64,000 bases of DNA from NCBI GenBank assembly GCA_902779845.1, contig CACZCZ010000002.1, positions 62,001-126,000 on the forward strand. Direction: 5' to 3'. The position numbers were made by a program, and so were the translations under genes. The notes under the pieces are model-generated. The model was not told the origin of the DNA. It was given only the letters and a program-made list of their open reading frames with translations, and searched no databases. Source of the stretch: an uncultured Bacteroidales bacterium (lineage in GTDB: Bacteria > Bacteroidota > Bacteroidia > Bacteroidales > Bacteroidaceae). Each line of letters opens with the position of its first letter. Position 1 is the first letter of the stretch. This document shows positions 1-64,000 of the stretch, one piece after another.

Positions 1-169
1 GGCTCTAGACAAAAAATGGAAAAGTAATTTACCTCCAAATCCCCAAACAGGTAAACCATTCGACTTTACAAAGCATCCTTTTGCCAGATATGATCAATCA
101 CTCGGAGGGGTCGGTATTGAAATTCATGGTTGGAAATTTAAAGATGGCAAACTTGACAAACAACCATAA
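1..169 (+). CDS. 3' end of an unrecognised protein (5' end outside the window)
   Basis: An open frame entering from the left edge (first full codon at base 2) encodes 55 residues and stops at TAA 167-169. The tail is rich in Lys, Pro, Gly and aromatic residues (for example PFDFTKHPF and GIEIHGWKF). No family is recognised. It could be the C-terminal domain of a larger secreted or toxin-like protein, but nothing here proves that. The first copy of the island promoter element follows 18 nt after its stop, so it belongs to a separate upstream unit. Confidence 0.55.
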   Translation, partial: ALDKKWKSNLPPNPQTGKPFDFTKHPFARYDQSLGGVGIEIHGWKFKDGKLDKQP

Positions 170-186
170 AAGGATAGGTAAGGCGA

Positions 187-218
187 TTTGAATTTTTCTC
201 CTAATCTTCCTATATTAA
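187..218 (+). promoter_or_regulatory. Island promoter element, copy 1
   Basis: TTTGAATTTTTC starts at 187 and TATATTA starts at 211, 24 nt apart start to start. It lies 31 nt before the ATG at 250. It resembles a Bacteroidota -33/-7 pair, but the -7 box lacks the usual TAnnTTTG form. Confidence 0.7.
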
Positions 219-249
219 CCTAAAGTTTAACCTTTCAAACAAAACTCTT

Positions 250-387
250 ATGAAATTAAGAATTAACAAAGACTCTATAAGTGCTAATCAGTCCAAAGAA
301 GGCATACTTCGCGCTAAAGTTGACGTACTTTTAAGAAAGATTGAGGAAATGAGGGAGGAGCTTGAAGAGTTGAAAAATAAGATTTAA
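250..387 (+). CDS. 45-aa charged coiled-coil-like peptide
   Basis: ATG at 250 opens a 45-codon frame ending at TAA 385-387. The second half is a highly charged helix (RKIEEMREELEELKNKI) with heptad-like spacing of Leu, Ile and Met, so a short coiled coil is likely. No family is recognised. Coding status is supported by the island promoter element 31 nt upstream and by the same layout at the neighbouring island genes. A role as a small binding partner or antitoxin-like peptide would be speculation. Confidence 0.55.
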   Translation: MKLRINKDSISANQSKEGILRAKVDVLLRKIEEMREELEELKNKI

Positions 388-396
388 ACCTCATCT

Positions 397-428
397 TTTG
401 AATTTGCCTCACAGTCTTTCTATATTAT
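397..428 (+). promoter_or_regulatory. Island promoter element, copy 2
   Basis: TTTGAATTTGCC starts at 397 and TATATTAT at 421, again 24 nt apart. The ATG of the 60-aa gene is at 433, only 5 nt after the box, which suggests a leaderless or nearly leaderless transcript. Confidence 0.7.
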
Positions 429-432
429 ATAC

Positions 433-615
433 ATGGAAGTCATCGGTATCATCCTTCTTCTCATCATTGCCTTTGTAGTCCTTGGCCTTCTGGGCTGGGG
501 ACTAAAAGGCATTGGGGTGATCTTTGACTTTCTTTGGGAGGGTTGCACTACGAGCATCGGCTGCCTCTTCTGGGTTGTCATCATCCTACTATTCATCGTA
601 GGACTGGCGCTTTGA
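433..615 (+). CDS. 60-aa double-spanning membrane protein, copy A
   Basis: The protein has two hydrophobic helices (about residues 3-24 and 42-60) joined by a short loop containing FDFLWEGCTTS, so it should be a small inner-membrane hairpin. Residues WGLKGIG and GCLFWVV are kept in the second copy at 10639-10821, which differs at only about five positions. That conservation argues for translation. Two scars of the same gene lie at 2797-2831 and 8661-8723. No family name is recognised. It may be a membrane partner of the adjacent ATPases or a toxin-like hairpin peptide; neither is shown. Confidence 0.75.
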   Translation: MEVIGIILLLIIAFVVLGLLGWGLKGIGVIFDFLWEGCTTSIGCLFWVVIILLFIVGLAL

Positions 616-668
616 AGTCCTGTTTACAAAAATCTGCATATTTGTCGTGTTAAAAAAAACGAACGTGA

Positions 669-700
669 TTTAAATTTTTCTGGCATTGTGTCTATATTGT
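669..700 (+). promoter_or_regulatory. Island promoter element, copy 3
   Basis: TTTAAATTTTTC starts at 669 and TATATTGT at 693, 24 nt apart. The ATP-binding protein gene starts at 726, 25 nt after the box. Confidence 0.7.
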
Positions 701-725
701 GTTTGTTATGTAAATTGAATGCAAT

Positions 726-1568
726 ATGTACTACTTACACAATTTTCAGCCCTACATGGATAGCAAGCATCTCTATCCTTGGCGTGTCATCTATCCAATG
801 CAGTTAGAACACATAGAGTTTGCTCCCATCACCATTTTCTATGGTAACAACGGTTGTGGAAAATCCACACTCTTAAATGTTATTGCAGAGCGCATCGGAA
901 TAAAAAACAAAACGCAGGGAAATAGCAATGAGTATTTTGAGAACTATGTGAAGAAATGCACATATTCAGGTGATGACGAGATGCCAGAAGACAGCGCTTT
1001 CATCCGTAGTGAGGACATTATGGCAGGCATAACCAAGAGACGCGAAAGGTTTGCCCGAATGAAAGCAGAATTGCTGAATGGAAAAATGAGTAAGGATATT
1101 AAGGATTATGGAGTTAGCACAAGACTATATCAAAAAGCGCTGACGGCCCCTGACGAAGTAGATCCTTCTGAATATGCTAGGCTGTCGAGATTATCCGATT
1201 TTGCCAGCACCCGCTCTGCATTAGCATCGGGCAGCGTAGATTTTATGTCGAATGGCGAGAAGGCTTTGGAGTTCTTTAGGGATCATTTGTTTGAAGATAC
1301 ACTCTATTTGCTTGACGAACCTGAGAATTCGATGGCACCTGCCTATCAGCAGGAACTGGCCAGAGAAATCTCGCTCTTGGCATATCGTCTTCATAGCCAA
1401 TTCATCATTGCTACCCATTCGCCATTTATGCTTTCAATAGAACATGCCAGAATCTATGATCTGGATGCAAGGCCGGCACGAATGCGGGAGTGGTACCAAT
1501 TAGAGAATATGCAGACATACTACCAGCTATTCAAGCGGTTTGAAAAAAGATTCGAAGGGAACCATTGA
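726..1568 (+). CDS. ABC-type/AAA_15-like ATPase (COG3910-like)
   Basis: A 280-aa soluble ATPase with the ABC/SMC-like head fold. Walker A is GNNGCGKST at residues 40-48 (Lys46), a signature-like SNGEKAL lies near 175-181, Walker B is LYLLDEPE with Asp197-Glu198, and the switch histidine is in ATHSPF (His231). There is no nuclease (TOPRIM) domain, unlike full OLD proteins, and the size matches stand-alone predicted ATPases of this type. Such proteins often act as sensors or motors in defence and stress systems. The substrate is unknown. It has its own island promoter and lies between two small island genes. Confidence 0.85.
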   Translation: MYYLHNFQPYMDSKHLYPWRVIYPMQLEHIEFAPITIFYGNNGCGKSTLLNVIAERIGIKNKTQGNSNEYFENYVKKCTYSGDDEMPEDSAFIRSEDIMAGITKRRERFARMKAELLNGKMSKDIKDYGVSTRLYQKALTAPDEVDPSEYARLSRLSDFASTRSALASGSVDFMSNGEKALEFFRDHLFEDTLYLLDEPENSMAPAYQQELAREISLLAYRLHSQFIIATHSPFMLSIEHARIYDLDARPARMREWYQLENMQTYYQLFKRFEKRFEGNH

Positions 1569-1650
1569 TCCTGTCTGAAAAAGTTGAACGATTTATGAAA
1601 ATCTCTGATGATGTGACTAAATTAGTAAAGAATCATTGACAATAATCACC

Positions 1651-1932
1651 ATGCAAGACTGGAGCAAATATATTGAGATGCCTTATAAAGAGGTGCTGGC
1701 GGAACTGATAGCAGAGGGCTATCAGGTAGTGGATGACAGCCTCTTTGCTGGATATAGAAATACAGAACTGCAAAAGGATGACATCAAGATCCAATTGCTT
1801 TGCGATCCTTTTGATATGGATGACTTCGAGGAGAAAGAAAGATCAGAAGAAGTATTCAGCTTAGATGATTCCGAATGGGTTGTTGAAGATGTCTTTGAGA
1901 ATGGAGAATCATATATAGAGGCCAACTGGTAA
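1651..1932 (+). CDS. Small acidic island protein, MQDWSKYIE family
   Basis: The frame is open from 1636, but the start is set at ATG 1651 because a second copy at 10837 begins with exactly the same MQDWSKYIEMP. The resulting 93-aa protein is strongly acidic, with runs such as DDFEEKERSEE and EDVFENGES, and has no signal peptide or membrane segment. No family is recognised. The acidity and size would fit an immunity or antitoxin protein, but this is only a guess. It lies 82 nt after the ATPase stop with no clear promoter of its own, so it may be co-transcribed. Confidence 0.7.
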   Translation: MQDWSKYIEMPYKEVLAELIAEGYQVVDDSLFAGYRNTELQKDDIKIQLLCDPFDMDDFEEKERSEEVFSLDDSEWVVEDVFENGESYIEANW

Positions 1933-1948
1933 AAAAGTCACCCTGATT

Positions 1949-1980
1949 TTTGAATTTTTCTCCAATAGTTACTATATTAT
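1949..1980 (+). promoter_or_regulatory. Island promoter element, copy 4
   Basis: TTTGAATTTTTC starts at 1949 and TATATTAT at 1973, 24 nt apart. It precedes the HAD-sigma fusion gene (ATG 2008) by 27 nt, so the sigma-like gene itself carries the element. Confidence 0.75.
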
Positions 1981-2007
1981 CATCGAAAACCAATATAAAC
2001 GTTAAAT

Positions 2008-2778
2008 ATGAAACGAGTATTTATTGACATGGACAATGTGCTGGTGGACTTCCAGTCGGGACTCGACCAGGTGAGTGAAGAAACGAAAGCGGCATACGCT
2101 GGCCGTTTGGATGAGATTCCGGGGCTGTTCGCCAAGATGAAGCCAATGCCTGGGGCCATAGAAGCTGTGCATGAGCTGCAGAAGCATTACGACCTGTTCA
2201 TCCTCTCTACGGCGCCGTGGAGGAATCCTTCAGCGTGGTCGGACAAGGTGGAGTGGGTGACGAAATATCTTGATGACGTGTTCCACAAGCGGCTCATCAT
2301 CTCGCACCGCAAGGATCTCTGCCAGGGTGATTATCTGATTGACGACCGTGGGAAGAATGGCACAAGTGAGTTCGGTGGAAAATGGATTCAGTTTGGTTCT
2401 GAGCAATTCCCTGATTGGGAGAGTGTGCTCAAATATCTGAGCAGTCGTAGATTAGATGAATATATGATAGAAATTGGTAGTTATGATTTGTTGACTCTGG
2501 AAGAAGAGTTGACATTGGCCAAGGCCATACAACAGAAAGGACCTGACTGCGAAGAAGCAGAACGTCTGGTAAAAGGTTACTTGCGATTTGTAGTTAGCGT
2601 AGCCAATCAGTATCAGAATAAAGGGTTGACGTTCGAAGAACTGATAGAGGTTGGAAACGAAGGGTTAAAAGAGGCTGCTGTGAAATACGAACCGAATGCC
2701 GACAGTAAGTTCATCCGCTTTGCCGTTCCGTTGATCCGTCAACACATCCTGCAAGCCATTGAATCGAAGGCTTTATAA
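2008..2778 (+). CDS. HAD 5'(3')-deoxyribonucleotidase-like domain fused to a truncated sigma-70 region 1.2-2.4
   Basis: Residues 1 to about 147 match the NT5C-type 5'(3')-deoxyribonucleotidase branch of the HAD superfamily. Visible parts are DMDNVLVDF with Asp7 and Asp9, STAPW, and the HRKD...DYLIDDR end. Residues 149-256 read like a Bacteroidota housekeeping sigma factor from region 1.2 through region 2.4 (YLRFVVSVANQYQNKGL, GNEGLKEAAVKYE, FIRFAVPLIRQHILQ). The protein stops there, so regions 3 and 4 are missing. In region 2.4 the two tryptophans that help open the -10 element are replaced by Pro241-Leu242, and the preceding Tyr is Phe. It could bind core polymerase as an odd sigma, an anti-sigma-like decoy or a nucleotide-responsive regulator. 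The domain assignment is firm by eye; the function is inference. Confidence 0.85.
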   Translation: MKRVFIDMDNVLVDFQSGLDQVSEETKAAYAGRLDEIPGLFAKMKPMPGAIEAVHELQKHYDLFILSTAPWRNPSAWSDKVEWVTKYLDDVFHKRLIISHRKDLCQGDYLIDDRGKNGTSEFGGKWIQFGSEQFPDWESVLKYLSSRRLDEYMIEIGSYDLLTLEEELTLAKAIQQKGPDCEEAERLVKGYLRFVVSVANQYQNKGLTFEELIEVGNEGLKEAAVKYEPNADSKFIRFAVPLIRQHILQAIESKAL

Positions 2779-2796
2779 AATCTCCGCATCAATGTT

Positions 2797-2831
2797 TTTT
2801 TAGTCCTCGGCCTTCTTGGCTGGGGACTAAA
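2797..2831 (+). pseudogene. Scar of the 60-aa membrane-protein gene
   Basis: Thirty-five bases match the middle of copies 433-615 and 10639-10821 and would encode LVLGLLGWGLN in the matching frame. Nothing of the flanks of that gene remains, so this is a leftover fragment downstream of the fusion gene. Confidence 0.7.
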
Positions 2832-2873
2832 TGTTATAGAAAGTGTTAACAAATGATAAAAGGCAGGGCGGTT

Positions 2874-2905
2874 TTTGAATTTTGGGACGAATGCAACCAT
2901 ATTAT
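2874..2905 (+). promoter_or_regulatory. Island promoter element, copy 5
   Basis: TTTGAATTTTGG starts at 2874 and CATATTAT at 2898, 24 nt apart. One box position differs from the consensus. A 31-codon frame starts at 2958. Confidence 0.6.
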
Positions 2906-2957
2906 AATACGCATAAAGTAAAAAGTAAAAGGTAAAAATTAAAAGATTTACTATCGT

Positions 2958-3053
2958 ATGACGACCCATCTTATGACCACTTTAGAAACAGTTATATTCA
3001 TATTGGGGTGGAGTACCATGATTGGTATCTTCGATTACCTTGAAAGTAAATAA
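2958..3053 (+). CDS. 31-aa single-spanning membrane peptide (tentative)
   Basis: ATG 2958 to TAA 3051-3053 encodes 31 residues with one hydrophobic segment (TVIFILGWSTMIGIF) and a polar end (DYLESK). It lies 52 nt after island promoter copy 5 and before copy 6. A second ATG at 2973 is also possible. Small hydrophobic peptides of this size can be type I toxins or membrane regulators, but nothing proves translation here. Confidence 0.4.
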   Translation: MTTHLMTTLETVIFILGWSTMIGIFDYLESK

Positions 3054-3111
3054 ACGACATTCCATAATATGTCGTAGATTGAGAAGTTTTTTGAAAAAAG
3101 TGGAGGTGAAC

Positions 3112-3143
3112 ATTAAATTTTTCTGGTGATGGTACTATATTAT
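3112..3143 (+). promoter_or_regulatory. Island promoter element, copy 6
   Basis: ATTAAATTTTTC starts at 3112 and TATATTAT at 3136, 24 nt apart. The element and the leader after it (to about 3173) are near-identical to 11002-11064, so this whole start region is duplicated. Confidence 0.7.
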
Positions 3144-3175
3144 GTTTGTAATCCCTAAAAAATGATTATGAACTT

Positions 3176-4861
3176 ATGACAAAGAAAGTAGAGACGAAAG
3201 TCGTGAAAAGAACGAAAGTAGAGAAACAAATGACGCTGCTGCGAGCCATTGAGCGCATTGTAGATGTGTCGAAGGACTCCAAGCTGAAGGCCGAGGCCAA
3301 AGCAGATATGGCAGATGAGGTGCGCTATGTTGCTGAGCGCTACGGCATCACCGAGCGGCAGGCAATCTTGTTCTGCGTATGCATGGAACGAGGCCCGCGA
3401 CGCGTGGATTACGACGACCTGGCCAGCCACCTGGATGTCAGCAATATCCGCATCCTTAGCTATGCCGAGGACATCGATGCGCTGGTGCGCCGCCGCCTGC
3501 TGCGCTACCGCGATGCGAAGGATGAAGACGAGTTCGACATCCCACAGCCCGTCATCAAAGCCTTGAAGCACAACGAGGTGTATGAACTGCCAGCACGTAC
3601 GGGATTGGACTGCGCAAGCCTCTTCGAAATACTTGACGAGTTGTTCGAGGACCTGAGCGACGATGCCATCACGCCCAATGACCTCATCAGAGAAATCAAC
3701 ACGCTTTTCCAAGATAATCCCCAGGTGTCTTTCGCCAAGCAGGTCAAGGAACTCAGCCCTGGCTCGCAGCAAGATAAATTACTGTTGCTGTTCTTCTGCC
3801 ATCGGCTGGTGAACAAGGATGATGACGACATCCGCTTTGGGCAGATGGAGGACTGCTTCGTCAACTCTGCCGCTTTCATCAATGCCAAGGGGCTTCTGCG
3901 AAGCGGCGAGCACCCGCTGATGCAGAAGAAACTCATCGAGCACCGCTGCGAAGACGGCATCGCTGACACCACTCGCTACAAACTCACCGAGCAGACCAAG
4001 CGCACGCTGCTGGCCGAGATGAAGATCAACACCAGCGAAGAGAAGTTGGCAGATGTCATCAAGGCCAAGGACCTGAAAGCGAAAGAGATGTTCTATGTCG
4101 AAGAGAACCGGAAACAGGTGACAGAGCTGAAATCGTTCCTCGCTCCCGAGAAATACAATGAGATACGCGAGCGGATGCAGAAGACGGGCTTCCGCACCGG
4201 TTTCGCCTGCCTGTTCTATGGTGGCCCCGGCACAGGCAAGACAGAGACAGCATACCAGTTGGCACGCGAGACCGGGCGCGACATCATGATTGTCGATGTA
4301 CCGCAAATCAAGAGCAAATGGGTGGGCGACTCGGAGAAGAACATCAAGGCGCTGTTCGACCGCTACCGCGAGCTCGTGAAGAAGAAAAGCGCCGAGGGGG
4401 CTGCCCCTATCCTACTCTTCAACGAAGCCGACGCCATCATCGGCATCCGCAAGCAGGGAGCACAGAGCGCTGTAGATAAGATGGAGAACTCCATCCAGAA
4501 CATCATCCTGCAGGAGATGGAGACGCTGGACGGCATCATGATTGCCACCACGAACCTGACGCAGAACCTGGACAGCGCCTTCGAGCGCCGCTTCCTCTAT
4601 AAAATCAAGTTCGAAAAGCCCGATGCCACCGTGCGCCAGCACCTCTGGCAATCGATGATGCCCACGCTCAGCGATGCCGACGCCCATATCCTCGCCACCG
4701 GCTACGATTTCAGCGGCGGACAGATTGAGAACATCAGTCGCAAGGCCACCATCAACGCTATCCTGCACGGCGACGACAGCAACAGCCTCAGCCAGCTCAC
4801 CGCCTACTGCAATGCCGAACGTCTGGACGGTCAAGCCCCCTCCCGCAGGATTGGATTCTGA
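3176..4861 (+). CDS. AAA+ ATPase with N-terminal helical/winged-helix-like region
   Basis: A 561-aa soluble protein. The first ~320 residues are helical and contain a winged-helix-like stretch near residues 60-120. The AAA+ module follows: Walker A GGPGTGKT at 349-356 (Lys355), a VGDSEKNIKALF stretch typical of classical AAA proteins, Walker B LLFNEAD with Asn416-Glu417 in place of the usual Asp-Glu, a sensor-1-like ATTNL and an arginine-finger-like FERRF. It probably remodels or unfolds a protein partner. The start at 3176 overlaps the stop of a short frame beginning at 3162, so translation may be coupled. The tail CNAERLDGQAPSRR recurs at 11289-11350, a remnant of a second copy. The target is unknown. 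Confidence 0.85.
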   Translation: MTKKVETKVVKRTKVEKQMTLLRAIERIVDVSKDSKLKAEAKADMADEVRYVAERYGITERQAILFCVCMERGPRRVDYDDLASHLDVSNIRILSYAEDIDALVRRRLLRYRDAKDEDEFDIPQPVIKALKHNEVYELPARTGLDCASLFEILDELFEDLSDDAITPNDLIREINTLFQDNPQVSFAKQVKELSPGSQQDKLLLLFFCHRLVNKDDDDIRFGQMEDCFVNSAAFINAKGLLRSGEHPLMQKKLIEHRCEDGIADTTRYKLTEQTKRTLLAEMKINTSEEKLADVIKAKDLKAKEMFYVEENRKQVTELKSFLAPEKYNEIRERMQKTGFRTGFACLFYGGPGTGKTETAYQLARETGRDIMIVDVPQIKSKWVGDSEKNIKALFDRYRELVKKKSAEGAAPILLFNEADAIIGIRKQGAQSAVDKMENSIQNIILQEMETLDGIMIATTNLTQNLDSAFERRFLYKIKFEKPDATVRQHLWQSMMPTLSDADAHILATGYDFSGGQIENISRKATINAILHGDDSNSLSQLTAYCNAERLDGQAPSRRIGF

Positions 4862-4866
4862 CGAAG

Positions 4867-4905
4867 AAATCTCATGCGACATCACAGCCGCATGAGATTT
4901 CTTGT
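4867..4905 (+). terminator. Rho-independent terminator after the AAA+ gene
   Basis: A perfect 12-bp stem (AAATCTCATGCG at 4867-4878, its complement at 4889-4900) with a 10-nt loop starts 6 nt after the stop codon and ends in a short T-rich stretch. Confidence 0.75.
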
Positions 4906-5000
4906 TCCTAGTTCAAAACCTTTTTCGCACTTTTTCCCTTATTTTGCTCTTTTCTCTTCTTCTCTTTTCATTTTATTATTGCACTTTTTGTGCCATTTCT

Positions 5001-5031
5001 TTTGTCCGAATCAGATTATTCGTTACTTTTG
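5001..5031 (+). promoter_or_regulatory. Ordinary Bacteroidota promoter for the 5.2-8.5 kb operon
   Basis: TTTG at 5001-5004 and TACTTTTG at 5024-5031 fit the usual -33/-7 pair. Bases 4906-5204 between the terminator and the next gene hold this promoter, a T-rich stretch and the inverted repeat at 5114-5165, but no convincing gene. Confidence 0.6.
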
Positions 5032-5113
5032 TGGCGTGATATCGCTCATGATACGTCAAGAGCCCTTACCTAACGAAACATCCTGAAGCCCCAAATACAT
5101 GAAAAGAACTAAC

Positions 5114-5165
5114 TAATAGCCTATAATAGGAAGATTCCGAAAATCCTTAAAAGAGTAGGCTATTA
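5114..5165 (+). repeat. Inverted repeat in the leader of the zinc-ribbon gene
   Basis: TAATAGCCTA at 5114-5123 and TAGGCTATTA at 5156-5165 are perfect inverted copies 32 nt apart. They lie in the presumed 5' leader, 40 nt before the start codon, and could form an operator or an RNA hairpin. Confidence 0.5.
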
Positions 5166-5204
5166 TTAAGAAGTATCAAAATAAAAACTAAATAAATTAA
5201 GCGT

Positions 5205-6290
5205 ATGTATTCAGAACAATTAGAAACCCTCATCAAAAATGTCCTTGCAGATGGGGTTATTACAGACAAAGAACGTGCTGTACTACATAAGAAGGCTGAG
5301 GCTGAAGGCATAGATGTTGATGAAATCGATGTCTATATTGAGGGAGAACTGGACAAGATTCGTAACGAACAGCAAAAGGTAAAGTCGCAAGTTTGTAAAT
5401 GTCCTTCATGCGGAGAGATTATTAATGTTCTAGAAGGCGTCTGTCCAAGTTGCGGTCACATAATGACAGTAGATAAAAATGATTTATTAGAAATATTAGA
5501 AAATTTAGAATCGTGCCTCGCAGACTTGAAAGGTTCGACAGACGATCCTGATAAAAAGATAGCATTAGTAGAAAAGCACAAAAGGAAGGCTAAAATGCTA
5601 TATGGAGATAATCAAAAGGTAAAATATCTCCTGAATGAAATTGATGTAGAATTGGCAACACAAAGGAAGTCGTGGAAGAAGAAGTTCATAAAAAGAAAAA
5701 TGACCAAATTCTGGTGGGCAATTTCTCTTATATTCATTGTGGTAGCATACTTTATAGGTATGTTCTGCTATCACACAGTTTTACAAATTGAAGTCAAATA
5801 CGAGACGACGAAGTTTATTAAGCAGATAGAATCCTTGGAAGAGCCAACTCCCCAGAACATTGAAAACGTATATCAGGCCTTTAAAGACTTCAAGAATAAC
5901 GATAATATAAGAGAAATACACAATCCTTGTAATTGGTTGGGATGTGATTATCTACAATGGAATTGGGGTTATACATGTCCTGTACAAGCCACAATGTGGC
6001 ATGGAAAAGAGAGTATAGCAAATAAACTTAAAGCATACGGACGTAAGGTTGCTCGTGCGTACATAGAAAAGTATAAACTTGATGAACAGATAGCCCGTAA
6101 AACCGCCCACATAGAAGATGAAGTTTATAATCCAGACGAACAAAAAAAATACTATGCTCATTTTGGAGTGGCGACGGATTCTGAAAGAAAAAAATATGCG
6201 GAACTTTCAAGAATGTTAATACCCATAAAAGACATTATTCAAGAATTCTGTGGCTTTAGTAGTGGTAGCATGTCTGACTTTTTTGAATAA
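5205..6290 (+). CDS. TerB-like/zinc-ribbon single-pass membrane protein
   Basis: A 361-aa protein. Residues 1-55 (LADGVITDKERAVLHKKAEA) look like the short acidic helical repeat seen in TerB-type and related Bacteroidota proteins. A four-cysteine zinc ribbon follows (CPSC pairs at Cys66/Cys69 and Cys80/Cys83; Cys64 is nearby). After a coiled segment comes one membrane helix at about 169-191, and the C-terminal ~170 residues would lie outside the cytoplasm. Function unknown. It heads a plus-strand run with the SPFH and GYF_2 genes, which suggests membrane surveillance or envelope stress. Confidence 0.7.
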   Translation: MYSEQLETLIKNVLADGVITDKERAVLHKKAEAEGIDVDEIDVYIEGELDKIRNEQQKVKSQVCKCPSCGEIINVLEGVCPSCGHIMTVDKNDLLEILENLESCLADLKGSTDDPDKKIALVEKHKRKAKMLYGDNQKVKYLLNEIDVELATQRKSWKKKFIKRKMTKFWWAISLIFIVVAYFIGMFCYHTVLQIEVKYETTKFIKQIESLEEPTPQNIENVYQAFKDFKNNDNIREIHNPCNWLGCDYLQWNWGYTCPVQATMWHGKESIANKLKAYGRKVARAYIEKYKLDEQIARKTAHIEDEVYNPDEQKKYYAHFGVATDSERKKYAELSRMLIPIKDIIQEFCGFSSGSMSDFFE

Positions 6291-6365
6291 ACATAGTGCA
6301 TAACCGACTTCTTAAAGTAGGCTCAAAAATGAAAGAGAGAAACACGTATATTAACAATTCACATC

Positions 6366-7715
6366 ATGGGACTATTCAGTAGAGGAAAGAACGGTGGAAT
6401 GATGAATGTCATTCGCTGTGACGAAGAAGAATATATTGTGTGGAAATGGCGGCCTGAAGGACAGGACGTGAATTCCACAAGTAGAGAAAACAGCATCCGA
6501 TATGGCAGTTCGCTACGTGTGAAGGATGGCGAAATGGCTGTGTTTGTCTATAAGCAAAAAGGTGGGCAGACACAGGACTTCATCATGGGACCATACGATG
6601 ACACTATCAAGACTGCCAACTTCCCTGTGCTCAGTAGCATAGTGGGTATGGCGTTTGGTGGGGAGTCACCTTTCCAAGCAGAAGTGTATTTCATCAATTT
6701 GCAGAGTAACAACCAACTGCGCTTTGGCGTGCCCTTCTTTGATGTATTCGACCCGCGTCTGCCTGATCATGGTGTGCCAATGGCTGTACGCGGAACGATG
6801 ACTTTCAATATCACCGATTATCTGAACTTCATCAAATTGAACCGTCTGGTAGACTTCAACCAAGATCAATTCATGAAGCAGATAAAAGATGCTTTGACGA
6901 AGTATGTAAAGGGAGTCGTCCTGAATGTGCCCCGCGAAATGGGAATACCTGTGGTGCAGATGGAGACGCAGATATTAAACATCAATGCAAAAATTGAGGC
7001 ATTCCTTAAACCCCGCATTGAAGGAGACTTTGGTGTAAACCTGAAAGCTTTCGATATAGGCGCGCTGGAGATTGATAAAGATAGTCCTTATTATAAAGAA
7101 CTACGTCACTTGACAGCAGAGAATACAGGAAAGACGATGGATGCCCAAACCGATACCAACATCAAAAACCTGCAAGATACTCAGCAAATCAATGCCGCCA
7201 ACATGGAAGAAACGCTTCGCATACAGCGCGAAGAGATGCAAAGGGCACAACGTCTGCAGACAGAAACCAACTTCATGGGAGCTTTCGGAATGGAGCAACA
7301 AGCCGAGATTCTCAAGACAGGCGCTCAGAGCCTTGGCCAAATGGGAAACATGGGCGGTGGAGGCGGAGGCACCAATCCAGCAGGTATGATGACAGGCATG
7401 ATGGTAGGTGGCTCTTTAGGTCAACAGATGGCAGGCATGATGCAGAACATGGGGCAGCATATGCAGAATGCCATGAATACACCTCCGCCTGTTCCCAATG
7501 TGCAGTATTATATTTCCTTCAACGGTGCTCAGGCAGGTCCCTTCACCATCCCCAAACTGACAGAGATGGTGCAAAGTGGACAGATGACTGCACAAACCTA
7601 CGTATGGAAACAGGGTATGGCAAACTGGGAATTGGCAGGTAATGTGCAGGAACTTGCTGCGCTATTCACAACGCCAGGTAACACACCTCCACCTCCTCCA
7701 CCACCAAACATATAA
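6366..7715 (+). CDS. SPFH-domain protein with C-terminal GYF_2 domain (YdjI-like)
   Basis: 449 aa. The first ~260 residues match the YdjI-type SPFH (flotillin/prohibitin-like) family, including an N-terminal GLFSRGKNGG start and a long SPFH core. A helical stretch follows, then a Gly/Met-rich linker (about 325-365) and a GYF_2 (DUF4339) domain at about 379-434 with the typical YYISFNGAQAGPF and VWKQGMANW signatures. SPFH proteins of this type assemble at membranes and in Bacillus are tied to the phage-shock response; the GYF_2 part probably binds a partner. It ends in a Pro-rich tail and is 30 nt from the next gene. Confidence 0.85.
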   Translation: MGLFSRGKNGGMMNVIRCDEEEYIVWKWRPEGQDVNSTSRENSIRYGSSLRVKDGEMAVFVYKQKGGQTQDFIMGPYDDTIKTANFPVLSSIVGMAFGGESPFQAEVYFINLQSNNQLRFGVPFFDVFDPRLPDHGVPMAVRGTMTFNITDYLNFIKLNRLVDFNQDQFMKQIKDALTKYVKGVVLNVPREMGIPVVQMETQILNINAKIEAFLKPRIEGDFGVNLKAFDIGALEIDKDSPYYKELRHLTAENTGKTMDAQTDTNIKNLQDTQQINAANMEETLRIQREEMQRAQRLQTETNFMGAFGMEQQAEILKTGAQSLGQMGNMGGGGGGTNPAGMMTGMMVGGSLGQQMAGMMQNMGQHMQNAMNTPPPVPNVQYYISFNGAQAGPFTIPKLTEMVQSGQMTAQTYVWKQGMANWELAGNVQELAALFTTPGNTPPPPPPPNI

Positions 7716-7745
7716 TAATATACGAACCTTAAATAATAGACAGTT

Positions 7746-8096
7746 ATGGACGATATGAGTTGTTCCTACATTGACCGATTGGTAGATTTCGGTCTTGGTA
7801 TGGGAGTTGCCAACCAGATGGTAGGCATTATGAACCAGTATATGCGCACAATGGACATCCCAGGTTCTATCAAAAGTATGCCCAAACCTCTTGCGCAAAT
7901 GTACTATGTTGCTATTGACGGACGTGCCGTAGGCCCCCTTAACGATAGCGAAATGGCAAACATGATATATATGAAGCGAGTAAACAAGGATACTTTAGCA
8001 TGGATGCCAGGCATGACGGCATGGAAACCTATTGAACAGGTACCTGAGATACTGAAGTTCGTAGTTCTGGCACCACCGGCATTACCTAACCCTTAA
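7746..8096 (+). CDS. GYF_2 (DUF4339) domain protein
   Basis: 116 aa with a short N-terminal helix region and one GYF_2 domain at about residues 53-105 (YYVAIDGRAVGPL, AWMPGMTAWKPI). It lacks the SPFH part of its upstream neighbour, so it looks like a separate adaptor. It lies 30 nt after the SPFH gene and 11 nt before the membrane protein, which points to one operon. GYF_2 domains usually mediate protein contacts near membranes; the partner is not known. Confidence 0.8.
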   Translation: MDDMSCSYIDRLVDFGLGMGVANQMVGIMNQYMRTMDIPGSIKSMPKPLAQMYYVAIDGRAVGPLNDSEMANMIYMKRVNKDTLAWMPGMTAWKPIEQVPEILKFVVLAPPALPNP

Positions 8097-8107
8097 ACCA
8101 TACGATT

Positions 8108-8458
8108 ATGAAAGCCAACATATTTCTTACACTTATCAGCCTGATTCTTGCAGGTTTGATAGGTTATTGGGTGTTCAGCAATGCAGAAGGGAAGGAGCAG
8201 GATATGCTGTGCGGTATCTGCAGTACTGTTTGTTTCCTTGCGACACTAATTCCTGCTATAGGTCTACGTTACGAATCTGACAGGATTGGAACCAACATAC
8301 GAGTGTTATCTGGTTTGTTTTTCATAGCCTTCCTTATCAGTCACTTTTATTTTGCCAACTATGGTATAAAAATGCCGTTGTATGTGATATTAAATGGTAT
8401 TCTTCTAGTTGTTTATCTTGGAATATTTTATAAGATTCAGGGTTTAAAGGACATATAA
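8108..8458 (+). CDS. Four-helix integral membrane protein
   Basis: 116 aa with four hydrophobic segments at roughly residues 5-23, 36-56, 67-84 and 92-110 and short loops. There is no recognisable motif. It is the fourth gene of the tightly spaced run that starts with the zinc-ribbon protein, which suggests a membrane subunit of that module. Function unknown. Confidence 0.75.
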   Translation: MKANIFLTLISLILAGLIGYWVFSNAEGKEQDMLCGICSTVCFLATLIPAIGLRYESDRIGTNIRVLSGLFFIAFLISHFYFANYGIKMPLYVILNGILLVVYLGIFYKIQGLKDI

Positions 8459-8467
8459 AGGAAACTA

Positions 8468-8743
8468 ATGGCTGTAGTAGGAATCATAGGTAAGGTCAGA
8501 AGATGCTTTCTTCTGTTCACCCTGCTATGTTCGAATTGCGCTATCTTACCTACAGCGGCACAAGCAACTACAGAGATTGATATCCCACTCTCCATAGGGA
8601 AGAAGGCTGAGCAGATTCTCTATCGACATGGATATGTGGTATCGTACAATAAAGATACTAGAACTCGGTTGCATCTTCTGGGTCTTCATGGCATTTCTAT
8701 TGCTCATAGGATTGGCTATGTAGAAAAAGAAAGATCTCTTTAA
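8468..8743 (+). pseudogene. Truncated DNA/RNA non-specific endonuclease fused to a gene scar
   Basis: The frame begins with a signal peptide ending near AAQA. It continues with IGKKAEQILYRHGYVVSYN, the start of the mature part of DNA/RNA non-specific (NUC/EndA-type) endonucleases. After DTRT the similarity stops abruptly, before the catalytic region. From 8661 the DNA instead matches, in another frame, the 3' end of the 60-aa membrane-protein gene. The catalytic domain is missing, so this is a broken gene that may still make a 91-aa secreted fragment. Confidence 0.65.
8661..8723 (+). pseudogene. 3' scar of the 60-aa membrane-protein gene
   Basis: In the frame starting at 8661 the DNA encodes GCIFWVFMAFLLLIGLAM and a stop. 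It aligns with GCLFWVVIILLFIVGLAL at the end of the copies at 433-615 and 10639-10821. The 5' two thirds are absent and replaced by the endonuclease fragment. Confidence 0.7.
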
Positions 8744-8770
8744 ATTTCTCTTCGAAAGTAACTGTATTAA
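8739..8770 (+). promoter_or_regulatory. Island promoter element, copy 7
   Basis: TTTAAATTTCTC starts at 8739 and TGTATTAA at 8763, 24 nt apart. The nuclease gene starts 19 nt after the box. This is the most diverged copy. Confidence 0.55.
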
Positions 8771-8789
8771 GAACCATAAGAAAATAATT

Positions 8790-10310
8790 TTGTTAGAAAG
8801 AAACATTTTGGGTATTAAGAATAGCCCTATTTATCAAGAGTTAAAAGGCTACTATAGTCAATCTACAATTTTCAGTGCTTTAGGCATTGAGCGTAACGAG
8901 AACAGACATAGCGCATTCTTATGTTGGTTACTTGATCCGAAGTCAGACCATCAATTAGGCGTTGAACCCTTGAAAAAGTTCTTGGCTTTATATGCAGTGG
9001 TCAACGAGAAAATAGATGATGAATTAAGAGCTGCTTTTATCACAGGGCGTTACAATCTGGAAGATATCCAAATGGAAAGAGAGTTGTCGCTATCAAGATT
9101 CTGTGATGATGAAAGTCGTTTGCATTTGAATGAAAAGCAGAAGAGACTTGATATTTGGTCAGAGTTCTCAGTGTCAATTCCTGACAGTAGTGAACCTCGC
9201 AAGATTGCCTTGGTTATAGAGAATAAGATTTATAGCAAAGAGGGTAAGAGAGAGAACATTTATCAGACAGATGTTTACCATGACTGCTTGAGTAAGTATT
9301 ATGCAGACCAAACTTTGCTGGAAGTATTCCTTACTCCTAATAATGAAGGAGCAAACTGTCCGGATTTCCTTCATCTTACGTATCAACAACTATTAGATGA
9401 TGTGCTGCTTCCTTTGGCGTCAATGGCAAAAACGGAACATGCTAAGCTCTTTCTCAATGACTATATACGTAATCTTGGGAAACCTGCCATGAATGATGAC
9501 GATGATGAGAAAAAAGTAAAGACTTATTCCATTTTGGCTACCTCAGAACTTGAACGAAAGAAATTGCAGCAATTACTGGATACTGAGGGGATGAAAACCA
9601 TTATAGAGAAAGCTCTGTTTGCTGTCTATGGAGAACAAGCAAAGAACGTTATTGGCAAAGAGAGAATGAAACGGAATAAGGAGAGTATAAAGACATACGA
9701 GACCATAGTGCTAACAGAATTTTGGAATGACAATACACATATTCTGAAAGCAATGCTGTATAACCTTGAGATATTCCCTGAAGGCAAGAAAGAAGCAATA
9801 GAAAAAATATTCAAGGAAAGCAATCGGGATACTAGCAAATATGTCGTTGAAAAGAAGTGTGGGGACCAATGGGTCGTTGCAGACGCAAATTATAATAGAC
9901 CTCTTGCCAAAGGGCGTGCTGCTTGCGTGTTCTTTGCCCAATGGATGGCTATGAATGAAGAAAAATTCACATTGCAACAAGTACGAGATGTTTTTCCTCT
10001 CACTCTCAATGAGTATTATAAGAATAGCAGTTGGAATTTCATAGATACGCTTATCTTTGGAAGCGATTCTGAATCATTAATGGCCAATGCCGTCAACATA
10101 GCAGGGCAACAGATAGAGCTTGCTAGCGACAAATGGGATTTCTATCCAATAAAATATACCAACAATGGTAAATGTGGCTGGGGATACCTCAAAGACGGTA
10201 ATTATGCCATTATGCCAAAAATGTGGCGTAAAGAAGACTTCCAACGACTACTTAATCACATCGATGCCCATCCCGAACTCTTTAGCGGATTACGTATCCG
10301 GCAGATCTAA
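8790..10310 (+). CDS. PD-(D/E)XK nuclease-family protein (PDDEXK_4-like)
   Basis: 506 aa. The N-terminal ENRHSAFLCWLLDP block, then RLDIW with Asp121 and the ENK motif (Glu144-Lys146), give the PD-(D/E)XK active site. A Gln/Tyr-containing helix follows in the usual place, and about 340 residues of unrecognised sequence come after. The start is a TTG at 8790: no ATG lies upstream in frame, and conserved sequence begins within ten codons. Proteins of this kind are predicted nucleases often found in defence islands. Its own island promoter and location support a role in the accessory system, but the target is unknown. Confidence 0.8.
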   Translation: MLERNILGIKNSPIYQELKGYYSQSTIFSALGIERNENRHSAFLCWLLDPKSDHQLGVEPLKKFLALYAVVNEKIDDELRAAFITGRYNLEDIQMERELSLSRFCDDESRLHLNEKQKRLDIWSEFSVSIPDSSEPRKIALVIENKIYSKEGKRENIYQTDVYHDCLSKYYADQTLLEVFLTPNNEGANCPDFLHLTYQQLLDDVLLPLASMAKTEHAKLFLNDYIRNLGKPAMNDDDDEKKVKTYSILATSELERKKLQQLLDTEGMKTIIEKALFAVYGEQAKNVIGKERMKRNKESIKTYETIVLTEFWNDNTHILKAMLYNLEIFPEGKKEAIEKIFKESNRDTSKYVVEKKCGDQWVVADANYNRPLAKGRAACVFFAQWMAMNEEKFTLQQVRDVFPLTLNEYYKNSSWNFIDTLIFGSDSESLMANAVNIAGQQIELASDKWDFYPIKYTNNGKCGWGYLKDGNYAIMPKMWRKEDFQRLLNHIDAHPELFSGLRIRQI

Positions 10311-10348
10311 TGCCAAAGGAGAAGTATATGAAAGAAGTTGCGGAATGA

Positions 10349-10380
10349 TTTGAATTTTTCTTGCTAACTTCCTATATTAT
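10349..10380 (+). promoter_or_regulatory. Island promoter element, copy 8
   Basis: TTTGAATTTTTC starts at 10349 and TATATTAT at 10373, 24 nt apart. The next ATG (10408) is 27 nt after the box, the same distance as at the HAD-sigma gene. Confidence 0.75.
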
Positions 10381-10407
10381 AGAACAACCTAATAAAACAT
10401 CATTGTT

Positions 10408-10638
10408 ATGACACAGATAAAGATTTTCAATGGGACTACCTATGAAGGGTCTAGCGCTGGTCCTTCAGCTCCGACTATTGACAGCCTTACCGAAAAAGTC
10501 AATGAGTTTCTTGCAGAAAACGATGGCAAGATAACAATTAAAGACATTAAATACACTGTTCAAAGTCCAAATCCTCATCAAATATTAAATCTTGGTATTA
10601 AGGTGTGGACTATCATGCTGATATATGAAACCTTCTGA
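10408..10638 (+). CDS. 76-aa island protein of unknown function
   Basis: A 76-residue protein with a polar N-terminal half (SSAGPSAPTIDSLTEKVNEF), a mixed middle (DGKITIKDIKYTV) and a hydrophobic end (LGIKVWTIMLIYE). No family is recognised. Its TGA is followed directly by the ATG of the 60-aa membrane protein (10639) with no gap, so the two should be translated together. The promoter element 27 nt upstream supports expression. Confidence 0.65.
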   Translation: MTQIKIFNGTTYEGSSAGPSAPTIDSLTEKVNEFLAENDGKITIKDIKYTVQSPNPHQILNLGIKVWTIMLIYETF

Positions 10639-10821
10639 ATGGAGGTTATCGGTATCATCCTACTGCTCATCATTTCCTTTATAGTCCTTGGCCTTCTGGG
10701 CTGGGGACTGAAAGGCATTGGTGTGATCTTTGACTTTCTGTGGGAGGGTTGCACTACGAGCTTCGGTTGCCTCTTCTGGGTTGTCACCATCCTACTGCTC
10801 ATCGTAGGACTGGCGCTGTGA
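10639..10821 (+). CDS. 60-aa double-spanning membrane protein, copy B
   Basis: Nearly the same 60 residues as 433-615, with a handful of conservative changes (for example IISFIVL for IIAFVVL and WVVTILLLIVGL for WVVIILLFIVGL). Both hydrophobic helices and the FDFLWEGCTTS loop are kept, so the two genes are recent paralogues under some selection. Here it is not driven by its own promoter element but follows the 76-aa gene without a gap. It is followed 15 nt later by the broken MQDWSKYIE copy. Confidence 0.75.
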   Translation: MEVIGIILLLIISFIVLGLLGWGLKGIGVIFDFLWEGCTTSFGCLFWVVTILLLIVGLAL

Positions 10822-10836
10822 ACGAATTAAAGAATT

Positions 10837-10940
10837 ATGCAAGACTGGAGTAAATATATTGAAATGCCTTTGATTCCGAATGGATTGTTGAAGATGTCTT
10901 TGAAAACGGAGAATCGTGCTTTGACCGAAGCGGACGGTAA
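10837..10940 (+). pseudogene. Deleted copy of the MQDWSKYIE gene
   Basis: It begins MQDWSKYIEMP like the gene at 1651 and then jumps to bases matching 1866 onward (DSEWIVEDVFENGES in the original frame). About 181 bases, equivalent to 1685-1865, are missing, which shifts the frame at the junction. The original reading frame would end at TAA 10938-10940. Confidence 0.75.
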
Positions 10941-11001
10941 AACCTTCAAGCTGATGACTGAGAAACAGGAACAGCTATTTTTGGAAAAAGTGAAGGTGAT
11001 C

Positions 11002-11033
11002 TTTAAATTATTCTGGCGATGTAACTATATTAT
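11002..11033 (+). promoter_or_regulatory. Island promoter element, copy 9
   Basis: TTTAAATTATTC starts at 11002 and TATATTAT at 11026, 24 nt apart. The next 30 nt repeat the leader of the AAA+ gene (TATGTTTGTAATCCCTAAAA), so this was the start of a second AAA-type unit. Confidence 0.7.
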
Positions 11034-11061
11034 GTTTGTAATCCCTAAAAAAAATTTGATT

Positions 11062-11283
11062 ATGAACTCTACCACCATCACCACCCACAACACCAAAAAA
11101 TTTAACAAAATCCTCTCACTCCTCACCACCCTCCACCCTCATCTCTCTATCCTACCCTCTCCTACCACCAACTCCATCACCTTCTTCACCAACTCCACCC
11201 TCCAATCCAACCTCCTCTTCTCCCATCTCACCAACCTCCTTCATCTTAAACCCCTTCATCCCTCCTACGCTCTTGCAGCGTAG
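11062..11283 (+). other. Open frame over a 204-nt G-free tract (11065-11268)
   Basis: From 11065 to 11268 the + strand contains no G at all. An ATG at 11062, 28 nt after an island promoter, opens 73 codons dominated by Thr, Ser, Leu, His, Pro and Asn, with a TAG at 11281-11283. Without G only TAA could stop a frame, so openness alone is weak evidence of coding. The tract ends in a 7-bp hairpin (CTACGCT at 11265-11271, AGCGTAG at 11277-11283). It sits exactly where the body of a second AAA+ gene should be. It could be a real low-complexity ORF, a structured or G-rich antisense element, or decayed filler. Confidence 0.5.
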
Positions 11284-11288
11284 AGGGG

Positions 11289-11350
11289 TGCAATGCCGAA
11301 CGTCTGGTATCTCGTCAGCCAAGCCGTGAAGAACCATTCGGCACTGGCAT
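11289..11350 (+). pseudogene. C-terminal remnant of a second AAA+ ATPase gene
   Basis: Bases 11290-11308 are identical to 4808-4826 inside the AAA+ gene. The matching frame encodes CNAERLVSRQPSREEPFG, against CNAERLDGQAPSRRIGF in the intact gene. Together with the duplicated promoter at 11002-11064 it brackets a lost gene body. A competing 39-codon frame (ATG 11293 to TAA 11412, beginning MPNVWYLV) overlaps it but has no support. Confidence 0.65.
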
Positions 11351-11410
11351 TTGTAGAAAACGCAGACGCTGCCACGGTGGAGCGTCTGCGCACGGTGAAA
11401 TGGTTCTGTT

Positions 11411-11513
11411 AAAACCTACACCTTTTCGGCTTACCTACACCCGAACCTACACCCATTTAACCACCTGATACTAAGCGCATGACGACATGCGGGTGTAGGT
11501 ATGTAGGTTTTTT
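11411..11513. repeat. Cluster of ACCTACACCC repeats at the island edge
   Basis: ACCTACACCC occurs directly at 11433-11442 and 11445-11454 and inverted at 11491-11500. An outer pair, AAAACCTACA at 11411-11420 and TGTAGGTTTT at 11502-11511, is also perfectly inverted. The block separates the AT-rich island from the core TPR gene and could fold or mark an old insertion edge. No gene is seen in 11413-11554. Confidence 0.6.
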
Positions 11514-11528
11514 CGGGGAAAATCACTT

Positions 11529-11545
11529 ACGCGCGCGTGCGCGCG
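11529..11545. repeat. Alternating CG run
   Basis: A 17-nt alternating purine-pyrimidine run starting ACGCGCGCG lies just downstream of the TPR gene stop. Similar ACGCGCGC runs occur at five other places in the window. Confidence 0.5.
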
Positions 11546-11554
11546 AAACCTTAT

Positions 11555-13561
11555 TTACTTTTGCTTGGAGTAGCGCTTAATCAAGTTGTAAGCGCCATAG
11601 AGGCCGTACTCGCCGGCTTGTGAGAGGTCGGAGAGGCCGCGCTGGACCTGACCGTCGAGGATGGAGGCGAGGCCACGGTTGTAGTAAGCATCAGGGAAGC
11701 GGGGGTCGATGTTCAGCGCCTTGGTGTAGGCTTCGTATGCCTTCACACGCTCGTGCTTGGCGAGGTAGATGTTACCCATGTTATACCAGGCGTAGGCGAA
11801 GTCGGGGGCGAGCTTGACGACACGCTCCAACTCGTCGAGAGCACGGCTGTAGCCCATCTGGGTGGCCAGCTGGCTGGCATCGGCACTGGCGGCTTCCACC
11901 TGGCGGCAGTGTACCTGTGCCTGCATGAAGGATATCATGGGATCCGTGTCGTCGAGGGCTGCCGCACTGTCGAGGTCTGCAGATGCTGAGTCGAAGTCGC
12001 GGACGTGGTAGTAGGACAAGGCACGAGCCATATACAGCACGGTGGAGGGCTTGGAGGTGGATTCCAACATCGTGGTGAGGCGCTTGATGACAGCAAAGTG
12101 CAACTGCAGGTTGTTGTTCTCCAACGAAGGCTCGGTGTTGGTGAGATAGACGGGAAGTCCCCATTTGGCACGGGCGTTGAGCTTATCCAACAGACGGTGG
12201 AAGGGGATGTAGCGGTTGGTGGGGCTGACGGTGCGATGCTGGCTGAGGACGAAGATGGACTGCGGCTGCAGATCGACCTGGCGGTCCTGCACCTTGCCGC
12301 GATAGGCGCTGGTGTATTCGCGTTCGGGTTCGCTGGTGTCGGCCTCCACGAGACTGGCGTAGTCGTTGATGTTGCGCTCGCTCTTCTTGCGCGTCTTGGA
12401 GGGTTTGTGCTTGATGCCGGCACGGGCATCGGTGCGGGCTTTGATGATGCGGAATTCATCGCGCTCGGCACCGTAGGTGTCGCCCAGCTTGCGCCGGATG
12501 GCAGCGCGCTGCTGGTAGCCGATGAGGAAGTCGGGGTAGGCGTCGAGGACTGTGGTGATGTCGCGCAGGGCAGCACGGTAGTCGCCGGTCTGATCCAGCA
12601 GCAGGGCACGGTTGAAGAGGGCTATCATGTTGTCGGGCTCCACGGAGAGGACGAAGTTGAAGTCCTCGATGGCGGCGTTGTCCTCGCCCACCTGTGCACG
12701 CAGCAGACCTCGGTTGAAGTGTCCGAGATAGTTGCGGGGCTCTATCTCAAGGGCCTGGTCGTAGTCGGCCATCGCGCCACGCAGGTTGTTCTGGTGGAAG
12801 CGGGCGAGGGCGCGGTTGACATAGTTGCCGGCGATGCGGGGGCGCTGGAGGATGGCTTTGTCGATCTCGCCTTCTGCCTGGGCATACTCGCCGCGCTGCA
12901 GGCTGATCATGGAACGCATGGTCCACGCCTGAGCATCGAAGTCGTCGAGCACGAGGGCTGAATCGACGAGCGCCAGACAGCGCACGGTGTCGCCCTGCTG
13001 CATGGCGACCTGTGCCTTCATGGTCATATTCTCTGACTCACGCGGCCAGTAGCGAATCATCTGGTCGATGGCTGAATCGGCGTGCGCATAGTCCTTGAGT
13101 TCGAAATAGCAGAGCACCAGGTTGTGCCAGCTGCCTTTGTTGCGGGGCTCGATGTCAATCACCTTGCGGTAGTCGGCAATGGCACCCTCGTAGTTGCTCA
13201 TGTTGACGCGGCAGAGGCCTCGCAGCTGGTAGCTGTCCGAGACATAGGGATTGCGCTCCAAGCTCTCTGTGCAGTCCTGCTCGGCGCCCGTGAAGTCCTC
13301 GAGATAGAACTTGGCCAGTCCGCGGAAGAAATAGGGCTCATGGAGATAGGGCTTGGCGGCGATGACCATGTTAAAGCGCTGGATGGAGAGCACATAGTCC
13401 TCGTAGTAGAGTGCATTGCGCCCCATCATCATCACGCGGTCGGTGTTGATCTGAGCTGAAGAATGAAAGATGAAAGAGTGAAAAATGAAAAATAAGAAGA
13501 TGTAGCGCAAGCAGGAACGCCCGAGCCAGCAAGACCTCAGAAAGAAACTTTTATTTTTCAT
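11555..13561 (-). CDS. Secreted or periplasmic TPR-repeat protein
   Basis: 668 aa made mostly of tetratricopeptide repeats. About nine to ten lie in residues 45-380 (for example AIADYRKVIDIEPRN, GAMADYDQALEIEPRN) and three more near 540-650. A charged linker (KHKPSKTRKKSERN) lies around 385-400. The N-terminus has a hydrophobic export signal (IFLFFIFHSF...SSAQ) whose coding DNA is a heptamer-like array at 13461-13496, so the signal may have been remodelled by repeat growth. TPR proteins act as scaffolds; no partner is evident. It is transcribed after def, with which it may be co-transcribed. Confidence 0.85.
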   Translation of the reverse strand: MKNKSFFLRSCWLGRSCLRYIFLFFIFHSFIFHSSAQINTDRVMMMGRNALYYEDYVLSIQRFNMVIAAKPYLHEPYFFRGLAKFYLEDFTGAEQDCTESLERNPYVSDSYQLRGLCRVNMSNYEGAIADYRKVIDIEPRNKGSWHNLVLCYFELKDYAHADSAIDQMIRYWPRESENMTMKAQVAMQQGDTVRCLALVDSALVLDDFDAQAWTMRSMISLQRGEYAQAEGEIDKAILQRPRIAGNYVNRALARFHQNNLRGAMADYDQALEIEPRNYLGHFNRGLLRAQVGEDNAAIEDFNFVLSVEPDNMIALFNRALLLDQTGDYRAALRDITTVLDAYPDFLIGYQQRAAIRRKLGDTYGAERDEFRIIKARTDARAGIKHKPSKTRKKSERNINDYASLVEADTSEPEREYTSAYRGKVQDRQVDLQPQSIFVLSQHRTVSPTNRYIPFHRLLDKLNARAKWGLPVYLTNTEPSLENNNLQLHFAVIKRLTTMLESTSKPSTVLYMARALSYYHVRDFDSASADLDSAAALDDTDPMISFMQAQVHCRQVEAASADASQLATQMGYSRALDELERVVKLAPDFAYAWYNMGNIYLAKHERVKAYEAYTKALNIDPRFPDAYYNRGLASILDGQVQRGLSDLSQAGEYGLYGAYNLIKRYSKQK

Positions 13562-13590
13562 TTTTCACTTTATCGCTTTTCACTCTATCA
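13554..13590. repeat. Degenerate heptamer array between def and the TPR gene
   Basis: Units related to TTTTCAC and TTTTTCA follow each other with a 7-8 nt period across the TPR start and the def stop. Confidence 0.55.
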
Positions 13591-14145
13591 CCTCTTCACC
13601 TTCACTTTGTAGTCACAGGAGAAGCGGCCTTTGAGGAGGTCGTTGAGCTTTCCCTTGATCATCTGCTTGCGGATGCCAACGATGTGGTCGGTATAGACCT
13701 TGCCGTCGAGATGGTCAAATTCATGCTGCATGACACGGGCAAGATAGCCGTCCACCCATTCGTCGCGCTCCTGGAACTCTTCATCTAAATAGGAAACGCG
13801 CACGCGTGTGGGCCGCTTCACGGTCTCGCTCATGCCGGGCAGCGACAGGCAACCCTCGTCCATTGACTCCTGGTGGCTCTTGTCGTACTCCTCGATGTAG
13901 GGGTTGTAGAACACGTGACGATAGCCGTCGTACTGCGGATAATCTTCCTTGATGGGATTCAGGTCGATGACGACGACGCGCACAGAGCGTCCTACCTGAG
14001 GCGCTGCGAGGCCGATGCCTCCGCTGCGGTCAAGGGTGTCAAACATATCCTGCACGAACTGCGCGAGTTCGGGGTCTTCGGGGTTGATGTCTTCGGCAAC
14101 CTTGCGAAGCACGGGCTGGCCGAGGGTGTAGATGGGGAGAACCAT
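13588..14145 (-). CDS. def: Peptide deformylase
   Basis: 185 aa. It removes the formyl group from the initiator methionine of new proteins. The three family motifs are present: GIGLAAPQVG, EGCLSLPG (metal-binding Cys) and QHEFDHLDGKVYTD (two metal-binding His and the catalytic Glu). The length is typical. It lies directly downstream of ruvX on the minus strand and upstream of the TPR gene, a common Bacteroidales order. The last residues (KVKVKR) are read from repeat-like DNA. Cytoplasmic, ribosome-associated. Confidence 0.97.
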   Translation of the reverse strand: MVLPIYTLGQPVLRKVAEDINPEDPELAQFVQDMFDTLDRSGGIGLAAPQVGRSVRVVVIDLNPIKEDYPQYDGYRHVFYNPYIEEYDKSHQESMDEGCLSLPGMSETVKRPTRVRVSYLDEEFQERDEWVDGYLARVMQHEFDHLDGKVYTDHIVGIRKQMIKGKLNDLLKGRFSCDYKVKVKR

Positions 14146-14156
14146 GTTATTTTACA

Positions 14157-14184
14157 TTTTGACAATTTACGATTTACGATTTAA
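14157..14184. repeat. Heptamer array between ruvX and def
   Basis: GATTTAC and GATTTAA units with a 7-nt period run over the ruvX stop into the def leader. Confidence 0.5.
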
Positions 14185-14586
14185 CTGTTCCATCCATCCT
14201 TGCAGGATGATGGTGGCGGATATCTCATCGACGAGGGCTTTGTTCTGACGTGCCTTGCGGCCGATGCCGCTGTCGAGCATGGCGCGGTGAGCCAGCACGC
14301 TGGTGAAACGCTCGTCGAATAATTCGACAGGTATTGAGGGCAAAAGTTTACGCAGCCGGTTGACAAAAGGTGTGATGCGACGCATATTCTCGCTGTCCTC
14401 GCCATTCATCTGGCGGGGGTGCCCAACGATGATGCGCTCCACAGGTTCGCGACGGACATAGTCCAGCACGAAAGCTTCCAAGTCTTTCGTGGCCACGGTG
14501 GTAAGACCGTTGGCAATGAGCTGCAGGGGGTCTGTGACCGCTATGCCTGTTCGTTTCTGTCCGTAATCGATTGCCAGGAGACGCAT
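14167..14586 (-). CDS. ruvX: Putative pre-16S rRNA nuclease / Holliday-junction resolvase-like YqgF
   Basis: 139 aa with the RNase H-like YqgF fold: LLAIDYGQKRTGIAVTDP at the start (catalytic Asp), ERIIVGHPRQMNGEDSE in the middle and VELFDERFTSVLA near the end. E. coli YqgF matures 16S rRNA; other members cut branched DNA. The start at 14586 is fixed by MRLLAIDYG, which begins the conserved core. It precedes def on the minus strand. Confidence 0.95.
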   Translation of the reverse strand: MRLLAIDYGQKRTGIAVTDPLQLIANGLTTVATKDLEAFVLDYVRREPVERIIVGHPRQMNGEDSENMRRITPFVNRLRKLLPSIPVELFDERFTSVLAHRAMLDSGIGRKARQNKALVDEISATIILQGWMEQLNRKS

Positions 14587-14592
14587 GTTTTG

Positions 14593-14634
14593 GGGTTGTG
14601 GGTTGAGGGTTGAGGGATGAGGGAAGAGGGTTGT
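14593..14634. repeat. Heptamer array upstream of ruvX
   Basis: Six consecutive 7-mers of the type GGGTTGA (variants GGGTTGT, GGGATGA, GGGAAGA) lie 7 nt before the ruvX start on the minus strand. Confidence 0.75.
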
Positions 14635-14643
14635 AATAAAAAA

Positions 14644-14673
14644 ACAGGGGTTAGCTTCACAGCCTACCCCTGT
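14644..14673 (-). terminator. Terminator of the SPOR lipoprotein gene
   Basis: ACAGGGG at 14644-14650 pairs with CCCCTGT at 14667-14673, with further pairing inside. Read on the minus strand the hairpin is followed by a run of T. Confidence 0.75.
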
Positions 14674-14714
14674 CGAAATTCTTACATATATTCACTTTAC
14701 CAAAAAGAAATGCC

Positions 14715-15188
14715 TTATTTACGTAGCAGCCATGCATCCGTGTACTGAGCGCGGAGTGTGTTGCGGCTCTGTACGGCGCTGTTGAGGTCATCGAAGGTAG
14801 ATGCAATGACGCGGTACATGCCCTGAGGATTCATGGCGAGCTGTGCGGCGTAGCCTTCACCGTTCAGTTTCTTCTGAAGGGCCTCGGCATTAGCCTTGAT
14901 GCTGAAGCTGCCCACGACGACGCTGAAGGCCTTCAAACCGGCGCCGCTCACGAGGGTGAGGTTCTCGGTGCGAGTGCTCTCGTTCGTCACGGGAGTAGTG
15001 GTCACAGTCTGTACAGGAGCAACGGTAGTGGTCGGTGCCACGACAGCTGTCTGTACGGGAGCTTCGGTTGTTGTCTGCTGTTGCTTAGCTTTCTCATAAG
15101 CTTTCTTGTAAGCACTTTCACTGCTCTTGCAGGAAACCATAGACATTGCTACACATACGGCAGCACCCAAAACGAAATAGTTTTTCAT
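14715..15188 (-). CDS. SPOR-domain lipoprotein
   Basis: 157 aa. A lipoprotein signal ends at SMVSC (Cys20), followed by a Lys/Gln-rich stretch and a Thr/Val/Pro-rich linker (PVQTAVVAPTTTV). A SPOR domain occupies about residues 83-155 (FSVVVGSFSIKANAEALQKK, GMYRVIASTFDD). SPOR domains bind denuded peptidoglycan strands at division sites, so this is probably an outer-membrane-anchored cell-wall-binding protein. It has its own promoter and terminator and is a single-gene unit. Confidence 0.9.
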   Translation of the reverse strand: MKNYFVLGAAVCVAMSMVSCKSSESAYKKAYEKAKQQQTTTEAPVQTAVVAPTTTVAPVQTVTTTPVTNESTRTENLTLVSGAGLKAFSVVVGSFSIKANAEALQKKLNGEGYAAQLAMNPQGMYRVIASTFDDLNSAVQSRNTLRAQYTDAWLLRK

Positions 15189-15231
15189 TAGTTTTTACTC
15201 CTTATAAAAAGATTGAACAATAATTTCGCCA

Positions 15232-15239
15232 CAAAGATA
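15232..15239 (-). promoter_or_regulatory. -7 box of the SPOR gene
   Basis: CAAAGATA on the + strand reads TATCTTTG on the minus strand, a standard Bacteroidota -7 box, 44 nt before the start. Confidence 0.6.
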
Positions 15240-15356
15240 CAACAAAAAAGCAATTCGTGGTGCGCTTTTAAGCACAAAAAACGTTAAAAACGAGCATTTA
15301 TACCTCATTTTTTTATTTTTTTTGCAAGAAATAGCCCTTTTAGCCAAGAAAAGAGC

Positions 15357-15364
15357 TATATTTG
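15357..15364 (+). promoter_or_regulatory. -7 box of the YtxH operon
   Basis: TATATTTG, a standard -7 box, lies 65 nt upstream of ATG 15429. Confidence 0.6.
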
Positions 15365-15428
15365 CACAATCAAAAGCTATTATTAACCCGACAGCGATAC
15401 GAATCCTGTCATCAAAACCAAATTAACA

Positions 15429-15641
15429 ATGAAAGCACTGAATTATTTCATCACATTCGTAGGCGGTGCCCTCGTAGGCGCTGCTGCTGGAATCCTGTTG
15501 GCCCCCGAGAAGGGCGCAGACACCCGTGAACGCATCGTTGAAGCTCTCCGCAAGCGCGGCATCCGCCTCAACCGTAAGGAGATGGACGCTCTCGTGAACG
15601 ACATCACCGAAGAACTCGGCAACGCTGAAGAGACTGCATAA
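15429..15641 (+). CDS. YtxH-like membrane protein
   Basis: 70 aa with a single N-terminal glycine-rich membrane helix (FITFVGGALVGAAAGILLAPE) and the typical GADTRERI...RKRGI tail of YtxH/gas-vesicle-like proteins. The C-terminal half is a charged helix. Such proteins are linked to general stress and envelope functions. Its stop and the next start are 2 nt apart, so the two genes are translationally linked. Confidence 0.85.
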   Translation: MKALNYFITFVGGALVGAAAGILLAPEKGADTRERIVEALRKRGIRLNRKEMDALVNDITEELGNAEETA

Positions 15642-15643
15642 TA

Positions 15644-16252
15644 ATGAGCATCGAGAACGAACAGACCACCGCCCGCGTGAGTCGGCTCTTTGAGCAGATT
15701 CGCCGCTACTTCGCGCTGCAGAAGGAGTACCTGAGCCTCAACGGTGTGGAGATGCTGACGCGTCTGTTCACGGCCATCGTTCTGGCAGTCATCCTGATTC
15801 TGGTAGGCTTCCTGGTGATTCTCTTCGGATGCTTCGCTCTCGCCTACTGGATTGGTACACTGCTGGACAGCACCGTGCTGGGCTTTGCCATCATCGCCGG
15901 CGTAATGCTGCTGGTGGCTTTGCTGGTGTGGGCCAACCGTATGTCATGGATTGTGCAGCCCACCACGCGCTTCATGATTGGACTCTTCGCCACCAAGGTG
16001 GTGACCCCAACGCTGGAAGGTGTGATGACGGTAAAAGAAAACACCAGCCAGCAAATCGAAGCACAGGAGCAGGAGATGCGGGAGACGGCCAACGCCATCT
16101 TCACGCCTGCCGCCGCTGCCCAGAACCGCTGGGAGATGGCCACCAACCTGCTGCACAACGGCATGACCATTTTCCGCGGTGTGCAGATTGGCCTCAGCGT
16201 CGTCTCTGCCGCCCGTGCCGTCTTCGGACTCGGACGCAAGCGCCGCAGATAA
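15644..16252 (+). CDS. Putative holin-superfamily / DUF1469-like membrane protein
   Basis: 202 aa. Two adjacent hydrophobic helices at about 45-70 and 75-100 are preceded by an amphipathic helix and followed by a cytoplasmic tail, as in the Phage_holin_3_6/YqjE-type family. These proteins are chromosomal and usually sit next to YtxH-type genes, as here, so a phage origin is not implied. The protein ends in a basic GRKRRR tail. Function unknown, probably envelope-related. Confidence 0.75.
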   Translation: MSIENEQTTARVSRLFEQIRRYFALQKEYLSLNGVEMLTRLFTAIVLAVILILVGFLVILFGCFALAYWIGTLLDSTVLGFAIIAGVMLLVALLVWANRMSWIVQPTTRFMIGLFATKVVTPTLEGVMTVKENTSQQIEAQEQEMRETANAIFTPAAAAQNRWEMATNLLHNGMTIFRGVQIGLSVVSAARAVFGLGRKRRR

Positions 16253-16271
16253 CTCATAAAGGAAAAAGGAA

Positions 16272-16300
16272 AAGGGGGCCGTGATTGTCACAGCCCCCTT
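16272..16300 (+). terminator. Terminator after the holin-like gene
   Basis: AAGGGGGC at 16272-16279 pairs with GCCCCCTT at 16293-16300, and an inner GTGA/TCAC pair extends the stem. It is placed between convergent genes. Confidence 0.65.
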
Positions 16301-16320
16301 ACTTATTTCATATTCTAATA

Positions 16321-17640
16321 TTATTCCCAGTAGAGGATTTCCTTGTTGATGTTCCATTTGTGGTCCTTCGGGAAGTCGTCGCCCTCCCATGCTTTCTTCG
16401 AGGTCCACTTCTGCGGCTCGTCGGTCCAGAAAGGATCGTCGGCGGGCAGACCCAGCGGCATGAAGGCGAGGCTGGTCATGTAGAGCGAGCCATTGTTCGT
16501 GTACCAGTCAGCCACATTGGGGTGTGAGCCCACGAAGCCAATGGTCAGGTAACCATCCTCGGTGAAGTTGGTCTTGCCCTTGCCCTCGAACATTCGTTTC
16601 ATGACAGCGGTGATGCCAGCACGAACCTGTCCGTTGGTGAGTTCCTTGGGAAGTTGTTTCATCCAAGCCAACTGAGCCAGGGGCTGCAGCACGGCAAGAC
16701 GGTAAGGAATGGAACGGCCCACGACGGGGAAGGTTCCCTCGGGAGAGATGAAGCGCTCCAGGATGACGGCATACTTCTGCATACGCTCCGTGACAACACC
16801 CAAACGGCTCTTGGCACCATTGCGCTTGTCGCCATGGGAACGGATGAGGTAGGTGTTGTTGGGTTGCTTGGCAGAGATCATCTGCAGGCACTCCACATAC
16901 ATCGGCTGGATGACATAGGCGTTGTAGTAGTCAAAGGCAAAGCTGGGACCGTCGCTGTAGAGGCCGTCGCCGATGTACCACTCTTCCACCTTGCTCATGG
17001 CCATCTTGATGCGAAAAGCATCATACTGGCCACCGGCATACATCAGGAAGCTCTCTTCCATGCCGCAGAACAGCAGCCAGTTGGTGTAAGGCGGATCGTA
17101 GCGGCGCAGGCCCTGGAGTTCCTTGATGTAGCGTGCTTTCGTGAGTGAGTCGAGGGGTTCCCATAGGGCTTTGTAGCCGCGGAACAGGCTCTCAACGACA
17201 TAGGCAGCATCGACAAGGGTCTGTCCGCCACTGGTCCAGCCCAGATAGTCGGGGCTCTCGGGATCGACGGCATTCTTATAAGCTTTCAGCGCCCACTCGC
17301 GCAGCTGCTTGCGCTTCAGCCCCTCGGGGGTGTCGTCGTCGGGCAGCGTCAGCCAGGGAGCGATGCCGGCCATCAGGCGGCCGAAGCACTCCATGTAAGC
17401 CACTTTCTTGTCGCGGTTGTCCCATGTCGGTGACAACTCCAGCTTCATGTTCTTCTGCAGTGTGCCGTTGGCCATGTTCTCCAGCACGGGAGCGGCCATG
17501 GTGTAAGCCAGTTCTGCCCAGTAGGCACGATCACTCTGGCCGTCGCCCAGCGGGTTCGCAGGTTGTTTCTTGGGTTTGGCAGCCATTGCACCTAAAACCA
17601 GCAGCGCGGCAGCCATCGTCATTAGAATCCGTTTCATCAT
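16321..17640 (-). CDS. DUF2264 family secreted protein
   Basis: 439 aa. An N-terminal signal peptide ends near AMAAKP. The rest matches the DUF2264 family, an (alpha/alpha)-barrel-like group often found near polysaccharide utilisation genes (SPTWDNRDKKVAYMECFGR, GWTSGGQTLVDAA, WYIGDGLYSDGPSFAFDYYN). Activity unproven; a glycan-degrading enzyme is plausible. Start is at one of two adjacent Met codons (17640 or 17637). Confidence 0.85.
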   Translation of the reverse strand: MMKRILMTMAAALLVLGAMAAKPKKQPANPLGDGQSDRAYWAELAYTMAAPVLENMANGTLQKNMKLELSPTWDNRDKKVAYMECFGRLMAGIAPWLTLPDDDTPEGLKRKQLREWALKAYKNAVDPESPDYLGWTSGGQTLVDAAYVVESLFRGYKALWEPLDSLTKARYIKELQGLRRYDPPYTNWLLFCGMEESFLMYAGGQYDAFRIKMAMSKVEEWYIGDGLYSDGPSFAFDYYNAYVIQPMYVECLQMISAKQPNNTYLIRSHGDKRNGAKSRLGVVTERMQKYAVILERFISPEGTFPVVGRSIPYRLAVLQPLAQLAWMKQLPKELTNGQVRAGITAVMKRMFEGKGKTNFTEDGYLTIGFVGSHPNVADWYTNNGSLYMTSLAFMPLGLPADDPFWTDEPQKWTSKKAWEGDDFPKDHKWNINKEILYWE

Positions 17641-17645
17641 ATTAT

Positions 17646-17687
17646 TTTTTCATTTTCACTTTTCACTTTTCATTTTTCACTTCACAC
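17646..17687. repeat. Heptamer array upstream of the DUF2264 gene
   Basis: Six consecutive 7-mers of the type TTTTCAC (variants TTTTTCA, TTTTCAT, TTCACAC) begin 6 nt before the start codon. Confidence 0.75.
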
Positions 17688-17696
17688 CGGAGGCTT

Positions 17697-17735
17697 CCCC
17701 CTCGCCCTTTGGAGAGGGGGTTAGGGGGTGAGGTC
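17697..17735. repeat. GC-rich REP-like element
   Basis: CCCCCTC and GAGAGGGGG form an imperfect hairpin followed by TTAGGGGGTGAG. Similar C-rich/G-rich elements lie at 57850-57894 and 57969-57988. It immediately follows the DUF1573 stop. Confidence 0.5.
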
Positions 17736-18182
17736 TCACTCTTTGTCTTTGCTCTCCTCCTTCATCTCCCCCGTGATGGTGAGGCGCACGGTAGCCGTCT
17801 CCTTGCCATTGGTTCTCACGGTGATGTTCTTGGTGAAGCGGCCGGGGAACTTGCCCTTGCCGTTATAGGTGACTTCAATCTGTCCGCTCTCGCCTGGCTT
17901 CACAGGCTCCTTCGTGTAGGTAGGCACAGTGCAGCCGCAGCTGGCGATGGCCTGATTGATGATGAGGGGGGCGTCGCCCACATTGGTGAACTTGAACACA
18001 CACTTCACCACAGGATCATTGGCCGAGAAGGTGCCGAAGTCGTGGTTCAGGGTCTCGAACTTGATTTCAGCTCTCTTTTCTGTCTGGGTCGTGGTCACGT
18101 TCACCGTTGTCTTCTGGGGTTCTGTGGCCTGTAGGCTCATGGAAGCAACCATAAGCGATAGGATTAACAATGTCTTTCTCAT
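17736..18182 (-). CDS. DUF1573 secreted protein
   Basis: 148 aa with a signal peptide (SLMVASMSLQA) and a DUF1573 beta-sandwich at about residues 42-140. Typical motifs are LNHDFGTF, FTNVGDAPL and SCGCTVPTY. The family is widespread in Bacteroidota as periplasmic or surface proteins of unknown role. A -7 box lies 45 nt upstream on the minus strand. Confidence 0.9.
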   Translation of the reverse strand: MRKTLLILSLMVASMSLQATEPQKTTVNVTTTQTEKRAEIKFETLNHDFGTFSANDPVVKCVFKFTNVGDAPLIINQAIASCGCTVPTYTKEPVKPGESGQIEVTYNGKGKFPGRFTKNITVRTNGKETATVRLTITGEMKEESKDKE

Positions 18183-18226
18183 GTCGTTTTCTATCTTTTG
18201 AATACATTTAGTACATATTTCGCGGG

Positions 18227-18234
18227 CAAATTTA
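18227..18234 (-). promoter_or_regulatory. -7 box of the DUF1573 gene
   Basis: CAAATTTA on + reads TAAATTTG on the minus strand. Confidence 0.55.
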
Positions 18235-18309
18235 TAACCTTTTCACGAATTATTAAGCATTTAGACTCAAAAAAAGCGTGAAAAAGGCCCTTTTGTGCGC
18301 AGAAATGCC

Positions 18310-18317
18310 TAATTTTG
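18310..18317 (+). promoter_or_regulatory. -7 box of the DUF4286-ruvC unit
   Basis: TAATTTTG lies only 5 nt before ATG 18322, so the transcript would have almost no leader. Confidence 0.55.
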
Positions 18318-18321
18318 CACC

Positions 18322-18633
18322 ATGATACTCTACAATACAACTTATCAGATGCCTGAAACGGACGCTCGCAACTTCGTCATCTGGGTTCATGAAGTGATGC
18401 TGCCGCGCGTGAAAGATTTCGGCCACATGAAGAATGGGCGCCTCTCCCGAATTCTCTCCCACAAGGAAGAGGGCACAGAGTGTTTCGCCCTGCAGTTTGA
18501 AGTTGAGAGCACAGCCCGCCTGCACTACTGGTTTGTGAAACAGGGCAAGGCGCTGGGCGAAGAGCTCCTGAAGACTTTCGACAACCGCGTCATCGGCTTC
18601 TCAACGATGATGGAAGTGATTACGGAGGAGTAG
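18322..18633 (+). CDS. DUF4286 family protein
   Basis: 103 aa, a small alpha/beta protein matching the DUF4286 family (MILYNTTYQMPETDARNF at the start and HYWFVKQGKALGEELL near the end). In Bacteroidales this gene is commonly placed before ruvC, as here. Function unknown; no signal peptide or membrane segment. Confidence 0.85.
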   Translation: MILYNTTYQMPETDARNFVIWVHEVMLPRVKDFGHMKNGRLSRILSHKEEGTECFALQFEVESTARLHYWFVKQGKALGEELLKTFDNRVIGFSTMMEVITEE

Positions 18634-18682
18634 TTTCAAGATTCAGGATTCAAGATTCAGGATTCAGGATTCAAGTTTCAAG
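18634..18682. repeat. Seven perfect-period heptamers before ruvC
   Basis: Seven consecutive 7-mers (TTTCAAG, ATTCAGG or ATTCAAG) fill the whole gap between the DUF4286 stop and ruvC. The last base of the array is the G of the GTG start codon. Confidence 0.85.
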
Positions 18683-19251
18683 TGGAAGCAGAACGCATCA
18701 TATTAGGTATTGACCCGGGCACCACGATCATGGGTTATGGCGTCATCAAAGTCACAGGCCGCAAGGCTGAAATGGTGACGATGGGCGTCATCGACCTGCG
18801 CAAGTACGCCGACCACTACCTGAAGCTGGGACGCATCTTCGAGCGTATCACCAGCATCATCGAGGGTTATCTACCCGACGAGGTAGCCATTGAGGCTCCG
18901 TTCTTCGGGAAGAATGTGCAGTCGATGCTGAAGCTGGGACGCGCACAGGGCGTGGCCATGGCCGCCGCCATCAGCCGGCAGGTGCCTATCCACGAATATG
19001 CCCCGATGCAAATCAAGATGGCCATCACGGGACAGGGCGGCGCCTCGAAGGAACAGGTGGCCTACATGCTCAAGCAGATGATGAAGATTCCCGATGATGC
19101 CATGCTGCCCTGGCTCGATGCCACCGACGGTCTGGCGGCTGCCTACTGCCACTTCATCGAGAGCTCACGCCCGACAGTTGCCGGAGGTGCTAAGTCCTGG
19201 AAGGAGTTTGCACGCAAGAACAAAGATAAGATTCACGGGCTGGAAGGGTGA
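18682..19251 (+). CDS. ruvC: Crossover junction endodeoxyribonuclease RuvC
   Basis: 189 aa. It cuts Holliday junctions during recombination together with RuvAB. Motifs: [14 protein letters not shown] (catalytic Asp), [14 protein letters not shown] (Glu) and the C-terminal [14 protein letters not shown] (two Asp). The start is a GTG at 18682 that overlaps the last repeat unit upstream. No ATG exists before the conserved core, so the repeat array has taken over the ribosome-binding region. Confidence 0.96.
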
Positions 19252-19279
19252 AGAAGCAACGTTTTTATTATACTGATTT

Positions 19280-20644
19280 GTGAAACGCGCTGTCATACAT
19301 ATAGAAAATGGTGTGCCGCGTCATCCCGACCACCGGATGGCGGAGCCTGTCACCCTCGACATCTATGAGGGAGAGCAGGTGGCCATTCTCGGCCCCAACG
19401 GTTCGGGCAAGACACGCCTGGTGGAGATTCTCACAGGTCGCTGGCCTCTGCTCTATGGCAACGAGGTGAGATACGACTTCGGCGATGACAACAACCGCCT
19501 CGTCAGCGAGAACATCAAAGTGATGACTTTTCGCGACAGCTACGGAGACGCAGACACCACCTACTACCTGCAGAAGCGCTGGAACCAGCATGACATCGAC
19601 GAGGACACGCCGATGGTGAACGGGCAGCCGCTCATCAGCCTCTCCAGTGGCGAGCTGCGCAAGTACCAGTTGCAGCGCGCACTCCTCTCCCACCCTCGCC
19701 TGCTCATCCTGGACAATCCCTTCATAGGCCTCGACACCGAAGCACGCCAGCAGCTGCGCGACACGCTCGAACAGCTGATTCGCGAAGAAGGGCTGCAAGT
19801 CATCCTGGTAGTAAGCCGCAAGAAAGACATTCCCAACTTTATCACAAACGTGATAAAAATGAAAAATGGGAAATTGGAAAATGAAAAATACACATTACCG
19901 GAATCCGCTGAAGAGCAATCATGTTCGACCGACAATCGTAAAACGGATTCTTCACTTTCCACGCCTTCACCTTTCACGCATACAATCCTCCGCTTCTCCC
20001 ACGTCACCATACGCTACGGCGAACGCACCATACTGAAGGACCTGAACTGGACCGTGCACAAAGGCGAGCGCTGGGCGCTCTCGGGCAAGAACGGCTCGGG
20101 CAAGTCCACGCTGCTAAGCCTTGTCTGCGCCGACAACCCGCAGGCCTATGCCTGTGACATCGAGCTCTTCGGACGCCGCCGCGGCACAGGCGAGAGCATC
20201 TGGGACATCAAGCGACACATAGGATATGTCAGCCCCGAGATGCACCGCGCCTACCTGAAGGACCTGCCAGCCATCGACATCGTGGCCAGCGGACTGCACG
20301 ACAGCGTAGGCCTCTACGTGCGGCCACGCCCGGAACAGCGCGCACAGTGTGTGGCGTGGATGCAACGCTTTGGCATCGCAGAGCTGGCCGACCGCCCCTT
20401 CCTGCAACTCAGTAGCGGCGAGCAGCGCCAGTGCCTGCTCACGCGAGCCTTCGTGAAGGAGCCGGACCTGCTCATCCTGGACGAACCCTTCCACGGCCTC
20501 GACGATGAACGACGCCTGCAGGCCACCCACATCATTGAAGACTACTGCCAGAAGCCCGAGGTGACACTCATCATCGTCTCGCACTACGCCGATGAGCTGC
20601 CACACGGCATCACCCACAGCCTGGAACTGAAAAAGCCCTGTTGA
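19280..20644 (+). CDS. ModF-like protein with two ABC ATPase domains
   Basis: 454 aa with two ABC cassettes and no membrane part. Cassette 1: Walker A LGPNGSGKT, signature SLSSGELRKYQL, Walker B LLILDNPFIGLD, where Asn replaces the catalytic Glu. Cassette 2: SGKNGSGKST, QLSSGEQRQCLL, LLILDEPFHGLD, all standard. This asymmetric layout fits the ModF/PhrA group rather than a transporter. The ~40-residue linker (KMKNGKLENEKY...) is read from a heptamer-like repeat at 19855-19891. The role is uncertain; cofactor handling or DNA repair has been suggested for relatives. Confidence 0.85.
   Translation: MKRAVIHIENGVPRHPDHRMAEPVTLDIYEGEQVAILGPNGSGKTRLVEILTGRWPLLYGNEVRYDFGDDNNRLVSENIKVMTFRDSYGDADTTYYLQKRWNQHDIDEDTPMVNGQPLISLSSGELRKYQLQRALLSHPRLLILDNPFIGLDTEARQQLRDTLEQLIREEGLQVILVVSRKKDIPNFITNVIKMKNGKLENEKYTLPESAEEQSCSTDNRKTDSSLSTPSPFTHTILRFSHVTIRYGERTILKDLNWTVHKGERWALSGKNGSGKSTLLSLVCADNPQAYACDIELFGRRRGTGESIWDIKRHIGYVSPEMHRAYLKDLPAIDIVASGLHDSVGLYVRPRPEQRAQCVAWMQRFGIAELADRPFLQLSSGEQRQCLLTRAFVKEPDLLILDEPFHGLDDERRLQATHIIEDYCQKPEVTLIIVSHYADELPHGITHSLELKKPC
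19855..19891. repeat. Heptamer-like array inside the ModF-like coding region
   Basis: AAAAATG, AAAAATG, GGAAATT, GGAAAATG and AAAAATAC follow each other in the linker between the two ATPase domains. Confidence 0.65.
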
Positions 20645-20660
20645 AACGTGTCAACAGGGC
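20635..20660. terminator. Terminator between the ModF-like gene and mscL
   Basis: A perfect 10-bp stem (GCCCTGTTGA and TCAACAGGGC, 6-nt loop) overlaps the stop codon of the ModF-like gene. It lies between two convergent genes and may serve both. Confidence 0.7.
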
Positions 20661-20708
20661 CTATTTATAAATAGGAACGCGCGCGAGGCGTCACCTACAA
20701 AACCACGC

Positions 20709-21113
20709 TTACTTCTTAGCCAGCAAGTCGCGGATTTCGGTGAGGAGTTCTTCCTGTGTGGGACCGGCCGGAGCAGCGGGCTCTTCGGGAGCGGGAGCTT
20801 CCTTCTTCTTCGTGGCAGCATTGATAGCCTTGATCATGCAGAAAATACAGAAGGCCACGATCAGGAAGTCGATGGTGTTCTGGATGAAGTTTCCGTACTT
20901 CAGCACAGCAGCATCCTCGCCTTCGCCAATCTGGAATGCCAGCGTCGTGAAGTCAACATTGCCGGTGATCATACCTACAAGAGGCATCAGCACATCGTCC
21001 ACCAAAGAGGATACGATTTTACCGAAAGCGCCGCCGATGATAACACCGACTGCCATGTCCATCACATTACCTCGCATTGCGAAGTCTTTGAATTCTTGAA
21101 TAAAATTTGCCAT
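20709..21113 (-). CDS. mscL: Large-conductance mechanosensitive channel
   Basis: 134 aa. A homopentameric inner-membrane channel that releases solutes under hypo-osmotic shock. The N-terminal [20 protein letters not shown] and first helix, the periplasmic loop, and the second helix ([16 protein letters not shown]) are typical. The C-terminal part has an Ala/Pro/Glu linker before the [12 protein letters not shown] bundle helix. Confidence 0.97.
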
Positions 21114-21164
21114 AATTTTGATTATTTTAGGGGTTTCATGGCGCGAATATAAAACAAATTTTGT

Positions 21165-21172
21165 ACTTTTGC
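21165..21172 (+). promoter_or_regulatory. -7 box of the tiny lipoprotein gene
   Basis: TACTTTTG lies 18 nt before ATG 21191. Confidence 0.6.
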
Positions 21173-21190
21173 CGCGTAAAACGAGAAAAA

Positions 21191-21283
21191 ATGTCCAAAA
21201 AGACCCAAAATTACCTCATTTTAGTGCTTGCAGCCCTACTTTTTGCCGCTTGTAAGAGTGCTGAATATTGTAATTGCGGGTAA
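21191..21283 (+). CDS. 30-aa lipoprotein precursor with a 10-residue mature peptide
   Basis: ATG 21191 to TAA 21281-21283 encodes a short basic start (MSKKTQ), a hydrophobic core ([13 protein letters not shown]) and a lipobox Cys at residue 21. Cleavage would leave [10 protein letters not shown], only ten residues with three cysteines. A standard -7 box lies just upstream. It precedes gap by 83 nt and could be co-transcribed with it. Its function is unknown; its size hides it from most gene callers. Confidence 0.65.
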
Positions 21284-21366
21284 AAATGAGACTCTCGTTC
21301 GTGTAACCAAAAAGAAACATTATTCAACCATCTTTTTATTCATTCTTTAAACAACAAAAAAAGAAA

Positions 21367-22392
21367 ATGACAAAAGTTGCAATTAACGGCTTTGGCCGTA
21401 TTGGTCGCCTCGCTTTCCGTCAGATGTTCGAGGCTGAAGGTTATGAAGTAGTCGCTATCAACGACCTCACCAGCCCCAAGATGCTGGCTCACCTGCTGAA
21501 GTATGACACCGCTCAGGGTGGTTTCTGCGGCAAGTTCGGCGAGAACAAGCACACTGTTGAAGCTGGCGAAGACTACATCGTCGTCGATGGCAAGAAGATC
21601 ACTATCTATGCTATTCCTAACGCTGCCGAGCTGCCTTGGGGCAAGCTGGACGTTGACGTCGTTCTGGAGTGCACAGGTTTCTATACTTCTAAGGAGAAGG
21701 CTTCTGCTCACCTGACCGCTGGTGCTAAGAAGGTTGTCATCTCTGCTCCCGCAGGCAATGACCTCCCCACCATCGTTTACAACGTGAACCACAAGACCCT
21801 GACTCCCGCTGACACCGTGATCAGCGCAGCTTCTTGCACCACCAACTGCCTGGCTCCCATGACGAAGGCTCTGAACGACTTCGCTCCCATCCAGAGCGGT
21901 ATCATGACCACCGTTCACGCTTACACTGGCGACCAGATGATTCTCGACGGTCCTCAGCGCAAGGGTGATGTTCAGCGTGCCCGAGCCGGTGCCCAGAACA
22001 TCGTTCCCAACAGCACGGGTGCTGCTAAGGCTATCGGCCTCGTTATCCCCGAGCTCAACGGCAAGCTGATCGGTGCTGCTCAGCGCGTTCCGACTCCCAC
22101 CGGTTCCACCACGATCCTGCACGCTGTTGTGAAGGGTGAGGTTACCGTTGAGGGCATCAACGCTGCTATGAAGGCTGCCACCAATGAGAGCTTCGGCTAC
22201 ACCGAGGAGAAGCTGGTTTCCAGCGACATCATCGGCATGAAGTTCGGTTCTCTCTTCGACGCTAACCAGACCATGGTCAGCAAGATCGGCGACGGCAACT
22301 CCCTCGTACAGGTTGTTGCTTGGTACGACAACGAGAACAGCTACACCAGCCAGATGGTTCGCACCATCAAGTACCTCGCTGAGCTGAAGTAA
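21367..22392 (+). CDS. gap: Glyceraldehyde-3-phosphate dehydrogenase
   Basis: 341 aa, type I NAD-dependent GAPDH of glycolysis. Rossmann motif INGFGRIGR at the start, active-site [12 protein letters not shown] with the catalytic Cys, the HAYTGDQ stretch with the catalytic His nearby, and [13 protein letters not shown] at the end. Codon use is strongly biased, as expected for a highly expressed gene. Cytoplasmic tetramer. Confidence 0.98.
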
Positions 22393-22428
22393 TTCCGCAC
22401 TACAACACTGTCTTTGACAGAACCATGC

Positions 22429-22458
22429 AGCGGGCAGCATCCTTCGATGCCGCCCGCT
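22429..22458 (+). terminator. gap terminator
   Basis: AGCGGGC and GCCCGCT with inner GCATC/GATGC pairing form a strong hairpin followed by TTTCATT. Confidence 0.8.
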
Positions 22459-22529
22459 GTTTCATTGTATGCACCCGTAGTCCTCAACATCTTGATTGAA
22501 GGGGAGATAATAAGAAAATAGGGATTTCT

Positions 22530-22561
22530 TTTGGTGGAAAAAAAGATAATACGTACCTTTG
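22530..22561 (+). promoter_or_regulatory. Promoter of the barrel gene
   Basis: TTTG at 22530-22533 and TACCTTTG at 22554-22561 form a standard -33/-7 pair, 24 nt apart. Confidence 0.65.
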
Positions 22562-22581
22562 CAGTGCCAAATGATAAAATT

Positions 22582-23376
22582 ATGATACAAAAGGCAAGAA
22601 TCAAGGGCACTGTTCTCACAGCTGTTCTGATGTGTTTTGCGCACGCAAGCGCACGCGCGCAAGATAATTTAGGTGTGGCGCCTCAGACAGCGCCGGAAGG
22701 CGAGGTAACCACCGAGGTAGCAGCAGCACCTGCGAAGAGCAAAGTGGAGGCCACGCTGGGTTTGGATGTCGTGAGCCAGTTCATCTGGCGCGGCATGAAA
22801 ATGGGCAGCGCTGCCTTGCAGCCCACAGCAGGCGTCAGCTGGCAAGGGCTGAGTCTGTCAGCATGGGGCAATGTAGGCTTCGCAGACTGGAATGACTTCA
22901 AGGAAATCGACCTAACCCTATCCTACACCATCAAGGGGCTGACGATAGGCATCACGGACTACTGGACAACAGAGGCCGGAACGCCCTATTTCAACTACAA
23001 GAAGAACGAGACGAACCACGTATTCGAGGCTTCGGTGGGCTATGACTTCGGCTTCCTGCGAGCATCATGGCAAACCATCTTCGCCGGTGCCGACGGTCTG
23101 AATAAGAGTGACAAACGCGCCTATTCGTCGTACTTCGAGCTGACAGCGCCATTTCGTTTGGCGACATGCGACTGGGAGGGCACCGTGGGCGTAGTGCCCT
23201 ATGCCACCAGCTACTACGACTGCGATGGTTTCCGCTGCACGAACATCACGCTACGTGTGACAAAGGCCATCGAGGTGACGGATCGCTTCAAGATTCCCTT
23301 GTTCCTGCAGCTCACGGGTAACCCCAACTCCCGCGACCTCTATTTCGTTGGCGGATTCACGCTGCAAGCTTTCTGA
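22582..23376 (+). CDS. Outer-membrane beta-barrel protein (putative)
   Basis: The frame is open from 22531, but the promoter lies inside that extension, so the start is set at ATG 22582, giving 264 aa. A signal peptide ends at SARAQ. The remainder alternates aromatic and polar residues in strands (LDVVSQFIWRGMKMG, LSLSAWGNVGF) and ends in Phe (GGFTLQAF), as outer-membrane barrels do. It resembles TorF/MipA-like porins of unknown substrate. CG-alternating DNA lies in the signal peptide region. Confidence 0.75.
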   Translation: MIQKARIKGTVLTAVLMCFAHASARAQDNLGVAPQTAPEGEVTTEVAAAPAKSKVEATLGLDVVSQFIWRGMKMGSAALQPTAGVSWQGLSLSAWGNVGFADWNDFKEIDLTLSYTIKGLTIGITDYWTTEAGTPYFNYKKNETNHVFEASVGYDFGFLRASWQTIFAGADGLNKSDKRAYSSYFELTAPFRLATCDWEGTVGVVPYATSYYDCDGFRCTNITLRVTKAIEVTDRFKIPLFLQLTGNPNSRDLYFVGGFTLQAF

Positions 23377-23425
23377 TTATTTCAAACAATTCAACATATA
23401 GCTATAAGCTCATCATCTTAGACTC

Positions 23426-24709
23426 ATGAAATTCAACGCACTACATACTGGTATTCTGGTTTTGGCCATGCTGATGGGCATGACAACGTTCACGGCGTGC
23501 ACTGACGACAGCGAAAAGGGCAGCGGACAGGTGCATCCCACAGGATTGCACACCAAGGCCACCACGGAACTCATCAAGATCTGCAATACGAACCCCGAGG
23601 TGAAACGCCTGCTCAGCCACGCCATCGCACAGGCTGCAGAGATTAACCCCGACCGCGACTACAACCCGGCACAGACGCTCACGGAATTCTACGATTTCGT
23701 GGACTGGAACGTGCGCCAGCTGCCGTGGGATGTGATGATTCGCACAGCACCAAACGAGTACGGCCGCTCGCTCTACGGTCGCACGGATCAGGGCATCGGG
23801 TACTTCTGGTTCGTCGTAGATCAGCCGTTGGACGAGCTGAGAGACCGCGGCTACTTCTACCCCACCGTGGAATTCGTGGAGCCCTTCTCGACATGGCTCT
23901 CCACCTACAGCAGCACCTGGGGCGACTTCCTGAATACCGAGGAGAGTTGGAATGAGACCTACTACAACATGGTCAAGGACGATCCGGACTGGGGTCTGGA
24001 CAAAGGCTGGTACGGCGAAGGCAACCAATGGAAGACCTACAACGAATTCTTCGCACGCCGTCTGGCATCGCCCGATATGCGCCCAATCGCCGATGCAGAG
24101 GTGGTAGCGCCTGTGGACTCATGGCCTAAATTCACCTGGGCCATCGACGATGACAACCAGCTCGTATATACCGAGGATGAGAAGCTGCATGTCAAGACAG
24201 CCATGATCTCGGATATCTCACAGCTCATTGGCAAGGACTCGCAATACAAAGATATCTTCGCCGGCGGCACACTGACGCATACCTTCCTGGATGTGAACGA
24301 CTACCACCGCTTCCACGCCCCCGTGGATGGCGTGCTGCGCGAAATGCGCAGGGTGCCCGGAGTGTCGGCCGGAGGTGGCTACACAATGTGGGATAATGAC
24401 AGTAAGTTGTACTACTACCAGAACGATCTCGGCTTCCAGATGGTGGAGACCCGCCTCTGCGCCATCATCCAGACTGAGCAATACGGCTATGTGGCCATGC
24501 TGCCCGTGGGCATGTCGCAAATCTGCAGCGTCAACTGGATTCCCGAACTCCATGTGGGCCAGCAGCTGCGCCGTGGCGACGAAATGGGCTTCTTCCAGTT
24601 CGGCGGCTCGGACGTGGTGCTCATCTTCCAGAAAGGCATTGAAGTGGACATCTGCCACAGCGGCGACCACATCCTGATGGGCGAAGCCTATGCCAGATTG
24701 AAAAACTGA
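23426..24709 (+). CDS. Lipoprotein of the phosphatidylserine decarboxylase / PsiD-like family
   Basis: 427 aa. It begins with a lipoprotein signal (lipobox near TTFTAC). An N-terminal PSDC-like domain is followed by the decarboxylase fold: FNEFFARRL, YHRFHAPVDG (His294, His297) and FGGSDVVLIFQKG. Gly394-Ser395 is the expected self-cleavage site, where Ser becomes the pyruvoyl cofactor. The longer two-domain form is that of the group containing fungal tryptophan decarboxylase PsiD, rather than short lipid-making Psd. Anchoring outside the cytoplasm is unusual for membrane lipid synthesis and hints at another substrate, perhaps an amino acid. The substrate is not shown. Confidence 0.8.
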   Translation: MKFNALHTGILVLAMLMGMTTFTACTDDSEKGSGQVHPTGLHTKATTELIKICNTNPEVKRLLSHAIAQAAEINPDRDYNPAQTLTEFYDFVDWNVRQLPWDVMIRTAPNEYGRSLYGRTDQGIGYFWFVVDQPLDELRDRGYFYPTVEFVEPFSTWLSTYSSTWGDFLNTEESWNETYYNMVKDDPDWGLDKGWYGEGNQWKTYNEFFARRLASPDMRPIADAEVVAPVDSWPKFTWAIDDDNQLVYTEDEKLHVKTAMISDISQLIGKDSQYKDIFAGGTLTHTFLDVNDYHRFHAPVDGVLREMRRVPGVSAGGGYTMWDNDSKLYYYQNDLGFQMVETRLCAIIQTEQYGYVAMLPVGMSQICSVNWIPELHVGQQLRRGDEMGFFQFGGSDVVLIFQKGIEVDICHSGDHILMGEAYARLKN

Positions 24710-24739
24710 ACGCTCTAAAACTCTTATGATTCTTCACTC

Positions 24740-27169
24740 ATGAAGTTCTTGAACGATTTACTGAAGGACTCTGTGGCCACCCGCACCTCGCTGCTGGTGT
24801 TTGTCCTCATCACCATCATCATGCTCACAGGCGGATTCTACCAGATGAAGCGTGTGAGGGATGTCGTTGCTGATGAGACCAACCGCCAAGCCGGCCGCGC
24901 CATGGACGGCGTGCTCGCCGACATCGACAGCCGTATCTCCAACGTGGAGACGGCCGTAGAGACGGCTGCAGCATTCGCTGACCGCAACACGCAGGACGAA
25001 TCGCTGTGCTATGAGCTGCTGTACCGCCTCATCAGCAAGAACAACGACATCGCCGCTGCCACGCTCCTCTACCGCGAGAACTTCTTTCCCGAACTGGGAC
25101 GCTACTATGCCCCCACGGTGACGCGCGACCCGCTGACGGGCGAGCTGGCAGCCGACGAGATTGGCGGTCCCGACAATGACTTCTGCTATCTGGAGACGGA
25201 CAGCAACTGGATCTACACCAATATACTGGAAAAGGGTTACTGGTGTCTGCCCTACGTAGATTCCATGTCCACGAAGCGAGCAATGGTCACCTACTCCGTA
25301 CCGCTCTACGATGCTAAGGACAGCATCTACGCCGTGCTGTGCGCCGATGTGGCGCTGGACTGGGTACGCGATATCGTGGAGGATGCCAAGCCCTATCCCT
25401 ACTCACGCGTTATCGTGCTCAGCCGCGACTCGCAATATGTCTGCCACCCCGAGCCCGAATGGATTCAAACCGTGAATGTCATAGACCATGCTACCCAGTT
25501 GCAGGACACCGACTACCTGAACCTGGCCAGCCGAATGCTGAGCTGGAAACGCGGTACGGACACGCTGCAGGAAGACGTCACCTACATGGCAACAGACGAT
25601 AAAGCCCATGACGAAAGCACCATTGTCTATTACGCCCCTGTGCCGCGTGTGCAATGGTCGGTAAGTTTCACGATGCCAGAATCCAAGATCATGGAACAGC
25701 CCAACATCCTGTGGCGTTCGATGCTGATTCTGCTGGTGGTGATGCTGGTGCTCATCTCAATCGTGCTGAATCTGGTCGTGCGAGCACAAATATGGCCGCT
25801 GAAGCAGTTGGCACTTGCCACCCAGGAAATTGCCAAGGGACATTTCAACAAGCCGCTGCCAAAGATCTCCACCCACGACGAGATCCGCAATATGCGCGAC
25901 TCCTTTGAGGAGATGCAATCCTCACTGGCACATTATATCAACGAGCTACAAGTCTCCACGGCCGCCAAAGCTTCGATACAGAGCGAACTGAAGGTGGCCA
26001 GCGAGATACAGATGTCCATGCTGCCCAAGCTGTTCCCGCCCTACCCCGACCGCGACGACATCGACATCTTCGGTGCCCTGGCACCCGCGAAAGCTGTCGG
26101 CGGCGACCTCTATGACTTCTACATCCGCGACGAGAAGCTGTTCTTCTGCATCGGTGACGTGAGCGGAAAGGGCGTGCCGGCCTCTCTGGTGATGGCTGTC
26201 ACACGCAGCCTCTTCCGCACCATCTCACAGCACGAATCGCAACCCGACCGTATTCTGTCACAAATCAACAACACACTCAGCGACCAGAACGAGTCAAATA
26301 TGTTCGTGACGCTCTTCGCAGGCGCATTGGACCTGCCCACAGGACGTCTGCGCTACAGCAACGCCGGCCATGACTCCCCCTTGCTCGTGGGCGACGGCAT
26401 TCAACTGCTGCCCTGCGACTCGAACATCCCTGCCGGCGTGATACAGAACTGGAAATACACACCGCAAGAAACCATGATAGCGCCCCAGACCACCATCTTC
26501 CTCTACACCGACGGCCTGACAGAGGCTGAGAACAAGCAACATGAGCTGTTCGGCGAAGACAGACTGGCGGCTGTTGCCGAAGCGTGCGCCAAGGCCCAGG
26601 AACAGAAACCACAACACCTCATCGAAAGGATGACGAAAGCCGTGCAAACCTATGTGGGCGATGCCGAGCAGAGCGACGACCTTACGATGCTGGCTATCCA
26701 ATACACCAAGTCTATGCGAGCAGAACACATGCACCGCACCATCACACTGCCCAACGATGTGCAGAAAGTGCCTGAACTGGCACAGTTTGTAGAAGAGGTA
26801 TGTGAGGAAGTCGGGTTTGACATGGCAACGACAATGCAGTTGAATCTGGCACTGGAAGAGGCTGTCGTCAACGTGATGAACTATGCCTATCCCTCCGGAG
26901 TGACGGGAAACATTGACATCGATGCCAGAGCCAACGACGTCCGCCTGAAATTCACCATCAGCGACAGCGGTTCGCCCTTCGACCCCACGGCGAAGGAAGA
27001 AGTTGACACCACCCTCTCAGCCGAAGAACGCTCCATCGGCGGACTGGGCATCCATCTCATACGACAGATCATGGACAGCATCAACTACGAATACGTGGAC
27101 GGCAAGAATGTCCTCACGCTGCGCAAGAGACTCAACACACAAAACCAAGATATCAACTTGAATCTATAA
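24740..27169 (+). CDS. Membrane sensor with SpoIIE phosphatase and HATPase (RsbU-RsbW-like fusion)
   Basis: 809 aa. Membrane helix 1 is at about 18-34, then a ~290-residue periplasmic sensor (Cache-like), helix 2 at about 322-346 and a HAMP domain at about 347-400. A SpoIIE/PP2C phosphatase follows at about 435-640 (GGDLYDFY, GDVSGKGVPASLVMA, YTDGLTEA). The C-terminal HATPase_c_2 serine kinase domain is at 664-800 (NLALEEAVVNVMNYAYP, GGLGIHLIRQIMD). Phosphatase and anti-sigma kinase in one chain, with the STAS antagonist gene next door, form a complete partner-switching module that senses something outside the inner membrane. Confidence 0.92.
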   Translation: MKFLNDLLKDSVATRTSLLVFVLITIIMLTGGFYQMKRVRDVVADETNRQAGRAMDGVLADIDSRISNVETAVETAAAFADRNTQDESLCYELLYRLISKNNDIAAATLLYRENFFPELGRYYAPTVTRDPLTGELAADEIGGPDNDFCYLETDSNWIYTNILEKGYWCLPYVDSMSTKRAMVTYSVPLYDAKDSIYAVLCADVALDWVRDIVEDAKPYPYSRVIVLSRDSQYVCHPEPEWIQTVNVIDHATQLQDTDYLNLASRMLSWKRGTDTLQEDVTYMATDDKAHDESTIVYYAPVPRVQWSVSFTMPESKIMEQPNILWRSMLILLVVMLVLISIVLNLVVRAQIWPLKQLALATQEIAKGHFNKPLPKISTHDEIRNMRDSFEEMQSSLAHYINELQVSTAAKASIQSELKVASEIQMSMLPKLFPPYPDRDDIDIFGALAPAKAVGGDLYDFYIRDEKLFFCIGDVSGKGVPASLVMAVTRSLFRTISQHESQPDRILSQINNTLSDQNESNMFVTLFAGALDLPTGRLRYSNAGHDSPLLVGDGIQLLPCDSNIPAGVIQNWKYTPQETMIAPQTTIFLYTDGLTEAENKQHELFGEDRLAAVAEACAKAQEQKPQHLIERMTKAVQTYVGDAEQSDDLTMLAIQYTKSMRAEHMHRTITLPNDVQKVPELAQFVEEVCEEVGFDMATTMQLNLALEEAVVNVMNYAYPSGVTGNIDIDARANDVRLKFTISDSGSPFDPTAKEEVDTTLSAEERSIGGLGIHLIRQIMDSINYEYVDGKNVLTLRKRLNTQNQDINLNL

Positions 27170-27188
27170 ACTCAAAAAATCTTCTTAT

Positions 27189-27491
27189 ATGACAACAAAC
27201 ATTTTAGAAAAAGACGGCGCCCTCGTAGCAGAATTCAAAGGACGTCTGGACACCGCAGCAGCCCCGCAGGTGGAGAGCGAAGTGAAGCCCCTCATGGAAG
27301 CCAGTGGCAAGGATGTCATCCTCGACTGCACAGAACTCTCCTACATCTCATCCAGTGGCCTGCGCATCTTCCTGAGCATCCTGAAGACAGTGAAGCCGAA
27401 AGGCGCTCATGTCTATATCACAGGTATGAACAACGACCTGCGCAACGTGTTCACGATGACAGGTTTCATCAACCTCTTCGAGTTCAAATAA
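27189..27491 (+). CDS. STAS-domain anti-sigma factor antagonist
   Basis: 100 aa, a single STAS domain with LDTAAAPQVE and the phosphorylation-site loop YISSSGLRIF (Ser54-Ser56). In partner-switching systems this protein is phosphorylated by the HATPase kinase and freed by the SpoIIE phosphatase. Both activities lie in the gene 20 nt upstream, so it is very probably its direct partner. The final output is not encoded here. Confidence 0.93.
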   Translation: MTTNILEKDGALVAEFKGRLDTAAAPQVESEVKPLMEASGKDVILDCTELSYISSSGLRIFLSILKTVKPKGAHVYITGMNNDLRNVFTMTGFINLFEFK

Positions 27492-27509
27492 ACATTCTGT
27501 TTACGCCTT

Positions 27510-30431
27510 ATGAAAAAAATTCTTTTCGTCGCTGTGACATTGCTATGTCTCAGCGGCTGCAACAAGCATGACTATGAGATTGTCAAGGGCGACCCGATGC
27601 AGACTCGCATCTACACCCTGAAGAACGGTCTCAAGGTGTATATCTCGGTGAACAAGGATGAACCACGCATCCAGGCGAACATCGCCGTGAAGACCGGCTC
27701 CCGCAACGACCCCGCAGAGACAACAGGTCTGGCACACTATCTCGAGCACCTGATGTTCAAGGGCACCAAGCAGTTCGGCACCAGCGACTCCACTGCCGAG
27801 GCTCCGCTGCTGGACGAGATTGAACAGCGCTTCGAGGCCTACCGCCAGCTCACAGATCCCGCCGCACGCAAGCAGGCTTACCACGAGATTGACAGCGTCA
27901 GCCAGCTGGCAGCCAAGTACAACATCCCCAACGAGTACGACAAGCTGATGGCGCTCATCGGCTCCGACGGCACCAATGCCTTCACGAGCTTCGACCAGAC
28001 GGTCTATGTGGAGAACATCCCGTCCAACGAGATTGAGAACTGGGCCCGCATCCAAGCCGACCGTTTCCAGAACATGGTCATTCGCGGTTTCCACACCGAG
28101 CTGGAAGCTGTTTATGAGGAGTACAACCTGTACCTGAGTGACGACAGCGAGAAGATGGTCAACGCCCTTTTGTACAAGCTCTTCCCCACTCACCCCTACG
28201 GCACACAGACCACCATCGGCACACAGGAGCACTTGAAGAATCCCTCGATCACCAACATCAAGAACTACTTCAAGAACTACTATTGCCCGAACAATGTAGC
28301 CATCTGTATGTCAGGTGATTTAGACCCCGACAAAACCATCGACATCTTGGAGAAATACTTCGGCAACTGGCAGCCCAACCCCGACTGCAAGCAGCCCGAA
28401 TACGCCCCTGTGGCAACGCTGACAGCTCCCGTTGACACCACCGTGGTGGGCCTCGAAGCCGAGAGCCTGATGATGGGCTGGAGCTTCCCGGGTGCCAAGG
28501 ACCGCGTCTGCGACACGCTCTCAATCATCAGCGAAGTTCTCAGCAACGGCCGTGCCGGTCTCTTCGACCTGGACATCAACCAGAAGATGACCATGCTCAG
28601 TGCATACGCCGGCAACTACGCCCTCTCAGACTATTCCCTCTTCTTCATGCAAGGTTCGCCACGCGAGGGCCAGACGCTGGAGGAAGCCCGCGACCTGATG
28701 CTCGCCGAGATGAAGAAGCTCAAGAGCGGCGACTTCCCCGACGACCTCCTGCCCGCCATCATCAACAACTGGAAACTGAGCAAGATGCAGGCGCTGGAGC
28801 ACAACAATGCCCGCACGACGATGTTCCAGAACGCCTTCATCCATGGCATCGACTGGAAAGATGCCGTCGAGGAAATCGACCGCATCTCAGCCCTCACGAA
28901 AGAGGACATCGTAGGCTTCGCACAGCGTAACTTCAAAGACAACTACGTCACCGTGTTCAAGCGTCAGGGCGACGACCCCAACATCAAGAAAATCGACAAG
29001 CCCGAGATTACCGCCATCCCCTCCAATCGCGACCAGATGAGCGCTTTCGTAAAAGAGATTCAGGACACCGAGGTGGAGCCTATCCAGCCGCGCTTCGTGG
29101 ATTTCAAGAACGACCTGACCGTGGGAACGTGGACTTCCAAGACGGGCGATGCCGCCGAGCAGCAGCTGCCCCTGATCTATAAGCAGAACACGGAGAACGG
29201 CATCTTCCACATCGTGTTCCGTCTGCCCTTCGGCACAGCCGCCGACAAGCGCCTTGAGGCCGCCAGCGACTACCTGGAGCTGCTGGGCACCGACACGCTC
29301 ACCGCCGAGCAGATTCAACAGAAGTTCTACGGCCTTGCCTGCAGCTTCTATGTCAACGTCGGCAGCTACCAGACCTCCATTAACCTCTCGGGTCTCGACG
29401 ATAGTATGCCCGCCGCCTTGGCCCTGTTGGAGAATGTGCTGAAGAACGTGCAGGTGGACAGCACCGCCTACGCCGCCTACATCGCCAATGTCGCCAAAGC
29501 CCAAGCCGATGCGAAGTTGGAGCAGCGCAACTGTTTCTCCCATCTGCGTGCCTTCGGTTTCTTCGGCGCCCGCAACTCCCTGCGCAACATCATGACAGCA
29601 GCCGAGCTGACGGCCACCAATCCGCAGGACCTCGTGGATATACTGCACAACCTGACCAGCTATGAGCACAGCGTACTCTACTACGGTCCCCGCTCAATGT
29701 CGGACCTCAGCAGCCTGCTGACTCAGGAGCACCGCCTGCCCGCCGAACTGAAGGCACCCCTCGCCTTCGAGGATTACATGGAGCAGAGCACACCGGAGAC
29801 TGAAATCCTGCTGGCGCCCTACGATGCCAAGAACATCTACATGATAGCCATGCACAACGATGAAGTCATGTGGCGCCCTGAAACCACGCCTGTGGCAGCG
29901 CTCTACAACGAGTACTTCGGCAGCGGCATGAACGGTATCGTCTTCCAGGAACTGCGCGAGAGCCGCGGCCTCGCCTACAGCGCTGCCGCCTACTACGACC
30001 AGGCCCCCTCGCGCAAGGGTCATCCCGAGACGAGTTTCACCTACATCATCTCACAGAACGACAAGATGATGGACTGCATCCGCACCTTCAACGAGATTCT
30101 CGACAGCATCCCGCAAAGCCAGAGCGCCTTCGAGATTGCCAAGCAGAGCCTGACGAAGCAGCTGGCAGCTCAGCGTACTACCCGCTTCGGTGTCATCAAC
30201 GCCTGGTTAGCGGCTCAGGACCGCGGCATCGACTATGACATCAATGAGAAGATTTACAACGAACTGCCCAACATCACGCTCGATGACATCGTGCGTTTCT
30301 CCAACGAGCGCATGGCGCGCAAGACCCGCCGCTACATGATCCTCGGCAACGAGAAAGAGCTGGATATGGCAGCCTTGCAGCAGGTGGGCCCCATCAAGCG
30401 TGTCAGCCTGGAAGAAATCTTCGGGTATTAA
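27510..30431 (+). CDS. M16 family zinc metalloprotease (lipoprotein)
   Basis: 973 aa. The lipoprotein signal ends at CLSGC. An active M16 half has the inverted zinc motif HYLEH (His76, Glu79, His80) with EEYNLY further on supplying the third ligand. The C-terminal half is an inactive M16-like domain, as in two-domain pitrilysin-type enzymes. It probably degrades peptides in the periplasm or at the outer membrane. It follows the STAS gene by 18 nt and may be co-transcribed with the signalling module. Confidence 0.93.
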   Translation: MKKILFVAVTLLCLSGCNKHDYEIVKGDPMQTRIYTLKNGLKVYISVNKDEPRIQANIAVKTGSRNDPAETTGLAHYLEHLMFKGTKQFGTSDSTAEAPLLDEIEQRFEAYRQLTDPAARKQAYHEIDSVSQLAAKYNIPNEYDKLMALIGSDGTNAFTSFDQTVYVENIPSNEIENWARIQADRFQNMVIRGFHTELEAVYEEYNLYLSDDSEKMVNALLYKLFPTHPYGTQTTIGTQEHLKNPSITNIKNYFKNYYCPNNVAICMSGDLDPDKTIDILEKYFGNWQPNPDCKQPEYAPVATLTAPVDTTVVGLEAESLMMGWSFPGAKDRVCDTLSIISEVLSNGRAGLFDLDINQKMTMLSAYAGNYALSDYSLFFMQGSPREGQTLEEARDLMLAEMKKLKSGDFPDDLLPAIINNWKLSKMQALEHNNARTTMFQNAFIHGIDWKDAVEEIDRISALTKEDIVGFAQRNFKDNYVTVFKRQGDDPNIKKIDKPEITAIPSNRDQMSAFVKEIQDTEVEPIQPRFVDFKNDLTVGTWTSKTGDAAEQQLPLIYKQNTENGIFHIVFRLPFGTAADKRLEAASDYLELLGTDTLTAEQIQQKFYGLACSFYVNVGSYQTSINLSGLDDSMPAALALLENVLKNVQVDSTAYAAYIANVAKAQADAKLEQRNCFSHLRAFGFFGARNSLRNIMTAAELTATNPQDLVDILHNLTSYEHSVLYYGPRSMSDLSSLLTQEHRLPAELKAPLAFEDYMEQSTPETEILLAPYDAKNIYMIAMHNDEVMWRPETTPVAALYNEYFGSGMNGIVFQELRESRGLAYSAAAYYDQAPSRKGHPETSFTYIISQNDKMMDCIRTFNEILDSIPQSQSAFEIAKQSLTKQLAAQRTTRFGVINAWLAAQDRGIDYDINEKIYNELPNITLDDIVRFSNERMARKTRRYMILGNEKELDMAALQQVGPIKRVSLEEIFGY

Positions 30432-30459
30432 AAAAATCTTAAAAACTACTATACAAAGA

Positions 30460-30486
30460 GAAAAGCGCGAAGATTTCGCGCTTTTC
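30460..30486 (+). terminator. Terminator of the M16 gene
   Basis: A perfect 12-bp stem with a GAT loop (GAAAAGCGCGAA and its complement) is followed by TTCG. Confidence 0.8.
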
Positions 30487-30510
30487 TTCGTTTATTACAA
30501 CAAATTGTTG

Positions 30511-30518
30511 TACTTTTG
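30511..30518 (+). promoter_or_regulatory. -7 box of the thiE-like gene
   Basis: TACTTTTG lies 21 nt before ATG 30540. Confidence 0.6.
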
Positions 30519-30539
30519 CACACGAAAAAACAAGCGTAA

Positions 30540-31145
30540 ATGAAACTCATCCTTCTATCGACTCCAGACTTCTTCGTCGAGGAAGACACGATAATCAATG
30601 CCCTCTTCGAGGAAGGACTTGATTTGTTCCACCTGCGCAAGCCCCACACCGAACCCATCTATTCGGAACGCCTGCTCACGCTGATTCCGCAGCAGTGGCA
30701 TGACCACATCGTTGTTCATGACCATTTCTATCTCGTAGATGAATTCGGTCTCCGTGGCGTCCACCTCTCCAAAGAAGTCAACTCCCTTCCCCAGAACTAC
30801 CACGGCAGCGTCAGCCGCTCGTGCCATAGCTTAGACGAGCTTCGCGACCGTCGGGGCATGGACTACGTCTTCCTCTCGCCCGTCTTCAACAGCATCACCT
30901 ACCCCGAGCGCCACGCCGGCTACACGTCCGAGCAGCTGCATAACGCCACGCGCGCCGGCCTCATTGACCGCAAGGTGATGGCCGCCGGCGGTGTCAACAG
31001 CGATACCCTGTCCCAGCTGTCCGACTACGGCTTCGGCGGTGCTGTTATCCTTGGCGACCTATGGACACGCTTTAACATCCACTCCGGCCTTGACTACAAA
31101 GAGGTCATCGCCCACTTCCGCAAGTTGCGCAAAGCAGCCGAATAG
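30540..31145 (+). CDS. Thiamine-phosphate synthase-like protein (ThiE/TenI)
   Basis: 201 aa, a TIM barrel of the ThiE/TenI type. Visible are LDLFHLRKPHTE near the start, VVHDHFYLVDEFGLRGVHLS, DYVFLSPVFNSIT and the phosphate-binding VMAAGGVNSDT and GFGGAVILGDLW ends. ThiE joins the thiazole and pyrimidine halves of thiamine. It stands alone without other thiamine genes or a TPP riboswitch, so a TenI-like or salvage role is possible. Confidence 0.85.
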   Translation: MKLILLSTPDFFVEEDTIINALFEEGLDLFHLRKPHTEPIYSERLLTLIPQQWHDHIVVHDHFYLVDEFGLRGVHLSKEVNSLPQNYHGSVSRSCHSLDELRDRRGMDYVFLSPVFNSITYPERHAGYTSEQLHNATRAGLIDRKVMAAGGVNSDTLSQLSDYGFGGAVILGDLWTRFNIHSGLDYKEVIAHFRKLRKAAE

Positions 31146-31201
31146 CATTCGCCTAGCGCTGAACGTAAAGACGCTTAAGCACTGAAGAAAGAAATCAATT
31201 A

Positions 31202-31230
31202 TTAAACGTTAAACGACCAAACGTTAAACG
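31202..31230. repeat. Heptamer array upstream of prs
   Basis: TTAAACG units with a 7-8 nt period lie 4 nt before the prs start. Confidence 0.7.
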
Positions 31231-31234
31231 AAAC

Positions 31235-32164
31235 ATGAATAACTTCCTTGTCTTCTCCGGCACTGCCACTCAGTACCTGACCGAGAAAATCTGCAACAGC
31301 CTAGGTGTTCCCCAAGGCCAGATCAACATCACCCGCTTCGCCGACGGCGAATTCAGCGTGAGCTACGAAGAGAGCATCCGCGGACGCGATGTCTTCCTCG
31401 TACAGAGCACCTTCCCCAACTCCGACAACCTCATGGAGCTCCTGCTGATGATCGATGCCGCCAAGCGCGCCTCCGCCCGCTCCATCAACGCTGTCATCCC
31501 CTACTTCGGCTGGGCTCGCCAGGATCGCAAGGACAAGCCGCGCGTGGCCATCGGCGCGAAACTCGTAGCCGACATGTTGTCGGTGGCCGGTGTCAATCGT
31601 GTCATCACGATGGACCTTCACGCCGATCAGGAACAGGGTTTCTTCAACGTGCCCGTTGATCACCTCTATGCCTCCAGCGTCCTGCTGCCCTATATCAAGA
31701 GTCTGAATCTCGAGAACCTCGTCATCGCCACGCCCGACGTAGGCGGTTCCAAGCGTGCCTCAGCCTACTCCAAGTTCTTCGGTTGCCCGCTGGTGCTGTG
31801 CAACAAGACACGTCCCCGCCCCAACCATGTTGGCACCATGCAGATCATCGGCGACGTGAAGAATGCCGATGTCGTCCTCGTGGATGATATGGTTGACACC
31901 GCCGGCACCATCACGAAGGCTGCTGACCTGATGATTGAGAACGGCGCCCGCAGCGTGCGCGCCATCGCCAGCCACTGCGTCATGAGCGGTGCTGCCAGCG
32001 AGCGTGTGCAGAACAGTCAGTTGGAGGAAATTGTCTTCACGGATTCCATCCCCTACAGCAATCGCTGCGCCAAGGTGAAGCAGATTTCCATTGCCGACCT
32101 CATCGCCGAGACCATCCGTCGCGTGGTGGACAATGAGAGTATCAGCAGCCAATATCTGATTTAA
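31235..32164 (+). CDS. prs: Ribose-phosphate pyrophosphokinase
   Basis: 309 aa. It makes PRPP from ribose 5-phosphate and ATP for nucleotide, His and Trp synthesis. Motifs: VFLVQSTFPNSDNLMELL, PYFGWARQDRKDKPR, ITMDLHADQEQGFF and the PRPP loop VLVDDMVDTAGTI. Length and motifs are typical of class I enzymes. A repeat array lies directly before the start and a set of 23-nt repeats follows the stop. Confidence 0.97.
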   Translation: MNNFLVFSGTATQYLTEKICNSLGVPQGQINITRFADGEFSVSYEESIRGRDVFLVQSTFPNSDNLMELLLMIDAAKRASARSINAVIPYFGWARQDRKDKPRVAIGAKLVADMLSVAGVNRVITMDLHADQEQGFFNVPVDHLYASSVLLPYIKSLNLENLVIATPDVGGSKRASAYSKFFGCPLVLCNKTRPRPNHVGTMQIIGDVKNADVVLVDDMVDTAGTITKAADLMIENGARSVRAIASHCVMSGAASERVQNSQLEEIVFTDSIPYSNRCAKVKQISIADLIAETIRRVVDNESISSQYLI

Positions 32165-32174
32165 TTGGGAGTCC

Positions 32175-32266
32175 TCTGATTGAACAGAGATAAGATTTCT
32201 GATTAAGCAGAGGTAAGATCTCTGATTGAACAGAGACAGGCATTCCGATTGAATAAGGATAGACAA
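32175..32266. repeat. Four 23-nt tandem repeats downstream of prs
   Basis: Units start at 32175, 32198, 32221 and 32244. Each begins TCTGATT or TCCGATT, and units 1 and 3 contain CTCTG/CAGAG able to form small hairpins. The last unit is the most diverged. Bases 32298-32456 hold no recognisable gene. Confidence 0.8.
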
Positions 32267-32277
32267 AAAAGAAAAGA

Positions 32278-32297
32278 AGGTTGTCTCACGACAACCT
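32278..32297 (+). terminator. Terminator after prs
   Basis: AGGTTGTC and GACAACCT pair around a 4-nt loop; the following tract is only weakly T-rich. Confidence 0.6.
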
Positions 32298-32456
32298 ACC
32301 TTTCATTAACCTTAAATCTAATACCATGAAAAACACGGTGCAAAGATAGAGTATTACGGTGAGAATTGCTACCTTTCGCCGCATTTTCCATCTACTATTT
32401 TAAATTGTTTAACTTTTAGAACTCGTCGTACGGGCTAAAGGTTAAACAATTTAACT

Positions 32457-33638
32457 TTATTCTACTTGAAGCACCAATCCTTTGAGATATTCACCTTCAG
32501 GGTGATAGATGTTGATGGGATGGTCTGCAGGCTGGTGCAACTGGTGCAGGATGCGCACGCGACGGCCGCTCTGCGCAGCAGCCGTGAACACGGCCATGCG
32601 GAACTGATCCTTCGACACGGCCTGTGAGCAAGAGAAGGTGAAGAGGATGCCGCCCGTACGAATCTTCTCGAAGGCGCGAAGATTGAGGCGCGTATAGCCC
32701 TTCAACGCATTGTGCAGCGCATCCTTGTGTTTGGCGAAGGCTGGCGGGTCAAGTACAATCAGGTCGTAGGTGCCCTCGTCCATCTGCTGCAGGTAGCGGA
32801 AGGCATCCTCTGCGAAGGCCTGATGGCGGCTGTCACCGGGGAAGTTCAGTTCCATGTTCGCATTCACCAGGTCCACCGCCTTTGCCGAGCTGTCAACCGA
32901 GTGCACAGAGTGTGCACCGCCACGCATGGCATAGACCGAGAAGCCGCCCGTGTAGCAGAACATGTTCAGTACGTCGCGCCCTTTGGCATAGCGCTCCAGC
33001 AGGCTTCGGTTGTCACGCTGGTCAACGAAGAATCCCGTCTTCTGTCCACGCAGCCAGTCGATGTGGAACTTGAGTCCGTTCTCCATCGCCACATCATCAG
33101 GGCTTCCGCCGAGCAGGAAACCATTTTCCTGCCCAAGGTCAGCCTTGAAGGGCAGCGTTGTCTCGCTCTTGTAGAAGATGTGGCTGATGGCATCGCCCAT
33201 GACGGTTTTCAGCGCCTCGGCCACCTGCTGGCGGCATACATGCATTCCAACGCTGTGCGCCTGCACCACGGCCGTGGCACCATAGACATCGATGACCAGC
33301 CCTGGCAGATGGTCGCCCTCGCCGTGTACGAGGCGGAATGTGCTGTTGTCGGGATTGTCGGCGACGCCGATGGCGCGGCGCACCTCGAGTGCTGCCTGCA
33401 GGCGGCGCTGCCAGAAGGCGGCATCTATGGCTTCGTCGTCGAAAGTGAGCACACGCACGGCGATAGAGCCTATCTGCCAGTGTCCTGTGGCAATGTAAGC
33501 GCCTTCGGCGGTGAACACACGCGCCAGTGCGCCCTCTTCCTGTTGTCCTTCAACGTGGTGTATGGCACCCGAGAAAATCCAGGGATGAAATCGGCGCAGC
33601 GACTCGTCCTTGCCCCGCTTGAGATAGATGGTCATCAT
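32457..33638 (-). CDS. rlmI: Class I SAM-dependent 23S rRNA methyltransferase, RlmI-like
   Basis: 393 aa. An N-terminal PUA domain (KRGKDESLRRFHPWIFSGAI), a central EEHEE domain and the Rossmann methyltransferase core (VLNMFCYTGGFSVYAM, VDSSAKAVDLVNANMEL, DLIVLDPPAFAKHK) match the RlmI family, which makes m5C in 23S rRNA. The catalytic Cys is in FSCSQAVSK. Its start overlaps the stop of the upstream exonuclease gene by 4 nt. Confidence 0.9.
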   Translation of the reverse strand: MMTIYLKRGKDESLRRFHPWIFSGAIHHVEGQQEEGALARVFTAEGAYIATGHWQIGSIAVRVLTFDDEAIDAAFWQRRLQAALEVRRAIGVADNPDNSTFRLVHGEGDHLPGLVIDVYGATAVVQAHSVGMHVCRQQVAEALKTVMGDAISHIFYKSETTLPFKADLGQENGFLLGGSPDDVAMENGLKFHIDWLRGQKTGFFVDQRDNRSLLERYAKGRDVLNMFCYTGGFSVYAMRGGAHSVHSVDSSAKAVDLVNANMELNFPGDSRHQAFAEDAFRYLQQMDEGTYDLIVLDPPAFAKHKDALHNALKGYTRLNLRAFEKIRTGGILFTFSCSQAVSKDQFRMAVFTAAAQSGRRVRILHQLHQPADHPINIYHPEGEYLKGLVLQVE

Positions 33639-34258
33639 GTTGGTTGTTGCGTAGTAATCAATTTGAAATCGCGCGTGCTCATCAGTCGATTGATCTCATC
33701 GAAGAGCACCAGACAAGCCCAGGCGTCAGTGGCAGCATAGCGTTTCTGCGCCTCGGTGAGCACATCGGCATCCCAGTTCGTCAGACGCTGTGCCTTGGAG
33801 ATTTTCTTTCCGAAGAGGTTGGCGAAGAGCTTCTGCAGACTCATGTCCTCGATGCCGAGTTTCTTCACATAGTCCTGGAGTTCCACATAGTTGCCGGGCA
33901 CGAATTCCGTGCGGCGGCGCAGCTGTGCCCAGTCGTCGTGCAGCGACAGCCCAATCTTCTCCACGCCCGTGTCTTTCAGTAGGTTCACCACACACTCCGG
34001 GAGACCAATCTGGCAGAGTCTGAAGAGGAAGCATGTGTCCGGCGTGGACACCTGCAGGAGCCCCACGGGATTCATGCCGCCGGGCTTGAAGTTGGGACGT
34101 GTCTCGGTGTCGATTCCCAGACGTGGAAAGGACATGAGATAGTCAACGGCACGACGAGCCTCGCCCACGCTTTGTATGACGATAATGCGACCGTCGAACA
34201 GAGCCTTGGGGAGTGCCGCAATGGCACTTTTTTCGTAATGAGCGTAGATGCTTTTCAC
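33635..34258 (-). CDS. DEDDy-type 3'-5' exonuclease domain protein
   Basis: The frame is open to 34282, but the -7 box (34280-34287) overlaps that end, so the start is placed at a GTG at 34258, giving about 207 aa beginning MKSIYAHYEK. DEDDy residues: LGIDTETRPNF (Asp, Glu), LSLHDDWAQL (Asp) and YAATDAWACLVLFDEI (Tyr, Asp). The fold is that of RNase D/WRN exonuclease domains without HRDC. It probably trims RNA or DNA 3' ends. Co-transcribed with rlmI. Confidence 0.85.
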   Translation of the reverse strand: MKSIYAHYEKSAIAALPKALFDGRIIVIQSVGEARRAVDYLMSFPRLGIDTETRPNFKPGGMNPVGLLQVSTPDTCFLFRLCQIGLPECVVNLLKDTGVEKIGLSLHDDWAQLRRRTEFVPGNYVELQDYVKKLGIEDMSLQKLFANLFGKKISKAQRLTNWDADVLTEAQKRYAATDAWACLVLFDEINRLMSTRDFKLITTQQPT

Positions 34259-34279
34259 TAATTCACACGATTCAAGGCG

Positions 34280-34287
34280 CAAAATTA
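34280..34287 (-). promoter_or_regulatory. -7 box of the exonuclease-rlmI unit
   Basis: CAAAATTA on + reads TAATTTTG on the minus strand; this box decides the downstream start of the exonuclease. Confidence 0.6.
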
Positions 34288-34341
34288 CTGCTTTTTATAA
34301 AAAAAAGTAGCATTTTTGATGAAAAGTTATCAAAAAAACAC

Positions 34342-34349
34342 TACTTTTG
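34342..34349 (+). promoter_or_regulatory. -7 box of ftsK
   Basis: TACTTTTG lies 26 nt before ATG 34376. Confidence 0.6.
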
Positions 34350-34375
34350 TACCGAAATAAGGAATAGAAAGGTTT

Positions 34376-36973
34376 ATGACGAAACAAAATCCAAGTTCTG
34401 CGACACGCACGCGCGCGCCTAAACGGACTACGCGCCGTAATTCAGAGCCCCCATCCCAGCAGGGTCTTCACATGAACGAAGCCATCAGTGGCACCCGCGA
34501 CGAGCCCCTGAACCGCACAGAAGCCACCCGCATTGTGCTGGGCGTTCTGCTGTTGGCCGTAGCGGCCTTCACACTGCTGAGCTTTGTCTCCCATCTGCTC
34601 ACCGGTGGCGTGGACCAGAAGGTGCTGCAGGGCGGCTACATCGGCGATGCCAAGAACTGGGCGGGCTACGTGGGCGCCTGGTGGAGCGACTACTGGATCA
34701 CACGTAACTTCGGTCTGGGTGCTTTCTTCATCCCCGTATTCCTCTTCGCGGCTTCGCTGAAGCTCACGGGAGCATACTATGTTCGTCTGTGGAAGTGGTT
34801 CATCAACTGCACCATCCTGCTCTGCTGGGTCAGCGTGGCGGCAGCCTTCTTCTTCACCTCCTCCTTCTCTGCGAATCCCTCGATCAGCTATATCAGTCCT
34901 GGCGGCTACCATGGCCTGCGCGTTGTGGAGATTCTTGAAGGGATGATTGGGCCTGTCGGCGCGTTCATCGTAATCATACTGACGCTGCTCGCCTACCTCT
35001 GCTACCTCAGCGCCGAGACCATCCGCATCATCCGCCGCCTGCTCCATCCCCAGCAGTTTGCGCGTGAGCTGCGTGAGCGCTACCCCATCCTGAGCAAGAT
35101 TGTAGCCTTCTTCCACAAGCCCGTGGAGGACGAGGAGACCGCAGAGGAAACCGATGAGGAGACCACGGAGGAGAGCGCAGGACCTGTCAAGAGCACGCCA
35201 GAGACGTCCTTCGTCATCGACCTCACCGACCAGAACAGCACCACTCCGGCCGCCCCCTCGGACATCCCCCTGGCCACCGTCGCCAGCGTCCCTGTAACGC
35301 CCGAAAAGCCCGCCACGCCCGAGACACCTGCTGTGGTGGAGACGTCCTCCGACACCACCTTCACCATCGAGGCACCCAACGAAGAGAACGTGGACACGCC
35401 CTTCACCATCGAGACCCCGCAGGACGATGACGTGGCCGACGAGGAACACGAGTCAGCACTGGAGCCCTACGACCCCAAGCTCGACCTGGAGAACTACCGC
35501 TACCCCACCCTGGACCTGCTGAAGCACTATGATGTAGATCCACGTGCCAACATCGATATGGAGGAACAGACGAAAAACAAGGATCAGATTATCTACGTTC
35601 TGCGCACCTTCGGCGTCGAGATTTCCAGCATCAAAGCCACCGTGGGCCCCACCATCACCCTCTACGAAATCACCCCCGCCCCCGGTGTGCGCATCTCCAA
35701 GATCCGCAACCTGGAGGACGACATCGCCCTCTCGCTCTCGGCACTCGGCATCCGCATCATCGCGCCGATTCCCGGCAAGGGCACCATCGGCATCGAAGTC
35801 CCCAATGCCAAGCCACAGATTGTCTCTATGGAGAGCATCCTCAACAGCAAGAAATTCGCCGAAACCACGATGGAGCTGCCGATGGCACTGGGCAAGACCA
35901 TCACCAACGAAGTCTTCATGGCCGACCTGGCGAAGATGCCCCACCTGCTCGTGGCCGGTGCCACCGGTCAGGGTAAGTCCGTAGGCCTCAACGCCATCAT
36001 CACCTCGCTGCTCTACAAGAAGCACCCCGCCGAGCTGAAATTCGTCATGGTCGATCCCAAGAAGGTGGAGTTCCCCATCTACACCCCCATCGTCAACCAC
36101 TTCCTCGCACAAATCGAGGACGAGGACGACGAGCCCATCATCACCGACGTGCAGAAGGTCATCAACACCCTCAAGAGCCTCTGTCTGGAGATGGACACGC
36201 GCTACGACCTGCTGAAGAAAGCGCGCGCACGCAACATCAAGGAGTACAACGAGAAATTCAAGAACCGCCAGCTCAACCCGCAGAACGGCCACAAGTTCCT
36301 GCCCTACATCGTCGTCATCATCGACGAGTTCGGCGACCTCATCATGACTGCCGGCAAGGAAATCGAGCTCCCCATAGCCCGCATCGCCCAGCTGGCGCGT
36401 GCCGTGGGCATGCACATGATCATTGCCACACAGCGCCCCACCACCAACATCATCACGGGCACCATCAAAGCCAACTTCCCGGCACGCATGGCCTTCAAGG
36501 TCAGCGCCATGATTGACTCGCGCACCATCTTGGACCGCCCGGGTGCCAACCAGCTCATCGGCAAGGGCGACATGCTGTTCCTGGCAGGTTCGGAGCCCGT
36601 GCGTCTGCAGTGCGCATTCGTGGATACCCCCGAGGTGGAGAAGATTGCCAACTTCATCGCCTGCCAGCAGAGCTACGACGGCCCCTTCGCGCTGCCGCGT
36701 CCGCCCATGGAGGATGCCGGCGGTGCTGCCGACGTGGACATGAACCACCTCGACCCCATGTTCGCCGAGGCTGCGCGCCTCATCGTCAGCAGCCAGCAAG
36801 GCTCCACCAGCATGATCCAGCGCAAATTCTCCATCGGCTACAACCGTGCCGGACGCCTCATGGACCAGCTTGAGCGCGCCGGTGTCGTAGGTCCCGCCCA
36901 GGGCGCCAAGCCGCGCGATGTCCTCATCCAGGACGACGTCTCGCTCGACATGCTCCTCAACAACTTAGGCTAA
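34376..36973 (+). CDS. ftsK: DNA translocase FtsK/SpoIIIE
   Basis: 865 aa. Four membrane helices lie between about residues 55 and 205. A Glu/Thr/Pro-rich linker (about 250-365) with repeated FVIDL, FTIEA and FTIET segments follows. The motor has Walker A GATGQGKSVGLN near 527 and Walker B IVVIIDEFGDL near 643. The C-terminal gamma domain (SIGYNRAGRLMDQLE) reads DNA polarity sequences. It pumps chromosome ends through the division septum. CG-alternating DNA lies in the first codons. Confidence 0.96.
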   Translation: MTKQNPSSATRTRAPKRTTRRNSEPPSQQGLHMNEAISGTRDEPLNRTEATRIVLGVLLLAVAAFTLLSFVSHLLTGGVDQKVLQGGYIGDAKNWAGYVGAWWSDYWITRNFGLGAFFIPVFLFAASLKLTGAYYVRLWKWFINCTILLCWVSVAAAFFFTSSFSANPSISYISPGGYHGLRVVEILEGMIGPVGAFIVIILTLLAYLCYLSAETIRIIRRLLHPQQFARELRERYPILSKIVAFFHKPVEDEETAEETDEETTEESAGPVKSTPETSFVIDLTDQNSTTPAAPSDIPLATVASVPVTPEKPATPETPAVVETSSDTTFTIEAPNEENVDTPFTIETPQDDDVADEEHESALEPYDPKLDLENYRYPTLDLLKHYDVDPRANIDMEEQTKNKDQIIYVLRTFGVEISSIKATVGPTITLYEITPAPGVRISKIRNLEDDIALSLSALGIRIIAPIPGKGTIGIEVPNAKPQIVSMESILNSKKFAETTMELPMALGKTITNEVFMADLAKMPHLLVAGATGQGKSVGLNAIITSLLYKKHPAELKFVMVDPKKVEFPIYTPIVNHFLAQIEDEDDEPIITDVQKVINTLKSLCLEMDTRYDLLKKARARNIKEYNEKFKNRQLNPQNGHKFLPYIVVIIDEFGDLIMTAGKEIELPIARIAQLARAVGMHMIIATQRPTTNIITGTIKANFPARMAFKVSAMIDSRTILDRPGANQLIGKGDMLFLAGSEPVRLQCAFVDTPEVEKIANFIACQQSYDGPFALPRPPMEDAGGAADVDMNHLDPMFAEAARLIVSSQQGSTSMIQRKFSIGYNRAGRLMDQLERAGVVGPAQGAKPRDVLIQDDVSLDMLLNNLG

Positions 36974-37030
36974 ATGACAATCCGCCATACTGCCTTGTTA
37001 AACGTAAATCGAATTTATATAATTGTAACT

Positions 37031-37046
37031 TGTCAAATTGTCAAAT
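37031..37046. repeat. Octamer repeat upstream of the lolA-like gene
   Basis: Two TGTCAAAT units lie just before ATG 37050; TTGTAACT precedes them. Confidence 0.5.
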
Positions 37047-37049
37047 TAA

Positions 37050-37682
37050 ATGTTGCGTAAATCACTCTCTCTCCTTATTTTAGCCGCAGCGTTCTCCACC
37101 GCCGCCTATGGCCAGAGCGCCCGCAAAGTGCTGGATACCACCGCCGCACGCCTTACCAAGCAAGGCGGCGTGATGGCCAAGTTCAAAGCCACACAGTTCG
37201 ACGGCACCACGCCGCAGAGCGAGAGCAGCGGCTCCATACAGATGGACGGCAAACGCTTCTTCATCGCCACCGACGAGATTCTCACCTGGTTTGACGGCAA
37301 GACACAGTGGAGCATGATGACAGGCAGCCACGAAGTCAACATCACAGAACCCGACGAAGACGACCTCGTAGAAATCAACCCCGCCATCCTCGTGAACATT
37401 TACAAGCGCGGCTTCAACTACAGCATGTCGAAATCAACGCTGCGCGGACGTGCCACCTTCGTCGTACACCTGTGGCCCCGCTACAAGGGTTCCGACTACA
37501 GCGACATCTTCATCGACATCGACCAGGCCACCTACAACCCCCTCTGCATCCGCGCCAAGCGCGACGGCAACTGGATTCGTCTGGCCATCCTTTCCTTCCA
37601 GAACGGCTTCGTGCTGCCCCCCGCCACCTTCACCTTCCCCAAGCAAGACTACCCCAATGTCGAGGTCATTGACCTGAGATGA
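37050..37682 (+). CDS. LolA-like outer-membrane lipoprotein carrier
   Basis: 210 aa with a signal peptide (ILAAAFSTAAYG) and a LolA/LolB-type half-barrel (VMAKFKATQFDGTTPQ, SGSIQMDGKRFFIAT, FDGKTQWSM). LolA carries lipoproteins across the periplasm. It follows ftsK by 76 nt, a frequent arrangement in Bacteroidales. Some LolA-like proteins have other roles, so the exact function is not certain. Confidence 0.85.
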   Translation: MLRKSLSLLILAAAFSTAAYGQSARKVLDTTAARLTKQGGVMAKFKATQFDGTTPQSESSGSIQMDGKRFFIATDEILTWFDGKTQWSMMTGSHEVNITEPDEDDLVEINPAILVNIYKRGFNYSMSKSTLRGRATFVVHLWPRYKGSDYSDIFIDIDQATYNPLCIRAKRDGNWIRLAILSFQNGFVLPPATFTFPKQDYPNVEVIDLR

Positions 37683-37697
37683 CGTGAATAATCCACA

Positions 37698-37718
37698 TTA
37701 AACTTTAAACTTTAAACT
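37698..37718. repeat. Heptamer array upstream of trxB
   Basis: Three exact TTAAACT units lie 7 nt before the trxB start. Confidence 0.75.
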
Positions 37719-37725
37719 CCCAACG

Positions 37726-38658
37726 ATGGAACATTATAACCTTCTCATCCTCGGCAGCGGCCCCGCAGGCTACACGGCTGCCATCTATGCCGGACGCTCC
37801 GGCCTCACCCCCGTCCTGTATGAAGGCCTCCAGCCCGGTGGCCAGCTGACCACCACCACCGAAGTCGAGAACTTCCCCGGCTTCCCCGAAGGCATCGATG
37901 CCAACGAGCTCATGGACAACCTCCGCAGCCAGGCCGAGCGCTTCGGCTGCCAGTTCCATGCTGCCATGGCCGTCAAGACCGACCTCAGCCAAGCCCCCTA
38001 CCACATCTGGTTCGACGACGACAGCGAGGCCACCTGCGACAGTCTCATCATCGCCACCGGCGCCTCGGCCAAGTACCTGGGTCTCGCCGATGAAGAGAAA
38101 TACCGCGGTCAGGGTGTCTCCGCCTGTGCCACCTGCGATGGCTTCTTCTACCGCAAGAAGACCGTTGCCGTTGTCGGCGGCGGTGACACCGCCTGTGAGG
38201 AAGCCTCCTATCTTGCCGGCCTCGCCGCCAAGGTCTATCTCATCGTTCGCAAACCCTTCCTGCGTGCCACACAGATCATGCAAGAGCGTGTCCTCAACAA
38301 CCCCAAGATTGAAGTCCTCTTCGAGCACAACACCCTCGGCCTCTTCGGCGAGAACGGTGTCGAGGGTGCCCACGTCGTCTATCGCAAAGGCGAGGCCGAC
38401 GAGCGCCGCTATGACATTGCCATCGATGGCTTCTTCCTCGCCATCGGCCACAAGCCCAACTCCGACATCTTCCGTCCGTGGGTGAAGACCGACGACACCG
38501 GCTACATCCTCACTGAAGGCGACTCTCCACGCACCGGCATACCCGGCATCTTTGCCGCCGGCGACGTCGCCGACCCGCACTATCGCCAGGCCGTCGTTGC
38601 AGCCGGTTCGGGCGCCAAAGCCGCCATCGAAGCCGAGCGCTACCTCGCAACACTATAA
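37726..38658 (+). CDS. trxB: Thioredoxin reductase
   Basis: 310 aa, an FAD/NADPH flavoenzyme that reduces thioredoxin. FAD motif [19 protein letters not shown], redox pair CATC (in [11 protein letters not shown]), NADPH motif [12 protein letters not shown] and C-terminal [15 protein letters not shown] are all present. Typical low-molecular-weight type. Cytoplasmic dimer. Confidence 0.97.
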
Positions 38659-38681
38659 CCCGCCAACCACATCACAACAAG

Positions 38682-38711
38682 CCAGGGGACATCGGAAGAG
38701 ATGTCCCCTGG
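38682..38711 (+). terminator. trxB terminator
   Basis: A perfect 12-bp stem (CCAGGGGACATC and its complement, 6-nt loop) is followed by TTGTTTTT. Confidence 0.9.
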
Positions 38712-39201
38712 TTGTTTTTCTGCTGATGAGCGCGTACCTGTCGATCTTTAAGTCCTCACGGAACGAAGCTGTTTTGATGCATCAAATACAAGTACTTCCG
38801 TACCTTCTTTCTTAGCCTCTTCTTTATTACTTTCTTTTTTGCTTCTTTTTTCTTTCATTTTTCTTCTCCTTTCGTTCTTAAAACGGGGTTTTTGAGAGGT
38901 CTGTTTTCGATGATGATTTTTCCTTCTTCCTCGAGTCATTTAACCACAAATGATGATGACCGCCTCCTGCTGGCAACCGATGGAGTCGTGAATCACGACC
39001 TCATCCCCATCGGCACTTCGCGCGCACCGCCATTAGGGTGGATGACGGTTCTCGATGACAGGGAAATTTTTCCCTCTCATACTTCCGTCCATGCCAAATC
39101 CATCTTGCGGATGGCTTTCATCACATCCTTGTGCGGCTTGATACTCTTGTTTTTTTGATAAAAAGTTGGCCAAACATTCGAAAACCGCAATGGCGATGTC
39201 G

Positions 39202-39209
39202 TACCTTTG
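39202..39209 (+). promoter_or_regulatory. -7 box in the 38.7-39.3 kb gap
   Basis: TACCTTTG stands in a gap without a gene on the + strand. Bases 38712-39201 are T-rich and show only a small inverted repeat (GTCGTGA/TCACGAC around 38986-39001). Confidence 0.5.
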
Positions 39210-39215
39210 CAGCAT

Positions 39216-39330
39216 CAAAAAAAACGCACCAAGCATCGAAGCGCGATGCACCAAGGTGCAAAGGCCAACGCACCAAGGTGCGTGAAAAGGAGCACGAAAG
39301 GGCACATCAAGCGCCCGCCCATTGAACAAA
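39216..39330 (+). ncRNA. Candidate small RNA with palindromic repeats
   Basis: Downstream of the -7 box at 39202 the DNA holds three GCACCAAG copies, two of them in the palindrome GCACCAAGGTGC (39248-39259 and inside 39269-39282). The transcript would run towards the 3' end of the HATPase gene in antisense. No good reading frame is seen. No known RNA family is recognised. Confidence 0.3.
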
Positions 39331-39348
39331 AAAAAAGGCGTCTGTGGG

Positions 39349-39815
39349 TTATTTCGCAACACCCTTCTCGATGGTCAGGATGTTCTTGTTGTCGGCATAG
39401 GTATAGCGGACTTCATCCATCTTCTTAATGACGAGGAAGATGCCGAGGCCTCCGATGTCACGAAGTTTCCACGCCATCTGAGTGTCGGGTTTCTCGCGCT
39501 CGAGGGGGTTGAAGGGGATGCCGCCGTCTGTGAAGCGGATGGTGATGCGAGCGGGAGCTTCGGCAGCGGCGGCGGCAGCTGTTTCAGGAGCTCCTGAAGT
39601 TGCAGGGGAGGCGGTGCTCTTCTGCACATCCACATCGAGGAAACCTTCGACGTCGTTGGGGTAGGCGTAGAAGATGACGTTCATGATGATTTCCTCGCAG
39701 GCCAGGCGAAAAGTCAGCGTCTCCTTCATGGAGCATTCGGCAAACTCCGGCGAGGCGAGGACGGTGTCAAGGATGAGGCGGCCCTGTTCGCGAATGGGCT
39801 GGAAATGGTAGTGGC

Positions 39816-39819
<4 letters not shown>
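39349..39819 (-). CDS. HATPase_c_2 serine kinase (anti-sigma-factor-like)
   Basis: 156 aa with an RsbW-type ATPase: FRLACEEIIMNVIFYAYPND (N-box), FTDGGIPFNP and DIGGLGIFLVIKKMD (G-boxes). An Ala-rich insert (about 70-95) separates the two halves. It should phosphorylate a STAS protein and bind an unknown partner. Its start overlaps the stop of the glgX-like gene by 4 nt and a STAS gene lies just beyond that, so the pair brackets a debranching enzyme. Confidence 0.88.
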
Positions 39820-41984
<2,165 letters not shown>

Positions 41985-41993
41985 GATGGAATT

Positions 41994-42041
41994 GGACAAT
42001 CTTACAATTGGACAATTGGACAATTTGACGATTTGACGATT
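41994..42041. repeat. Octamer array upstream of glgX
   Basis: Six consecutive 8-mers (GGACAATC, TTACAATT, GGACAATT twice, TGACGATT twice) fill the gap before glgX. Confidence 0.8.
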
Positions 42042-42051
42042 ATATCAACTA

Positions 42052-42363
42052 TTAAATTGTCAACGCCTTCAGGCACTCATCCACGGTAGCAAAGGATTCG
42101 AAGAAGTTGTCGAAGCCGGTGACCTCCATGATGTCACGGACTTCGTCGCTGAAGCCCACAAGATAGAGTTGAAGGCCTTTGGCCTCGGCCATCTTCTTGG
42201 AAGAGAGGAGCACACGCAGGCCGGTGCTGGAAACGTAGTTGCAGGCTGTCATGTCGAGGATAGCGTTGCTACCTTTCTCGATAATGGCCAGGAGGGCATC
42301 CTGGGCTTCCTGGTAGTTGAAGGAGTCGAGTCTGGCTCCCAACGAATGGATTTCTATGTTCAT
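42052..42363 (-). CDS. STAS-domain anti-sigma factor antagonist
   Basis: 103 aa from the chosen start at 42363 (MNIEIHSLGARLDSF); the nine codons before it are encoded partly by the heptamer array. The STAS phosphorylation loop is YVSSTGLRVLL. It should be the substrate of the HATPase kinase two genes downstream. No dedicated SpoIIE phosphatase lies nearby; the one at 24.7 kb could serve, which is a guess. Confidence 0.9.
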   Translation of the reverse strand: MNIEIHSLGARLDSFNYQEAQDALLAIIEKGSNAILDMTACNYVSSTGLRVLLSSKKMAEAKGLQLYLVGFSDEVRDIMEVTGFDNFFESFATVDECLKALTI

Positions 42364-42378
42364 GGCTTTATTTGATTT

Positions 42379-42413
42379 GTCATTCGTCATTCTTCATTCG
42401 TCATTCTTCATTC
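42379..42413. repeat. Heptamer array across the GH13/STAS boundary
   Basis: Five consecutive 7-mers (GTCATTC or TTCATTC) lie before the STAS start and also encode the last residues of the GH13 enzyme. Confidence 0.85.
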
Positions 42414-43557
42414 GAACCTGTGGCTCTACCGACCAGTCCATGCAGCAGCGCACGCGCAGGTCGGCATAGGGCTCAGCGTTGAAGATGGTGGACTTGATAG
42501 TCATCAGCTGCTCGGTGCCGTAGAGGAACGAGAAGGGGCGGTTGAGCTCCGTGGAGAAGTCGATGGCCTCCTGTAGCAGCGACACATCGTCGCCGCAGTC
42601 GAAGAGGAAGCGGTCGGTGTCGTGGTTGTCCAGGAAGAGCACCAGCTTGAAGTCGTCGGGGTACTGGGCAAAGTGCGCTTCCACCTTGCTGCGCAGTGCA
42701 GCGTTGCCCCGAATGCGGCGGCCGGCATGGATTTCCTCCAACAGGATGTCGCGAAAGGCGAAGTCAAGCACGCCGTCCAGCGTACCCACGTAGTCGCCCT
42801 GCAAGGCATCCTGACTGAACGGGCGTGTCTCCTGTGCCAGGAACTCATCGAGGCGCTGCTGTGTCTTGAAGTGGAGTTGGCTGGCCAGCTGCGGACCGAT
42901 GCCGAAGGCCCACACCTCGCCGAAGACCACGATGTCGCTGCGCAAGGTCTGCAGACTGTGGCGCAGGCGCTGCAGGAAACTGAAAGGCTGTCCCAGCGCA
43001 TGATCGATGCGGAAGGCATCCACGCCCATGCGCGCCAGACGCTCGGCCTTCTCCAGCATGAAAGCTACCACCTCGGGGTTCTTCAGGTTGAACTTGGGCA
43101 GGTCGCCGAAGCCCAGGAAGGACACGAAGTCGTCGGTGCTGTCACCAAGGAAGGCAAACCAGTCGTGGTGCTTGCCGCCATTCTTGAGCAGCGCCTCGGT
43201 GAACATCGGTGCCTGGTACCAGCAATGATTGGGCACGAAATCACAGATGACGCGCATCCCGCGAGCATGAGCCTCGTCCAGCAGCTGCTGGTAGTCGTCC
43301 CATGTGCCGAAGTGCGGATCTACCTCATCCATGCTCAGCGTGTGGTAGCCATGATAGTTCTGACTCTTGTAGATGGGCGAGAGCATGATGGCGTTGAAGC
43401 CCAGCTGCTTGATATAGTCGAGTTTGGCGATGACGCCCTGCAGCGTGCCGCCGCAGAACACGTTCTCGCTGGCAGGCGGCACCTGCCAACCGCCGTTGAA
43501 GCGGTCTATCAACAGATGATAGATGCGGATTGTGTCAAACCAAGATGTGTGATTCAT
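42394..43557 (-). CDS. Alpha-amylase family enzyme (GH13)
   Basis: 387 aa without signal peptide. GH13 signature regions: CDFVPNHCW, DAFRIDHAL (nucleophile Asp), VVFGEVWAFG (acid/base Glu) and FLDNHDTDRF. It is shorter than usual, with little after the barrel, and its final VRMKNDE is read from repeat DNA. Probably acts on intracellular glycogen or maltodextrins, as the first gene of the STAS-glgX-HATPase operon. Confidence 0.9.
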   Translation of the reverse strand: MNHTSWFDTIRIYHLLIDRFNGGWQVPPASENVFCGGTLQGVIAKLDYIKQLGFNAIMLSPIYKSQNYHGYHTLSMDEVDPHFGTWDDYQQLLDEAHARGMRVICDFVPNHCWYQAPMFTEALLKNGGKHHDWFAFLGDSTDDFVSFLGFGDLPKFNLKNPEVVAFMLEKAERLARMGVDAFRIDHALGQPFSFLQRLRHSLQTLRSDIVVFGEVWAFGIGPQLASQLHFKTQQRLDEFLAQETRPFSQDALQGDYVGTLDGVLDFAFRDILLEEIHAGRRIRGNAALRSKVEAHFAQYPDDFKLVLFLDNHDTDRFLFDCGDDVSLLQEAIDFSTELNRPFSFLYGTEQLMTIKSTIFNAEPYADLRVRCCMDWSVEPQVRMKNDE

Positions 43558-43612
43558 AGTCTTTAGTTGTTAGTTATTTAATGAACCGCAGATTACACGG
43601 ATTACAGGAATT

Positions 43613-44125
43613 TCAATAGAAGACTTCGTCTTGTGAGCCACGTCCGGAGGTCATCTCCACGACCTCTTCCTCTGCAGGCGCAACAGGGGGTGCCGGATTG
43701 GCCTCAGGCGTGGTGGCCTCGCTGGCGGTGGTGGAAGAAGCAGAGGGATTGTCGGAGGACGCTCCCCTACCCTTTCGTGAACCGGAGCTGCGGCTCTTGC
43801 TCTTGGCAGAGGGGTCGTTGCAGAGGGTCTGCTTGATGTAGGCGGTGCGCTCCTCACGCGGTACACGGATCTTGAACCAGCCGCCGCTCTCGGACAGCAC
43901 GTCAAGCTTGGTGCCGCGACGCACCTGATACTTGCCGCCGGTGCCGTCGGCGTTAGCGCTGATGACGGCGTAGTTGGTGCCGGGACCTGAGCGCAGGTTG
44001 GCGACTTTGGCTGACACGGTGACCTGCTTGAGCACATCGCTCGCAGGGGTTTCCTTGTCGGAGCAGCGGTTGCAGCCCCAGACGAGCGCGGCCACGAAAA
44101 CTATGAAAACTAAGAATTTCTTCAT
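43613..44125 (-). CDS. SH3b-domain lipoprotein
   Basis: 170 aa. The lipoprotein signal ends at LVWGC. A bacterial SH3 domain occupies about residues 33-103 (VANLRSGPGTNYAVI, GWFKIRVPREERTAYI), followed by a low-complexity Ser/Thr/Pro/Ala tail. SH3b domains often bind peptidoglycan. It ends the minus-strand cluster that starts at 49.3 kb. Confidence 0.85.
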   Translation of the reverse strand: MKKFLVFIVFVAALVWGCNRCSDKETPASDVLKQVTVSAKVANLRSGPGTNYAVISANADGTGGKYQVRRGTKLDVLSESGGWFKIRVPREERTAYIKQTLCNDPSAKSKSRSSGSRKGRGASSDNPSASSTTASEATTPEANPAPPVAPAEEEVVEMTSGRGSQDEVFY

Positions 44126-44157
44126 ATCTTGTATGGTTCTTTAGGTTAGATTTTCAC

Positions 44158-44751
44158 TTAATCAAACATCACACCAGGGTTCAGCTGGCTGGGGGACTTC
44201 CAGTTGATGCCGCGCTTGGCGAGAACCTGACGCAGCGTGCTCCAGTAGCTGAAGCAGAAACCCATGCCGCGTGGCGTGTCGCCCAGACGGCGGTCACACT
44301 CTTTCTCAACCTCGTAGTAGTTCTCCTCCCACTGGGGTGTGCGCTCTATGGGGTCGGCCTTCAGGTGGCGGTGGTAGCGCTCGCGGAAGGCGGCGTCGCT
44401 GACGCTGTCGATGGCGATGTAGTCCTCCAGGCGCTGAATCTCTTCCTGCACCTCCTCTGCTGTGGGATAGCGCTCGGGGTCGTGCTCGTCAGACTGCTGC
44501 ACCAGCTCCAGCTTGTAGCGCAGGATGCTGAGCACGAAGCGCGGAACGTCGTACTCCGGCAGCTGTTGGATGACGGCTTCGCAGGCCAGCGCCTTGCCCA
44601 TCGGCGTCTCCTCGGGGTCGTCGATGTTCTGCAGCAGACCTACACACTCCTTAGCCAGCGGGATGTTCTTCCATGTCCGCATCTCCTGTGAGTTCTCTCG
44701 CATCTGGTTGACATTTCCAATGATGCGCTGTATTCTATCTTTGTTTGTCAT
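44158..44751 (-). CDS. Hypothetical helical protein
   Basis: 197 aa, soluble, predicted mainly alpha-helical, with charged stretches (RYPTAEEVQEEIQRLEDY) and an aromatic C-terminal part (GMGFCFSYWSTLRQVL). No family is recognised by eye. It lies between the Sel1-repeat and SH3b genes on the same strand, about 40 and 30 nt away, so it is probably part of that transcript. Confidence 0.7.
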   Translation of the reverse strand: MTNKDRIQRIIGNVNQMRENSQEMRTWKNIPLAKECVGLLQNIDDPEETPMGKALACEAVIQQLPEYDVPRFVLSILRYKLELVQQSDEHDPERYPTAEEVQEEIQRLEDYIAIDSVSDAAFRERYHRHLKADPIERTPQWEENYYEVEKECDRRLGDTPRGMGFCFSYWSTLRQVLAKRGINWKSPSQLNPGVMFD

Positions 44752-44771
44752 TATATTATTCTATTGTTATA

Positions 44772-44793
44772 TTTTTCACTTTTCACTCTTTCT
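44772..44793. repeat. Heptamer array upstream of the 44.7 kb gene
   Basis: TTTTCAC units with a 7-nt period lie between the Sel1-repeat gene and the next gene of the cluster. Confidence 0.6.
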
Positions 44794-46398
44794 TTACGCC
44801 CACGCATCGTAGCGGCCGTCATCCTCGTCCTTGATGATGAGCAGGCCGCCGGTGTGGTTGTTGATGAGGTTGTAGGTGGTGACGATGTCTTCGAGGGTCT
44901 TGAAGCTGTGACAGTCGTGAATAGGGTCCTCCTGGCAGACGATGATAGGCCCGCGGATCTCGCCCTGACCATAAAGCAGCGTTCCGATGGGGTTGTCGGG
45001 CAGGTTCTTGGCCACAGCATCGCGGTCGCAGTACATCACCAGATCCAAATCCAGCTCAGCCTCTTTGGCAATGGCTGCGAGCAACGACGAATAGTGAACG
45101 GCATCCAAGCCGTCAGCATTGATCAGCTGCTGCCCCATCTCGCGGTAGGAAGACATCTTATAGACATCTGCACGCTCGACATCCAGATGCCCTGTGGGCC
45201 AGATAACGATGACCATCGGGTCAATGGGCGTCTTCTCGCGTCGGGGAGCAGAAGTCTCCTCGGCAGCAGGCGCGTCCTCCCCTACCACCTCCTCAGGGGG
45301 CATGGGCTTGAAGCGAGGCTTCCAGTAGCGTTCCAGCTCATCCTTGTGACGAAGCAGGAAGGCGGGATCGCTGACGCGCTGCAGGTAGTACAGTGTATCC
45401 TCGTCGCTGGGCAGATAGCGGGCCGCCTTGAGCCACAGCTCGGCCTTGTCGCCTGGCGTCATCGTACGGCCCGGGAGGCCTGCACTCTGCGCCTCTATCG
45501 CCAACTCTGTCATGCACACGGTAGTGCCCAACCGAGCACCCTGCTCCAGATAAGCGAAGGCCTTGGAGTTGTCCGTGGTATAGCCCAGTCCGCCATAGTA
45601 ATAATGATTGAAAAGGAAATAAGCACACATACCCTCGCCCAGCTGCAAGCCACGGCGCAGACGTTCATCGACGACGTTGTGCAACTGCTGCTGTTCCTCG
45701 GCAGACAGTTCCTCGAAATCATCGTCGCTCATGTCAGCCTGATAGATCATGCAGAGCGCACACCCCTTCTCGATACCCTCCTCCATCATCTCCTCATAGA
45801 GCGCCATGTTGCCACGCTCAAAATAGAGCATGGCCAGATAGGCATAGGCGGTGGTTTCGCCGTACCTGATGGCCTGTTCGTAGCTGCGGATGGCATCCTC
45901 GCGACGATCGAGTTCCTCGTAGGCATAAGCCAGCAACACAAACCAGACAGGGTCATCAACCTGACAGCCCTTGGCACGCCGTTCTATCATAGCCGCAACG
46001 CCAGCGGGATTGGCCTCACAGAAGGTACCGAAAAGTTCTGCACGCATCAGCTGGATGTCAGCCACCTGGCTGCCTCGGGCGAGGGCCGTCCTCAGCAGCT
46101 CGCGACTGCGCTCCACATCCATCGTGTTCTCTTGCGTCTCGCCATAGCGCCACATCTGGGCGTAGGCTGCGAGGGCATCCGGGACGGTGTCCTTAGCCTG
46201 AAGAAACAACTGCTCGGCCTCGCGCAACGATGCGTTGCCGGTGTTATGATAGTAGATCCAACGGCCATAGCCATACTGCGCATAGGCATCGCCCTGTGCG
46301 GCAGCTTGCTTCAGTTCCTGGACCTCATCGTCGGTGAGGAGGAATACGCGTTCCCTGATGCGGAAGCGGAAAAGGAAAGAGTTGTCGTGGGTAATCAT
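44794..46398 (-). CDS. Sel1/TPR-repeat protein
   Basis: 534 aa. About residues 25-330 are Sel1-like and TPR helical hairpins (AQYGYGRWIYYH, AIRSYEQAIRYGETTAYAYLAML, AYLEQGARLGTTVCMTELA). The C-terminal ~130 residues form a separate alpha/beta part (PMVIVIWPTGHLDVERADV, GPIIVCQEDPIHDC) that is not recognised. No signal peptide. Sel1 proteins act as adaptors; the clustering with MORN and YwqG-like proteins suggests a shared, unknown process. Confidence 0.75.
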   Translation of the reverse strand: MITHDNSFLFRFRIRERVFLLTDDEVQELKQAAAQGDAYAQYGYGRWIYYHNTGNASLREAEQLFLQAKDTVPDALAAYAQMWRYGETQENTMDVERSRELLRTALARGSQVADIQLMRAELFGTFCEANPAGVAAMIERRAKGCQVDDPVWFVLLAYAYEELDRREDAIRSYEQAIRYGETTAYAYLAMLYFERGNMALYEEMMEEGIEKGCALCMIYQADMSDDDFEELSAEEQQQLHNVVDERLRRGLQLGEGMCAYFLFNHYYYGGLGYTTDNSKAFAYLEQGARLGTTVCMTELAIEAQSAGLPGRTMTPGDKAELWLKAARYLPSDEDTLYYLQRVSDPAFLLRHKDELERYWKPRFKPMPPEEVVGEDAPAAEETSAPRREKTPIDPMVIVIWPTGHLDVERADVYKMSSYREMGQQLINADGLDAVHYSSLLAAIAKEAELDLDLVMYCDRDAVAKNLPDNPIGTLLYGQGEIRGPIIVCQEDPIHDCHSFKTLEDIVTTYNLINNHTGGLLIIKDEDDGRYDAWA

Positions 46399-46435
46399 AT
46401 GTTGGGGCTCGCAAGCGAGGGGTTAAGAGGTTGAA

Positions 46436-46480
46436 GGGTTTAAGGGGTTTAAGGGGTTTAAGAGGTTTAAGAGGGTTAAG
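46436..46480. repeat. Nonamer array between the DUF1963 and Sel1 genes
   Basis: Five consecutive 9-mers (GGGTTTAAG three times, AGGTTTAAG, AGGGTTAAG) lie upstream of the Sel1-repeat gene. Confidence 0.8.
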
Positions 46481-46508
46481 GGTTATATTTCATCTTTTGT
46501 CTCTTCAT

Positions 46509-47138
46509 TCAGAAAGAGAAGAGGTAGCAGGCCACCTTGTCCCACTGGCGCTTCTTCAGGTCGTCGGGACGGATGAGGAAGTTGAGGGTGCCGCAATCGT
46601 GGAAGGTGAGGCCCCAGCGGTCATCTTCATCCACCTGCAGCAGCGAGAGCATCCCGGGCATCGCCTCGCGTACATCTTCTATATAGGGGAGCCCAAGGAG
46701 ACGCTGGCCATCGTCGTTAGCATCGCTGGCGGTGAAGGTGATGGCCTCGGCGGGCAGGTTGGCGGGAGTACCGTCGGCAGCGAGGACGTGGTGGGTGTGC
46801 AGCGCCTCGCAGTTGGGAGCATAGAGCACGCGGAAATGCTGCGACTGCCACGGCCCCATCCCTGGATAGGACGGTGCCTCGATGTCGCCCAGGAAATAGT
46901 CGAGGGCGGCAAAGAAGTAGAGCATCCCCTCATGCGGCAGCAACCCCTCGGGGTCGAGGGCTGCGATGTCCTCTAAGCGTATCTGACAGACGAAGGTCAG
47001 CGGGTCCTGCCAGCTGTCGCCGTCCTCTGTCACGAGTGCCTCGGGGTACGCCAGCGTCTCGGGCATATCGGGCTCGCCCCACCATTTGCTTTGTCCAAAG
47101 AGGGGATCTTCTGTCGGAGATGTCGTGATCTTAATCAT
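46509..47138 (-). CDS. DUF1963 (YwqG-like) protein
   Basis: 209 aa matching the DUF1963/YwqG family (SKWWGEPDMPETLAYPE, PLTFVCQIRLEDIAALDPEGLLP, GMLYFFAALDYF). In Bacillus, ywqG lies beside ywqJ toxin genes and the family is suspected to include immunity proteins. Here there is no obvious toxin gene. Its start overlaps the end of the MORN-repeat gene by 8 nt. Confidence 0.85.
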   Translation of the reverse strand: MIKITTSPTEDPLFGQSKWWGEPDMPETLAYPEALVTEDGDSWQDPLTFVCQIRLEDIAALDPEGLLPHEGMLYFFAALDYFLGDIEAPSYPGMGPWQSQHFRVLYAPNCEALHTHHVLAADGTPANLPAEAITFTASDANDDGQRLLGLPYIEDVREAMPGMLSLLQVDEDDRWGLTFHDCGTLNFLIRPDDLKKRQWDKVACYLFSF

Positions 47139-47625
47139 CGTTTTTCACTTCGAATGGCAATGATTCAATCGCTTCCTTAGTGGTATTTCGGACATATTTC
47201 CATCCCATTTCCGACACACGTTCCTCCACGGAACCTTCACCCCAGCGCGGCTTCAGGGGAAGGTCGTTCTGCCAGGTGCCTTCGAAATAGGGATACCACA
47301 CCCTGACAAACTCCTGGTAGGACCCTTCAGGGTGCGAAGATTGCACCAGTCGGCCGCAGCTGTCGTATTCGCCTTGGGAATACCACTCATACCGACTCAC
47401 AGGATTATAGCCCACGCCCATGGCGTGCAGGTCGCCTTCGCCCTGGCGCAGGCCATGAACAAACTCGCCCTTGTAGCGCAGGTCGTACTGGTTGTCGAAC
47501 GTGCGTTCCTCCGAAGGGTCTTTCTCCACGATGTAGTTCAATACACCGTTGCCGTGAGGCAGCCCTTCGGCGTCCACTTCACCCGTATAGATGCACTTGA
47601 CAATCTTTCTTAGTTTTTCTGCCAT
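47131..47625 (-). CDS. Short MORN-repeat protein
   Basis: 164 aa with MORN-type motifs (YTGEVDAEGLPHGNGVL, YKGEFVHGLRQGEGDL, FEGTWQNDLPLKPRWGEG). MORN repeats form beta-hairpins that can bind lipids or proteins. No signal peptide. It lies 15 nt after the larger MORN protein, which looks like a paralogue. Confidence 0.8.
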   Translation of the reverse strand: MAEKLRKIVKCIYTGEVDAEGLPHGNGVLNYIVEKDPSEERTFDNQYDLRYKGEFVHGLRQGEGDLHAMGVGYNPVSRYEWYSQGEYDSCGRLVQSSHPEGSYQEFVRVWYPYFEGTWQNDLPLKPRWGEGSVEERVSEMGWKYVRNTTKEAIESLPFEVKNDD

Positions 47626-47640
47626 AGGAGTGTCATTTAG

Positions 47641-49317
47641 TTAGTTTTTCCACGTCAGCACCAACTTGTACTCCGTGCCGTCATAGACACAGCCATCGCT
47701 CCACTCGCGGCCTTCGATTTCGGCAAAGAAACTGACTTGCTCGCCAGGCTTGAGCAGGAAGGTCTTGCCGTATCTTGTCAGCGTGATGCAGTCCTTCTCG
47801 ATGCTGGTTATCTTGATATTGCCGAAAGCAGTGAATTTGAGCGCGCCGAGTTCTGGCTCAAAGTCGCTTTCCTTAAACTTCCAAGGATCATGATGACCGA
47901 CCTCCCAATCTGAGCGTCCATGCTGAGCATGCAGGATGATGGGCTCTGTGGCAGCATTGGGTGCCTGGAATTTGCCATTGGCCCACGTGCCTTCCCAATG
48001 GATGCCGTCCTCTTGATGGTCGAAGACACCTTTACCGTGGCTAAAACCCTCATGGAACTCACCCTCATAGCGACCGCCATCGCCGAGCGTCAGCACGCCC
48101 CGCCCCTCAGGCATGTCATTAACGACATCGCCGTCGTAGATACTGCGGTCACTGTATTCGATGTGTCCGCCAGGCCATACAAAGGCTTCTAACGACCCGC
48201 TGCTGATAATAGGACAAGGCAGCTCCAACTGCTTGGCAGAACGACGGTCGTGGCGCCACTCCTGTGCCTCCACGAGCTTGCCTTTTTCCCAATGTTCTTT
48301 GCGGCTCATGCCCGTTTTGGCACAATACACATCGACGTAGCCGTCGTAGGGTTGGAAGTCGCGAACATCGTCGCCATAGTGATCCAGCACATCGCCATTG
48401 GGCAGCTCGAAAGTGGCGCGGGTGGAAGGCTCATAGACGTAGCTGTTATACTGGTTGGCCGTATAGCGTCCGCCCTGCTGCTCAATGCGATAGATCTTGT
48501 CGCCGTCTTTCAGCGTCAGCTTGAGCGTGGTGCAATCCACCTTACTGGTCTCGTCGATCTCATAGTCCACGACCTCGTAACGGAACAGTTCATCGGGCCC
48601 TGAATAGCGCACAATTTCGTCGCCGGCATACCACTCCTTGACCCACGGCTTCTGCCAGGATTCTTCGGGCAGGAACAGCTCGAAGCCGTAGCGCTTGCCA
48701 CCGTGCAGGAACATGGCGATGGAGTCGGGCCTTTCCGGGTGATGGACGCGGAACACGCCATGCAGCCCCCAAAACTGCGGTTTCTTGTCCTTGGAAGTGT
48801 GAATCCACGCTCTTTCAATCCATGAGCCATCGGCAAAGTCATAGCGACCGTCAGCGGCGTAGGCGGGACCGTTGATGCTGGCATAACTCAGGTGGAACAC
48901 GCCCTTGAAGTAGTCGCCGTTAGGGTACCAAACCTGGCCTTCGCCGATGGGTCCTGCCAGTTTCTGCAGAATGGTGTCGCCCCACTGCCAGGCACCTTTA
49001 TAGATGAGTTCCTTACCGATGAGCTTCACGCAGTAGCAATTGCGACTATAGACGCCCATGCCAACTTCGTGTGAGGTGCTGTCGATCTCCACTTCCTCAC
49101 CAACCTTAATGGTATAGGTCTTGCCGCGCAACTCAAGCGTGAGCTGCTGTCCATCGTAAGCCTTCACGATAGCGTCACTGAACTTTAATTTGGGCAGCCG
49201 CTCTCCCACCTTGATGTCTTCTTCATCGACTTCGTAGTGCTCGCGCGGAACGGAGGTCACGGTTGCTCCACGATCCACATGACTGTTATAAACATTGATG
49301 AAACATACTGTTGCCAT
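47641..49317 (-). CDS. Large MORN-repeat protein
   Basis: 558 aa. A ~380-residue N-terminal part has MORN-like hairpins and repeated W/Y-G-D patterns (VWYPNGDYFKGVFHLSY). Clear MORN repeats lie around residues 395-455 (YDGDVVNDMPEGRGVL, YEGEFHEGFSHGKGVF, WEGTWANGKF). No signal peptide or membrane segment. It is the first gene of a minus-strand series down to 43.6 kb, with a -7 box 39 nt upstream. Function unknown. Confidence 0.8.
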   Translation of the reverse strand: MATVCFINVYNSHVDRGATVTSVPREHYEVDEEDIKVGERLPKLKFSDAIVKAYDGQQLTLELRGKTYTIKVGEEVEIDSTSHEVGMGVYSRNCYCVKLIGKELIYKGAWQWGDTILQKLAGPIGEGQVWYPNGDYFKGVFHLSYASINGPAYAADGRYDFADGSWIERAWIHTSKDKKPQFWGLHGVFRVHHPERPDSIAMFLHGGKRYGFELFLPEESWQKPWVKEWYAGDEIVRYSGPDELFRYEVVDYEIDETSKVDCTTLKLTLKDGDKIYRIEQQGGRYTANQYNSYVYEPSTRATFELPNGDVLDHYGDDVRDFQPYDGYVDVYCAKTGMSRKEHWEKGKLVEAQEWRHDRRSAKQLELPCPIISSGSLEAFVWPGGHIEYSDRSIYDGDVVNDMPEGRGVLTLGDGGRYEGEFHEGFSHGKGVFDHQEDGIHWEGTWANGKFQAPNAATEPIILHAQHGRSDWEVGHHDPWKFKESDFEPELGALKFTAFGNIKITSIEKDCITLTRYGKTFLLKPGEQVSFFAEIEGREWSDGCVYDGTEYKLVLTWKN

Positions 49318-49355
49318 AGTAGGTCGGTTTTATTAGGTAAATGATAATTTTGTCG

Positions 49356-49363
49356 CAAAGATA
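49356..49363 (-). promoter_or_regulatory. -7 box of the MORN cluster
   Basis: CAAAGATA on + reads TATCTTTG on the minus strand. Confidence 0.6.
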
Positions 49364-49406
49364 CACATTTTTTTGTAAAACAAGCGTTTCACATCGATTT
49401 TTTTCG

Positions 49407-49414
49407 TACATTTG
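49407..49414 (+). promoter_or_regulatory. -7 box of the NPCBM-like gene
   Basis: TACATTTG lies 25 nt before ATG 49440 and inside the longer open frame, which fixes the start. Confidence 0.65.
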
Positions 49415-49439
49415 CACACAGATAAGCTCAAGACAGACC

Positions 49440-51752
49440 ATGACAACAAATCATTTACTGAAAACTAGCACGAAAATGAGCCTTGCGGCACTGTGTCTGC
49501 TACTGACATTGGCTGCTCAGGCACAAACTTATCTTACGGACGTATTCAAGCCCATCGAGGAACGTCACTACAAGGCATTCCCCACGAAGGGCGACGGCAT
49601 CATGCAGATTGCCAAATTCAAGTATAAAGGCGGCTTCACGCTGGGCTCCGGCCGCGGAGGCCTCATCAGCAGCAACACGCCAGGCTACGTCACGTTCCAA
49701 CTCAACGGCAGCTACGACAAGATTAGCTTCGTGGTAGGCCCCGACGGCCCACGAGGCGCTACGGACGAGTACAACTGTATCGTCACCATGAAAGCTGACG
49801 GCAAGCGCGTCTTTGACAAAGTCATCTGGGATCACGACGCGCCACAGGAGTATGTCATCGACATCAAAGGGGCACGTCAGCTGCGCTTCGATATCCCCAG
49901 AGGCGAGACCTCATTGGCCTTCGGCGCTGTAAAGCTGTGGAAGGCGGGACAAGTCTATATGGCCTCCAAGGACCCACAACACAACATTCCCTCTGCCGGC
50001 CGCGTGCAACTGGTGGGACAGCTGACACCTTATTATATACGAAGCTCTGGTTACGTGACACCCATCTCAGCCCAGAAGAGAGTGGCTGACAGGGCTCCGA
50101 TTCCCAACATCAGCCTGAACCGCGTAGAGTACAAGACAGGCCTGCAGTTCACGGCGCCGGAGGCTTTCATGGGGCACAACGAGGCGTGGTGCTACTTCTG
50201 GCTGCAGAAGAAGTACGACAAAGTCTCGTTTATCATCGGACCTAGCGATAACCAGTCCAGCGGTGCAGCAGGTTGGTTCACCGTGAAAGGCGACAACAAG
50301 ATTATCTATGAGAAACGAGTAACACAGCAGGATCTGGCCGAGATGGTAGTGATTGATGTGGCGGGCGTCAACCAACTGTCGTTCCACAGCATCGATGACG
50401 CCAGCCGTCTCAATGGCGGACTCACCTGGGGTGTGGTCAACATCTTCGCCTATCCCCAGAACTATGCACAGCTGCCTACGGCAGGAACGATCAACGCTTC
50501 CAAGGGTCGTCTGTCCCAGCTACCCGACGTGTGCAAGCTGGTGTCCAACATCAAGCCCTATTCCGTGCAGGGCATGGGGAGCTACGACAATATGCTGTAC
50601 AACGGCGAGAGCGACTATTACACCTTCTCCATGGGCGGCGAGAAGTTCTCTGAAGGCTTCCTCCTCACCAGCGGTAAGACGCTGTTGGACGAGCTCGTCA
50701 GCGCCTACTGGAAGTTTGACCTGGCCGGGGAATTTGACTACATGAGTTTCACCGTGGGCGCACTGTCCAAGCGACGCACGATGTCCGATGACAACATCCG
50801 CGTATTATGTGACGGCAAGGTGGTTCTGGACACCGTCATCCATGTCACATGGCCCAATCAACGCTTCATCGTGCCCCTGAACAAATGCCGCACGCTGACC
50901 TTTGCCAAGCCAGGCACCATGCAGCAGAAAGACAGCTACTTCGGCATCGGCGACGTGGTGCTCTACCGTGGGGAGCCCGTGGAGAATGACCTCTTCGAAC
51001 ATCCCAAACCTGAATGCCCGCAGGAGATTGATCTCATCGACCTCTGCGAGAAGCCCTATTACCACTATGTCGGGCGCTGGCTGTCAACACTCACCAACTT
51101 CGACTTCAACGATTGTTTCCACAATGGCGGGTCGCAGCGCCGCTTCTTCCAGATGCACGACGGCACGAAGATCTACAAAGGTGTGATGCTGGAGACCAAC
51201 ATCCCCTTCGCCTTTGAGAACATCACGCCCTTCCGCGCTCTCTTCATGTTCCTGACGATGGCCGGAGCCTCCATATCCAGCAGTTCCGTAGGAGCTGTCA
51301 CGGGTACTACGGCCGGTGCCGCGATGCCCGGACTCTTCAACCTCTACCGCAACGATGCCAACGAGAAAGGCATCAAGGAGTTGCGCGAGAAAGGTCTCAC
51401 AATGGGTGCCTTCTCCGTCTTCGGAGCCGGCGACAAACAGTCGTCTGCCTGCGCCTTCAACCCCTACGGCGAGTACGATGAGCTGACATTCACCGTAGCC
51501 TGCAAATCGCCTTACGTAGATCCGATGGTCAACGCAATGGGCGGTAACAAGAAAGCAGATCCCGTGCGCCTCGACGTCTTCGCTGATCAGGTGAAAGTGG
51601 GCGAATACTGGCTGTCCAACGAGATGAAGCCAGCCACCTACACCGTGCCCATCAACAAATGCCACCAACTCATGTTCTGGCTGGAATGTGGTGAGTACCG
51701 CTCAGGGCAGTATGTCCTCTATGACATGACCGTGAGGAAGAAGGGGGAGTGA
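49440..51752 (+). CDS. Secreted multi-domain NPCBM-like protein
   Basis: 770 aa from ATG 49440; the frame is open from 49341, but the promoter excludes that part. A signal peptide ends at LAAQAQ. Three or four similar beta-sandwich units follow, each with a YDKISFVVGP-type strand and an LRFDIP/LSFHSI-type strand (about residues 35-170, 195-345, 375-530 and 640-765). They resemble NPCBM carbohydrate-binding domains. A hydrophobic, Ser/Gly/Ala-rich stretch (LFMFLTMAGASISSSSVGAV) lies near residue 600. Probably a surface or periplasmic binding protein; the ligand is unknown. Confidence 0.75.
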   Translation: MTTNHLLKTSTKMSLAALCLLLTLAAQAQTYLTDVFKPIEERHYKAFPTKGDGIMQIAKFKYKGGFTLGSGRGGLISSNTPGYVTFQLNGSYDKISFVVGPDGPRGATDEYNCIVTMKADGKRVFDKVIWDHDAPQEYVIDIKGARQLRFDIPRGETSLAFGAVKLWKAGQVYMASKDPQHNIPSAGRVQLVGQLTPYYIRSSGYVTPISAQKRVADRAPIPNISLNRVEYKTGLQFTAPEAFMGHNEAWCYFWLQKKYDKVSFIIGPSDNQSSGAAGWFTVKGDNKIIYEKRVTQQDLAEMVVIDVAGVNQLSFHSIDDASRLNGGLTWGVVNIFAYPQNYAQLPTAGTINASKGRLSQLPDVCKLVSNIKPYSVQGMGSYDNMLYNGESDYYTFSMGGEKFSEGFLLTSGKTLLDELVSAYWKFDLAGEFDYMSFTVGALSKRRTMSDDNIRVLCDGKVVLDTVIHVTWPNQRFIVPLNKCRTLTFAKPGTMQQKDSYFGIGDVVLYRGEPVENDLFEHPKPECPQEIDLIDLCEKPYYHYVGRWLSTLTNFDFNDCFHNGGSQRRFFQMHDGTKIYKGVMLETNIPFAFENITPFRALFMFLTMAGASISSSSVGAVTGTTAGAAMPGLFNLYRNDANEKGIKELREKGLTMGAFSVFGAGDKQSSACAFNPYGEYDELTFTVACKSPYVDPMVNAMGGNKKADPVRLDVFADQVKVGEYWLSNEMKPATYTVPINKCHQLMFWLECGEYRSGQYVLYDMTVRKKGE

Positions 51753-51760
51753 CGAAGGGG

Positions 51761-51800
51761 GAGTGACGAATGACGAATGACGAGTGACAAGTGTCGAATG
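51761..51800. repeat. Heptamer array upstream of miaA
   Basis: GAGTGAC, GAATGAC, GAATGAC, GAGTGAC and AAGTGTC units run from just after the previous stop into the miaA start region. Confidence 0.85.
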
Positions 51801-52703
51801 ATAACAATTCTGGGACCTACAGCCTGCGGTAAGACCGCCATAGCCACACAGCTGGCGGCACAACTCGGCAATGCTGAAATCATCAGCGCCGACTCGCGCC
51901 AGGTGTTCCGCGGGATGGACATCGGCACGGGCAAGGACTTGTCTGACTACGAGGTCAGCGGAAAGCACATCCCCTACCACCTCATCGACATCGCCGAGGC
52001 AGGCACGAAATACTCGGTCTTCGAGTTCCAACGCGACTTCCTACGCGCGTATAAAAATATATGTTCACGCGCACGCGAGGTCATCCTATGCGGCGGCACA
52101 GGATTATACATCGAAAGTGTGCTGCGGGCATACCGCCTAGTAGAAGTGCCCGTGAACCCCGCCCTGCGCGAGCGGCTGGAGGGCAAGACGCTCGAAGAGC
52201 TAACGGCACTGCTGGCCACCTACAAACGGCTGCATAACACCACAGACGTAGATACGGCTCGCCGCGCCATCCGCGCCATCGAGATCGAGGACTACTACAG
52301 GGAACATCATATCGACGAGACACAGCCCTTCCCCGTCATCCCCTCGCTGACCATCGGCCTGGACATTCCACGCGAGCTGCGGCGCCAGCGCATCAGCCTG
52401 CGCCTGCGCAAACGCTTGGAGGAAGGTATGGTAGAAGAGGTGCAGCGGCTGCTGGACAGCGGCATCCCCGCCGAGGCTCTCATCAGCTATGGGCTGGAGT
52501 ACCGCTATCTGACGCTCTATCTGACGGGGCAGTTGGGTTACGACGAGATGGTGCGCGAGTTGGAGATTGCTATCCACCAGTTCGCCAAGCGCCAGATGAC
52601 ATACTTCCGAGGCATGGAGCGGCGCGGCGTAGAGATTCATTGGGTCGATGCTACACAACCAGTACCCGACATTGTCCATGAAATCCAAGTTCTCACCCAA
52701 TAA
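51798..52703 (+). CDS. miaA: tRNA dimethylallyltransferase
   Basis: 301 aa from ATG 51798 (MITILGPTACGKT). The seven codons before it in the open frame are heptamer repeat. It adds a dimethylallyl group to A37 of tRNAs that read UNN codons. Motifs: GPTACGKT (P-loop), SADSRQVFRGMDIGTGK and the C-terminal FAKRQMTYFRGM. A short AT-rich/CG-alternating patch (52041-52077) sits inside the gene without breaking the frame. Confidence 0.96.
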   Translation: MITILGPTACGKTAIATQLAAQLGNAEIISADSRQVFRGMDIGTGKDLSDYEVSGKHIPYHLIDIAEAGTKYSVFEFQRDFLRAYKNICSRAREVILCGGTGLYIESVLRAYRLVEVPVNPALRERLEGKTLEELTALLATYKRLHNTTDVDTARRAIRAIEIEDYYREHHIDETQPFPVIPSLTIGLDIPRELRRQRISLRLRKRLEEGMVEEVQRLLDSGIPAEALISYGLEYRYLTLYLTGQLGYDEMVRELEIAIHQFAKRQMTYFRGMERRGVEIHWVDATQPVPDIVHEIQVLTQ

Positions 52704-52753
52704 AGTATCACTTTTAACTTCGTTGACTTTTCATTTTTAACTTTCTCACCATT

Positions 52754-53698
52754 ATGGAGTCTTCCCCCTGGGGCATCATCTACTGCCCGAAACAAGGCGT
52801 TCGACACACCCACAAGCGTTGGGAGCGTATCAAGGAACTGCTGGACGCCAACAACATCAACTACGACTTCGTACAGAGCGAAGGACCACAGAGCGTGGAA
52901 CGCCTCACACGAATGTTGTGCAGCAATGGCTATGAGACGCTCATCATCGTGGGGGGCGACTCGGCACTGAACCGTGCTGTCAACAGCATCCTCTCCATGG
53001 ACGATGCAGTGCGACAGCGTGTGGCACTGGGCGTAATTCCCAATGGTCGCGGCAACGACTACGCCACATTTTGGGGATTCACGGAGGACGATGATGAGAA
53101 GACAATCCAGTGGCTCGCCAACCGCAGATTGCGCAAAGTGGATGTGGGCTATCTACAGCCATTAGCCACGGGAGAAGACGACGAAGCACCCGCTGCGCCA
53201 CACTACTTCCTGAACTGCATCAATGTAGGACTGGTGGCAAACATCATGAAACTGAAGTACAAGACGCGACGCATATTCGGCCTGTCAACCCTCTCCTACT
53301 CTGCCAGCATGATTATGCTGCTGTTCCAGCGAATGGAAAAACGTATGCGACTTCACATCAATGAAGACACCATCGAGCAGAAAGTCATGAACGTGTGTGT
53401 CGGCAACTGCCGAGGCTACGGGCTGACTCCCAGCGCTGTTCCCTATAACGGTTGTTTAGACGTGAGCGTCATCTCACAACCGGAGATGCGCCAGCTGATT
53501 GAAGGAATGGGTATGCTCTTCACAGGTAAGTTCCTCAACCACAAAGACGTAAAGGCCTTCCGTACCACGCGCCGCATCCGCTTCGAGGAAGCTCACGGCG
53601 CCACCGTCAGTGCCGACGGAAGGGTGTTGAAGGAAATGCAGGCACCTTTTGAAATTGGACTGAAGCCCGAGCACATCAACCTGATTATCCCAAGCTGA
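52754..53698 (+). CDS. Diacylglycerol/lipid kinase-family protein (YegS-like)
   Basis: 314 aa of the DAGK_cat family. The ATP-binding motif is IIVGGDSALNRAVNSIL, where GGDSA replaces the usual GGDGT. GVIPNGRGNDYATFWGF matches the second family block. The C-terminal beta-sandwich domain is present (LDVSVISQPEMRQL, TVSADGRVLKEMQAPFEI). Relatives phosphorylate diacylglycerol or similar lipids. The changed motif leaves activity open. Confidence 0.85.
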   Translation: MESSPWGIIYCPKQGVRHTHKRWERIKELLDANNINYDFVQSEGPQSVERLTRMLCSNGYETLIIVGGDSALNRAVNSILSMDDAVRQRVALGVIPNGRGNDYATFWGFTEDDDEKTIQWLANRRLRKVDVGYLQPLATGEDDEAPAAPHYFLNCINVGLVANIMKLKYKTRRIFGLSTLSYSASMIMLLFQRMEKRMRLHINEDTIEQKVMNVCVGNCRGYGLTPSAVPYNGCLDVSVISQPEMRQLIEGMGMLFTGKFLNHKDVKAFRTTRRIRFEEAHGATVSADGRVLKEMQAPFEIGLKPEHINLIIPS

Positions 53699-53706
53699 GA
53701 AGCGCA

Positions 53707-54408
53707 TCAGCCGATGCGGCTGATCTTCTCCAAACCGGGGACGTCCATCAACTTGATTTTCCGACCGTCAACAGCCAGCAACTTCTCTGAGGCAAAGGCA
53801 GAGAGTGTGCGGATGGCGTTGGCGGTTGTCATATTTGAGAGGTTGGCCAGATCCTCGCGGCTGAGATAGATGCTCAGCGTGGAGCCGTCCTCCTCAAGGC
53901 CGTAGCTGTCACGCAGGCAGAGCAATGCCTCAGCCAAGCGTCCGCGGATGTGCTTCTGAGTAAGGTTGACCGTGCGAGAGTCTGCCTTGCCGAGATCTGA
54001 TGCCAGACGTTCGATGAAGAACAACCCCAGACGGGCATTCTCCATGAGCAGACGCATGACCGTTCCTATGGGAATTTTCACGATCACCGACTGCTCGAAA
54101 GCGGAAGCCACAGAAGCATACTTCTCGCCGGCAAAGGCTGGACGATAGCCGAAATACTCCACCGGCTTGATGACACGTACGATCTGTGCACGACCACCAA
54201 CACCCTCCTTGCTCACCTTCACCTTCCCGGACACGAGGCAATGCAGATAAGCAGGCACATCACCCGTCTCGTAGATGATGCCGTTCTTCTTAAATGTGTG
54301 TACGGTGGCGTGCTTTTCAAGCAGCTGTTTTTCCTCGGGCGTGAGCAAATCGCAAATATCACTCAAATGTGACATTATATCATCAATATTGATGTTCTTT
54401 CGTGCCAT
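53707..54408 (-). CDS. Crp/Fnr-family transcription regulator
   Basis: 233 aa. A cyclic-nucleotide-binding-like beta-barrel at about residues 20-140 (FKKNGIIYETGDVPAYLHCLVSGKVKV) is followed by a helix-turn-helix (LSREDLANLSNMTTANAIRTLSAF) near 185-210. There are no Fnr-type cysteines in the N-terminus, so an iron-sulfur sensor is unlikely. The effector is not known. It is divergently placed from the glycogen operon at 54.6 kb and could regulate it. Confidence 0.9.
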   Translation of the reverse strand: MARKNINIDDIMSHLSDICDLLTPEEKQLLEKHATVHTFKKNGIIYETGDVPAYLHCLVSGKVKVSKEGVGGRAQIVRVIKPVEYFGYRPAFAGEKYASVASAFEQSVIVKIPIGTVMRLLMENARLGLFFIERLASDLGKADSRTVNLTQKHIRGRLAEALLCLRDSYGLEEDGSTLSIYLSREDLANLSNMTTANAIRTLSAFASEKLLAVDGRKIKLMDVPGLEKISRIG

Positions 54409-54439
54409 TGTACGGTGTCATATTTATGTTTTACGGCAC

Positions 54440-54447
54440 AAAATTAC
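54440..54447 (-). promoter_or_regulatory. -7 box of the Crp/Fnr gene
   Basis: CAAAATTA on + reads TAATTTTG on the minus strand. Confidence 0.6.
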
Positions 54448-54520
54448 ACTTTTCTGCTGATTTTGTCAAATCTTTAAGAAACTTTTGGCTGAAATATTTT
54501 ACTGAATGACAAATAATGGC

Positions 54521-54528
54521 TATTTTTG
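54521..54528 (+). promoter_or_regulatory. -7 box of the GH133-GT4-GH57 operon
   Basis: TATTTTTG lies 79 nt before ATG 54608. Confidence 0.55.
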
Positions 54529-54607
54529 AGGACGAAACGAGGCTTTTGCCCCACTAAACAACTAAAAAAAACTTAAAAACGTACAACCTTAACTATAACC
54601 CCAACTT

Positions 54608-56551
54608 ATGAGCTATTTACAGTTTGACAAGACCTTGATGACCAATCTGGAGGAAGCTCTGAAGAAAGAGGTACTACGCAGCAACCGTTCTGGCGCGTAC
54701 TCATGTTCGACCATTCTCGACTGCAACACGCGCAAATACCATGGTATGCTGGTTGTGCCTGTGCCTGAGTTGGACGATGAGAACCATGTTTTGCTCTCAT
54801 CGCTCGACTGCACCGTCATTCAACATGGCGCTGAATTCAATCTCGGCCTCCACAAGTATCAAGGCGACAACTACAGCCCGCGCGGCCACAAGTACATCCG
54901 CGAGTACGACTGTCAGCAAGTTCCCACCACCCTCTATCGTGTCGGCGGCGTGATCCTGAAGCGCGAACTGATGTTCCAGCACTTCGAGGACCGCGTGCTC
55001 ATCCGCTACACGCTCTTGGATGCCCACAGCAAGACAACGCTGCGACTGCAGCCTTGGCTGGCCTTCCGCAGCGTGAGGGAGTTCACACACGAGAACCCGC
55101 GTGCCAACCGCGACTACCAAGAGGTGAAGAACGGTATCAAGACCTGCATGTACCCCGGCTATCCCGAGCTGTACATGCAGCTGAACAAGAAGGCGGAATG
55201 GGTGTTCCGCCCCGATTGGTACCGTGGTGTTGACTACCCGAAGGAGACCGAGCGCGGCTACGCCTCGAACGAGGACCTCTACGTTCCCGGCTACTTCGAG
55301 TTCGACATCAAGAAGGGTGAGAGCGTGGTCTTCGCAGCCGGCATCAAAGAATGCAACCCCGCCAAGCTCAAAGAGCTGGCTGACTACGAAGTGAACATCC
55401 GCACACCGCGCGACAACTTCTACCACTGCCTGGTCAACAGCGCCCATCAGTTCCTCAACTACCGTGAAGGAGAGACCTACGTGCTGGCGGGCTATCCGTG
55501 GTTCAAGTGCCGTGCCCGCGACCTCTTCGTGTCGCTGCCGGGTCTGACGCTTACCAACAACGAGATCGAACAGTTCGAGCGCGTCATGGCAACCGCCGAG
55601 AAAGGCATCCGCGAATTCATGGTAGGCAAGCCCCTGAGCGTTCGCATCTATGAAATCGAGCACCCCGACATCCTGCTGTGGGCCGTCTGGTGTATCCAGC
55701 AGTACTGCAAATTCGTGGGCATGGAGAAGGGCATACAGAAGTATGGCCAGCTCCTGCACGACATCATGAACTGGCTCGCTGCCGGTAACCACCCCAACCT
55801 CTACATCCACGAGAACGGACTCGTCTATTCCAACGGGCGCGACAAAGCCATCACCTGGATGAACAGCAGCCAGAACGGACAGCCCATCGTGCCACGCTCC
55901 GGCTATATCGTGGAGTTCAACGCGCTATGGTACAACGCGCTGATGTTCAGCGCCAACGTTTATCGCGCCATGAACAATGCAGATGAAGCCGAGAAGCAGG
56001 AATTGATGGCCGCCAAGACGCAGAAGAATTTCATTGAAACCTTCCTGAACGATTATGGCTACCTGCTCGACTATGTCGATGGCACAATGATTGACTGGAG
56101 TGTGCGCCCGAACATGATCTTCGCCTGCGCCTTCGACTACTCACCGCTGAACGCGAAGCAGAAGAAGGGTGTGCTGGACATGTGTACCAAGGAACTGCTC
56201 ACGCCGAAGGGACTGCGCACGCTCTCGCCGAAGAGCGGCGGCTACAACCCGATGTACGTAGGGCCTCAGGTGCAGCGTGACTACGCCTATCACCAGGGCA
56301 CCGCCTGGCCGTGGCTCGCAGGTTTCTATCTGGAAGCTTGCCTGAAGGTCTTTGGCTACTCACGCGTCAGCTTCGTGGAGCGCCAGCTCGTGGGCTACGA
56401 AGAGGAACTCTTCTACCACTGCATCGGCACACTGCCCGAGGTCTTCGACGGCAACCCGCCCTTCCATGGTCGCGGCGCTATGAGCTTCGCCATGAATGTG
56501 GCAGAAATCATGCGCGTAGTGAAACTACTCGATAAATATATTATGGAATAA
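54608..56551 (+). CDS. Glycogen debranching enzyme, GH133 (GDE_C) type
   Basis: 647 aa. An N-terminal beta-sandwich (FDKTLMTNLEEALKKEVLRS, NTRKYHGMLV) is followed by an (alpha/alpha)6 barrel. Late motifs AWPWLAGFYLEA and PEVFDGNPPFHGRGAMSF are characteristic of the amylo-alpha-1,6-glucosidase family. It removes glycogen side-chain stubs in the cytoplasm. First gene of a three-gene operon with GT4 and GH57, a known Bacteroidales set. Confidence 0.92.
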   Translation: MSYLQFDKTLMTNLEEALKKEVLRSNRSGAYSCSTILDCNTRKYHGMLVVPVPELDDENHVLLSSLDCTVIQHGAEFNLGLHKYQGDNYSPRGHKYIREYDCQQVPTTLYRVGGVILKRELMFQHFEDRVLIRYTLLDAHSKTTLRLQPWLAFRSVREFTHENPRANRDYQEVKNGIKTCMYPGYPELYMQLNKKAEWVFRPDWYRGVDYPKETERGYASNEDLYVPGYFEFDIKKGESVVFAAGIKECNPAKLKELADYEVNIRTPRDNFYHCLVNSAHQFLNYREGETYVLAGYPWFKCRARDLFVSLPGLTLTNNEIEQFERVMATAEKGIREFMVGKPLSVRIYEIEHPDILLWAVWCIQQYCKFVGMEKGIQKYGQLLHDIMNWLAAGNHPNLYIHENGLVYSNGRDKAITWMNSSQNGQPIVPRSGYIVEFNALWYNALMFSANVYRAMNNADEAEKQELMAAKTQKNFIETFLNDYGYLLDYVDGTMIDWSVRPNMIFACAFDYSPLNAKQKKGVLDMCTKELLTPKGLRTLSPKSGGYNPMYVGPQVQRDYAYHQGTAWPWLAGFYLEACLKVFGYSRVSFVERQLVGYEEELFYHCIGTLPEVFDGNPPFHGRGAMSFAMNVAEIMRVVKLLDKYIME

Positions 56552-56569
56552 AGAAAGGAGGAAACAACT

Positions 56570-57847
56570 ATGAAAGTGTTAATGTTCGGATGGGAGTATC
56601 CTCCTCACGTGTTCGGTGGACTCGCCACCGCTAACTACGGCATCACTCACGGCCTGAAGGCTCTCGGCGATATGGAGACACTGCTGTGTCTGCCGCGGCC
56701 CTTCGGCGATGAGGAACAGGATGCATGTAAGATTATCGGAATGAACTGTGTGCCCATTGCCTGGCGCGATGTCAACTACGACTACGTCAAGCAGCGCGTG
56801 GGCAACATCATGAACCCCGATGACTACTACCGCTACCGCGAGCACATCTACGCCGACTTCAACTACATGCACGTCAACGACCTCGGCTGCATGGAGTTTG
56901 CAGGCGGCTACCCCGGCAACCTGACGGAAGAGATTAACAACTACTCGATTATCGCAGGCGTCGTGGCGCGCACGGAAGAGTTCGACATCATCCACGCCCA
57001 CGACTGGCTCACCTACCCTGCCGGCATCCACGCCAAGCAGGTCAGCGGCAAGCCCCTTGTCATCCACGTTCACGCCACGGACTTCGACCGCTCTCGCGGC
57101 AACGTCAACCCCACGGTCTATGGCATCGAGCGCAACGGTATGGATAATGCCGACTGCATCATGTGCGTGTCGGAACTGACGCGCCAGACGGTCATCAACC
57201 ACTATGGCCAAGATCCCGCCAAGTGCTTCGCCATGCACAACGCCGTCTATCCCCTGGCTCCCGAGCTTCAGGAGATTGTCGATCAGCGTCTGCCCTATAA
57301 GGATCGCAAAGAGAAAGTCGTCACCTTCCTCGGACGCATCACCATGCAGAAGGGACCGGAGTACTTCATCGAAGCCGCCAAGCGCGTGCTCGAGCGTACC
57401 AACAATGTGCGCTTCTGCTTCGCAGGTTCGGGCGACATGATGAACGACATGATTAACATGGCTGCCGCCTACGGCATCGCCGACCGCTGCCACTTCCCCG
57501 GCTTCATGAAGGGCAAGCAGGTGTTCGAGATTTTCCGCGACTCGGATGTCTATGTGATGCCGTCCGTCTCTGAGCCTTTCGGCATCAGCCCCTTGGAAGC
57601 CATGCAGAGCGGTGTGCCAAGCATCATCTCCAAGCAGAGCGGCTGCGCCGAGATTCTGGACAAGTGCATCAAGACCGACTACTGGGACATCGACGCCATG
57701 GCCGATGCCATGTACAGCCTCTGCACCAACGACGCCCTGCACGAATACCTGCAGGTGGAGGGCAAGAAGGAAGTCGATGGCATCACCTGGGAAAAGGTCG
57801 GGCAGCGCATCCGCAAGCTCTACGACCAGTGCCTGGCACCCAAGTAA
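56570..57847 (+). CDS. GT4 glycosyltransferase (glycogen-synthase-like)
   Basis: 425 aa with the GT-B fold. N-terminal FGWEYPPHVFGGLATANYG (substrate loop), IIHAHDWLTYPAGI, and the C-terminal EPFGISPLEAMQSG, the EX7E motif of retaining GT4 enzymes. In Bacteroidales it lies between GH133 and GH57 genes and is presumed to elongate glycogen using a nucleotide sugar. A strong AGGAGG lies 10 nt before the start. Confidence 0.9.
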   Translation: MKVLMFGWEYPPHVFGGLATANYGITHGLKALGDMETLLCLPRPFGDEEQDACKIIGMNCVPIAWRDVNYDYVKQRVGNIMNPDDYYRYREHIYADFNYMHVNDLGCMEFAGGYPGNLTEEINNYSIIAGVVARTEEFDIIHAHDWLTYPAGIHAKQVSGKPLVIHVHATDFDRSRGNVNPTVYGIERNGMDNADCIMCVSELTRQTVINHYGQDPAKCFAMHNAVYPLAPELQEIVDQRLPYKDRKEKVVTFLGRITMQKGPEYFIEAAKRVLERTNNVRFCFAGSGDMMNDMINMAAAYGIADRCHFPGFMKGKQVFEIFRDSDVYVMPSVSEPFGISPLEAMQSGVPSIISKQSGCAEILDKCIKTDYWDIDAMADAMYSLCTNDALHEYLQVEGKKEVDGITWEKVGQRIRKLYDQCLAPK

Positions 57848-57849
57848 GA

Positions 57850-57894
57850 CCCACCCCCGCCCCCTCCCGTCAAGGAGGGGAGGCCTGCGGGGTG
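57850..57894. repeat. GC-rich hairpin element
   Basis: CCCCTCC and GGAGGGG with outer CCACCCCCGC and GCGGGGTGG make a nested hairpin right after the GT4 stop. The 57848-58010 gap holds this and the next element and no gene. Confidence 0.55.
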
Positions 57895-57968
57895 GTAATC
57901 ACATAATAAATAAGAATAATAACTTTTAACAATGACCCAATACGCCCTCTAACAACGCGTCAGCCGTT

Positions 57969-57988
57969 CCCCTCCCCAACGGGAGGGG
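57969..57988. repeat. Second GC-rich hairpin element
   Basis: CCCCTCCC and GGGAGGGG pair around CAAC, followed by an AGGGGGTAGG stretch, 23 nt before the GH57 start. Confidence 0.55.
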
Positions 57989-58010
57989 CAAGGGGGTAGG
58001 TCTTCCTATT

Positions 58011-59456
58011 ATGAAAACAATTTGTCTATATTTTGAGATCCACCAGAACGTACATCTCAAGCGCTATCGCTTCTTCGAGATTGGTAAGGACCACTACTAT
58101 TTCGACGATTATGAGAACGAGCGCGGCATCACAGAAACCGCAGAACGTTCCTACATCCCTGCTCTCAAGACATTCCTGGAGATGGCCAAGCTCTACGGCA
58201 AGGCCTTCAAAGTCGCCTTCTCCATCAGCGGCTGCGCCATCGAACTGCTGGAGCAGTATGCCCCCGAAGTAATTGAGCTGCTGCAGGAACTGAACGACAC
58301 CGGCTGCGTGGAATTCCTGGCCGAGCCCTACAGCCACGGCCTGAGCTCACTGGCCAGCGAGGATGTGTTCCGCGATGAGGTTGAGCGCCAGGCGAAGAAG
58401 ATGAAGGAGCTCTTCGGCAAGAAACCCACCGTGCTGCGCAACAGCTCGCTCATCTACAGCGATGACATCGGCGGCCTCGTGGCCGACATGGGCTACAAGG
58501 GAATGATTGCCGAGGGTGCCAAGCACATCCTCGGTTGGAAGAGCCCTCACTTCCTCTACCACTGCGCCCAGAACCCCAACCTGAAGCTGCTCCTGCGCGA
58601 CTACAAGCTCAGCGATGACATCAGCCTGCGCTTCAACGACTCTTCATGGAACGAGTACCCCCTCTTCGCAGACACCTATATCGACTGGATTGCACAGCTG
58701 CCCGAAGAGGAGAAGGTCATCAACATTTTCATGGAACTCTGCGCACTGGGCATCTACCAGCCCCTGTCCAGCAACATTCTGGAGTTCATCAAGGCCCTGC
58801 CCGCAGTGGCCAAGGAGCGCGGCATCACCTTCGCCACACCCAGCGAGATTGTCACCAAGAGCAAGAGCGTGGCACCGCTGGAAGTGCCCTACCCAATGAG
58901 TTGGAACGACGAGGAACGCGACACCAGCTGCTGGCTCGGCAACGTGATGCAGCGCGAGGCTTTCCAGAAACTCTACAGCGTGGCAGAGCGCGTGCTCATC
59001 TGCAAGGACCGCCGCATCACGCAGGACTGGGACCGCATTCAGGCTTCGAACAACTTCCGCTTCATGACCACCAAGAACATGGGCGTAGGTTTCTATCGCG
59101 GCATCTATGACAGCCCCTACGATGCCTTCACGAACTACATGAACATCCTCGGCGACTTCATCAACCGCGTCAATGCCCTCTATCCGCTGGACATCGAGAA
59201 TGACGAGCTGAATGCACTGCTCACCACCATCCGCAACCAGGCCGACGAGATCACGGTGAAGGATGCTGAGATTCATCGTCTGCAGGCACGTCTGTCCAAG
59301 TTCGAGCCCGTGGAGAAGAAGGAAGCTCCTGCCAAGAAAGCTGCCGCTCCTGCGAAGAAGGCCGCTGAGCCCAAGAAGGCTGCTGAGCCAGCTAAGAAGG
59401 AAGCACCTGCCAAGAAGGAGCCCGCTCCTAAGAAGAAAGCTCCTGCCAAAAAGTAA
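58011..59456 (+). CDS. GH57 alpha-amylase-family enzyme
   Basis: 481 aa. The first ~400 residues match GH57 (ICLYFEIHQNVHLKRYRFF, VAFSISGCAIELLEQY, DDISLRFNDSSWNEYPL). The end is a ~50-residue Lys/Ala/Pro/Glu-rich tail of KKEAPAKKAA-type repeats, which could bind glycogen, nucleic acid or a partner. Third gene of the GH133-GT4-GH57 operon; probably acts on alpha-glucan in the cytoplasm. Confidence 0.92.
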   Translation: MKTICLYFEIHQNVHLKRYRFFEIGKDHYYFDDYENERGITETAERSYIPALKTFLEMAKLYGKAFKVAFSISGCAIELLEQYAPEVIELLQELNDTGCVEFLAEPYSHGLSSLASEDVFRDEVERQAKKMKELFGKKPTVLRNSSLIYSDDIGGLVADMGYKGMIAEGAKHILGWKSPHFLYHCAQNPNLKLLLRDYKLSDDISLRFNDSSWNEYPLFADTYIDWIAQLPEEEKVINIFMELCALGIYQPLSSNILEFIKALPAVAKERGITFATPSEIVTKSKSVAPLEVPYPMSWNDEERDTSCWLGNVMQREAFQKLYSVAERVLICKDRRITQDWDRIQASNNFRFMTTKNMGVGFYRGIYDSPYDAFTNYMNILGDFINRVNALYPLDIENDELNALLTTIRNQADEITVKDAEIHRLQARLSKFEPVEKKEAPAKKAAAPAKKAAEPKKAAEPAKKEAPAKKEPAPKKKAPAKK

Positions 59457-59483
59457 GCACCAGCTAAGAAGCAAGGTCACAAG

Positions 59484-59513
59484 AAAATGGGGTAACGATC
59501 GTTACCCCATTTT
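59484..59513. terminator. Bidirectional terminator, perfect 30-bp palindrome
   Basis: The whole of 59484-59513 is a perfect palindrome (half site AAAATGGGGTAACGA). It sits between two convergent genes with A/T tracts on both sides. Confidence 0.9.
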
Positions 59514-59545
59514 CTTTTGTATCTCGCTTCGTATCTCGCTTCGTT

Positions 59546-60976
59546 TTACTTCTTGTACGTACTGTAAATCACCTGCATGCTCAGCGGCTTCGTGCCTCCA
59601 ACGATGCGGGCGCTGCAGAGCGAGAAGTCGTGCTGCACGCTGGTGAGGATGTTGGACGAGTTCACGGCTGTCACCACAGGCACCAGCATCACGCGGTTCC
59701 AGTCAGGATAAGCGGCGGCATACTGCTCTGCGGTGAGGCCGTCGCGCTGCATGATGCTCTGCTTCTCGTGGTAGAGATAGGAAATCAGGCGGTTGATGTT
59801 CTCAAAGGTGAACGTGTTGGAGATGATGCTGAAATCTGAGACATAGGTGGTGATGGCATCAGCGACCTCGCGCTTCTCGAAGAAGGAGGTGAGCTTGCCC
59901 GGACGTATCATGAGCAGCGAAGAGGGCGTGCTGAAGATGTCCGTGTCTTCGCTGTTAATGCGTGTAAGCACCATGCGGGCACGGCTGATGCTGTCATTCT
60001 CGTGGTTCTGGTAGATTTCGTCCACGGGCAGCGTCACTTCCGTAACGATGCCGGCCGGCGACGTGAGATAGGTATATGGCTTCACGGGATTGCCCTGACC
60101 GTCATTGATGGAAGTCATGAGTTGCTCGATGCCCTTGTTCTCAAAGCGTGTGCTCTGGATCACCTCGGGCGTTGCCGAGAAGCGTGCCACGCCGTCCAGC
60201 GTACTGCCATTGGTGTCCTTATACTGGAAATTGACATTCATCACGCAGACGTCGATGGTAATCAGGGTGCCATTGCCGCTCTTAAGCATAAAGTAGTAGC
60301 CCGGGCACACATGATGTGAGAACTGGTAAGAATCGGCGAAGTATTCGGGATGCTCCACCATCAGCTGCAGGATGCGCTGCCCCTCGGACGTGTCAAGGGG
60401 AATGCGGATGCAGGCGTAGTAGTCGGAACTCTCGCGCTCCTCTTCGCTGATGGTCTGGTCAATAGCCGTGAACGTCTTCTCGGCCACCGGCGTCAGGCGC
60501 TGCGGATTGACAAACGAGAAGAGGTTCGTGTTGGTGTAGTAGGTAACATCCTCGCGGACGACATTGTCCTTGTCCAGCTCATACACAGCCAGCTTCATAG
60601 GGTTGTTGCCATCACCTTTGTAGGACTTGAAGTAGAGACGGAGCTCAATGTTCGGACAGAAGATGGAGCCATCGGTGTTCTTGATGATGCGGTCTGACTC
60701 AGGCAGCGAATAGTTCTCGGGCGTGTGGAAGAGCGCGATGAAGTCGGCGCTGACGTCAATGTCGGTAGCAGGGTCTGTCACGCGGCCAATATAGCACTTT
60801 GTGCTGTTGGCAGCCACGGGGCCCAGCTCTACCGAACGTGTGTTGAAGGTGAAAGTCTGCACCGACGATGTGATGATGTCGGTCTCTGAGGCGATGCCGA
60901 TGGTGTCTGTGTCATCCTCACAGGCTGCAAAAAGCAGCACGGCACACAGCCCCATCAAGGCGGATCTGATATTCAT
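59546..60976 (-). CDS. DUF4270 lipoprotein
   Basis: 476 aa with a lipoprotein signal (LLFAAC) and an acidic start (EDDTDTIG). The remainder matches DUF4270, a Bacteroidota-specific family of presumed surface proteins (YIGRVTDPATDIDVSADF, AVYELDKDNV). The function is unknown. Confidence 0.85.
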   Translation of the reverse strand: MNIRSALMGLCAVLLFAACEDDTDTIGIASETDIITSSVQTFTFNTRSVELGPVAANSTKCYIGRVTDPATDIDVSADFIALFHTPENYSLPESDRIIKNTDGSIFCPNIELRLYFKSYKGDGNNPMKLAVYELDKDNVVREDVTYYTNTNLFSFVNPQRLTPVAEKTFTAIDQTISEEERESSDYYACIRIPLDTSEGQRILQLMVEHPEYFADSYQFSHHVCPGYYFMLKSGNGTLITIDVCVMNVNFQYKDTNGSTLDGVARFSATPEVIQSTRFENKGIEQLMTSINDGQGNPVKPYTYLTSPAGIVTEVTLPVDEIYQNHENDSISRARMVLTRINSEDTDIFSTPSSLLMIRPGKLTSFFEKREVADAITTYVSDFSIISNTFTFENINRLISYLYHEKQSIMQRDGLTAEQYAAAYPDWNRVMLVPVVTAVNSSNILTSVQHDFSLCSARIVGGTKPLSMQVIYSTYKK

Positions 60977-61010
60977 AGAGGGTAATTGTCGTTAACGAAT
61001 AATAAAATGT

Positions 61011-61020
61011 ACGCGCGCGT
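61011..61020. repeat. Alternating CG run
   Basis: ACGCGCGCGT lies in the short gap between the GT5-like and DUF4270 genes. Confidence 0.45.
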
Positions 61021-61027
61021 GAGAGAG

Positions 61028-61885
61028 CTATGCATCGGGGTCTTCAATGAATTGTTTGCCCTTGCTCCAGACGCTGTCGAAGAACTCAGTCACCACGGTA
61101 GAGGCCTCCGGCGACGTGGCATCGACAGGTCCCACGACGGGGATGTCCAGCTCGTGGGCGTAATCTACGAGTTCCTGATTCACATAGGACGGCGACAGCA
61201 GCATGCCGTCGCTGTAGCGCAGGGCAAGTTTGTAGAGGTCCATCTGCGTAGCGTGCTTGGGGAAGCCTTCGAGGTCTTCGGGCTTGAGGCCCTTGAACTG
61301 CAGATTGGTAAGGAACTGTTCCGTGAGCGGCAACTTCAAGTCATCGCCGGCCGGCGTGAAGATGACGCGGCTCTCGCGGAACGAGGGTTCCTCGCGGAAT
61401 GAAGTCTTGATGTAGAGGGGTGCGATGGTGGAAATCCAGCCCTGGCAGTGGATGATGTCAGGCACCCAGCGCAGCTTCTTCACCGTCTCCAGCACGCCGC
61501 GGGCGTAGAAGATGGCACGTTCGCCGTTGTCGGGGTACTCGTTTCCGTCCTCGTCAAACGCTTCCAGACGCTTCATGAAGTAGTCGTCGTTGTCGATGAA
61601 ATAGACCTGCATACGAGCGGAAGGTATCGATGCCACCTTGATGATGAGCAGATGGTCGGTCTCGTCGATGATCAGGTTCATTCCGGACAGACGTATCACC
61701 TCGTGCAGCTGGCTGCGGCGCTCGTTGATGCCACCCCATTTGGGCATGAAGGTGCGGATTTCACGCCCACGTTCCTGCACGAACTGCGGCATTTTACGTC
61801 CCATGAGCGACACCTCGGTGTCGGGCAGATAGGGCGTGATTTGCTGTGTGATAAACAAGACTTTTCTGGTCCTCATAAGCGTCAA
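61028..61885 (-). CDS. GT5-type glycogen/starch synthase catalytic N-domain protein
   Basis: 285 aa that covers only the N-terminal half of a GT-B GT5 synthase (VLFITQQITPYL, ERGREIRTFMPKWGGINERR, PDIIHCQGWISTIAPLYI). The usual C-terminal nucleotide-binding domain with its EX7E motif is absent. Such short forms next to panC recur in Bacteroidota, so it is probably not a fresh truncation. It may be a regulatory or glycan-binding relative. The start could also be Met4 at 61876. Confidence 0.8.
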   Translation of the reverse strand: MTLMRTRKVLFITQQITPYLPDTEVSLMGRKMPQFVQERGREIRTFMPKWGGINERRSQLHEVIRLSGMNLIIDETDHLLIIKVASIPSARMQVYFIDNDDYFMKRLEAFDEDGNEYPDNGERAIFYARGVLETVKKLRWVPDIIHCQGWISTIAPLYIKTSFREEPSFRESRVIFTPAGDDLKLPLTEQFLTNLQFKGLKPEDLEGFPKHATQMDLYKLALRYSDGMLLSPSYVNQELVDYAHELDIPVVGPVDATSPEASTVVTEFFDSVWSKGKQFIEDPDA

Positions 61886-61902
61886 GAGTTGTTTTCCAAG
61901 TG

Positions 61903-61910
61903 CAAAGATA
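61903..61910 (-). promoter_or_regulatory. -7 box of the GT5-like gene
   Basis: CAAAGATA on + reads TATCTTTG on the minus strand, 18 nt before the start. Confidence 0.6.
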
Positions 61911-62033
61911 TATAAAAAAACTCGGTTATTTGCAATTTTTATGGCGAGAAAGTCAGATAAACATGCATTTTTTGCATTTTATTGGCAATTTTCCTTCTTC
62001 ATTTGGCATTTATTGTGTTATTTTGCAGCCTAA

Positions 62034-62879
62034 ATGAAAACAATACACACTATTCAAGAACTCAAAGCCGAGTTGTCTGCCGCACGTGCTGCCGGCAAGA
62101 CCATCGGCCTCGTGCCTACCATGGGTGCCCTGCACGCAGGCCACGCCTCATTGGTTCGCCGCTCAGTGGCTGAGAACGATGTCACTGTCGTTAGCATTTT
62201 CCTGAACCCCACACAGTTCAACGACCCCCGCGATCTGGAACGCTATCCTCGTACGCTCGAAGCCGACTGCGCCCTGCTCACTGAGTGCGGCGCCCAGATT
62301 GCCTTTGCGCCGAGCGTGGCTGAGATCTATCCGGAGCCCGACACGCGCCACTTCTCCTACCCGCCCACCGACGCCGTCATGGAAGGAGCCATGCGCCCGG
62401 GGCACTTCAACGGTGTCTGTCAGATTGTCTCCAAGCTGTTCTCCTACGTGGAGCCCGACCGCGGTTACTTCGGCGAGAAGGACTTCCAGCAGATAGCTGT
62501 CATCCGGCGCATGGCCGCAGACCTCGGCTTCAAGCTGCAGATTATCCCCTGCCCCGTCGTGCGCGAGGCTGACGGCCTGGCGATGTCCAGCCGCAACACC
62601 CTCTTGGCCCCCGACGAGCGCGCCATAGCTCCACAGATCTACGCCGCCCTCTGTGCCAGCCGCGACTTCGCCCGCACACACAGCGTAGCCCTCACCCGCG
62701 AGTACGTCGAGGCACGCATCAATGCCGTCCCCGGCCTGCGCGTGGAGTACTACTCCATCGTGGATGCCGACACCCTCGCCGATGTCAACGCCTGGACAGA
62801 TGCCCCCGCCGTCGTCGGCTGCATCACCGTCTATTGCGGCAAGAAGCCCATCCGACTGATTGACCACATACACTATTAG
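62034..62879 (+). CDS. panC: Pantothenate synthetase
   Basis: 281 aa. It joins pantoate and beta-alanine. Motifs: PTMGALHAGHASLVRRS (HIGH-like), FLNPTQFND, YFGEKDFQQIAVIRRM and AMSSRNTLL (KMSKS-like). It precedes panD, which makes the beta-alanine, in one transcription unit. Cytoplasmic dimer. Confidence 0.97.
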   Translation: MKTIHTIQELKAELSAARAAGKTIGLVPTMGALHAGHASLVRRSVAENDVTVVSIFLNPTQFNDPRDLERYPRTLEADCALLTECGAQIAFAPSVAEIYPEPDTRHFSYPPTDAVMEGAMRPGHFNGVCQIVSKLFSYVEPDRGYFGEKDFQQIAVIRRMAADLGFKLQIIPCPVVREADGLAMSSRNTLLAPDERAIAPQIYAALCASRDFARTHSVALTREYVEARINAVPGLRVEYYSIVDADTLADVNAWTDAPAVVGCITVYCGKKPIRLIDHIHY

Positions 62880-62921
62880 TTTAAGGTTTAAAGTTTAAAG
62901 CTGATAGTTTAGAGTTTAAAG
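62878..62921. repeat. Heptamer array between panC and panD
   Basis: AGTTTAA and GGTTTAA units with a 7-nt period begin at the panC stop and recur up to 17 nt before panD. Confidence 0.75.
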
Positions 62922-62937
62922 AAGAATTCAAAGACTT

Positions 62938-63291
62938 ATGCTCGTAGAAGTTCTGAAAAGCAAGATTCACTGCGCCACCGTCACCGAGGCCAATCTCCAT
63001 TACATGGGCAGTATCACCATCGACGAGGCACTCATGGACGCCGCCGGCCTCATCGCAGGCGAACGTGTGTATATCGTCAACAACATGAATGGCGAACGCT
63101 TCGACACCTATGTCATCCGCGGTCCACGCAACAGCGGCTGCATCTGCCTCAACGGCGCAGCTGCCCGCAAAGTGCAGGTGGGCGATGTCGTCATCATCAT
63201 GGCCTATGCCCAGATGACTCCCGACGAGGCGCAGACCTTCACCCCGCACATCATCTTCCCCGCCGAAGGCAACACCCTACCCCAAGCCTAA
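62938..63291 (+). CDS. panD: Aspartate 1-decarboxylase
   Basis: 117 aa. Self-cleavage at Gly24-Ser25 (YMGSITID) creates the pyruvoyl cofactor that makes beta-alanine from aspartate. [16 protein letters not shown] at the start and [12 protein letters not shown] later are typical. It supplies PanC, encoded just upstream. Confidence 0.97.
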
Positions 63292-63327
63292 ACCCCTTCC
63301 GTCTCCCTCGGGGAGCGCCCCATAACA

Positions 63328-63786
63328 ATGAACCGCGAACAAGACAATCTGCAATCACTCGGTCGCAAGACAGAGTACCCTACAGACTATGCTCCGCAAC
63401 TGCTGGAGACCTTCGAGAACCGCCATCCCGACAACGACTACTGGGTGCGCTTCAACTGCCCGGAGTTCACCAGTCTCTGCCCCATCACCGGTCAGCCCGA
63501 CTTCGCCGAGATCCGCATCAACTACCTGCCGGGCAAGCTGATGGTGGAATCCAAGTCGCTGAAGCTCTACCTCTTCAGCTTCCGCAACCACGGTGACTTC
63601 CACGAGGACTGCGTGAACACCATCATGAAGGACCTCATCAAGCTGATGCAACCCAAGTACATCGAGGTCATCGGTATCTTCACGCCACGCGGCGGCATCA
63701 GCATCTATCCCTACGCCAACTACGGCCAGCCGGGCACGAAGTACGAGGAGATGGCGCAGTACCGTCTGCTGCACCACGACCTGTGA
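63328..63786 (+). CDS. queF: NADPH-dependent 7-cyano-7-deazaguanine reductase
   Basis: 152 aa, short QueF form of the tunnelling fold. It reduces preQ0 to preQ1 in queuosine synthesis. [16 protein letters not shown] holds the catalytic Cys51, and [20 protein letters not shown] is the NADPH-binding motif. It follows panD by 36 nt, with a small GC-rich hairpin in the gap. Confidence 0.96.
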
Positions 63787-63799
63787 TACTCCCCCCCCG

Positions 63800-64000
63800 A
63801 TGAGCAAGTACCTGTCCCTCATCCCCTTCATCGCGCTGATAGCGCTGATTGCCACCTGCGTATCCGTCTTCGGCACCGATGCCCTCGACGGCGCCACGCA
63901 GGTGTCGCTGCTCATTGCCTCGGCGGTGTGCGTGTTTGTGGGCTTCCTCATGCGACGTGTGCAATGGGAAGCCCTGGAACAGGAGATGACAGACAAGGTC
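63800..64000 (+). CDS. NhaC-like Na+/H+ antiporter, N-terminal part (cut by window end)
   Basis: The frame starts at ATG 63800 and runs off the right edge after 67 codons. It begins with a membrane helix (YLSLIPFIALIALIATCVSVF) and a second one (VSLLIASAVCVFVGFL), as in Bacteroidota NhaC-family antiporters. Only the first two helices are visible, so the assignment is tentative. Confidence 0.6.
   Translation, partial: MSKYLSLIPFIALIALIATCVSVFGTDALDGATQVSLLIASAVCVFVGFLMRRVQWEALEQEMTDKV

What the first reader, a model, noticed from the sequence alone, without database searches (positions are those of the whole stretch)
187..11033. Nine copies of a private promoter-like element with an invariant 24-nt register
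TTT(G/A)AATTTTTC and TATATTAT occur at 187/211, 397/421, 669/693, 1949/1973, 2874/2898, 3112/3136, 8739/8763, 10349/10373 and 11002/11026, always exactly 24 nt apart. Nearly all sit 19-52 nt before a start codon. Core genes in the same window use the ordinary TAnnTTTG box instead. The long conserved A/T block after TTTG and the missing TTTG in the -7 box suggest recognition by a different sigma or activator.
Basis: seen in the sequence. Interest (0 to 1): 0.85.

Follow-up and report, generated by a model that had tools for sequence, protein, structure and literature searches.

The report
Shared phage-like promoter of bacterial islands
A gene island in a gut bacterium related to Prevotella drives its genes from many copies of one unusual promoter that the rest of its chromosome does not seem to use, that related bacteria carry in similar islands, and that a few large phages also carry, which suggests that mobile DNA keeps its own style of control signal.

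Summary
Nine sites with exact 24-nt register lie at 187-11033, and they are the only matches (3 mismatches or fewer) in the held 2.92-Mb genome, against 0 reversed-pattern controls. A weight matrix trained on other genomes recovers all nine plus a tenth at 1594. The element looks like a promoter: 88 of 102 sites lie within 70 nt upstream of an ATG-started ORF, most often 24-29 nt. It occurs in 27 of 251 family genomes and in excess in 4 of 9 viral contigs chosen for an exact match, once before a deoxyribonucleotidase 44% identical to the island's own.

Its geometry is that of host promoters, and two of 28 rpoD upstream regions have a near-identical -33 block. The -7 box differs: TATATTAT instead of TAnnTTTG. 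I favour a mobile variant of the sigma-ABfr promoter, read by host RNA polymerase. A dedicated sigma is possible: the island encodes sigma regions 1.2-2, fused to that nucleotidase, under an exact element. But three genomes with 3-8 elements show no such piece. What reads it is untested.

The parts
187..218 (+). element 1 (TTTGAATTTTTC-N12-TATATTAA), 31 nt before the ATG of a 45-aa ORF (250-387)
   Evidence: 28.2 bits
397..428 (+). element 2, ATG at 433 only 4 nt downstream; a start at element position 37 would make the mRNA leaderless (inference)
   Evidence: (25.5 bits)
669..700 (+). element 3, before the AAA_21-type ATPase gene 726-1568
   Evidence: 39.4 bits
   Evidence: 17.7 bits
1949..1980 (+). 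element 4, exact consensus, 27 nt before the nucleotidase-sigma gene
   Evidence: 61.4 bits
2008..2778 (+). NT5C-type deoxyribonucleotidase fused to sigma-70 regions 1.2 and 2 only (256 aa, no region 3 or 4 match)
   Evidence: Pfam NT5C 1.9e-16, Sigma70_r2 7.3e-9, Sigma70_r1_2 1.3e-6
2874..2905 (+). element 5 (weak), 52 nt before a 31-aa peptide ORF (2958-3053) that has a relative under an element in L041
   Evidence: (21.8 bits)
3112..3143 (+). element 6, 32 nt before the AAA+ ATPase gene
   Evidence: 45.4 bits
3176..4861 (+). AAA+ ATPase (561 aa), the tested gene most tightly associated with the element across genomes
   Evidence: Pfam AAA 2.7e-24; 9 of 12 element genomes against 0 of 24 controls at 62% identity or more
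8739..8770 (+). element 7 (weak), 19 nt before the PDDEXK_4 nuclease-like gene 8790-10310 (TTG start)
   Evidence: 23.3 bits
10349..10380 (+). element 8, exact consensus, 27 nt before a 76-aa ORF (10408-10638)
   Evidence: 42.8 bits
11002..11033 (+). element 9, 28 nt before a 73-aa ORF ending in YALAA (11062-11283)
   Evidence: 46.6 bits

Best explanation
The element is a promoter class carried by mobile DNA. It has the geometry of the Bacteroidetes primary-sigma promoter: TTTG about -36 to -33, a 20-nt gap, TAnnTT at about -12 to -7, and a purine at about +1. Its -33 block is close to invariant (TTTGAATTTTTC) and the last two bases of the -7 box are changed from TG to, mostly, AT. I think host RNA polymerase with sigma-ABfr reads it. 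The near-ideal -33 block would make up for the missing TG, and the AT-rich stretch just before the start would give a different regulation from core promoters. Islands of accessory, partly defence-like genes in gut and rumen Prevotella-type bacteria share it, I think because genes with this promoter are exchanged between islands, and some large phages carry it before their own genes. Shown: register, privacy, distribution, coupling to start codons, occurrence in viral contigs, and the difference from core promoters. Inferred: that it is transcribed, by sigma-ABfr, how it is regulated, and that it moves by gene exchange.
For: Own genome: 9 of 9 matches in the island, 0 controls. Family: 79 hits in 27 of 251 genomes against 5 reversed-pattern hits; 64 of the 79 in 12 genomes with 2 or more. 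Placement: 88 of 102 sites followed by an ATG-ORF within 70 nt, against 16 of 102 in the opposite direction and 1023 of 3000 random positions; C or T at position 36 (46 of 63) and A or G at position 37 (53 of 63). Shared geometry: after TTTG-N20-TAnnTT the next two bases are TG in 21 of at least 30 strings in 400 kb of this genome, and AT in 52 of at least 113 in the relatives' island loci (the call lists the eight commonest). Upstream of rpoD in L206 and L211 lie TTTGAATTTTAG and TTTGAATTATTC with TATATTTG at the same register. G183, G141 and G128 (8, 6 and 3 elements) show one sigma-70-type match each, of full length. In one phage contig (G402) strings with TTTGAA-N18-TATATT end in TG (4), AA (4), AT (2) and TA (2) among others, so canonical and variant ends occur side by side.
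Against: No transcript data. Of 68 core boxes none has 9 or more of 12 matches to the -33 block, and 23 of 28 distinct rpoD upstream regions score below 0 with the element matrix, so this is not a common host promoter. Conserved bases in the spacer (GTNAC before the -7 box) are not explained by sigma-ABfr contacts as I know them. The genomes without a sigma piece are held at 90-98% completeness, so a reader could be missed, and the search would not find extracytoplasmic-type sigmas.
Confidence: 0.5

Rival explanations
1. A dedicated factor reads the element. The island's region 1.2-2 sigma pieces (as in the nucleotidase fusion) melt TATATTAT, with -33 contacts supplied by another protein, in the manner of the split sigma of phage T4 late transcription.
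For: Sigma piece under an exact element in the window. Fourteen ORFs of the island loci match a profile of the piece, one of them fetched twice. In 6 of 12 element genomes such a piece lies in a fetched island stretch. The altered bases fall where region 1.2 would contact DNA (recalled).
Against: G183, G141 and G128 carry 8, 6 and 3 elements and no such piece was found. The tryptophan pair of region 2.3 is kept in 6 of 12 aligned pieces and replaced in the window protein. Short sigma-like matches occur in 3 of 24 control genomes (G010, G110, G152), and those and several others have no element at 10 bits or more in the fetched stretch.
Confidence: 0.22
2. The element is a phage promoter captured by defence-like genes, so that a phage-encoded factor switches the island on during infection.
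For: The same element in large viral contigs; a phage nucleotidase and the island nucleotidase both lie under it; island and neighbouring genes match defence profiles, some only in part.
Against: No phage factor identified; no sigma piece found in the 400 kb sampled from four viral contigs; phage hosts unknown. The -7 ending is mixed in three of the four contigs and mostly AT only in G407. Lak phages of Prevotella give 12, 15 and 19 hits against 10, 7 and 7 controls. Twelve viral loci with ATPase relatives and one with a nucleotidase relative have no element.
Confidence: 0.15
3. An island-encoded regulator, possibly the AAA+ ATPase or a partner, binds the conserved -33/spacer block and activates host polymerase.
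For: Close AAA relatives (62% identity or more) in 9 of 12 element genomes against 0 of 24 controls. Of 15 distinct close AAA genes in fetched loci, 11 have an element directly upstream and 3 have one about 240-330 nt upstream with a small ORF between.
Against: The model (mean pLDDT 72) matches Vps4/FtsH/proteasome-type unfoldases; its N-terminal part is of low confidence, so a DNA-binding domain there is not excluded. G207, G187 and G128 lack a close AAA. A second copy in this genome has no element, nor do four more distant relatives (35-52%) directly upstream.
Confidence: 0.08
4. The element is a recombination or cassette boundary site rather than a promoter.
For: Repeated before unrelated genes of differing islands.
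Against: Preferred distance to start codons, orientation coupling, promoter-like geometry and occurrence in phages. No tRNA gene in the window or five fetched loci; integrases were not searched for.
Confidence: 0.03

Closest known systems
Bacteroidetes primary-sigma (sigma-ABfr) promoter, TTTG (-33) / TAnnTTTG (-7) (PMC7366714, passages read)
   Same: TTTG position, 20-nt gap, TAnnTT core, upstream A-rich stretch
   Different: -7 box ends mostly in AT instead of TG; -33 block close to invariant over 12 nt; conserved GTNAC in the spacer; not found before core genes of this genome
B. thetaiotaomicron PM2 promoter (PMC7366714, passages read)
   Same: a non-canonical promoter class in the phylum
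   Different: PM2 is near-palindromic, with elements centred at -10 and -30, before chromosomal genes enriched for oxidative stress response; no island restriction is described in the passages read
F. psychrophilum motifs SM1-SM6 (PMC9723704, passages read)
   Same: SM1-3 are variations around TAnnTTTG; SM5 (TAnnTTGY) is also a -7 box variant
   Different: no TATATTAT class in the passages read (logos not seen)
T4 late transcription (gp55 sigma-like protein; PMC2988020, search listing only; details recalled)
   Same: region-2-type sigma without region 4, AT-only promoter core
   Different: T4 late promoters have no conserved -35 block (recalled); here the -33 block is among the strongest parts, and the sigma piece is not always present
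MzaA, sigma-70 protein of the MZA anti-phage system
   Same: a sigma region in a defence-associated protein (partial match)
   Different: far below the NCBIfam cut-off (48.3 against 800 bits); only the sigma part matches

Membership tests
Canonical sigma-ABfr promoter | TTTG at -33 | tested here: met
   5 of 9 sites have TTTG, 3 TTTA and 1 ATTA; G at position 4 in 52 of 63 aligned sites
Canonical sigma-ABfr promoter | -7 box TAnnTTTG | tested here: not met
   0 of 9 sites end in TTTG; AT is the commonest ending in the relatives' island loci
Canonical sigma-ABfr promoter | spacing as in host promoters | tested here: met
   host TTTG is most frequent at offset 24 (8 of 68) and 23 (6 of 68); all nine sites at 24
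Canonical sigma-ABfr promoter | transcribed by the sigma-ABfr holoenzyme | not testable with these tools
   needs transcription assays
Alternative-sigma regulon | promoter class restricted to a gene set and absent from core genes | tested here: met
   own genome: all 9 matches in the island, none at 9 of 12 among 68 core boxes; in relatives 15 of 27 genomes have a single hit that was mostly not followed up
Alternative-sigma regulon | cognate sigma present wherever the promoter is | tested here: inconclusive
   no truncated or second sigma-70-type protein found in G183, G141, G128, but genomes are incomplete and extracytoplasmic-type sigmas were not searched
Full sigma-70 factor (window 2008-2778) | region 2 present | tested here: met
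   the profile of such pieces (A1) matches solved sigma factors
Full sigma-70 factor (window 2008-2778) | regions 3 and 4 present | tested here: not met
   no Pfam hit; the protein ends 5 residues after the profile match
Phage promoter class | repeated before genes in phage genomes above chance | tested here: met
   G400, G402, G403: 22, 26 and 15 hits against 3, 6 and 2 controls, contigs having been chosen for one exact match; 22 strong sites in 340 kb of them, 16 with an ATG-ORF within 60 nt, 0 in shuffles

The most novel reading that the evidence does not exclude
Bacterial islands of defence-like genes are wired to a phage promoter class. A factor brought or changed by an infecting large phage (or a sigma piece derived from one, now encoded by the island and fused to a phage-type nucleotidase) switches on the whole island, giving an infection-triggered regulon shared across species.
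Probability: 0.15. Interest if true: 0.92.

Novelty: new variant of a known kind. Interest (0 to 1): 0.68.

Why it matters
A promoter class restricted to accessory islands and shared with large phages would be a simple handle on how mobile genes keep their own regulation in new hosts. It gives a sequence signature for finding such islands, and a testable link between phage transcription and bacterial defence-like genes. The region-2-only sigma pieces, some fused to a nucleotidase, raise the question of what minimal sigma domains do outside a full sigma factor.

Tried and rejected
Mini-sigma as the necessary reader: weakened, because G183, G141 and G128 carry 8, 6 and 3 elements and show only one, full-length sigma match each, while short sigma proteins in other genomes have no element in the fetched stretch.

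AAA ATPase as DNA-binding activator: the predicted fold matches unfoldases and the N-terminal part is of low confidence. It is kept as a low rival because of its distribution.

Lak megaphages as the phage source: 12, 15 and 19 hits against 10, 7 and 7 controls, so at most a mild excess. Of the other records in that call, an unnamed 462-kb phage (LR756500.1) gave 28 against 8, not followed up; Vibrio phage KVP40 2 against 1; Pseudomonas phage PaBG 0 and 0; MT835492.1 0 against 2; two viral contigs with a nucleotidase or ATPase relative 0 and 0. The 12 viral ATPase loci and the one viral nucleotidase locus have no element at 8 bits or more.

tRNA-linked integration: no tRNA gene in the window or in five fetched island or flank loci.

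Searches with a wrong pattern: the element search in 399 genomes and the first viral scan had one N too many. Their counts are not used; replace them. The looser pattern gives about as many reversed as forward matches in most genomes and is not used.

Literature: the listings (titles and abstract starts) name no such promoter class. I read passages of PMC7366714, PMC12596196 and PMC9723704 only; no paper was read whole.
Full report
What was claimed.

Is it there. Yes. All nine sites and the register are confirmed. Two of nine match both consensus strings exactly; four have one mismatch, one has two and two have three. Dinucleotide shuffles of the window gave none in 100. In the held genome (2.92 Mb in 47 contigs, 85.9% complete) the nine sites are the only matches with 3 mismatches or fewer; all are on one strand, and the reversed pattern gives none. 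A weight matrix trained on 65 non-redundant sites from other genomes puts the nine window sites on top (21.8 to 61.4 bits), then a tenth site at 1594 (17.7 bits), then a gap to -2.3. The 20 kb upstream of the window has no site (best -1.2). In the island loci fetched from relatives (both strands, some loci overlapping), gap 12 gives 101 sites, while the other gaps from 6 to 18 give 0 to 19.

Is it a promoter. The placement says so. Of 102 distinct sites scoring 20 bits or more (window included), 88 have an ATG-started ORF of at least 40 codons within 70 nt downstream; 49 of the 88 lie at 24-29 nt. Looking in the opposite direction 16 of 102 do, and among random positions in the same loci 1023 of 3000. 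In 63 aligned sites (3 mismatches or fewer, window included) position 36 is C or T in 46 and position 37 is A or G in 53, as expected for a start 6-7 nt after TATATT. No transcript data are available, so initiation itself is inferred.

How it compares with core promoters. In about 450 kb of this genome outside the island (400 kb fetched plus the rest of the window), 68 TAnnTTTG boxes lie 8-80 nt before 184 starts of ORFs of 130 codons or more with at least 70 nt of non-coding upstream sequence, against a mean of 5.6 (largest 14) in shuffles; the box is mostly TA[CT][CT]TTTGC. TTTG lies exactly 24 nt before the box in 8 of 68 and 23 nt before in 6. None of the 68 has 9 or more matches to TTTGAATTTTTC at any offset from 18 to 30. 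After TTTG-N20-TAnnTT the next two bases are TG in 21 of at least 30 strings in the 400 kb, and AT in 52, TG in 16, of at least 113 in the relatives' island loci, which include their flanks (eight commonest endings listed). So geometry and an upstream A-rich stretch are shared; the -7 ending and the strength of the -33 block are not. The -33 block is not wholly foreign: of 28 distinct rpoD upstream regions, two, in relatives that carry the islands, read TTTGAATTTTAG (L206) and TTTGAATTATTC (L211), followed at the same register by TATATTTG; 23 of the 28 score below 0 with the element matrix. In another relative (L144) an element-like site ending in TATATTAA lies upstream of rpoD (32.7 bits), with an ordinary TAATTTTG box nearer to the gene. 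In this genome the same -33 block with TAnnTTTG gives 29 hits with 3 mismatches or fewer, 6 of them island sites, against 14 for the reversed pattern: a modest excess.

Where else it occurs. In 251 genomes of the family (this one included) the refined pattern gives 79 hits in 27 genomes, against 5 for the reversed pattern; it finds 6 of the 9 sites here, so it under-counts. Twelve genomes have two or more hits, holding 64 of the 79. In ten of the twelve they lie on one or two contigs; in G116 and G231 they are spread over five and four. The other 15 genomes have one hit each, most not followed up. Relatives found through the nucleotidase-sigma protein (51 loci, many from rumen and gut MAGs by title) include such clusters, but many nucleotidase relatives have no element: of 59 gene starts in the fetched loci, copies of one locus included, 18 have one directly upstream.

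What lies under it. In the window: an AAA_21-type ATPase, a deoxyribonucleotidase fused to sigma regions 1.2 and 2, an AAA+ ATPase, a PDDEXK_4 protein and several small ORFs. Profiles of known or candidate defence proteins match some of them, mostly over part of the protein: PtuA/AriA, IetA and PDC-S26. The flank just upstream of the window holds AbiE and AbiL pairs. Low GC marks an island from about 11 kb upstream of the window to about 11 kb inside it, with higher stretches in between. Element-driven genes differ between islands. Of the genes I tested, the AAA+ ATPase is the best common denominator: at 62% identity or more in 9 of 12 genomes with two or more elements, and in 0 of 24 control genomes that I picked for having no hit (three have weaker matches, best 42%). 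Of 15 distinct close ATPase genes in the fetched loci, 11 have the element directly upstream, 3 have one about 240-330 nt upstream with a small ORF between, and 1 has none: the second copy in this same genome, on another contig. Four more distant relatives (35-52%) have none directly upstream.

The sigma pieces. Fourteen ORFs in the island loci match a profile of the piece; two of them are the same gene fetched twice (L066 and L180). Most end within a few residues of the match; three (L045, L050, L183) have a longer tail. The profile matches solved sigma factors. The tryptophan pair of region 2.3, used for melting (recalled), is kept in 6 of 12 aligned pieces and replaced in the other six, the window's among them, while positions in the part that docks on the polymerase (recalled) are among the nine invariant ones. 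In 6 of the 12 element genomes a piece lies in a fetched island stretch (G000, G021, G207, G187, G116, G190). G063 and G235 have short sigma-like proteins elsewhere without an element nearby, G231 has two full-length ones, and G183, G141 and G128 have only one match, of full length. Three of 24 control genomes also have a short match. The pieces are therefore neither necessary for nor diagnostic of the element, as far as these incomplete genomes can tell.

Phages. An exact scan of viral contigs gave 12 stretches. In 7 of the 12 an ORF starts within 34 nt; in 5 (three of them copies of one sequence) there is none (which reads the ORFs only to the locus end). A 410-kb contig has the element 6 nt before the ATG of a nucleotidase 44% identical to the window's. 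In the 9 records searched whole, hits with 3 mismatches or fewer against the reversed pattern are 22 to 3 (410 kb), 26 to 6 (193 kb), 15 to 2 (86 kb), 32 to 1 (301 kb, a related variant TTTGAACTT...CATATATTAT), 3 to 1 (126 kb), 1 to 1 (31 kb) and 1 to 0 in three short ones. In sampled pieces of the first three contigs 22 strong sites all lie on one strand, 16 of them within 60 nt before an ATG-ORF, and a shuffle of each piece gives 0; most ORFs of these pieces also lie on that strand (361 of 442). The -7 ending after TTTG-N20-TAnnTT is mixed in these three contigs (for example AA 8, AT 8, TG 6 in the 193-kb one) and clearly AT only in the 301-kb one (12), so the phage class is looser than the island class. 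Nucleotidases of this family are common in large phages, for example 61% identity in Vibrio phage KVP40, but KVP40 has no excess of the element and Lak phages at most a mild one. The hosts of the four contigs are not known to me.

Most likely mechanism. A variant of the primary-sigma promoter that travels with mobile DNA, read by the host enzyme (0.5). A dedicated reader built on sigma pieces (0.22), a phage-provided reader (0.15), an island activator (0.08) and a recombination site (0.03) are the rivals. The conserved bases within the spacer (GTNAC before the -7 box) are the main feature the first explanation does not account for.

Novelty. Two published promoter maps in the phylum, of which I read passages, describe TAnnTTTG, PM2 and SM1-SM6 but, in those passages, no TATATTAT class. 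My literature searches, limited to the open library and judged from listings, named none. I rate it a new variant of a known kind.

Noticed in passing
window 2008-2778; L041-L045: A phage-type deoxyribonucleotidase fused to sigma regions 1.2-2; close relatives (86-90% identical to the window over their length) exist without the sigma part (L046, L049, L050), so the fusion looks modular.
   Followed up: partly
window 11062-11283; L042, L044, L048, L049, L086, L174, L176, L191: A family of 71-83-aa proteins; 7 of 9 aligned end in ALAA like the ssrA degradation tag (tag recalled). In several loci it lies next to the AAA+ ATPase gene.
   Followed up: partly
window 433-615 and 10639-10821: Two near-identical small membrane-protein-like ORFs (184-nt repeat, 92%), only the first with an element directly before it; a similar 51-nt piece lies at 2781-2831.
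   Followed up: no
window 2958-3053; L041 after 9090: A 31-aa peptide (MTTHLMTTLETV...) under an element, with a 26-aa relative under an element in another genome.
   Followed up: no
L173 14591-19399 (just upstream of the window): AbiL-type and AbiE-type defence pairs beside the element island, without elements.
   Followed up: partly
L247 (contig C23 of the same genome): A second copy of the AAA+ ATPase (68% identical) without an element; a TACTTTG string lies upstream.
   Followed up: partly
L249 8102-10942: In another genome the element, the AAA+ ATPase and a full-length primary-type sigma gene lie in a row; that genome has a second full-length sigma.
   Followed up: no
contig G407 (L172, L275, L349-L351): A 301-kb viral contig with 32 hits (1 control) of a related promoter, TTTGAACTT...CATATATTAT, perhaps a main promoter class of that phage.
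   Followed up: no
LR756500.1 (L318, 462-kb unnamed phage): 28 hits of the element pattern with 2-3 mismatches against 8 reversed-pattern hits, and two places matching the sigma piece.
   Followed up: no
phage records such as OR849212.1 and OR846618.1: Records named as Listeria or Enterococcus phages match the Bacteroidetes-type sigma at about 50% identity and may be mislabelled or contaminated.
   Followed up: no
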